25,199 bases of DNA, from positions 1 to 25,199 of IMG/VR virus record IMGVR_UViG_3300008266_000955. One strand, 5' to 3'. The notes beneath the pieces were generated by a model. It was not told where the DNA came from and did not search any database. It was given only the letters and a program-made list of their open reading frames with translations. Within the stretch, counting starts at the first letter, position 1. Each line of letters begins with the position of its first letter. Position numbers and translations under genes: made by a program. Below, piece after piece: positions 1 through 25,199 of this stretch. Source of the DNA: a virus.

Positions 1-41
1 AAAAACTAATAACAATTAATAACAATTTAAAAATCAAAATT

Positions 42-476
42 ATGAATTTAATCCAAGTCGTATCAGTTTCGGAAATTAAAACTGCAAAAAACAATCGTCC
101 TTACAAAGTAGTAGTATTTAAGGAATTAGACAAAACTATCAAATTAAATGGTAGAGAAATTACTGTTAAATCTAATAACAATAACAGAACAAGAAATATC
201 TGGGGTGAAGGTCATACAGAAGATGGTGTATTAATTAAAGCTGATGCTTTGTTTAGCAACATTACTGTAAATGATATCGTTGAAGGTTCTTTTCATACTT
301 TCCAAACAACTCCTTATGCTATTGGTGACAAACAAGTTACTCAATATTCTTGTGTTGTATTTAGTAATGAAGATGCTGTAACTTACGCAAACCGTAATTT
401 GAAGCAAAATGATGCAACTGTTCTAAACTCTGAAGCTGTTAGTTTAGCTCCAGCAGAAACAGAAAGAGCATTTTAA
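42..476 (+). CDS. Putative single-stranded DNA-binding (OB-fold-like) phage protein
   Basis: The 144-residue product has an alternating beta-rich pattern over residues 1-110 (for example IQVVSVSEIKTA and KQVTQYSCVVF). It then has a disordered Ala/Glu-rich tail ending in ERAF. An acidic tail capped by an aromatic residue is the usual layout of phage ssDNA-binding proteins, where the tail recruits replication partners. A second protein in this window (9429-9962) ends similarly in PEAF. The ATG at 42 follows an A/T-rich leader with no clear Shine-Dalgarno, as is normal for Bacteroidota phages. An intrinsic terminator follows directly, so the gene ends its transcript. The SSB role is inferred from layout and tail; no diagnostic motif is visible, and it could be another small beta-barrel replication accessory protein. 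Confidence 0.5.
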   Translation: MNLIQVVSVSEIKTAKNNRPYKVVVFKELDKTIKLNGREITVKSNNNNRTRNIWGEGHTEDGVLIKADALFSNITVNDIVEGSFHTFQTTPYAIGDKQVTQYSCVVFSNEDAVTYANRNLKQNDATVLNSEAVSLAPAETERAF

Positions 477-480
477 TTAT

Positions 481-510
481 AAAAGGGGATTAATTTCCCC
501 TTTTATTTTT
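481..510 (+). terminator. Intrinsic terminator after the SSB-like gene
   Basis: AAAAGGGGA (481-489) is complementary to TTCCCCTTTT (495-504) across a 5-nt loop, and the stem runs into a T-rich tract. It lies 4 nt after the stop codon of the preceding gene. Confidence 0.85.
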
Positions 511-542
511 CTATTTTAAATAACCCTTAAATAAAAAATTAG

Positions 543-851
543 ATGGAAGGCGTAGAAATACAAGCAAAAGATAGTGAAAATCAACTTCTTTGGAAAAAGA
601 AAGATGGTAGCTTAGTAAATATTAGTACATTAAGTGATAGTGAATTAATAGAAGCTAGAAAAATATCAAGTTCTTTAATGAATAAATATTACAATTTTAA
701 AGAAAAAGCTCTTTATCAAGTAAAAAAATGTGCCGATATTTGCGATTTACACACAGAATTGTTGGAACAATTAGATGAAGAACTGATTGTAAGAAAAGAA
801 GTTTATGCTAAAAAAGCAGAATTGCTTATGAAAGCTGAACAAGATATATAA
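543..851 (+). CDS. Hypothetical phage protein, coiled-coil-like
   Basis: The 102-residue product is not a family I recognise. It is strongly charged and predicted helical: from about residue 33 onwards it is rich in Lys, Glu and Leu with heptad-like spacing (ELIEARKISSSL, ELLEQLDEELIVRKEV). It has two nearby cysteines (CADIC, about residues 64-68). No membrane segment or signal peptide is present. It starts 33 nt after a terminator, so it probably begins a new transcript that leads into the radical SAM gene. Function unknown. Confidence 0.7.
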   Translation: MEGVEIQAKDSENQLLWKKKDGSLVNISTLSDSELIEARKISSSLMNKYYNFKEKALYQVKKCADICDLHTELLEQLDEELIVRKEVYAKKAELLMKAEQDI

Positions 852-898
852 TATTTATCAGATACTCGAAAGAGTGGCAATTAGAGAACTCATTAAAA

Positions 899-979
899 AT
901 GTGTTGGTTGCGAGAAAACAGAATATCGCTCGAAATTGCTTCTGCTGATTTTAAATTAAATGAAAATGAAAAAGATTAA
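899..979 (+). CDS. Possible micro-ORF (26 aa) upstream of the radical SAM gene
   Basis: An ATG at 899 opens 26 codons ending at TAA 977-979, overlapping the start of the next gene. The same frame is open back to 839, and its codon usage resembles real genes here (RYSKEWQLENSLKMCWLREN). The true product might therefore be about 44 residues with a non-canonical start. No Shine-Dalgarno is seen and nothing is recognisable, so this may be a decayed gene. Confidence 0.25.
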   Translation: MCWLRENRISLEIASADFKLNENEKD

Positions 980-1367
980 TAGAAAATCAATGCTTATTAG
1001 AGAAAGTAATAGAAGTACTGACTTTATATCACCTAGCTTTGGTCACGGCTGTTTATTCAACTGTACTTACTGTGTAACTCCAGATACACTAATAACTACT
1101 CCATTTGGTCTAAAAATGGCTGAAAAAATTCAGGAAGGAGATTCAATAATTTCTTTTTCCCTGGATACCTTGCAACCTGAAATAGATTTAGTGACTGCAA
1201 TTGGTGAACGGGATACTGATGAACTTTATGTAATTGAAGTAGATGAACAAAATGTGACTGTAACTGGAGAGCATCCTTTTTATACAAAAAATAGAGGGTG
1301 GGTAAAAGCAGAACATCTAACTGAAGATGATGAATTACTTTGTGATATTCATGATTTAATCCAATAA
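960..1367 (+). CDS. Radical SAM (spore photoproduct lyase-like) N-extein fused to N-terminal split intein
   Basis: Residues 1-37 are the start of a radical SAM enzyme, reaching the first two cysteines of the CxxxCxxC iron-sulfur motif (GCLFNCTY, C31 and C35). Residues 38-135 are an N-terminal intein half. It starts with Cys38 (CVTPDTLI, block A), contains the block B TxxH signature (TGEHPFYT) and ends in a Hint-type tail before TAA. The enzyme half continues in the separate gene at 1916-2782, so active protein requires two translated fragments to associate and splice in trans. The start at 960 is followed by a second in-frame ATG at 966. The SPL assignment comes mainly from the C-terminal half; the split-intein reading is supported by both halves. 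Confidence 0.88.
   Translation: MKMKKINRKSMLIRESNRSTDFISPSFGHGCLFNCTYCVTPDTLITTPFGLKMAEKIQEGDSIISFSLDTLQPEIDLVTAIGERDTDELYVIEVDEQNVTVTGEHPFYTKNRGWVKAEHLTEDDELLCDIHDLIQ
1071..1364 (+). mobile_element. N-terminal half of a naturally split intein
   Basis: This codes for 98 residues beginning with the nucleophilic Cys (TGT 1071-1073). Block A CVTPDTLITTPFG and block B TGEHPFYTKNRGW are clear, followed by EHLTEDDELL, typical of the Hint fold. It is inserted after the second cysteine pair member of the radical SAM cluster motif. A stop codon ends it before any endonuclease domain; the endonuclease is a separate antisense gene. Confidence 0.88.
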
Positions 1368-1926
1368 TGTTGTTTTTATCGTAAACATCTATATTAGCTA
1401 TTTTACAAAACCATCTAGGTATAATATGATGATAATCTATATTATTTTCTATACCTGTAAGAGAACATTTGGTAATATTTAAATCTTTTTTTAATTTATA
1501 CCAATTATTAGTTTGATATTCTGTAGAAATAGCATTACCATGAAGATAATTAGGATTACCAATACCTTTATATTTTTCAGATATTAATTTACCTTGATTT
1601 TTTTTACCAAAACCTTGTATAGTACAATCTTTACAATATCCAGCTCTAGCTTTAGATTTTGGAGATTGTTCACCACAATGTTTACAAATTACCCATTTAG
1701 TGTGTATAGAAGGTATAGTTTTATCTATAATAAAAAGAGTACCTTCAAATTTTTTCATAGTTCTAAAGTCTTTTTTATAAAAAGAACCAGCTTCTTGAAA
1801 AGTACGAAATACAGGTTTAGAAGCTAAATTAAACATATCAGTATAAATTTTTTCACAAATATTATTGCAATAGGTTGTATACTTTTTTGTAATTTTACCA
1901 CAACATAAACAATTTATGGAACTCAT
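1096..1926 (-). CDS. HNH homing endonuclease encoded antisense between intein halves
   Basis: The 276-residue open frame starts at ATG 1926-1924. Near the N-terminus there are paired cysteine clusters (CLCCG..YCNNIC, then CKHCG..YCKDC) that look like small zinc fingers. The HNH core follows: CSLTG, YHHIIPRWFC, then NNIIGLNHEYHKVIHH, supplying the His-His, Asn and His ligands. The start overlaps the C-intein start by 11 nt. The last HNH helix and everything after it is antisense to the N-intein; the frame stays open to 1096, but the final 75 residues (Leu/His/Gln-rich) may simply be read-through. HNH enzymes nick or cut DNA at homing sites; here it would mobilise the split-intein locus. The HNH call is firm, the true C-terminus uncertain. 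Confidence 0.8.
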   Translation of the reverse strand: MSSINCLCCGKITKKYTTYCNNICEKIYTDMFNLASKPVFRTFQEAGSFYKKDFRTMKKFEGTLFIIDKTIPSIHTKWVICKHCGEQSPKSKARAGYCKDCTIQGFGKKNQGKLISEKYKGIGNPNYLHGNAISTEYQTNNWYKLKKDLNITKCSLTGIENNIDYHHIIPRWFCKIANIDVYDKNNIIGLNHEYHKVIHHLQLDVLLLPTLYFLYKKDALQLQSHFVHLLQLHKVHQYPVHQLQSLNLFQVARYPGKKKLLNLLPEFFQPFLDQME

Positions 1927-2035
1927 ATATAAAAAAATTAAAAGTATTACAAAGATACAACAAAAAACTAAGGTTGTTAACTTTTCTGTAAAAACTAATG
2001 AAAATTACTTTGCTAATGGAATACTGACTCATAAT
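1916..2035 (+). mobile_element. C-terminal half of the split intein
   Basis: Forty residues from the ATG to the terminal HN dipeptide. The penultimate His, terminal Asn and following Cys are the canonical residues for Asn cyclisation and C-terminal cleavage. The size is in the range of naturally split C-inteins (about 35-45 residues). Confidence 0.87.
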
Positions 2036-2782
2036 TGTTACATGAAACGTCATAAACCTCAAGGATTAGATATTGCTAAAAATACAGGAGATATTTTAAC
2101 AGCTATTAATAATCATTCAATGTTTACTATTGTAGACAAACCTAATCAAACTCATAGCTCATTGATAACGTATGATATAAGTTGTAATGAGGATTTTGCT
2201 TTACATTTAAAATATCATAATTGGAAATATATTTTTGACTTTTTTAAAGATAGTCCTAAAGCTATGGGTTCGTTTGCAACTAAATATGTAAATGTAAATT
2301 TATTAAATTATAATCCTGAAAATAAAATAAGAATTAGATTTAGTTTAATGCCACAAAAATATTCTGATTTGTTAGAACCTAATACATCTAAAATAATTGA
2401 TAGAATTAAAGCTATTGATGCATTTATAGATTCAGGTTATGATGTTCATATTAATTTTTCTCCTGTAATTGTAACTGATAATTGGTTAGAAGAATACAAA
2501 GATTTATTTCAAATGGTTAATGATTATGTAGATTACAAAGATATAGTTAAAAGTGAAGTTATATTTCTTACTCATAATAAAAATAAACATATTGATAATT
2601 TAAATAACAATGTAAAAGGTGAAGATTTGTTATGGAATCCTGAAATACAAGAAAATAAAACTTCTCAATATGGTGGTATAAATATACGTTACAAACATAA
2701 TCTAAAGTACCAATACATTGAAGAATTTAAAAAGATTCATAATGAAATAATTCCTTGGAATATAATAAGATATATATTTTAA
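1916..2782 (+). CDS. C-terminal split intein fused to radical SAM (spore photoproduct lyase-like) C-extein
   Basis: Residues 1-40 are a C-intein (block F-like KVVNFSVKTNENYF, ending GILTHN) with Cys41 as the +1 nucleophile. Cys41 is also the third cysteine of the radical SAM CxxxCxxC motif (CYMKRHKPQG). The remaining ~247 residues match the spore photoproduct lyase/COG1533 pattern: TK at FATKYVN, IRFSLMP, LEPNTSKIIDRIKAID, then GYDVHINFSPVI. After splicing the enzyme would be about 285 residues. SPL-type enzymes use S-adenosylmethionine and a [4Fe-4S] cluster to reverse thymine photoproducts; the phage substrate is unknown. The ATG at 1916 lies inside the antisense HNH start region. Confidence 0.87.
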   Translation: MELIYKKIKSITKIQQKTKVVNFSVKTNENYFANGILTHNCYMKRHKPQGLDIAKNTGDILTAINNHSMFTIVDKPNQTHSSLITYDISCNEDFALHLKYHNWKYIFDFFKDSPKAMGSFATKYVNVNLLNYNPENKIRIRFSLMPQKYSDLLEPNTSKIIDRIKAIDAFIDSGYDVHINFSPVIVTDNWLEEYKDLFQMVNDYVDYKDIVKSEVIFLTHNKNKHIDNLNNNVKGEDLLWNPEIQENKTSQYGGINIRYKHNLKYQYIEEFKKIHNEIIPWNIIRYIF

Positions 2783-2931
2783 AACATTTAAAAAAGTACC
2801 ACGATGCTTCCCATAAGAACAGCTCACTTTGCTGTGGTCTTACCTCCACGTAAACGAATAGCCCAAGGCATAAGTTATGGTGGATTACCAAACCTCTCCT
2901 TAATGGACGCATTAAGTGAAGTTTGGGAAAT

Positions 2932-2999
2932 AGTCAGGTGGCGTAAGGTAACGCCCCATCATAGTAGATGGGAGATGCAGCTCAGACCTGTCCTGACTA
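2932..2999 (+). ncRNA. tRNA-like module 1 (degenerate)
   Basis: A 7-bp acceptor-like stem AGTCAGG/CCTGACT (2932-2938 with 2992-2998) encloses a D-arm-like GCG TAAGGTAA CGC. Next comes a 6-bp hairpin at the anticodon position (2955-2960 with 2967-2972) and a weak 4-bp T-arm whose loop lacks the TTCRA consensus. The anticodon loop has the wrong size, so this is probably not a working tRNA. It may be a tRNA relic or a domain of the surrounding structured RNA. Confidence 0.4.
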
Positions 3000-3055
3000 C
3001 AATCTGGAATCATAACGGTCGGGCGGTTATGACGAATGGAGGGTAGCCCGAACAT

Positions 3056-3179
3056 AGTCAGGTGGCGGAATGGTAGACGCTAAGTAAATGGGGCGAGAAG
3101 AAGTTGCTGGTAAAACCGATAAAATACATTCCCAAGTTTTGCAACACTATTCATACAGGTTCGAATCCTGTCCTGACAA
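3056..3179 (+). tRNA. tRNA-Leu-like gene with an expanded anticodon region, or tRNA-like RNA domain
   Basis: The 5' part GTCAGGTGGCGGAATGG followed by TAGACGC closely matches the 5' third of bacterial tRNA-Leu. The 3' part has a canonical T-arm (ACAGG TTCGAAT CCTGT, 3155-3171) and CCTGAC pairing with GTCAGG. Between D-arm and T-arm lie about 73 nt instead of the roughly 30 expected, with GTTGC/GCAAC and AAATGGG/CCCA..TTT pairings but no clean 7-nt anticodon loop, so no anticodon can be read. No CCA is encoded. It may hold an insertion or be a tRNA-derived domain of the larger RNA. Confidence in tRNA ancestry is good; in function, low. Confidence 0.45.
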
Positions 3180-3400
3180 CTAAGCTTTCTGTATGGTGTG
3201 TAGAGAGATTCTACAACTCAAAGTCTTGTAAATTTGGCATGAAACAGTAAGAAAGCACTTTCCATTAGTGATGATACGTAAACATAAAATGTTAAGTAAC
3301 TCTTGTAGCAAAAGACGTTATTATGGAGTGGTCACAGAAGGACTGTTGGAAAGTCATTATTGGTCTACGTAATTAGACTTTAAGGGTAAAATGTGTGTGT

Positions 3401-3431
3401 AAACTCTAGGTATTACGGCCTAGAGTTTTTT
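3401..3431 (+). terminator. Strong intrinsic terminator ending the structured RNA region
   Basis: AAACTCTAGG (3401-3410) pairs with CCTAGAGTTT (3419-3428) over an 8-nt loop, followed by a run of six T. It sits 14 nt upstream of the polymerase ATG and would separate the RNA transcript from the replication operon. Confidence 0.85.
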
Positions 3432-3444
3432 AAATTTAAAAATT

Positions 3445-5310
3445 ATGAAAAGAACATGGGTATATGATTTAGAAGTATTTAAAGAAATATTTACTGCGAC
3501 ATTTATTGATAAAGATAGTGACGAAACAAAAGTTTTTGTTATTACTAAAGATAAAGATGATAGAAAAGAATTTTTTAACTTTTTATCAAATGAAGTTAAA
3601 GCTTTGATTGGTTATAATAATTTACATTACGATAGTCAGATAATAGAATATTTCTTAAAAAATAAAAATGCTACAACTGAACAATTAAGAGATTATTCAG
3701 ATTTAATTATTACTTCTGAAAATAGAAAACCTGATTATCCTGAATGGAAATTAACTATAAATCAATTAGATTTATTTAAAGCATTAAGTTTAAGTACATC
3801 TGCTAAACGTACAGGTTTAAAATGGTGTGAATTTATGTTAGATTTTCCTAATATAGAAGAAATACCTGATACATTAGATTTAGAATCAGTTTTATATTAC
3901 AATCTAAATGACGTTCAAGCAACTAAATTTCTTTACAAAACTTATTATCATGAAATAGAATTAAGAAAAACTTTAACCGAATCTGAAAAAGTAAATTTAA
4001 TGAATTGTACTGAACCAGATATGGCTAAAAAATTATTTTTAAGATATTTATCTGATGAAACTGGAATACCAGAAAATGAGTTAAAAGCTTTAAGAACTAA
4101 AAGAGATATTATAAATGTAAAAGATATAATATTTCCATATGTTAAGTTTGAAACAGAAACTTTTAATTTAGTTTTAAATGAGTTTAATAAACTTAAAATA
4201 AAACCTGATGAAAAGTTTACTTTTACATTACCTTATCAAGGAATAGAAATAGATTATGGTTTAGGTGGTTTGCATGCTGCTCCTAAAAATAATATTGTTG
4301 TAACTACTCAAACTCATACAATTAAAACTGTAGATGCAACAAGTTATTATCCTCATTTAGATTTTCAAAATGATTTATGTCCTGCTCATTTACCTAAAGA
4401 TGCATTTTTAAAATTATATAAAGGTTTTTATCTTAAAAGAAAAGAAATACCAAAATCTAATCCTAAAAACTATATATTAAAAATTATCTTAAATGCTAGT
4501 TATGGTTTAATGAATGATGAATATAGTTTTCTTCAAGACCCTTTAGTAGGTTTAACTATATGTATTAATGGTCAATTACTTTTATCAATGCTAGTAGAAA
4601 AAGTTACAACTGAAATATCTGGTAGTAAATTAATTATGATTAATACAGATGGTTGTGAGTTTTTAATACCTAATGAAGATATAGATAAATATATGTCTAT
4701 ATGTAAATGGTGGGAAGATTTGACAACTATACCTTTAGAACATGATACTTATAGTAAAATGATTATTCGAGATGTAAATAATTATATTTCTATTTACACT
4801 AATGGTAAAACTAAATGTAAAGGTATGTTTGAATTTGAAAACATTCCTCTTCATAAAAATAAATCGTATTCTATTATACCTTTAGCTATATATAATTATT
4901 TTGTAAAAGGTATAGCTATTGAAGATACTATACGTAATCATAAAAATATATATAGTTTCTGTGCTGGAGTTAAAGCAAGTAGTTCACCTGAAAAAGGTAA
5001 ATCTAAATTTGTTCTTTATCAAGTAATTGATGGTAAGTTAGAAAGAAAAAAATTATCTAAAATAGTTAGATATTTTGTTTCTAAAAGAGGAGGTTATCTT
5101 ATTAAAGAATATGCAGATAATACTACTGCTCAAGTAGAAGCTCCTGTTATGAAAGGAAATAAGTTAATTAAAGAATGGAAAGTTACTTATTTTAATAATT
5201 ATTATGAGTTACCGATAGAAGAATATAATATTGATTATAGTTATTATACAAGTAAAGCTAGAGAAATTATAAACAATATAGAAAATATACAACAATTAAA
5301 GTTATTATAA
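3445..5310 (+). CDS. Compact family B DNA polymerase with 3'-5' exonuclease
   Basis: The 621-residue protein shows the full motif series of family B polymerases. Exo I is YDLEVF (D8, E10), Exo II YNNLHYD (D63) and Exo III YNLNDVQ (Y152, D156). A GGLH segment precedes motif A VDATSYYPH (D297). Motif B is KIILNASYG (K346, N350, Y353), and motif C is INTDGCEF (D402). It would replicate phage DNA with proofreading. It is short for a family B enzyme, with a reduced palm-fingers spacing between motifs A and B. Motif C reads NTD rather than the usual DTD, a variant to note; the second Asp is kept. It is the first gene after a terminator and is followed, one base later, by the SF2 helicase, so these are likely co-transcribed. 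Confidence 0.93.
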   Translation: MKRTWVYDLEVFKEIFTATFIDKDSDETKVFVITKDKDDRKEFFNFLSNEVKALIGYNNLHYDSQIIEYFLKNKNATTEQLRDYSDLIITSENRKPDYPEWKLTINQLDLFKALSLSTSAKRTGLKWCEFMLDFPNIEEIPDTLDLESVLYYNLNDVQATKFLYKTYYHEIELRKTLTESEKVNLMNCTEPDMAKKLFLRYLSDETGIPENELKALRTKRDIINVKDIIFPYVKFETETFNLVLNEFNKLKIKPDEKFTFTLPYQGIEIDYGLGGLHAAPKNNIVVTTQTHTIKTVDATSYYPHLDFQNDLCPAHLPKDAFLKLYKGFYLKRKEIPKSNPKNYILKIILNASYGLMNDEYSFLQDPLVGLTICINGQLLLSMLVEKVTTEISGSKLIMINTDGCEFLIPNEDIDKYMSICKWWEDLTTIPLEHDTYSKMIIRDVNNYISIYTNGKTKCKGMFEFENIPLHKNKSYSIIPLAIYNYFVKGIAIEDTIRNHKNIYSFCAGVKASSSPEKGKSKFVLYQVIDGKLERKKLSKIVRYFVSKRGGYLIKEYADNTTAQVEAPVMKGNKLIKEWKVTYFNNYYELPIEEYNIDYSYYTSKAREIINNIENIQQLKLL

Positions 5311-5311
5311 A

Positions 5312-6526
5312 ATGGATAGAAATAAAAGGCAAGAAGAAATAATAAATAATTGGATTCAACATAAAGCTATGGGTTTTGTCGAAGCATTCACAGGTTTTGG
5401 TAAAACAAGATTAGCTATTCTTGCTATACAAGAATGCAATAGACGTGATGCAAATAGAGTAACTCATGTAATAGTACCGACAACAACTTTAAAAAATAGC
5501 TGGACAAAATCTAAAAAAGGTTTTATTGATACATTTAAACTTAAAAACGTAGAAGTATTTGTCATTAATACATATATAAAATTTGACAGAAGTTGTGATT
5601 TGTTAATTTGTGACGAGGTTCATAGAATGACAAATGATAACGCTTTACATTTTACTAAAGTAATTAATGAAACTAGATATAACTGGTTTTTAGGTTTATC
5701 TGCAACATTAGAAGCAAATCATATAGCTTTTCTTAATAGAAAGAATATAGTATCTGTAGGTAAAGTTACTGCTCAAGAATGTAAAGAAAATGGTTGGGTT
5801 GCTGATTTTATTACAATTAATTTTGGAGTAGAGTTAGATGATGTAGATAGAAATCATTACGATACATTACATAAATCTTTTAACAAATATTTTGCTACTT
5901 TTGGTCATGACTTTGACAAAGCTATGTCTTGTTTGACTAATAAAAATATTAGAGAAGCTCATGCAAGAGAGTTTAATATACCTGTTGAAAGAGTTATGAT
6001 ATCTGCTTTAGAATGGAATCGTAATATGAGAGAACGTAAAAATTTTCTTTATCATGCTCATTCTAAAATGACTGTAGCTAAAGAGTTAACTAAACTTGAC
6101 AAACATATGATTTGTTTTAGCGAGTCTGTAGATTTTACTCAACAATTATGTGATGAAATAGGTGAAAAAGCAGTAAGTTATCATTCTAAAAATGGAGTTA
6201 AAGCTAATAGAGAAGCTTTACGTAAATTTATGGATAAGAGAACTAAAGTTAATTGTATATGTACTGCTAAATCTATGGATGAGGGTTTTGATGCTCCTGA
6301 TGCTGATATGGCTATTATTTGTTCAAGAACAAGTAAACGTATTCAAAATGGTCAAAGGTCTGGTAGAATTTGTAGAGCTAAAGAAGGTAAAAAAGCATAT
6401 GTAATTAATTTATATGTTAAAAATTCTCAAGATGAAGTTTGGTTACGTAAAGCAAGTAAAGGAACTCAATGTTTATGGTTAGACGATTTAGAACAATTAA
6501 AACAATTAGTAAATGACAGTAGATGA
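5312..6526 (+). CDS. SF2 (DEVH-box) DNA helicase
   Basis: The 404-residue protein carries classical superfamily 2 motifs. These are a Q-like N-terminus (RNKRQEEII), motif I AFTGFGKTR (25-33), motif II CDEVHRM (100-106), motif III GLSATLE (128-134), a motif IV-like HMICFSESVDFT, motif V SMDEGFDAPDAD and motif VI QNGQRSGRICR. This is an ATP-driven DNA translocase/helicase of the type found beside phage polymerases; it may unwind origins or remodel forks. It starts one base after the polymerase stop (TAA A ATG), and its own TGA overlaps the next gene by 14 nt, indicating translational coupling. Confidence 0.92.
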   Translation: MDRNKRQEEIINNWIQHKAMGFVEAFTGFGKTRLAILAIQECNRRDANRVTHVIVPTTTLKNSWTKSKKGFIDTFKLKNVEVFVINTYIKFDRSCDLLICDEVHRMTNDNALHFTKVINETRYNWFLGLSATLEANHIAFLNRKNIVSVGKVTAQECKENGWVADFITINFGVELDDVDRNHYDTLHKSFNKYFATFGHDFDKAMSCLTNKNIREAHAREFNIPVERVMISALEWNRNMRERKNFLYHAHSKMTVAKELTKLDKHMICFSESVDFTQQLCDEIGEKAVSYHSKNGVKANREALRKFMDKRTKVNCICTAKSMDEGFDAPDADMAIICSRTSKRIQNGQRSGRICRAKEGKKAYVINLYVKNSQDEVWLRKASKGTQCLWLDDLEQLKQLVNDSR

Positions 6527-7019
6527 AGAACTTAAAAAATTATATGATTTATCAGATTTAATTAATTTGCGTATAAACTTTTTAACTAAAAATGATATAG
6601 AATTTTTAAATAAAAATCGTTCATATTTTAACAAGCATATTGCTGAGTTTATTATTGATTTTATTACTGATGCTGAAAATATAAATAAAAAATTATTGAT
6701 TTCTTCTTCTAGAAAACAAGAAATAGTTGCAGCTAGAATGCTTTGTCAATATTTTATAAAAATGTATACTAGTTTTACATTAAAGCAAATAGGTGAAATT
6801 TTTGGAAATCGTCAATATTCAACAATAATACATGCTGTTAAAACAGTAAATAACGGATTAGAAACTAACCGTAATGATTTTAATAATTTTAACTTATATG
6901 ACGAAAGAATCAGAAATTACCGAAATACTGTTGTTGCTAAAGCAAAACTTATCTCCGCAAAATCTTGTGAAGAAGTTTTCAGCGGAGAATATATCGACAG
7001 CCTTATGGATTATGAATAA
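6513..7019 (+). CDS. Stand-alone DnaA domain IV-like DNA-binding protein
   Basis: Residues 66-115 of this 168-residue protein match the C-terminal duplex-binding domain of DnaA. A basic helix (SSSRKQEIVAARMLCQYF) is followed by the helix-turn-helix FTLKQIGEIFGNR and the signature helix QYSTIIHAVKTV, corresponding to the DHTT(V)xHA motif of DnaA. The AAA+ ATPase domain is absent, so it can bind DnaA-box-like DNA but not hydrolyse ATP. The N-terminal ~60 residues are helical and unassigned. Placed between helicase genes and coupled to the upstream one, it probably recognises the phage origin or helps load the helicase; it could instead titrate or mimic host DnaA. The family call is firm, the role inferred. 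Confidence 0.85.
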   Translation: MTVDEELKKLYDLSDLINLRINFLTKNDIEFLNKNRSYFNKHIAEFIIDFITDAENINKKLLISSSRKQEIVAARMLCQYFIKMYTSFTLKQIGEIFGNRQYSTIIHAVKTVNNGLETNRNDFNNFNLYDERIRNYRNTVVAKAKLISAKSCEEVFSGEYIDSLMDYE

Positions 7020-7071
7020 CGAAGAAGTTGTTGAAATAGAAGAAGATTTTGAAATGTTAAATAAAAAATAA
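7012..7071 (+). CDS. Possible micro-ORF (19 aa, acidic)
   Basis: An ATG at 7012 overlaps the previous stop and encodes a very acidic peptide (MNNEEVVEIEEDF...) ending at TAA 7069-7071. Its reading frame is +1 relative to the DnaA-like gene, so it could be an independent micro-gene or the remnant of a longer acidic C-terminal tail lost by frameshift. No independent support. Confidence 0.2.
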   Translation: MNNEEVVEIEEDFEMLNKK

Positions 7072-7126
7072 TGTTCTTGTTTTCTGGGAATTAATTTCGT
7101 ATGAGAGATTTAAATAGAAAAACAAA

Positions 7127-7711
7127 ATGCTGTTAGATAACCCAGAAAATTACGTAGACTTTCTATGTAAAAACAAGTTAAAGACTAATCAGTTTCTTCT
7201 ACTCTATTTATTATATACTGAGAAAATGGTAAAACAAGGTGCATCCTTGAAATTTACCAAAGGAGGTTTAATATATAAATGGAGTCATGAAGGAGCTGGT
7301 TGGACTAAAGACGAGATAAAAGATTTAGTAAACAAAGAATATGTTATATCTTTATCTCAAGATTATGCTTTTGACCAACTTATACTTACAAGTAAATTTG
7401 TAGATTTGATGTTTATTAATGGTGGCGAAGCTTTTGAAGAATTATTAGAATTATATCCAGATACTTTTATGGTTAATTCGACAAAAGTTTTTACAAAAAC
7501 CGTAGATTTAGAAGAATTAGAGAAAAATTATGTAAAAGCCATTAAAAATTCTCAAAATAAGCACGAAGAAGTTAAAGAATTATTAACTTACGCTATTGAA
7601 AAGAACTTACTAAATATGAAAATAGACAAATTTATAGCAGGTAAAGTTTGGGAAAGTATAAAGAAAATTAAAGAATCGGAAGGAGAAGGCTTTGGAAAAT
7701 CTATCTATTAG
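7127..7711 (+). CDS. Putative replisome accessory protein or helicase loader (unrecognised)
   Basis: The 194-residue protein has no motif I can name. The first ~110 residues look winged-helix-like (NQFLLLYLLYTEKMVKQG, then a WTKDEIKDLVNKEYVI segment, as in initiator proteins). The C-terminal third is helical and charged. Its 3' end overlaps the DnaB-like helicase start by 20 nt, a position often held by helicase loaders or replisome organisers, so that role is a guess from context. It ends in TAG. Confidence 0.6.
   Translation: MLLDNPENYVDFLCKNKLKTNQFLLLYLLYTEKMVKQGASLKFTKGGLIYKWSHEGAGWTKDEIKDLVNKEYVISLSQDYAFDQLILTSKFVDLMFINGGEAFEELLELYPDTFMVNSTKVFTKTVDLEELEKNYVKAIKNSQNKHEEVKELLTYAIEKNLLNMKIDKFIAGKVWESIKKIKESEGEGFGKSIY
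7679..7684 (+). promoter_or_regulatory. Shine-Dalgarno deciding a TTG start
   Basis: GAAGGAG-type purine stretch about 8 nt before TTG 7692. It supports the TTG as the start of the helicase, since no ATG occurs near the expected N-terminus. Confidence 0.55.
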
Positions 7712-8591
7712 TGGTTTACAACATATATCGGAAATTGTAGACGAAACAAATGAAATTATACGAAAGTATAAATCAGGAGAATTAAGACCATTTAAAACAT
7801 TTAGTAATAAACTAAATGATAAAATTACTGGTATATATAAAGGCGACCAATTAGTATTGCCTGCTCGTTCAGGCGTGGGTAAAAGTGCTTTTGTTACTAT
7901 ACTTGTAAAAGATTTAGCAATTAAATATCCTGATTTAGTTTTTATTTATTGGTCATTCGAGATGCGTTCATGGCAAAATGTAGCTCGTATGTATTCTGCC
8001 GAAGCAATGTTACCTGTAAAAGAAATGTTATCTGCTAATACACCTTTAGAAGAAGATACGTATGCTTCACTTGTTAATGCTGGTAATGAGTTAAGAAAAA
8101 TACCTATGTATTTTAGAGACATTCCTGTTAACTTTAAACAATGGGAAAGTAAAGTAGAAGAGGTATCAACATTGTTTCCAAATAGAACTATAGTTAATAT
8201 AGTAGACCATACTCGTTTGATAACATCATCTAACGAAAAAACAGAAGAAGAAAAAATTACTAATCTAATGCTTGCTGGAGTAAGATTAAAAAACAAACTA
8301 GAATGTATTAACATATTCTTGTCTCAACTTAATAGAAAAATAGAAGACGGTGAGAGAAGTGATGTCGGTACTACTGGTATTCTTCCTAGTTATATTTTCG
8401 GTGCAGATAGTGTTATGCAATGTGCAACACTTGTGTTAGCATTACATAGACCAGAGATGTATGACCTTAGTAGATATAAAAGTCTAGATACTAAAAACTT
8501 ACTGATTACTCAAATTTTAAAACAACGCGAGGGTGAATTGTGTGAAATTGCTATGTATCATAACTTAGCAATTAATAGAATATATGAGTAG
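7692..8591 (+). CDS. dnaB: Replicative DNA helicase, DnaB-like RecA domain
   Basis: The 299-residue protein is essentially the C-terminal ATPase domain of DnaB. It has a linker-like helix, Walker A PARSGVGKS (57-65), FIYWSFEM (the SLEM-like motif after strand 2), a Walker B region IVNIVDHTRL, the sensor strand IFLSQLNRKIE, and the C-terminal QREGELCEIAMYHN (arginine-finger/KxREG motif). The DnaB N-terminal primase-interacting domain is missing, as in many phage ring helicases. The start is TTG, preceded by a good Shine-Dalgarno. It overlaps the preceding gene by 20 nt. It would unwind the replication fork together with the Toprim primase at 9987. Confidence 0.9.
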   Translation: MENLSISGLQHISEIVDETNEIIRKYKSGELRPFKTFSNKLNDKITGIYKGDQLVLPARSGVGKSAFVTILVKDLAIKYPDLVFIYWSFEMRSWQNVARMYSAEAMLPVKEMLSANTPLEEDTYASLVNAGNELRKIPMYFRDIPVNFKQWESKVEEVSTLFPNRTIVNIVDHTRLITSSNEKTEEEKITNLMLAGVRLKNKLECINIFLSQLNRKIEDGERSDVGTTGILPSYIFGADSVMQCATLVLALHRPEMYDLSRYKSLDTKNLLITQILKQREGELCEIAMYHNLAINRIYE

Positions 8592-8593
8592 GC

Positions 8594-9211
8594 GCAAGTG
8601 GTAGAGGAAAAACATATTCCTTTAGAAACATGAATAAAGAGAAAACTCTTTTTATTAATGTAGAAAACAAGCCTTTACCTTTTAAAGGTAATTTTAAATA
8701 TCATGTTGTACCTAATACTCCAAGTGCTGTTTTAGAAGCATTAGTTAATGGTAGTAAAAATCCTGATATTGAATGTATAGTTGTAGATAGTTTTTCAGCA
8801 TATGTAGATATGTTAATGGCAGAAGCTAGAGCAACAAAAAGAGGTTTTGATGTATTTAATTATTACAACGAAAACATTGGAAAATTTAATGATTATGTAA
8901 AAAAAGTAAAAAAAGAAGTTTTTGTTACTGGACATTACGAAATTATTTCTGATGAATTAGGTGGTAGTAAAGAAAGAAGATTAAAAGTTAAAGGTAAAGA
9001 ATGGGAAGGTGTAGTTGAAAAAGACTATACTGTTGTACTTTTTGCTGAATCAAAACCTAAAGAAAATAGTCGTCCTGAACACTACTTTACTGTAGTTAAT
9101 GATGGAACTAATTCTGCAAAATGTCCTCCTGATTTATTAGGAGAAGATGTTTTAACTATAACAAATGATGCACAAATAATTTTCAATAAAATTCAAGAAT
9201 ACGTAAAATAA
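8594..9211 (+). CDS. Sak4-like RecA-fold ATPase, start unclear
   Basis: The usual ATG choice (8630) gives 193 residues beginning MNKEKTLFIN. However, the same frame upstream (8591-8629) encodes GASGRGKTYSFRN, an unmistakable Walker A loop, with a TGA just before it (8585-8587) and no standard start between. Downstream come NVENKPLPFK, the Walker B strand IECIVVDSFSAYVDML and KEVFVTGHYE, as in Sak4/AAA_24 phage recombination ATPases acting with SSB. Either the gene is read by frameshift from ATG 8584 (ATG AGT A then GGC GCA), uses a non-canonical start, has lost its first strand, or there is an indel. Family call strong; start unresolved. Coordinates here begin at the P-loop. Confidence 0.75.
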   Translation, partial: ASGRGKTYSFRNMNKEKTLFINVENKPLPFKGNFKYHVVPNTPSAVLEALVNGSKNPDIECIVVDSFSAYVDMLMAEARATKRGFDVFNYYNENIGKFNDYVKKVKKEVFVTGHYEIISDELGGSKERRLKVKGKEWEGVVEKDYTVVLFAESKPKENSRPEHYFTVVNDGTNSAKCPPDLLGEDVLTITNDAQIIFNKIQEYVK

Positions 9212-9219
9212 AAAAAAAG

Positions 9220-9421
9220 ATGAAGCAGATTATTAAATCACAATTTGTAACAGACGTTACAGAAACAAAAATGACTCGCAAAGAGTTAGCAACTAAGTAT
9301 GAGTTGCCAGAAACAGAAATCAAAAATTGTAAACGATATAGTTGTAAATGAAGCAGTTGAAATGACTCCTTTTACTCAAGCATTTTCTCAAAATATAGAA
9401 TCAGAATCACACGTAAATTAA
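9220..9421 (+). pseudogene. Small helix-turn-helix-like gene with a +1 frameshift in an A-run
   Basis: ATG 9220 encodes MKQIIKSQFVTDVTETKMTRK.., containing KELATKYELPETEIK, which looks like the start of a helix-turn-helix, then stops at TGA 9349. The other frame continues sensibly as IVNDIVVNEAVEMTPFTQAF to TAA 9419-9421. Removing a single A from the AAAAA at about 9330-9336 joins the two into a 66-residue protein. It is a frameshifted gene, a sequencing indel or a programmed slip. Function unknown; neighbours suggest a replication accessory. Confidence 0.5.
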
Positions 9422-9428
9422 TTAACAT

Positions 9429-9962
9429 ATGTACGGAATATCAAAAGACCTAACGGTTGACGAAAACAATCGTTTTGACGGTGGAATCCATAGTGGAGTA
9501 ATCATCGAAAAAATCTCTTACGAGAACGCAAAGAAAGACGGAACAGGTAAAGATGTTTTAGCTTTTCACTTTAAAGGTGCTAAAGGTGAGACATTTAGAC
9601 ACGTAGAATGGCCTGTAGAAGCTTCTGATGATAAAGCAGAAAGTAAAGTTGCTAACATGAGTAAGCGTATTAAGCATATTTTATCTAAGTTTGTAGCTGA
9701 AGATAGTATTGTAGTAGGCAATGTTGCTACTTTTCAAGAATACGCTAACGAAATCATTCGTATCGCAGGTAACAATTATAACGGTAAAACTTTTGAAATC
9801 AAGTTATTATTTGATGATAGAGGTAATTTAGGTTTCCCTAAATACGTAGGTTTTATTGCTAAAGATGCTGGTACTTTAAAAGTTAGTGCTACCGAGAAAA
9901 TAACTAAAGCTACTCCTACTGCTAACGACGAAATAAGTAATTTCGTTCCAGAAGCGTTTTAG
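9429..9962 (+). CDS. Putative phage single-stranded DNA-binding protein
   Basis: The 177-residue product has an N-terminal segment containing FDGGIHSGVIIEKISYE and DVLAFHFKGAKGETFRHVEWP, consistent with an OB-fold. A central helical part follows (KRIKHILSKFV), then strands NGKTFEIKLLFDD and LGFPKYVGFIA. The tail is disordered and Thr/Ala/Glu-rich and ends SNFVPEAF. The tail's acidic-aromatic end and its position between a Sak4-like ATPase and the primase support an SSB role, since SSB is the usual partner of both. It resembles large-phage SSB proteins by layout only; no exact family is claimed. It ends in TAG. Codons here are somewhat richer in G/C than in adjacent genes, consistent with high expression. 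Confidence 0.6.
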   Translation: MYGISKDLTVDENNRFDGGIHSGVIIEKISYENAKKDGTGKDVLAFHFKGAKGETFRHVEWPVEASDDKAESKVANMSKRIKHILSKFVAEDSIVVGNVATFQEYANEIIRIAGNNYNGKTFEIKLLFDDRGNLGFPKYVGFIAKDAGTLKVSATEKITKATPTANDEISNFVPEAF

Positions 9963-9986
9963 TAAAAACAAAAAATGATTTAAATT

Positions 9987-10955
9987 ATGTATAGTATAAA
10001 TGATAAACCTGAATATTTAACTCCAAATTATTTATTAAGTAAAATATCACAAGAAGATATTTGGAAATACTATACTAATTTAACTCCAGATTCATCAAGT
10101 TTATATACAAATCCATCAAGACATGATGTAAATGCAGGTTGTAAATTTTTTCAACAATCTGGTTATTGGTGGTTAACTGATTTTGCTAGAAAAAAAGTAT
10201 ATAATTGCTTCACTATACTTAAAGATATGTATAATATACCTTACCCGAAGGTACTAGAAATGGTATATGAAGATTTTTTAGGTAAAGGAAGCAATTATGT
10301 AAAATCAGATTACATATATATACCGAAATTAATTAAAGAAGAAACATTAATTGATTGTAAACTTCAAAATTATACTAAACAAGATATTGATTATCTCAAA
10401 TCCTTTCATCTAACCGCAAATATTTGCAAAAGACATAACGTCTATAGTGTAGCAGTATATTGGATTAATGGTAAACAAGTTTATAGTTATAAAAATAGTG
10501 ACCCTTGTTTAGGATATTTAGAAAATGGTAAATGGAAATTATATCATTATAAAAGAAAAGATTTCAGATTTGTGAGCAATATAAATTCTTCAATGTTGCA
10601 AGGTTTAGACCAACTTAGATACGAAAGTAATTTATTAATCATAACAAAAAGTAAAAAAGATGTTATGGTTTATGATTTATTAGGATATGAATCAGTTGCT
10701 CCACATTCTGAAGCTTTGTCTAAATGGGAAATGCATTTACCTCATTTACAAAACAATTACGACCAAATATTAATTAATTTTGACAATGATGAAGCTGGGT
10801 ATATAGCAGCAGATGCTGTAATTAATAAATATTCAAATTTGATTCCTTTATTTATTCCGATAGAATCAAATCAAAAAGATATTAGTGACTATATAAGGTC
10901 ATATGGAATAAGTCAAACAATAAATAATTTAAAAAAATGGCTAGAAAAATTGTAG
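9987..10955 (+). CDS. DnaG-type primase with Toprim domain
   Basis: The 322-residue protein has an N-terminal region with scattered Cys/His (GCKFFQ, YNCF) that may be a degenerate zinc-binding domain. A Toprim domain follows: LLIITKSKKDVMV (215-227), LINFDNDEAGY (262-272, D266 and D268) and KDISDYI (297-303). The first Toprim Glu (usually ITEG) is replaced by Lys here, a variant I believe recurs in phage primases. It would make RNA primers for the family B polymerase. Its end overlaps the ubiquitin-like gene by 19 nt, linking the replication operon to the modification cassette. Possible alternative: a Toprim protein without priming activity. Confidence 0.82.
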   Translation: MYSINDKPEYLTPNYLLSKISQEDIWKYYTNLTPDSSSLYTNPSRHDVNAGCKFFQQSGYWWLTDFARKKVYNCFTILKDMYNIPYPKVLEMVYEDFLGKGSNYVKSDYIYIPKLIKEETLIDCKLQNYTKQDIDYLKSFHLTANICKRHNVYSVAVYWINGKQVYSYKNSDPCLGYLENGKWKLYHYKRKDFRFVSNINSSMLQGLDQLRYESNLLIITKSKKDVMVYDLLGYESVAPHSEALSKWEMHLPHLQNNYDQILINFDNDEAGYIAADAVINKYSNLIPLFIPIESNQKDISDYIRSYGISQTINNLKKWLEKL

Positions 10956-11341
10956 TTTTTTCAACAAAAACAAATACATCGCAAACTTTAATGTCAACTT
11001 CTTCAACATGGGGAGAACTTAGAGCAGAAATTCCTTCATTGTTAAATGAAGACATGGTAGCTACTATTGTAGAAACTAGAAATCAATTAGTATCTATGGA
11101 AGCAATTCTTCCTGAAGGTGAATTTAAATTAGTTTTAACTCCTGCTAAAACTAAATCTGGTTCTGAATCTATTGATGTAGCTTCAGTAATTGCTCGTCTT
11201 AAAGAAAAATTTGATGAAGCTTTTGAAGATATCTTAAACGAAATCGAAGATGGAGAACATTCATCTACTTCAAATCTTAGTTCATCTGATTCAAGTTTAG
11301 CAGCAGAAGCAGCTAAAATCAAAAGAGAATTAGGTCTGTAA
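10937..11341 (+). CDS. Ubiquitin-like beta-grasp protein of the JAMM/E1 cassette
   Basis: Residues 1-75 of 134 fit a beta-grasp domain: strand IVVFSTKTN, strand SQTLMSTSS, helix TWGELRAEIPSLL, strand VATIVETRNQL, and the terminal GEFKLVLTPAKTKSG. The TWGELRAE helix and the LPEG-(E)FKLVLTP strand recall the small Ub-like proteins of phage and PRTRC-type operons. A helical acidic region (LKEKFDEAFEDILNEIEDG) and a Ser-rich linker follow, ending in RELGL rather than GG. A conjugatable form would need processing, possibly after KTKSG at ~74, by the adjacent JAMM protease; that is inference. It is translationally coupled to the primase gene and followed by a strong terminator. A structural adaptor role is also possible. 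Confidence 0.65.
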   Translation: MARKIVVFSTKTNTSQTLMSTSSTWGELRAEIPSLLNEDMVATIVETRNQLVSMEAILPEGEFKLVLTPAKTKSGSESIDVASVIARLKEKFDEAFEDILNEIEDGEHSSTSNLSSSDSSLAAEAAKIKRELGL

Positions 11342-11350
11342 TTTTATTTA

Positions 11351-11385
11351 AAACTCTCTTGTTAATACAACAAGAGAGTTTTTTT
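11351..11385 (+). terminator. Strong intrinsic terminator after the ubiquitin-like gene
   Basis: AAACTCTCTTGTT (11351-11363) pairs with AACAAGAGAGTTT (11369-11381), continuing into seven T. It ends the replication transcript and may set the Ubl protein at a higher level than the JAMM/E1 genes downstream. Confidence 0.88.
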
Positions 11386-11402
11386 ATTTTTAAATTAAAA
11401 AA

Positions 11403-12707
11403 ATGAAAGCATTAATAACTGGAATTACAGAAGGAGAATCTAGAGGTGCATCTGCAACTTTAATATATAGAATATTTGATAAATATAAAGATTTTGATAC
11501 TCATATAAGTATTATAGATGAATTAACTGATAGTAATTGGGTAATAGATAAAAGAGATATTATATTTATAGAAGATGAAATTCCTAATATAGAATATAAC
11601 TCTAAATGTTACATTTGTTCTGAAGAATACTGTAATGATGTTAGTGAAAAATTTTTACAAGATTTTACATTAAATTCTTATAACAAATTAGTAGGAAAAG
11701 AATACATTAGCGATGAAGATTTTTGCATTAAACATTTTAATATTGAAAAAGATAATATTTTTGATTGGAAAAAAACAATTAAAGATTTTTTTGGAGATAG
11801 AGTAGATATACAAAATGAATATTTTATAGTACATTTTCCAAAAAAACATGTAGAAAATAGTTCAGGAAGACAACATACTATTTATGATGTATATTTAAGA
11901 ATTACAATAAATTATTCAAATTCTTCTAGAATGTATTATGGACATTATTTTAATGAGTATTTTGATAAATATTTACAAAATTGTGATGCAAATCCTTGTT
12001 TTTTATTAACTAGTGGTACAAGAACTACAGCATCTAAAGAAGAACATATTTCTTCATATTGTTTTTCTCATTTTCAAAGAGGATTTGGTGAATGGAGAAA
12101 TACTTGTTTAGGCGAAGGATTGTTAAGAAAATATGGAAGTATTCCAATTTCTAATGAAGAACTTGCTGTAGGTTATTGTGTAGCTTTAGAAAATTATCTT
12201 TCTTGGGAATCTTTAGAAGGCGGACCTTATATTAAAATTAGTGATATTCGTTCTAATATTGAAAGAGAAAATTTAAATTCTTCTCTTTTTAGTTCAAGAA
12301 TGATGAAAAGTTTAATATCAAATAAATTTAACAATTTGATTTTAAATTTAGATGCAAATAAAGTTTACATAAACGAAAATGTTCTAGATGAAGTTAATTC
12401 TTTTTATGCCATTAATGGAAATTATATTTCTTTAGACAAATTAAATCAAAATGATAAAAATAACAGTAATCATAAAGAAATTGTTGGAAATAACTTTTTT
12501 ACTTTTAATGGAAAAGAAACTGGTAAATTAACAATTGATTATTCTTTAAATAAAAGTTCATCTGAAACAATTTTTTCTGGAGAATTAGATGTTTATAAAA
12601 TGTATTATCCTTCTTTAGAACAATCTTTAACAAATAAAATAAATAGTATTATAAATGACAAATCAAACAACTTCCTTGAAAAAAAACCCTTATTCAGAAT
12701 TAACTGA
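11403..12707 (+). CDS. Possible E2-like conjugating protein of the cassette (weak)
   Basis: I do not securely recognise this 434-residue protein. Its best clue is the segment SSYCFSHFQRGFG (218-229) followed by EWRNTCLGEGLLRK (230-243). A His (H223), then a CLGxG-type Cys (C235), recalls the HPH...CLG arrangement of prokaryotic E2-like proteins in operons with E1 and JAMM enzymes. A strand-rich region (YDVYLRITINYSNSS, about 161-175) precedes it, as expected for an E2/UBC or RWD core. The N-terminus has a Cys cluster (CYICSEEYC, 69-77). The C-terminal ~100 residues are Asn/Ser-rich. It lies between the Ubl and JAMM genes and overlaps the latter by 53 nt. The E2 role is inference from motif order and context. 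Confidence 0.45.
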   Translation: MKALITGITEGESRGASATLIYRIFDKYKDFDTHISIIDELTDSNWVIDKRDIIFIEDEIPNIEYNSKCYICSEEYCNDVSEKFLQDFTLNSYNKLVGKEYISDEDFCIKHFNIEKDNIFDWKKTIKDFFGDRVDIQNEYFIVHFPKKHVENSSGRQHTIYDVYLRITINYSNSSRMYYGHYFNEYFDKYLQNCDANPCFLLTSGTRTTASKEEHISSYCFSHFQRGFGEWRNTCLGEGLLRKYGSIPISNEELAVGYCVALENYLSWESLEGGPYIKISDIRSNIERENLNSSLFSSRMMKSLISNKFNNLILNLDANKVYINENVLDEVNSFYAINGNYISLDKLNQNDKNNSNHKEIVGNNFFTFNGKETGKLTIDYSLNKSSSETIFSGELDVYKMYYPSLEQSLTNKINSIINDKSNNFLEKKPLFRIN

Positions 12708-12996
12708 GTTTTCTAAAAAGAAGGGTAAATTAATATTGAGTCAAACTGTAATTGACCAAATTAAATATTTATGTTCTAAAATGCCATTAGTAGAATGGTC
12801 AGGTGTATTATACCACACTAGTGAAGGTGATTTACAAAATCCAGAACAATTTACATGTAAAGCTGAATATATATTGCTATTAGATAAAGGCACTTCAGGT
12901 TATACAGAATATGATTTTTCTTCTCCTTCTTTTACAGAAGCTTTGATGGAAAAACCAGAATTTATGGAATGGTCTATGAGCCATTGTCACTCGCAT
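12655..12996 (+). CDS. JAMM/JAB metalloprotease, exon 1
   Basis: This encodes residues 1-114, to be joined to 14127-14966. The exon includes the catalytic Glu region LVEWSGVLYH (E47) and ends MSHCHSH with H112 and H114. It breaks off exactly inside the zinc motif. Read without splicing, the frame runs only to a stop at 13026 and lacks the Ser and Asp ligands. Joining gives H-S-H-NNMSVFF-S-A-T-D, a perfect HxHx7SxxD. JAMM proteins are zinc isopeptidases that remove or process ubiquitin-like proteins. The start ATG at 12655 lies 53 nt inside the previous gene in another frame; no later ATG fits. Confidence 0.85.
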
Positions 12997-14126
12997 TCGA
13001 GAAATTGTGGTGCAGCTACAAAGTGATTTGTAGTAAAAAATAGAGGATGAATTGCTGGAACGATGACAAAGTAATCCAATCAGCAGCCAAGCTATAGTTA
13101 CAACTATAGAAGGTTCAACGACTACCTGAGCAGTATAGTCTGCTTAATAACAGGAAGTAGCTAATAGTAGTGTATTAGTGAAAAAGCGTCCTCCAACTTA
13201 ACATGTCCGTTAAGTTGATGATATAGTCTGTTCGTAGTTAATTCTTTGAAGAAAAACATTATGTTTTCTTTTTAAGAAAAAAGTTAAGTTATCGTAACAA
13301 GAATAGAAATTATAAAAATCTTTTTTATTGCATATATCTAAAATATAATAATTACTTTTATTGGTAATTTTAAATTTTTCAAGTTTAAGCTCTTCGGCAA
13401 TACCTTTTAAAAAAAGATATGTTCCGCAAATGTTTATACCGTATGTTCTATAAAATTCATTTTTTACTCTTTTATCTTTATGGGCATAAACATGACCATC
13501 GCCATCAAAATATCCTAATATTACAGCTTTTCTAAACTGTTTAGGTATTATTGGTAAAAAATTTTCAAGAGTAAAAGTTTTATTTCTATTAATACCAAGT
13601 GCAATTAAATTTCTACAAAGAGTTTGATTACCTAATGTTATTGATGACCTATTATAAGTTTTTTTAGTTCTTTTATCATAAGGTGTAGAATTTAATATTT
13701 TAGTTTCAAATCCAATTTCGGATTTAATAAAATTTAAAAAATCAACATCTTTGGTATTAACAACAATAGTTAGATTATATAATTTTTTTATTTTATCAAA
13801 ACCGATACAACCATCAGCAGCTATATACCCCAATATATAAGCTTTTGAATATGTATCAATTTTTGAAAAATAATCAACATTACCTTGTGAAGGTCTTTTA
13901 TTATTATAACCGCAATCTCTTTTAAGAATATAAGTTATAGTAGGATAAGGTTTTTGCATAATTTCAGCAATTTTTAAAACAGGAGTTTTGTTTAAATACA
14001 ATTCTTTGATTTTTTCAATTTGTTCTGATGATAATCTAGTTTTCATGTTTTTTCTTTTGTTATAACACAAAGGTAAGAATAAAACTTATAATAACAAATT
14101 TTCTTAATGTTTGCTACGAGTAAACG
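12997..14126 (+). ncRNA. Group I intron in the JAMM gene (with antisense homing endonuclease)
   Basis: A 1130-nt intron. The 5' site follows the U of CAT; GCAU of the exon pairs with GUGC at 13010-13013 in the intron, giving a U-G pair at the splice site. Core elements: P2 CTACAAA/TTTGTAG; P3 GAGGATG with GTCCTC; Q-like AATCAGCAGCCAAGC; R-like GTTCAACGACTAC; P7.1-like AGCAG/CTGCT; P8 CAACTTAAC/GTTAAGTTG; S-like GATATAGTC. It ends with G14126. Only that 3' site restores frame and motif: G14118 and G14120 give immediate stops. P7.1-like helices suggest subgroup IA. The endonuclease lies between S and the 3' end, on the opposite strand. Confidence 0.9.
13210..14046 (-). CDS. LAGLIDADG homing endonuclease, antisense within intron 1
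   Basis: The 278-residue protein has two LAGLIDADG helices: AYILGYIAADG (about 69-79) and AVILGYFDGDG (about 178-188), so it is a monomeric double-motif enzyme that cuts intron-less alleles. The N-terminal ~45 residues (RLSSEQIEKIKELYLN then KIAEIMQKPYPTITYIL) form a resolvase-like helix-turn-helix. I chose ATG 14046, preceded by an A-rich leader; a TTG at 14070 would add 8 residues. The gene runs opposite to its host intron, and its last codons and TAA lie in the P7/P8 segment of the ribozyme core, so both functions share bases. It needs its own promoter on the minus strand. Confidence 0.87.
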   Translation of the reverse strand: MKTRLSSEQIEKIKELYLNKTPVLKIAEIMQKPYPTITYILKRDCGYNNKRPSQGNVDYFSKIDTYSKAYILGYIAADGCIGFDKIKKLYNLTIVVNTKDVDFLNFIKSEIGFETKILNSTPYDKRTKKTYNRSSITLGNQTLCRNLIALGINRNKTFTLENFLPIIPKQFRKAVILGYFDGDGHVYAHKDKRVKNEFYRTYGINICGTYLFLKGIAEELKLEKFKITNKSNYYILDICNKKDFYNFYSCYDNLTFFLKRKHNVFLQRINYEQTISST

Positions 14127-14966
14127 AACAATATGAGCGTATTTTTTAGCGCGACTGACAATGAAGAACTTACAGATAATGCTCCTAATTACAACTACTA
14201 CCTTTCGTTAATTGTAAATAACAAAAATGAATATTGCGCTAGAATTGCATTCATTGGTGAAATTGAAGGTAGGACTATAAAATTTAAAGATAGACACGGA
14301 GTAGAGCAAGCAATAACTTCAGCAAATAAACAAGTTACATTTTATTACGAAATGGAAATATTTGCTGAAAGTTCTAATTTAATTGATGATTTCTTTGTTA
14401 AGCAGTATGAAAAAGTAATTGCAGCTAAACCAGTACAAACTTTTCCGCAATTTGAAAATAGTTATACAAATTATAACGTTACTAATTATGAAAATTATGG
14501 TATAGGTTATAATAAAAATTATGCAAAAAATAATTACAAACAAGGTAAATTATTTGATGACAAAAGTACTGAAAAGATTGAAGATAAATTAACTTGGGAT
14601 TCTCAAGCTGTAAACTTTATTAAAAGATTGATTGATGTAAATTATACTATGGAAAACATAGCATTTTATTTAAACTACAATCAAGATTATTCTTCTCCTT
14701 TACATAATTATTTAGATGATTTGATTCCTAAAAACAAAGGACATTTTAAAAATAATAAAGAAGTTAAAGAATTTATTGAAAATAGAGTAGCTAATGCAGA
14801 TGAAGTATTTGAATATTTTTCAATTACTTGTGATGAGTATGATAATACAAGTGATTTAAATGATGTATGGATAGATTCTATTAATTTTCTAAAAGCAAGT
14901 AGTTTTAAAAATCATCCAACATCAAAATTAATTATAGAAGAAATGGACAAATGGGTATGGAAATAA
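14127..14966 (+). CDS. JAMM/JAB metalloprotease, exon 2
   Basis: This encodes residues 115-393 after splicing. It begins NNMSVFFSATDNEEL, supplying S122 and D125 of the zinc motif, then continues the JAB fold (APNYNYYLSLIVNN, YCARIAFIGEI). An in-frame ATG at 14133 is tempting as an independent start but would leave the motif without its histidines. Beyond the ~150-residue JAB domain is a Tyr/Asn-rich linker (about residues 218-260) and a helical C-terminal domain (NFIKRLIDVNYTMENIAFYL onward) that I do not recognise. It may bind the E1 or the Ubl. The stop overlaps the E1 start by 16 nt. Confidence 0.85.
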   Translation, partial: NNMSVFFSATDNEELTDNAPNYNYYLSLIVNNKNEYCARIAFIGEIEGRTIKFKDRHGVEQAITSANKQVTFYYEMEIFAESSNLIDDFFVKQYEKVIAAKPVQTFPQFENSYTNYNVTNYENYGIGYNKNYAKNNYKQGKLFDDKSTEKIEDKLTWDSQAVNFIKRLIDVNYTMENIAFYLNYNQDYSSPLHNYLDDLIPKNKGHFKNNKEVKEFIENRVANADEVFEYFSITCDEYDNTSDLNDVWIDSINFLKASSFKNHPTSKLIIEEMDKWVWK

Positions 14967-15142
14967 AAAAAATTAAACAAAGTACAGTAAGATTTTCAGA
15001 AGCTTACTTTTATAAACCAAATGTAGAAGTACTAGTATTAGGATTAGGGGGTATCGGCTCATGGCTGACCCTCAATCTTGCTAGATTAGAATGTAATTTA
15101 CATTTATACGATTATGATTTAATTGATGAAGTAAATTTAGCT
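14951..15142 (+). CDS. E1/ThiF-like adenylyltransferase, exon 1
   Basis: Residues 1-64, joined to 16390-16881. It contains the Rossmann nucleotide-binding loop VLGLGGIGSW (29-38) and the second strand with acidic ribose contacts LYDYDLIDEVNLA (52-64), the DxDxxxxxNL motif of E1/MoeB/ThiF enzymes. Unspliced, the frame stops at 15163, just after. E1-like enzymes adenylate the C-terminus of a ubiquitin-like protein and usually pass it to a Cys. The start at 14951 overlaps the JAMM gene end; a second ATG at 14957 is possible. Confidence 0.88.
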
Positions 15143-16389
15143 AGGAATATTCTATTATATTAATTATTTTTGTATATACAAAAAATAATATAATGGATAA
15201 ATACTCAGGAGAATTTAAAACAATTGACACACAAGAAAAAGCTTATGTTTTAGGCTTGTTTTACGCAGATGGATATATTTATAAAAGAAAATATAGTTAT
15301 TTTTCAGGAATTACTTTACATTTAAAAGATGAATATTTAATAGATAAATTATGTGAAATTTTTTCTTTTTTTCAAAAAACTTTTGACAAAAGTAAACCTT
15401 CAACAATACATTTGAGATGTAATGTAAAAGAATTTATTTTAGATTTAAAAGCAAACGGAATGCATGAAAGAAAATCTTTTGAAAACAAAGAGAATTTACA
15501 TGTACCAAATATTGATAAATCTTTAATTAATCATTTTATTAGAGGATTTTTTGATGGAGATGGTAGTGTTTATTTTAGTAAAACTGCATCTATAAATTCT
15601 AAATATTGTACTTTTACAGGAGTATGTTTTTCTTTTTTAAAAGAAATTCAGGAAATTTTAAAAACAAATAATATTAATTTTAGATTTACAATTAATAAAC
15701 TTTCTAAAAAAGAATCTTACATTTTTGGAAGAAAAATTAATAATCCACAAGATGTTGGAATATTAACTTTATCTTTAAGAAAAGAAATTGAATTTTTTTC
15801 AAATTTTTTATATAAAAATAGTAATATACATCTTTATAGAAAATATGAAATAATGAATTCTTGGACAGAAACTTTATCTGAAAGATTTATATGTAGAATA
15901 TGTAATTCTAAAAATACAATATTTGTAGGAAAAAATAAATATAAATGTAAAAATTGTAATAAAATAATTCCAATAATAGGTAATATTTTTGTTAAAAAAA
16001 CAAGCAAGCCTTGTAAACATTGTAATTCACTAAATACCGTAGGAAACGGTAAAACTAAAAGTAGAACTACAAATGAAATAATATCTGAAAAATTTTTGTG
16101 TAGAAATTGTAATAAAAACTCCAGTTATTTAATGACTGGTCTTAATAACAGTAATGTTATTAATGGAGAGGATGAATTGACTGGAAAGCTAAGGGATGAA
16201 AGACTCCTATGCCAATCAGCAGCCAAGCCGTCAGAGACGGAAGGTTCAGAGACTACCTGAGTAATAGCGATATTACTTAATAACAGGAAGTAGTTATAAT
16301 ATATATTGAAGTTATAATGAAAAAGTGTCCTCCATCCTTATAGGATGAAGATATAGTCCATGCCGCATAGAAATATGGGATAAACATTG
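15143..16389 (+). ncRNA. Group I intron in the E1 gene (with LAGLIDADG gene)
   Basis: A 1247-nt intron starting after GCT (15142) and ending with G16389; the following GGT CAA ATG restores NLAGQMY, the NLxxQ motif. A long A/T hairpin (about 15154-15192) precedes the endonuclease ORF. The core lies at the 3' end: GAGAGGATG (P3) with GTGTCCTCC; CAATCAGCAGCCAAGC; GGTTCAGAGACTACCTGAG (R/P7); AATAACAGGAAGTAG; P8 CATCC/GGATG; S GAAGATATAGTCC. Core sequences are nearly the same as intron 1 (for example AATCAGCAGCCAAGC and AATAACAGGAAGTAG), so the two are related. I could not place P1 confidently. Confidence 0.88.
15193..16260 (+). CDS. LAGLIDADG homing endonuclease with zinc ribbons, in intron 2
   Basis: The 355-residue protein carries two LAGLIDADG helices, YVLGLFYADGY (about 18-28) and FIRGFFDGDGSV (about 115-126). 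It would make the double-strand break that drives homing into intron-less E1 alleles. The C-terminal third has two Cys4 ribbons (CRIC..CKNC, then CKHC..CRNC) likely used for DNA binding. It starts right after an A/T hairpin in the intron and runs sense to the host gene. Its last ~35 codons overlap the ribozyme core (P3 to P7), with the TGA inside the R/P7 region; those residues are probably a by-product of the overlap. Confidence 0.88.
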   Translation: MDKYSGEFKTIDTQEKAYVLGLFYADGYIYKRKYSYFSGITLHLKDEYLIDKLCEIFSFFQKTFDKSKPSTIHLRCNVKEFILDLKANGMHERKSFENKENLHVPNIDKSLINHFIRGFFDGDGSVYFSKTASINSKYCTFTGVCFSFLKEIQEILKTNNINFRFTINKLSKKESYIFGRKINNPQDVGILTLSLRKEIEFFSNFLYKNSNIHLYRKYEIMNSWTETLSERFICRICNSKNTIFVGKNKYKCKNCNKIIPIIGNIFVKKTSKPCKHCNSLNTVGNGKTKSRTTNEIISEKFLCRNCNKNSSYLMTGLNNSNVINGEDELTGKLRDERLLCQSAAKPSETEGSETT

Positions 16390-16881
16390 GGTCAAATGTA
16401 TGCTAATACTGATATTGGATTAAGAAAACTTGATAGTATTAATAGTTTAGTTAATTTATTATGTGATAAACCTAATATAATTTCTTTAAATGAAAAATAT
16501 ACTAATGAAAGTTTGACTGGTCCAATAGTATTTTCTTGTTTTGACAATATGGCTGCAAGAAAATTAGCTTTTGATAAATGGAAAGCTGAAGACGATAGAG
16601 AACTTTTTATTGATGGAAGAATGGCACTTTCAACAGGAGAAGTTTATTGTGTAACAAAAGGAAAAGAAAAAGAATACGAAAGAACTTTATTTGATGATTC
16701 TGAAGTTGAAGATGCTGCTTGTAGTATGAAAGCAACTACTTTTAGTGGTATGACTATCGCAAGTATAATGACAGCATTATTTTGTAATTATGTAGGTACA
16801 ACTTTAAATCCAGATTTACCAGTTAATTTATCTTTTAAAACAACTTATAATTTTCCGTTAATGATGTTTGAAAGTATATGA
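16390..16881 (+). CDS. E1/ThiF-like adenylyltransferase, exon 2
   Basis: Residues 65-227 after splicing. It starts GQMYANTDIGLRK, which completes the NLxxQ motif and the conserved DIGxxK (Q66, K76), then IVFSCFDNMAARKLAF (the (T)DN..xR motif; D116, N117, R121). Next is VEDAACSMKATTFSGMTIAS, whose Cys175 is the likely crossover-loop cysteine, as in related ThiF proteins of Ub-like operons. No CxxC zinc pairs are seen, so it is a short E1-like form. A TTG at 16387 gives an ORF-style start but is intronic. The stop TGA overlaps the next ATG (ATGA). Confidence 0.88.
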   Translation, partial: GQMYANTDIGLRKLDSINSLVNLLCDKPNIISLNEKYTNESLTGPIVFSCFDNMAARKLAFDKWKAEDDRELFIDGRMALSTGEVYCVTKGKEKEYERTLFDDSEVEDAACSMKATTFSGMTIASIMTALFCNYVGTTLNPDLPVNLSFKTTYNFPLMMFESI

Positions 16882-18209
16882 TAATTTTTAAAAACACAAG
16901 ACGTTTTAATAATTCACTTCCTGAAGTAGAAATAGATATAAGAAGTTTAAACATTATTCCTTTATTTGATATAGTTAATGTTCCTTTTGAATTAACCAAA
17001 TATGATTCAAATCCTATACTTCCTAAAAATAAAACTGCTAGTAGAATTTTACATAATAAAAATCTAATTTATAGATATTCTTATTCAGGTAACTTGTTAC
17101 ATTATAATTATGAACATTTAAAATCAAAGTATGTAGATTTTAAAGAAAGAATAAAAAATGAAGTTTATTTCTTTTTTAATGACAAAGTAAATTTTATTAC
17201 TACTATCAATAATACTAACATTCAATTTAATGAAAAAGTATTTATTAATACTGAATATATAACAAATAATTTTCAATTTAGAGGTAATAACCAATTTATA
17301 AAAAATACTTTTGATAAATTTTCAACAAAAAAAGTAATTAGAAATAATGAAAAATTAGCTATTTATTATGGTTCTGTTTTTAAAGAAGTCGATGAAGGTA
17401 TATATCCTGTTTTACTATCAGGTATTGATGCAAATAAAATAAATTCTTTTAAATCAAATTTAATAAATACTTTAGTAAATGAACCTACTGATTTTAATTC
17501 AGTTAAAGTTTATGTAGACAAAGATTGGTATTTAGATTCATGCAATAAATCTTTAAAAATATATTTGTTAAAAAGTTTAGAAGAAAAATATTATAATTAC
17601 GAACTTATATTATTTGACGGTAAAGAATTTGCTAATCAAAATATGTTTTCTTATCAACCTTTATCTTTTTCTACTCTTGGTAAGAGAAAAAAGTATTTTA
17701 ATGATATTGAAGCTAAACTTTATGAATTAATGCTAGATGATTATAAAGATAGTTTTGACTATAAAGCTGAACAAGAAAAGTTTTTAAATAAATACAATCA
17801 ATTATTAGAAAATAATAGAAAAGAAAAACAAGATAAAGAAGAAAGTAAATCTGAAATATTAGAAACTAGAAGTTTAACTTCAGAAGAAATGTCTTTAATT
17901 GATTCATTATTTCAAAATGATTCTGCAAGAGTTTTAGGTGAAGAGGAGTATTCTGTAACAAATCCTCATCCTCCTTCAGCTAATATATCTCATCCTGACT
18001 TTGTAAATAGTAGTCTTACAGACTTTTTAATTCAAGTTGTTGATTATAGTACAGGAAACCAAACAGGAAGTGCACCTGATTCGCCTTCAATTTCACAAGA
18101 ATTAAGTCCTACAAGTCAACTTCTTTCTACAATATCAGAAATAGATAATACATTTGCAGATTTAGAAGAAGAATTACGTAGAATAGCTAATGAAATACAA
18201 AATGGATAA
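16878..18209 (+). CDS. Unknown 443-residue protein of the E1/JAMM cassette
   Basis: I do not recognise this protein. The first ~310 residues look folded and mixed alpha/beta (IPLFDIVNVPFELTKY, LAIYYGSVFKEVDEG, VYVDKDWYLDSCNKSLKIYL). A strongly charged helix follows (KFLNKYNQLLENNRKEKQDK), then about 110 residues of Ser/Pro/Asn-rich disordered sequence, ending in a helix LEEELRRIANEIQNG. It overlaps the E1 gene by 4 nt (ATGA) and the next gene by 20 nt, so it is made with the cassette and could be a target-binding factor, a substrate or a further transfer component. No function is claimed. Confidence 0.7.
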   Translation: MIIFKNTRRFNNSLPEVEIDIRSLNIIPLFDIVNVPFELTKYDSNPILPKNKTASRILHNKNLIYRYSYSGNLLHYNYEHLKSKYVDFKERIKNEVYFFFNDKVNFITTINNTNIQFNEKVFINTEYITNNFQFRGNNQFIKNTFDKFSTKKVIRNNEKLAIYYGSVFKEVDEGIYPVLLSGIDANKINSFKSNLINTLVNEPTDFNSVKVYVDKDWYLDSCNKSLKIYLLKSLEEKYYNYELILFDGKEFANQNMFSYQPLSFSTLGKRKKYFNDIEAKLYELMLDDYKDSFDYKAEQEKFLNKYNQLLENNRKEKQDKEESKSEILETRSLTSEEMSLIDSLFQNDSARVLGEEEYSVTNPHPPSANISHPDFVNSSLTDFLIQVVDYSTGNQTGSAPDSPSISQELSPTSQLLSTISEIDNTFADLEEELRRIANEIQNG

Positions 18210-18819
18210 GAATTTTAAACATATATATACTTTAGAAATTTCTAAGTATATAACATCAGTACAAACTTCTAAATCAATTAGACCTAAATATTATTCCAAT
18301 ATTGCTGGAATAGGTAGAGTTAATAAATGTCCTAAGAAATTAGAAGGTGCTCAAGTAGACAGTAAAGGTTTTTATCTTGACAAAGATGGTAACAAAATTG
18401 TAGCTAATACGAGAAGTGTAGGTAAAGCTAGGCAAGTTCCTATTAATGCTCAAATACTTTATGTAGGTAGTACATGGAATAGAGTTGCTATTAAAAATGG
18501 ATTAGAAGAATTTTTTATAGATTACATTAAAGATATGCCAGTTTTTACTGGTAGTATTGCAATGGAATGTGAAATTCATACTATAATAGGACATTCTCAA
18601 GCAGATTTGGACAATTTAGGTTATATGTATGGTAAAGTATTGACTGACACTATGGTAAACATGGGAAGATTAGTTGATGACAAAGTACCTTATGTAACTA
18701 AACCTTGTTCAGCTCCTTTATTTTATCCTGTTGATTCATTTGATGATAGAAAATTAGTTTATCATTTTTATCAAGATAAAAGACCTGAAATATTAAAATT
18801 AAATAAAGTAGAAGATTAA
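18190..18819 (+). CDS. RusA-like Holliday junction resolvase (putative)
   Basis: The 209-residue protein has the acidic pattern of RusA-type resolvases: SQADLDNLGYMYGKVLTDTMV (D139, D141, N142, K149, D153), then RLVDDKVPYV (D163, D164). That order (DxDN, K, D, DD) matches the metal-binding residues of RusA. A preceding strand ECEIHTIIGH fits the fold. RusA resolves branched recombination or replication intermediates. The protein is longer than RusA (about 120), with an N-terminal extension. The start may be ATG 18190 or 18202; both overlap the preceding gene. The terminator after it ends the cassette transcript. Confidence is moderate because the flanking sequence is not close to the family. 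Confidence 0.5.
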   Translation: MKYKMDKNFKHIYTLEISKYITSVQTSKSIRPKYYSNIAGIGRVNKCPKKLEGAQVDSKGFYLDKDGNKIVANTRSVGKARQVPINAQILYVGSTWNRVAIKNGLEEFFIDYIKDMPVFTGSIAMECEIHTIIGHSQADLDNLGYMYGKVLTDTMVNMGRLVDDKVPYVTKPCSAPLFYPVDSFDDRKLVYHFYQDKRPEILKLNKVED

Positions 18820-18837
18820 TTTCTTCTACTTTATTTT
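18805..18837 (+). terminator. Intrinsic terminator ending the E1/JAMM cassette
   Basis: AAAGTAGAAGA (18805-18815) pairs with TCTTCTACTTT (18822-18832), followed by ATTTTT. The stem starts inside the last codons of the RusA-like gene, so the stop codon lies in the loop. Confidence 0.85.
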
Positions 18838-18854
18838 TAAAATTAAAAAATAAA

Positions 18855-19103
18855 ATGGATTTAACTAACTACGAATTTAAGATTTACAATGGTAGAATTA
18901 AGGTCTGCTACAAAGGGGCTGTGATGTTTACCTTCAATCAAATAGACTTCTTGAGCTACTACTTTTTTAAAGATGATACTCAGCTGTATGGCATGACCCT
19001 ACACTTCCTCAGAGAAAAGGCAGGAGGGCATGAGATGGATGTTTATTTTAAAGATAAAGAAACTTGGTTAGCAGTTAATAAATTGTTAGACGAGAATATG
19101 TAA
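18855..19103 (+). CDS. Hypothetical 82-residue protein, atypical composition
   Basis: A small soluble protein (YEFKIYNGRIKVCYKGAVMF, then FLSYYFFKDD) I do not recognise. Its central part uses G/C-rich codons (CTG, GGC, CTC, AGG) unlike the rest of the window, suggesting recent acquisition from another source. No signal or membrane segment. It follows a terminator and begins the block of small accessory genes. Confidence 0.65.
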   Translation: MDLTNYEFKIYNGRIKVCYKGAVMFTFNQIDFLSYYFFKDDTQLYGMTLHFLREKAGGHEMDVYFKDKETWLAVNKLLDENM

Positions 19104-19122
19104 AACAAATAAATATACGACA

Positions 19123-19371
19123 ATGGAAAACGAGTTAAATAAACAGACGGCAGTAAATTACTTAATAAAAGAATTTAGCGATATTCTTGGTCCAATAGAA
19201 ACTAAACCAATGCAGGATTTATTAATAATGGCTGCAATAAAACAAGCCAAAGAAATGGAGAAGGAGCAAATGTTTAATTCGTTTATGGCATTTGAATCTA
19301 ATACTGAAGAAAACGAAAAGTTATTTGATGAATACTACAAAGAAACATACGGAGGTAAAGATGGAAAATAA
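19123..19371 (+). CDS. Small phage protein, tandem paralogue A
   Basis: An 82-residue helical protein starting MENELNKQTAVNYLIKEF, with QAKEMEKEQM in the middle and EYYKETYGGK at the end. The KQTAV..., AKEMEKEQ and (E)YYxxTYGG blocks recur in the next gene, so the two are tandem paralogues. This small family recurs in Bacteroidota phages, as far as I recognise it; function unknown. Confidence 0.7.
   Translation: MENELNKQTAVNYLIKEFSDILGPIETKPMQDLLIMAAIKQAKEMEKEQMFNSFMAFESNTEENEKLFDEYYKETYGGKDGK
19351..19355 (+). promoter_or_regulatory. Shine-Dalgarno GGAGG within paralogue A
   Basis: GGAGG lies 5 nt before ATG 19361 and also encodes the GG of the C-terminal TYGGK. The identical ACATACGGAGGTAA occurs again before ATG 19609. 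Clear Shine-Dalgarno sites are otherwise rare in this window. Confidence 0.65.
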
Positions 19372-19612
19372 ACAAACGGCAGTTGATTGGTTTATTGAGC
19401 AACTTGAACAGAAGGGAGATGCTTGGGAAAATGTAAGCATTAGAAGAGTACAAATATCAATTGATGTTAGTGAATATCTTGACCTAAAAAGACAAGCCAA
19501 AGAAATGCAAAAGGAGGAGATAGAGAATGCGTATAGAATAGGGTTTGTAAAGTACTTGCCCTATACTAATGCAGAGGAATACTACACTATAACATACGGA
19601 GGTAACAAATGA
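19361..19612 (+). CDS. Small phage protein, tandem paralogue B
   Basis: An 83-residue protein MENKQTAVDWFIEQLEQKG..., with RQAKEMQKEEIENAY and EEYYTITYGGNK. It shares the start, middle and end blocks with paralogue A. The start ATG at 19361 is set by the GGAGG 5 nt upstream; a longer in-frame extension to 19292 is only a shadow of paralogue A. Its TGA overlaps the next ATG by 4 nt. Function unknown. Confidence 0.72.
   Translation: MENKQTAVDWFIEQLEQKGDAWENVSIRRVQISIDVSEYLDLKRQAKEMQKEEIENAYRIGFVKYLPYTNAEEYYTITYGGNK
19598..19602 (+). promoter_or_regulatory. Shine-Dalgarno GGAGG before the 58-residue gene
   Basis: GGAGG sits 6 nt before ATG 19609 inside the 3' end of paralogue B and decides that start. 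Confidence 0.65.
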
Positions 19613-19785
19613 TTAAACCAGAACCAACAATAGTATCAATAATATCACATGGTAGAAAATTCACAGCCGAATTACCATGGGATGTATCAATGCCTGAACT
19701 TGCTGATGCAATAAAGGGTTTAGTAAAAGCATCTGGTTTCCCAGATGAATTAGTTAACGATTATATTAAAGGGGAGCATGAATAA
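19609..19785 (+). CDS. Hypothetical 58-residue phage protein
   Basis: ATG 19609 encodes MIKPEPTIVSIISHGRKFTAELPWDVSM..., ending GEHE before TAA 19783-19785. Good support comes from the Shine-Dalgarno, ATGA coupling to the previous stop and the overlap with the lipoprotein gene. The SHGRKFTAELPWD stretch is strand-like and PELADAIKGLVKASGF is an amphipathic helix. Small proteins of this type (helix with GLxxAxGF) occur in Bacteroidota phages; function unknown. Confidence 0.65.
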   Translation: MIKPEPTIVSIISHGRKFTAELPWDVSMPELADAIKGLVKASGFPDELVNDYIKGEHE

Positions 19786-20008
19786 GATACTTACTATATT
19801 GTGTATAGTTATGTTTTCTAGTTGTGAAAAAGAATACTATGAATACACACAATATAGATGTGTTGAATGGCATTATGAAGAATATATGACTAATGGATTA
19901 ATGGTAAACAAACAAACATGGACAGCGAGTAGAAAAGCAGAACGTAAAGTGTGTGATGAATTTACTATAGATACGTTAGTTGATTATAGATGGGTTTTAA
20001 AGAAATAA
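19778..20008 (+). CDS. Small phage lipoprotein
   Basis: A 76-residue protein with a short hydrophobic signal MNKILTILCIVMFSSC, where Cys16 fits a lipobox-like FSSC, followed by an acidic EKEYYEY region as often found in exported Bacteroidota lipoproteins. The remainder has paired cysteines (YRCVEWHYEE, RKVCDEF) that may form a disulphide. Predicted to be anchored in the host envelope; superinfection exclusion is one possible role for phage lipoproteins but is inference only. Confidence 0.7.
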   Translation: MNKILTILCIVMFSSCEKEYYEYTQYRCVEWHYEEYMTNGLMVNKQTWTASRKAERKVCDEFTIDTLVDYRWVLKK

Positions 20009-20023
20009 AAAGATGAATAGTAT

Positions 20024-20317
20024 ATGAAAACATATAGAAAAATAGCAACAGTACAAGCCAAGTTATTTGAACAAGGTGATGAAGATGGATTCGTAACACG
20101 ATATTACAATGATGAAGATGTAAATGAGAATGGTGGAATATCAACCTCAGCAATATTTGGTGAACATGAAATCAAAGTACCTTATGTAAGCACATTAGAA
20201 AATCAAAAACACCTAAGTCATGGGTTTGGTAGAGATTATTTATGTATTGGAATTAAAGGTGAACGATGGTTAGTTGAGAAAGATATATTTGAATTAACAT
20301 ACGAGGAGGTAATATGA
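20024..20317 (+). CDS. Small phage protein with C-terminal GxRWLVEKDIFE-type motif
   Basis: A 97-residue protein: MKTYRKIATVQAKLF, an acidic middle (GDEDGFVTRYYNDEDVNENG), and the C-terminal YLCIGIKGERWLVEKDIFELTYEEV. The ending resembles widely distributed small phage proteins with a DYI.G.KGE.Y..K.DIF..TYE pattern. No biochemical function is known to me. TGA overlaps the next ATG by 4 nt. Confidence 0.65.
   Translation: MKTYRKIATVQAKLFEQGDEDGFVTRYYNDEDVNENGGISTSAIFGEHEIKVPYVSTLENQKHLSHGFGRDYLCIGIKGERWLVEKDIFELTYEEVI
20305..20309 (+). promoter_or_regulatory. Shine-Dalgarno GGAGG before the interrupted small gene
   Basis: GGAGG 4 nt upstream of ATG 20314; supports that the small interrupted gene is or was translated. 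Confidence 0.55.
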
Positions 20318-20469
20318 AATTTGAACTAATGCAATTTAGATGGTACCGTAAATGAAAAGGTGGAACTTACTATCTAATTTATAATTGGATTACACTTCCA
20401 TTTTGGTCTGACAAACTAATAACAAGTTGCGGTGGTAGAGCAATTAAAACAGAAATATATGAAAAATAA
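20314..20469 (+). pseudogene. Small gene with an in-frame TGA (pseudogene or readthrough)
   Basis: From ATG 20314, MKFELMQFRWYRK is followed by TGA (20353-20355). The same frame then carries on as KGGTYYLIYNWITLPFWSDK.. to TAA 20467-20469, 51 codons in all. The context RK-x-KGGTYYL suggests Trp (TGG) at the TGA. A Shine-Dalgarno and ATGA coupling are intact. Other genes here use TGA as a normal stop, so genome-wide recoding is unlikely; it is a nonsense mutation or local readthrough. Confidence 0.6.
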
Positions 20470-21514
20470 CATAGATAAACAATACCAATCACTCCTACAA
20501 GATATACTTGATAATGGAGTAGTAAAACAAGACAGAACAGGTACTGGTACAATTTCAGTATTCGGAAGACAAATACGTCATAAAATGAGTGAAGGATTTC
20601 CTTTACTAACAACTAAAAAATTACATTTTAAATCAATAGTAGTTGAATTGTTATGGTTTTTAAGAGGTGATACTAATATAAAGTATTTAGTTGATAATGA
20701 TTGTAATATTTGGAATGGTGATGCTTATAAAGTTTATCGTGAAGCTAGACCAAATGATAAAGATGCTTACACTATAGAAGAGTTTGCAGAAGCAATTAAA
20801 ACTAATCCTATATTTGCTGCTAAATATGGTAATTTAGGTCCTATTTATGGTGCGCAATGGAGAAAGTGGAACTGTTTAGATAAAGGATTTGTTAACTTAA
20901 AAGAAGGTGAGGAAATTGAAATTGACTTTAACTATATAAATATTTCTCATCAAGTAGACCAAATCGCAAACCTAATCAACGACCTTAAAAAAAATCCAGA
21001 CTCAAGACGATTAATGGTTAATGCTTGGAATGTTGCAGAATTAGACCAAATGGTTCTTCCACCTTGTCATTACGGATTTCAAGTTTATACAAGAGAATTG
21101 AGTTTAGAAGAAAGATTTAATTTACATAATCAAAACAAAAGAATCCATTTTGAGGAATGTACTATGGGTATGTTGGATATATATAATGTTCCTAAACGAG
21201 CAATCTCTCTAATGTGGAATCAACGTTCAATTGATACATTTTTAGGATTGCCGTTTAACATTGCAAGTTATGGATTGTTATTAGAGATTATTGCAAAAGA
21301 AGTGAATATGATACCAGATGAGTTAATTGGTAACTTAGGTGATGTTCATTTATACAATAATCATATTGAACAAGCTAAAGAACAAATCAGTAGAGAACCT
21401 TTTGATTTGCCAACAGTACATGTTAGAGATGGAATATTTTGTAGTTCAGTTAATGATGTTATTTTAGAAAATTACCAATCACACCCAACAATTAAAGCAC
21501 CTTTAAGTAATTAA
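20459..21514 (+). CDS. thyA: Thymidylate synthase
   Basis: The 351-residue protein is a ThyA-type enzyme that methylates dUMP to dTMP using methylenetetrahydrofolate. Visible motifs: DRTGTGT (25-31, dUMP phosphate Arg), FPLLTTKK (47-54), ELLWFLRGDTNI (63-74), SRRLMVNAWN (182-191), catalytic LPPCHYGFQ (C203), and NQRSIDTFLGLPFNIASY (254-271). It is ~85 residues longer than E. coli ThyA, mainly from an insert at 95-160 as in some bacterial and phage enzymes. The start MKNNIDKQYQSLLQDIL matches the family N-terminus; an upstream GTG at 20432 is unlikely. It overlaps the interrupted small gene. Together with MazG and UDG it shapes the phage dTTP/dUTP balance. Confidence 0.95.
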   Translation: MKNNIDKQYQSLLQDILDNGVVKQDRTGTGTISVFGRQIRHKMSEGFPLLTTKKLHFKSIVVELLWFLRGDTNIKYLVDNDCNIWNGDAYKVYREARPNDKDAYTIEEFAEAIKTNPIFAAKYGNLGPIYGAQWRKWNCLDKGFVNLKEGEEIEIDFNYINISHQVDQIANLINDLKKNPDSRRLMVNAWNVAELDQMVLPPCHYGFQVYTRELSLEERFNLHNQNKRIHFEECTMGMLDIYNVPKRAISLMWNQRSIDTFLGLPFNIASYGLLLEIIAKEVNMIPDELIGNLGDVHLYNNHIEQAKEQISREPFDLPTVHVRDGIFCSSVNDVILENYQSHPTIKAPLSN

Positions 21515-21526
21515 ATTAAAAAAAAT

Positions 21527-21862
21527 ATGAATAGTAAAGATTTTAATGAAATCGTATTAAGACGATTAGATTTAGTTGAAGATATTTTAACTAAAAAAGC
21601 AGCAGAATATGCAGTTAATGATGATAGATTACATAACTTTAATAAAGCTGCTGCATTTACAGGTAAGTCTAGAGAAGAATGTTTATGGGGAATGGCTTTA
21701 AAACATTTAGTATCTGTTACAGATATTATTGATAAAATAAGTGTTGGACAGTTACCTTCTAAACATTTATTAGATGAAAAAATTGGAGATTTAATAAACT
21801 ATTTATGTTTATTAGAAGTAAGTATTACAGAAAAAATAGAAAACAATGAAAGAGTGGATTAG
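21527..21862 (+). CDS. Small phage protein with EYA...DRLHNF motif, DUF1599-like
   Basis: A 111-residue helical protein with KKAAEYAVNDDRLHNFNKAA followed by LWGMALKHLVSVTDI and KIGDLINYLCLLEV. This pattern resembles the family once named DUF1599, associated with nucleotide modification and related in layout to MazG-like all-alpha NTP pyrophosphohydrolases. Its neighbours (ThyA, MazG) fit a role in nucleotide metabolism. It ends in TAG and overlaps the endolysin gene by 17 nt. The family name is from memory and moderate in certainty. Confidence 0.6.
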   Translation: MNSKDFNEIVLRRLDLVEDILTKKAAEYAVNDDRLHNFNKAAAFTGKSREECLWGMALKHLVSVTDIIDKISVGQLPSKHLLDEKIGDLINYLCLLEVSITEKIENNERVD

Positions 21863-22352
21863 AGATATAACAATAATACTAGGAGTATTTATTTTAGGTT
21901 TGTTTGTAGGTTTAAAAAGTCATTACTACAATAAAGAATCAAAACAATTAGATGAAGTTTATTGTATTACTGATAGTAATAATCTTTGTAAAACTTTATA
22001 TTTTGAAAAGCATAAAATTAGATTTTCACATATAGTTTATGCTCAAGCAATGTTAGAATCTAACAATTTTAAATCAAAACTTTGTAAAGAAAACAACAAT
22101 ATATTTGGAATGAAAGTTCCAGCTCAAAGATTTACATTTTGTAATAATCCTTATGATTATGGAAATTACGCAAAATATGATAATATTGAAAGTTGTGTTT
22201 TAGATTACAAAGCTTGGCAAATGCAAAATGCTTATAATATTACTACTGAGGAAGGTTATTTTAATCTTCTTCGTAGTATATATGCTGAAGATACTGAATA
22301 TGTTAACAAATTAAAAAAAATAATAGATGGAAATAAATCAAGAAATAATTAA
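21846..22352 (+). CDS. Membrane-anchored glucosaminidase (endolysin-like)
   Basis: A 168-residue protein with one N-terminal membrane helix (IILGVFILGLFVGL, about 10-23) and a short periplasmic linker. A glucosaminidase/LYZ2-type domain follows: SHIVYAQAMLESNNFKSKL (catalytic Glu probably E71), KENNNIFGMKV, and YAKYDNIESCVLDYKAWQM. Such enzymes cut the glycan of peptidoglycan. The weakly hydrophobic N-terminal anchor with Gly residues resembles signal-arrest-release (SAR) endolysins, which would allow lysis without a classical holin. Its position among replication genes is unusual. Overlaps MazG by 26 nt. Confidence 0.82.
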   Translation: MKEWIRDITIILGVFILGLFVGLKSHYYNKESKQLDEVYCITDSNNLCKTLYFEKHKIRFSHIVYAQAMLESNNFKSKLCKENNNIFGMKVPAQRFTFCNNPYDYGNYAKYDNIESCVLDYKAWQMQNAYNITTEEGYFNLLRSIYAEDTEYVNKLKKIIDGNKSRNN

Positions 22353-22617
22353 AACTATTCACGATAGAAATGGATATTTTTACAATCTTCACAAAGCTTC
22401 AGAAGAATGCCAAGAATTAGGATTAATTCTTAATCAAAAATTACTTAAACAAGAAAAAGTTGCAGATGAAGCAATTATTAACGAAATTGGTGATGTAATT
22501 ATTAGATTAGAAATACTTAAGTTGATGTTTGATAATAATAAAATTCAAGAAAGAGTTAATTACAAGTTAACTAAGTTTGAAGAATACATTGAGCAAAATA
22601 GATATAATAAGATATGA
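22327..22617 (+). CDS. MazG-like nucleotide pyrophosphohydrolase
   Basis: A 96-residue all-helical protein with the MazG metal-binding signature: HKASEECQELGLIL (E27xxE30) and EAIINEIGDVIIRLEIL (E53xxD56). It likely hydrolyses dUTP or other noncanonical NTPs, or degrades alarmone, as for other phage MazG proteins. The substrate cannot be read from sequence. It starts within the end of the endolysin gene and its TGA overlaps the nuclease ATG by 4 nt. Confidence 0.87.
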   Translation: MEINQEIIKTIHDRNGYFYNLHKASEECQELGLILNQKLLKQEKVADEAIINEIGDVIIRLEILKLMFDNNKIQERVNYKLTKFEEYIEQNRYNKI

Positions 22618-23390
22618 AAATAGCTATTCTTGATTGTGATTCAATAGCTTATACTATTGGTCATGGTAATAAAATACAAATTGATGAAGTTGATGGAGAA
22701 CCTGTTTATCAAAGAGATGAGTTAGGAAGATTAGTTTACAATGATAAAACTGAAGAACAACTAATAGAATCTTGCAATTTTGTTATAGGAGATATTTTAA
22801 ACAAAGGAGGCTTTACTCATTATGTTGGCTATATTAAAGGTGTTAATACTATATCTCATAAATTAAATTTTAATCCAACTTATAAACAAGATAGAAAATT
22901 AGAACAACCTAAGTGGTGGAATTTTGTTAAATCTTATTTAGTAAACAATTATAATATATTTTTAGCTAATGATTTTGAAGTTGATGATTATGTTGTTTCA
23001 GCTTATAAATGTATTCCTAATTCTCATATTGTAGCTATTGATTCAGATATTCTTGCAACAACAGGTACTCATTACAACTGGAGAAAAAATGAATGGGTAA
23101 CTGTAACAGAAGACCAAGAAAGATATGCTTTTTGGAGTCAAATGATTACAGGTAATCACAATAATATTAAAGGTTTAGCTAAGAAAGGTGCAAAATATGC
23201 TGAAGGTGTTTTAAAAGGTATAGATGTATTTAAAGATAATATAGCTTCTATAATGCTAACAGAATATATTTACCATTATAAAGATGTTACTTTAGCTATT
23301 GACGAATATTATAAAAATTATAAATCGTTAAAAGTTATAGATAATATAATTGTTGACAATAATATAGTAAAAGAATGGAACGTTTTTTAA
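22614..23390 (+). CDS. FEN-like 5'-3' exonuclease / RNase H-type nuclease
   Basis: A 258-residue protein with the flap endonuclease active-site series: ILDCDSIAY (D7, D9), YKQDRK (90-95), NDFEVDDYV (E122, D124, D125), VAIDSDIL (D143, D145), and WSQMITGNHNNIKGLAKKGAKYA (174-196), a helix-three-turn-helix DNA-binding loop. It would remove Okazaki primers or process replication flaps. It belongs to the 5'-nuclease family of T4 rnh/T5 D15 type. Overlaps the next gene by 16 nt. Confidence 0.9.
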   Translation: MKIAILDCDSIAYTIGHGNKIQIDEVDGEPVYQRDELGRLVYNDKTEEQLIESCNFVIGDILNKGGFTHYVGYIKGVNTISHKLNFNPTYKQDRKLEQPKWWNFVKSYLVNNYNIFLANDFEVDDYVVSAYKCIPNSHIVAIDSDILATTGTHYNWRKNEWVTVTEDQERYAFWSQMITGNHNNIKGLAKKGAKYAEGVLKGIDVFKDNIASIMLTEYIYHYKDVTLAIDEYYKNYKSLKVIDNIIVDNNIVKEWNVF

Positions 23391-23782
23391 TTAGAAATGC
23401 AATACAATGTTTAAATTGTAATGATATTATTGAAAGTACATTTCGTCACAATTACATCACGTGTAGTTGTGGCGGATGTGCTGTTGATGGAGGATTAGAT
23501 TATATTAGAACAGGATGTAGAGATGGAATTGATTTTGTAGAATTATATATGTATTCTACTGACCCTCATTGGGCAATAAGACAATATGTAAAAAGACTTG
23601 GTTACGGTAAAATTGGTAGTAAAGATTATGGCAAGTTTAGAGTTACTTTATTAAAAGATATGACAGATGAACATTTAAATGCTTTGCTTACTTATTGTTT
23701 ACCAAATAACATATATCTTCCTATTTACAAAAATGAAATAGAGTATCGTAAACAAAATAATATTAAAATAGATGACCTCTAA
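23375..23782 (+). CDS. Phage zinc-ribbon protein (CxxC, CxCGG, VDGGLDYIR)
   Basis: A 135-residue protein with a zinc ribbon near the start (IQCLNCNDIIES, ITCSCGG) followed by the very conserved CAVDGGLDYIR. This N-terminus matches a small family common in phages, where CNxCxxxIES..C.CG..AVDGGxDYLRR is typical. The C-terminal half (HWAIRQYVKRLGYG, MTDEHLNALLTYC) is a separate helical extension. Function unknown; zinc binding is likely. Confidence 0.72.
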   Translation: MERFLIRNAIQCLNCNDIIESTFRHNYITCSCGGCAVDGGLDYIRTGCRDGIDFVELYMYSTDPHWAIRQYVKRLGYGKIGSKDYGKFRVTLLKDMTDEHLNALLTYCLPNNIYLPIYKNEIEYRKQNNIKIDDL

Positions 23783-24032
23783 AAAAGATGAAGTATTATT
23801 AGAAATACTTAATAAACAATTATCTTATTTTAACAAAACTGTAGATGATGTTAAAGATAATGAAAAATGGTATGAAGAAAATTCTTTTACTGAAGAACAA
23901 TATGAAGAGTGGAAAAACTTTAGTATAGAGTTGTTAAGAAAAAAACTTAAATTTAATAAAACTTTTGCTACAAAACAATTTTCGTGGATTAACTTAATGT
24001 GGGGATTTAAAATTAAAGAAAATGAGATATAA
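23772..24032 (+). CDS. Small phage protein, EWYxxxxFTxEQYEEW family
   Basis: An 86-residue helical protein with the pattern KWYEENSFTEEQYEEWKNF, ELLRKKLKF and FSWINLMWGFK. This arrangement is common among hypothetical proteins of Bacteroidota and other phages; no function is known to me. It overlaps both neighbours by ~11 nt, as expected of a tightly packed operon. Confidence 0.72.
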   Translation: MTSKKDEVLLEILNKQLSYFNKTVDDVKDNEKWYEENSFTEEQYEEWKNFSIELLRKKLKFNKTFATKQFSWINLMWGFKIKENEI

Positions 24033-24207
24033 TTGTGCATTTACAATAGAAAAAGATGGAACTTTTGAACCTAAGTTTGAAGTAGTATCTTCAGAATCAA
24101 ATAATAAAGATTATATATTAAATCTTATACAAAAAAAGTATAAAGGATTTAGTATTACTGTAAAATATATTAAAGAATCTATAAACGGTAAACCTAATAT
24201 ACTTTAA
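24022..24207 (+). CDS. Hypothetical 61-residue protein
   Basis: A small beta-strand-rich protein (RYNCAFTIEKDG, GFSITVKYIKES) with one helix (NKDYILNLIQKKY). Not recognised. Overlaps the upstream gene, and its TAA shares a base with the downstream ATG (TAATG), indicating coupling. Confidence 0.6.
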   Translation: MRYNCAFTIEKDGTFEPKFEVVSSESNNKDYILNLIQKKYKGFSITVKYIKESINGKPNIL

Positions 24208-24857
24208 TGGAAATATATAAAACTTTATTTAATACATGGAGTGAAAAATTTTCATCTATAACTTCATCAACTATGTTTAGTGAATTAGGAAGTACTTTAG
24301 CTAAACTTAGAAAAATTCAAAAAGTTTATCCTGAAAGACAAAATGTTTTTAGATGTTTTAAAGAAACTGATATAAACAAAACTGTTGTTATCGTATGGAG
24401 TGATGAACCATATGCTAGTAATGTTTCTGATGGATTAGCTTTTTCAGCAAATTCTTCTGTAACTCCTTATATTTTAAGTAAAATACATTCAGAAATAGAA
24501 AACCAAATGTATGATGGTTTAAAATTAAATTATGAAAACGATTTATCTTATTTATCTACACAAGGAGTTTTACTTTACAATTCTAATTTGACTGTATCTG
24601 AATTTCATCATGATGAACTTTGGAAAAAATTTAATTACGAATTTGTAAACTTACTTAATTCTTTAGAATGGCCTATTTATATAATATCAATGGGAAATTT
24701 AGCTAACGAATATACACAACTTATTAAAAACGATTACATTACTGTACAACAAATTAGTCATCCTTCTGCATCTTCTTGGAATGCTGATGATTGTTTTATA
24801 AAATGTAATGAGTTTTTAAAAAAACATTATGGACCTTTAATTGAAATAATATGGTAA
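24207..24857 (+). CDS. Uracil-DNA glycosylase (family 1-like, divergent)
   Basis: A 216-residue UDG-fold protein. Motif 1 is VVIVWSDEPYASNVSDGLAFS (60-80), corresponding to GQDPYHGP...GLAFS, with D66 as the catalytic water-activating residue. QGVLLYNSNLTV (119-130) matches the GVLLLNxxLTV motif with uracil-recognising Asn. ISHPSASSW (183-191) matches the HPSP leucine-loop motif. GQDPYHG has become WSDEPYASN, so the His-Gly part is lost, but the core acid stays. UDG genes are typical of crAss-like phages. It could excise uracil or have become a structural cofactor. TAATG coupling with the previous gene. Confidence 0.85.
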   Translation: MEIYKTLFNTWSEKFSSITSSTMFSELGSTLAKLRKIQKVYPERQNVFRCFKETDINKTVVIVWSDEPYASNVSDGLAFSANSSVTPYILSKIHSEIENQMYDGLKLNYENDLSYLSTQGVLLYNSNLTVSEFHHDELWKKFNYEFVNLLNSLEWPIYIISMGNLANEYTQLIKNDYITVQQISHPSASSWNADDCFIKCNEFLKKHYGPLIEIIW

Positions 24858-25054
24858 TAGATATAATATTAGCAATATTTTTATGCTTGTTGTTTGTTAA
24901 ACTTGCTATAAATACTTATGAAATAATAACTAATAATGATGATGTTAATGATTACGCATCTTTAATAATAGGAATATTATTCTTTATGTTATTTGTAATA
25001 AGTATTTTTGCAATAATTTATTATGTAATATATACAATATGGATAGCAACTTGA
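24851..25054 (+). CDS. Small two-helix membrane protein (holin-like size)
   Basis: 67 residues with two hydrophobic segments (IIDAI-type IDIILAIFLCLLFVKLAI, about 3-20; and IIGILFFMLFVISIFAIIYYV, about 39-59), joined by an acidic loop NNDDVNDY. The size and topology resemble small holins, and a membrane-anchored endolysin is nearby, but there is no family match I can name. Overlaps UDG by 7 nt. Confidence 0.6.
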   Translation: MVIDIILAIFLCLLFVKLAINTYEIITNNDDVNDYASLIIGILFFMLFVISIFAIIYYVIYTIWIAT

Positions 25055-25199
25055 TAAAAATAAAATTTTTTACAGATACGTCAGAATATACTCATACATT
25101 AGAAAAAAATGATATAGACGAAGTATTAGATTCTGTAGTAACTGGAATGAAAGTAGTAGGTTATACTAATAACGAAATAAAAGAAGCTTTTAAACAAAA
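25039..25199 (+). CDS. Hypothetical protein, 3' end outside the window
   Basis: ATG 25039 opens a frame overlapping the membrane protein gene by 16 nt and running off the window (MDSNLIKIKFFTDTSEYTHT..., LEKNDIDEVLDSVV). The beta-rich start and acidic helix are not recognised. Translation frame and codon usage fit its neighbours. Confidence 0.55.
   Translation, partial: MDSNLIKIKFFTDTSEYTHTLEKNDIDEVLDSVVTGMKVVGYTNNEIKEAFKQ

What the first reader, a model, noticed from the sequence alone, without database searches (positions are those of the whole stretch)
960..2782. Naturally split intein interrupting the [4Fe-4S] motif of a radical SAM enzyme, with an antisense HNH gene in between
N-intein (Cys1, TxxH) and C-intein (HN, Cys+1) are on separate ORFs. 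The extein junction lies inside CxxxCxxC, and the +1 Cys doubles as the third cluster ligand. Fractured genes with a free-standing endonuclease between split-intein halves are an established arrangement; here the endonuclease is HNH and runs in the opposite direction. The host is a spore-photoproduct-lyase-like protein. The enzyme can bind its cluster only after trans-splicing.
Basis: partly seen in the sequence, partly recalled or inferred. Interest (0 to 1): 0.88.

Follow-up and report, generated by a model that had tools for sequence, protein, structure and literature searches.

The report
Split intein overprinted by antisense endonuclease
A phage DNA-repair-type enzyme gene is cut in two by a mobile split intein (a protein piece that removes itself and joins its neighbours), and the endonuclease gene thought to spread this element is written backwards across the same DNA that encodes the intein's first half, so one stretch of DNA is kept as two proteins at once.

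Summary
ORF 960-1367 carries an N-extein and N-intein, and ORF 1916-2782 carries a C-intein and C-extein. Joined, the exteins match the spore-photoproduct-lyase family (TIGR03886, E 1e-90) with CxxxCxxC re-formed, the third Cys being the +1 residue.

It is not a one-off. About 38 IMG/VR contigs carry the same element (23 distinct at 97%), always at this site. It is 965 nt (968 in two), with no indels at a mean 82% identity. Many close relatives have the uninterrupted gene, the nearest 96% identical to the window's exteins, so the element is mobile.

It overlaps the N-half by 272 nt, and its HNH histidine (H195) and a further 81 residues are encoded on the back of the N-intein. Both readings are under purifying selection: fourfold-site divergence is 0.118 in the overlap, against 0.563 just before it and 0.405 in the HNH-only part, with no antisense stop in any element. 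The likely HNH promoter lies in the C-intein, and the two start codons share a CATG palindrome in 22 of 23.

This is a "fractured gene" split intein of a new, overprinted variant. Splicing and cleavage are inferred, not shown.

The parts
960..1367 (+). N-half ORF: N-extein (960-1070, residues 1-37, ending GCLFNCTY) plus N-intein (1071-1364, 98 residues from Cys1)
   Evidence: TIGR01445, PF07591; conserved in 23 elements
1071..1364 (+). N-intein: Cys1 (1071-1073) and block B TxxH (codons 1263-1274)
   Evidence: Cys1, T65 and H68 invariant in 23 of 23
1096..1926 (-). HNH endonuclease ORF, 276 aa (1926 to 1099, stop 1098-1096): N-terminal Cys clusters, HNH motif DYHH-IPR...NIIGLN-HK-H, helical tail
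   Evidence: PHROG HNH families up to 2.8e-5 over members; AF2 model with beta-beta-alpha and HNH nuclease matches; alignment of 23
1096..1367 (.). Dual-coding overlap: N-intein on +, HNH C-terminus (including H195 and H199) on -
   Evidence: fourfold divergence 0.118 versus 0.563 and 0.405; 0 of 21 elements with an antisense stop; no indels
1368..1915 (-). HNH-only coding stretch between the halves
   Evidence: fourfold divergence 0.405 over 1368-1850 in HNH frame; stops in all other frames
1916..2782 (+). C-half ORF: C-intein (1916-2035, 40 residues, ending LTHN) plus C-extein (2036-2779, from CYMKRH)
   Evidence: TIGR01443, TIGR03886; H39, N40 and Cys+1 invariant in 23
1916..1926 (.). Overlapping divergent starts of C-half (+1916) and HNH (-1926); in 22 of 23 elements the two ATGs share one CATG, the window being the exception
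1950..1981 (-). Candidate HNH promoter inside the C-intein coding sequence: TATCTTTG (1957-1950), with GTTAAC (1981-1976) upstream; 20 bases lie between TTA/TTG and TATCTTTG
   Evidence: TAnnTTTG at the same place in 20 of 23; K13 codon AAG in 22 of 23 although AAA:AAG is 271:24 in the window's genes; consensus from PMC7366714
1071..2035 (.). Whole mobile element (965 nt), Cys1 codon to last Asn codon; 1071 and 2036 are the junctions with the uninterrupted gene
   Evidence: empty-site alignment; insert length 965 or 968 in all elements

Best explanation
A mobile, naturally split class-1-type intein sits between the second and third cluster cysteines of a phage SPL-family radical SAM gene. The two halves are translated separately, associate, and trans-splice by Cys1, Asn and Cys+1 chemistry to give a 285-residue enzyme with an intact CxxxCxxC. 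The HNH endonuclease, transcribed from the opposite strand out of a promoter within the C-intein, cuts the uninterrupted gene in co-infecting phages and so spreads the 965-nt element. Its C-terminal third is encoded on the antisense strand of the N-intein, so the two proteins are mutually overprinted and constrain each other. Shown here: the anatomy, conserved catalytic residues, dual purifying selection, empty sites, and repeated gain/loss and transfer. Inferred: splicing, cleavage, promoter use.
For: Intein and SPL profiles. Nearest solved inteins are NrdJ-1, 1.5e-10, and gp41-1; nearest extein structure is SPL 4fhc, 5e-10. 23 distinct elements, 21 of exactly 965 nt at 72-96% identity. Catalytic residues invariant. 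Fourfold divergence: N-frame 0.118 (95% 0.055-0.185) in the overlap, 0.563 before it; HNH-only 0.405; the HNH frame in the overlap also low, 0.150; zero stops in both frames, 5-12 on average in the other frames. Resampling 20% of synonymous codons would put an antisense stop in 70% of elements. Exteins of split loci under purifying selection: C-extein fourfold 0.523 versus second position 0.196. Extein tree: at least 7 forced changes of state, 16 by parsimony; window nearest to an empty allele, 96%. HNH-only DNA more alike than C-extein DNA in 89% of pairs, e.g. L050/L061 0.96 versus 0.74. HNH fold with helices up to about residue 232 predicted at pLDDT 80-93.
Against: No splicing, cleavage or transcript data. 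HNH hits are weak by sequence (Pfam HNH_2 0.06 at best) and of modest Z (at most 5.0). The last about 30 residues of the HNH tail are modelled with low confidence. The -33 element of the promoter is a partial match. The SPL score is below the TIGR03886 equivalog cut-off, so the reaction of the enzyme is open.
Confidence: 0.85

Rival explanations
1. The split intein is real, but the antisense ORF over the N-intein is only an open frame left by A-ending codons; the endonuclease needs just the first about 20 overlapping codons and its tail is not selected.
For: The tail is rich in L, Q and H, as expected opposite A-rich wobble positions; its last about 30 residues are modelled with low confidence.
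Against: Fourfold sites are suppressed three- to five-fold across the overlap; no stop in 21 elements against most expected; the tail reads on in register and is still largely conserved in L224 although that HNH is only 57% identical to the window's; residues 206-232 form confident helices.
Confidence: 0.1
2. The insert is spliced at the RNA level (an intron inside an intein), so the intein is in fact continuous.
For: Phages of this kind carry other interrupted genes with endonuclease ORFs.
Against: No Rfam group I or II intron at any threshold; N and C ORFs each end or begin with conserved stop and start codons; the stretch between is HNH coding throughout with no room for a ribozyme core.
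Confidence: 0.03
3. A decayed element: the halves no longer splice, and the SPL gene is broken.
For: No direct demonstration of splicing.
Against: All splice residues invariant in 23; exteins intact and under purifying selection; element conserved to L224.
Confidence: 0.03

Closest known systems
Fractured genes with split inteins and free-standing endonucleases (Dassa et al. 2009, doi 10.1093/nar/gkp095; paper not held, known by title and from memory)
   Same: Enzyme gene in phage broken by a split intein at the usual endonuclease insertion site with an endonuclease gene in the gap; nearest solved inteins are NrdJ-1 and gp41-1, of that group from memory
   Different: The endonuclease is HNH, antisense, and overprinted on the N-intein with its probable promoter in the C-intein; host is an SPL-family radical SAM enzyme. 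Whether any published case is antisense or overlapping could not be checked.
Full-length inteins with an in-frame homing endonuclease domain
   Same: Same splicing residues and blocks; endonuclease at the same place in the Hint fold
   Different: Here the endonuclease is a separate protein on the other strand, which only a split intein permits
Antisense homing endonuclease genes in group I introns (e.g. Porphyra S1506, PMC2585584)
   Same: Endonuclease gene on the strand opposite to the self-splicing element
   Different: There in a peripheral loop of an RNA intron; here opposite a protein-coding, protein-splicing domain, with both frames conserved
Intein-containing Rv2578c-family radical SAM proteins (NCBIfam NF038136)
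   Same: Intein in a radical SAM protein; weak alignment over the motif and N-intein (2e-4)
   Different: Single continuous precursor, other host family; insertion site not compared in detail
Spore photoproduct lyase (4fhc)
   Same: CxxxCxxC, neighbouring tyrosines (CTYCY), and the Cys of ACTSD aligned with SCNED
   Different: Phage protein lacks about 62 N-terminal model positions; substrate unknown

Membership tests
Naturally split intein | Cys/Ser at position 1 and block B TxxH in an N-terminal intein domain | tested here: met
   TIGR01445 28.9 bits over cut-off 24.5; Cys1, T65, H68 invariant in 23
Naturally split intein | C-terminal block with penultimate His, Asn, and nucleophile at +1 | tested here: met
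   TIGR01443 20.9 bits over cut-off 15.6; H, N, C+1 invariant in 23
Naturally split intein | Two separate genes, no continuous frame | tested here: met
   Stops and different frames in all elements
Naturally split intein | Trans-splicing activity | not testable with these tools
   Needs co-expression
Fractured gene | Conserved enzyme broken by split intein with endonuclease gene in the gap, phage setting | tested here: met
   IMG/VR virus records
Fractured gene | Endonuclease of the Vsr-like (EDxHD) family reported for about half of the loci (from memory) | tested here: not met
   HNH instead; not a required feature
HNH endonuclease | beta-beta-alpha motif with conserved His and Asn | tested here: met
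   D164, H166, H167, N186, H195 and H199 invariant in 23; predicted strands 163-167 and 187-191 with helix 192-200
HNH endonuclease | Profile or fold match | tested here: inconclusive
   PHROG 2.8e-5 and 5e-5 for the best members, Pfam 0.06; structural matches nearly all HNH but Z at most 5.0
Homing element | Precise insertion, empty alleles in close relatives, history different from the host gene | tested here: met
Homing element | Endonuclease cuts the empty allele | not testable with these tools
   Needs protein
Spore photoproduct lyase family (PF20903) | Score above Pfam cut-off, CxxxCxxC | tested here: met
   79.9 bits versus 27
TIGR03886 equivalog | Score above 437.55 bits | tested here: not met
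   304.2 bits, N-terminal 62 positions absent
Bacteroidota-type promoter for HNH | TAnnTTTG at -7 and TTTG near -33 | tested here: inconclusive
   -7 in 20 of 23; -33 only partial (GTTGAC/GTTAAC, 20-base gap)

The most novel reading that the evidence does not exclude
Endonuclease and intein are locked together by overprinting. Deleting the endonuclease's catalytic end, or breaking its frame in the overlap, also destroys the N-intein and hence the host enzyme, so the usual decay of homing endonuclease genes is resisted. Divergent, mutually embedded promoters and coding regions would also time the endonuclease against the split enzyme. No element without an intact HNH frame, no HNH outside this element, and no continuous version were found.
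Probability: 0.4. Interest if true: 0.85.

Novelty: new variant of a known kind. Interest (0 to 1): 0.72.

Why it matters
Split inteins and homing endonucleases are known partners, but here one DNA stretch is kept as N-intein on one strand and endonuclease on the other. That is an architecture only a split intein allows. It offers a directly testable answer to how homing endonucleases escape decay, a reason why the intein stays split, an HNH homing family with no hit in the cultured species genomes searched, and 23 natural variants of a new split intein related to the NrdJ-1 and gp41-1 kind used in protein engineering.

Tried and rejected
Group I/II intron in the gap: no Rfam match. Cultured phage relatives of the extein or the locus: none. 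HNH relatives outside the element: none in IMG/VR, and none in bacterial and archaeal genomes, though peptide seeds limit reach. Continuous form of this intein: none; genome hits are distant Hint domains at or below 43% identity. First AF2 model of the HNH too weak to use (pLDDT 62.8). One search's HNH amino-acid column was computed in a wrong frame and is not used; one search replaces it. Searches used coordinates shifted by 3 nt; one search is the corrected version. Published antisense split-intein loci: no paper found in the held library, but the key 2009 paper is not held.

Full report
WHAT IS THERE. Window 960-1367(+) encodes 135 residues: a 37-residue extein ending GHGCLFNCTY, then CVTPDTLITTPFG...TGEHPFYTKNRGW...DELLCDIHDLIQ. 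Window 1916-2782(+) encodes MELIYKKIKSITKI...VVNFSVKTNENYFANGILTHN, then CYMKRHKP.... Intein profiles recognise both parts above their cut-offs. The two exteins joined give 285 residues that score 1.2e-90 with TIGR03886 and 2e-22 with Pfam SPL; the best solved relative is spore photoproduct lyase. Insertion is exactly before the third Cys of CxxxCxxC. The nearest solved inteins are NrdJ-1 and gp41-1, split inteins of the fractured-gene group (the grouping is from memory).

RELATIVES. A scan of IMG/VR with the C-half found 337 related loci, of which 80 were fetched; 29 of these carry the interrupted form (this count includes the window itself) and most of the rest are intein-less. Scans with the HNH, N-half and N-intein profiles found the same element again, about 38 contigs in all, and no other context for it. 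After removing near copies there are 23 elements. 21 are 965 nt from Cys1 codon to Asn codon and two (L132, L224) are 968. The HNH of L224 is only 53-57% identical to the window's, yet has the same layout. 965 is not a multiple of three, so the insert cannot be read through.

OVERPRINTING. The HNH frame runs from 1926 down to the stop at 1098-1096 and so lies across 272 nt of the N-half. H195 and H199 of the HNH motif are encoded inside the N-half ORF. Codon evidence (21 ungapped elements): fourfold sites of the N-intein differ in 0.563 of pairs in the 8 codons before the overlap but 0.118 (0.055-0.185) inside it. The same measure is 0.405 (0.354-0.452) for the HNH-only stretch, 0.523 for the C-extein and 0.647 for the N-extein. 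Read in the HNH frame the overlap is also constrained (0.150). Both frames are free of stops in all 21, while the other four frames average 5 to 12 stops. Resampling one fifth of the synonymous codons would put an antisense stop in 70% of elements and drop tail identity from 0.84 to 0.71. This is dual coding, not an accident of composition. With 23 sequences AlphaFold2 gives mean pLDDT 75.9, the HNH strands and helix, and helices up to residue 232 at 80-93, beyond which confidence falls. Structural matches are nearly all HNH nucleases, spanning residues 133-246, but weak (Z at most 5.0).

EXPRESSION. The C-half start and HNH start overlap; in 22 of 23 elements both ATGs lie in one CATG. On the minus strand, TATCTTTG lies at 1957-1950 within C-intein codons 12-14; TAnnTTTG is at that place in 20 of 23 elements. 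The lysine codon there is AAG in 22 of 23, although AAA outnumbers AAG 271 to 24 in the window's genes. Random synonymous recoding gives the motif nearby in 12% of cases. TAnnTTTG is the -7 consensus of Bacteroidota sigma-ABfr (PMC7366714). The -33 element is only partial, so this is a candidate promoter. A Bacteroidota host is an inference; the best DNA polymerase relative is Cellulophaga phage phi14:2 at 34%.

MOBILITY. Uninterrupted alleles match the flanks across the junction with no added or missing bases. The window's closest relatives are intein-less (96% identical exteins). On the extein tree presence/absence needs 16 changes, at least 7 forced by well supported branches. HNH-only DNA is more alike than C-extein DNA in 89% of pairs, with extremes such as 0.96 versus 0.74 (L050/L061), and a few the other way round (L009/L012 0.76 versus 0.92).

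FUNCTION, MOST LIKELY. Trans-splicing re-forms the enzyme; HNH cleavage of the empty gene drives spread; overprinting couples the fate of endonuclease and intein. Splicing, cleavage and transcription are inferred. The enzyme is a radical SAM protein of SPL type; the Cys equivalent to the SPL catalytic Cys is present in the window and in nearly all relatives, but not in L224 and L131. The family equivalog score is not reached, so the substrate is open.

NOVELTY. The kind is known (fractured genes with split inteins, Dassa et al. 2009, not held). Antisense endonuclease genes are known in group I introns (PMC2585584). I found no report of an endonuclease overprinted on an intein half, within a library that lacks most subscription papers. 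Hence: new variant of a known kind.

Noticed in passing
window 14951-15163 and 16387-16881, with 15193-16260: A ThiF-like gene is broken in two by a plus-strand LAGLIDADG ORF; no Rfam intron hit, so intron or other arrangement is unsettled.
   Followed up: partly
window 12655-13026 and 14133-14966, with 14070-13210 (-): A gene that looks JAB/MPN-like by eye (ends SHCHSHS, resumes FFSATDNEELTDN; no Pfam hit) is broken by an antisense LAGLIDADG ORF: a second antisense endonuclease in the same phage.
   Followed up: partly
window 2800-3440: Non-coding stretch with tRNA-like segments (about 3055-3180, ending in a tRNA-like T arm) and an odd ARAGORN call at 2932-3000; no Rfam hit.
   Followed up: no
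L077 2631-2741; L056 1105-1209: A second copy of an SPL N-terminus lies just upstream of the SPL gene: tandem paralogues or recombination remnants.
   Followed up: no
window 1851-1915: HNH third positions are unusually conserved just upstream of the C-half start (0.132-0.144 versus about 0.35-0.4), suggesting a plus-strand promoter or leader there; no TAnnTTTG found.
   Followed up: partly
L224 and L131 C-extein: These SPL-like proteins lack the Cys equivalent to the SPL catalytic Cys, hinting at a different reaction.
   Followed up: no
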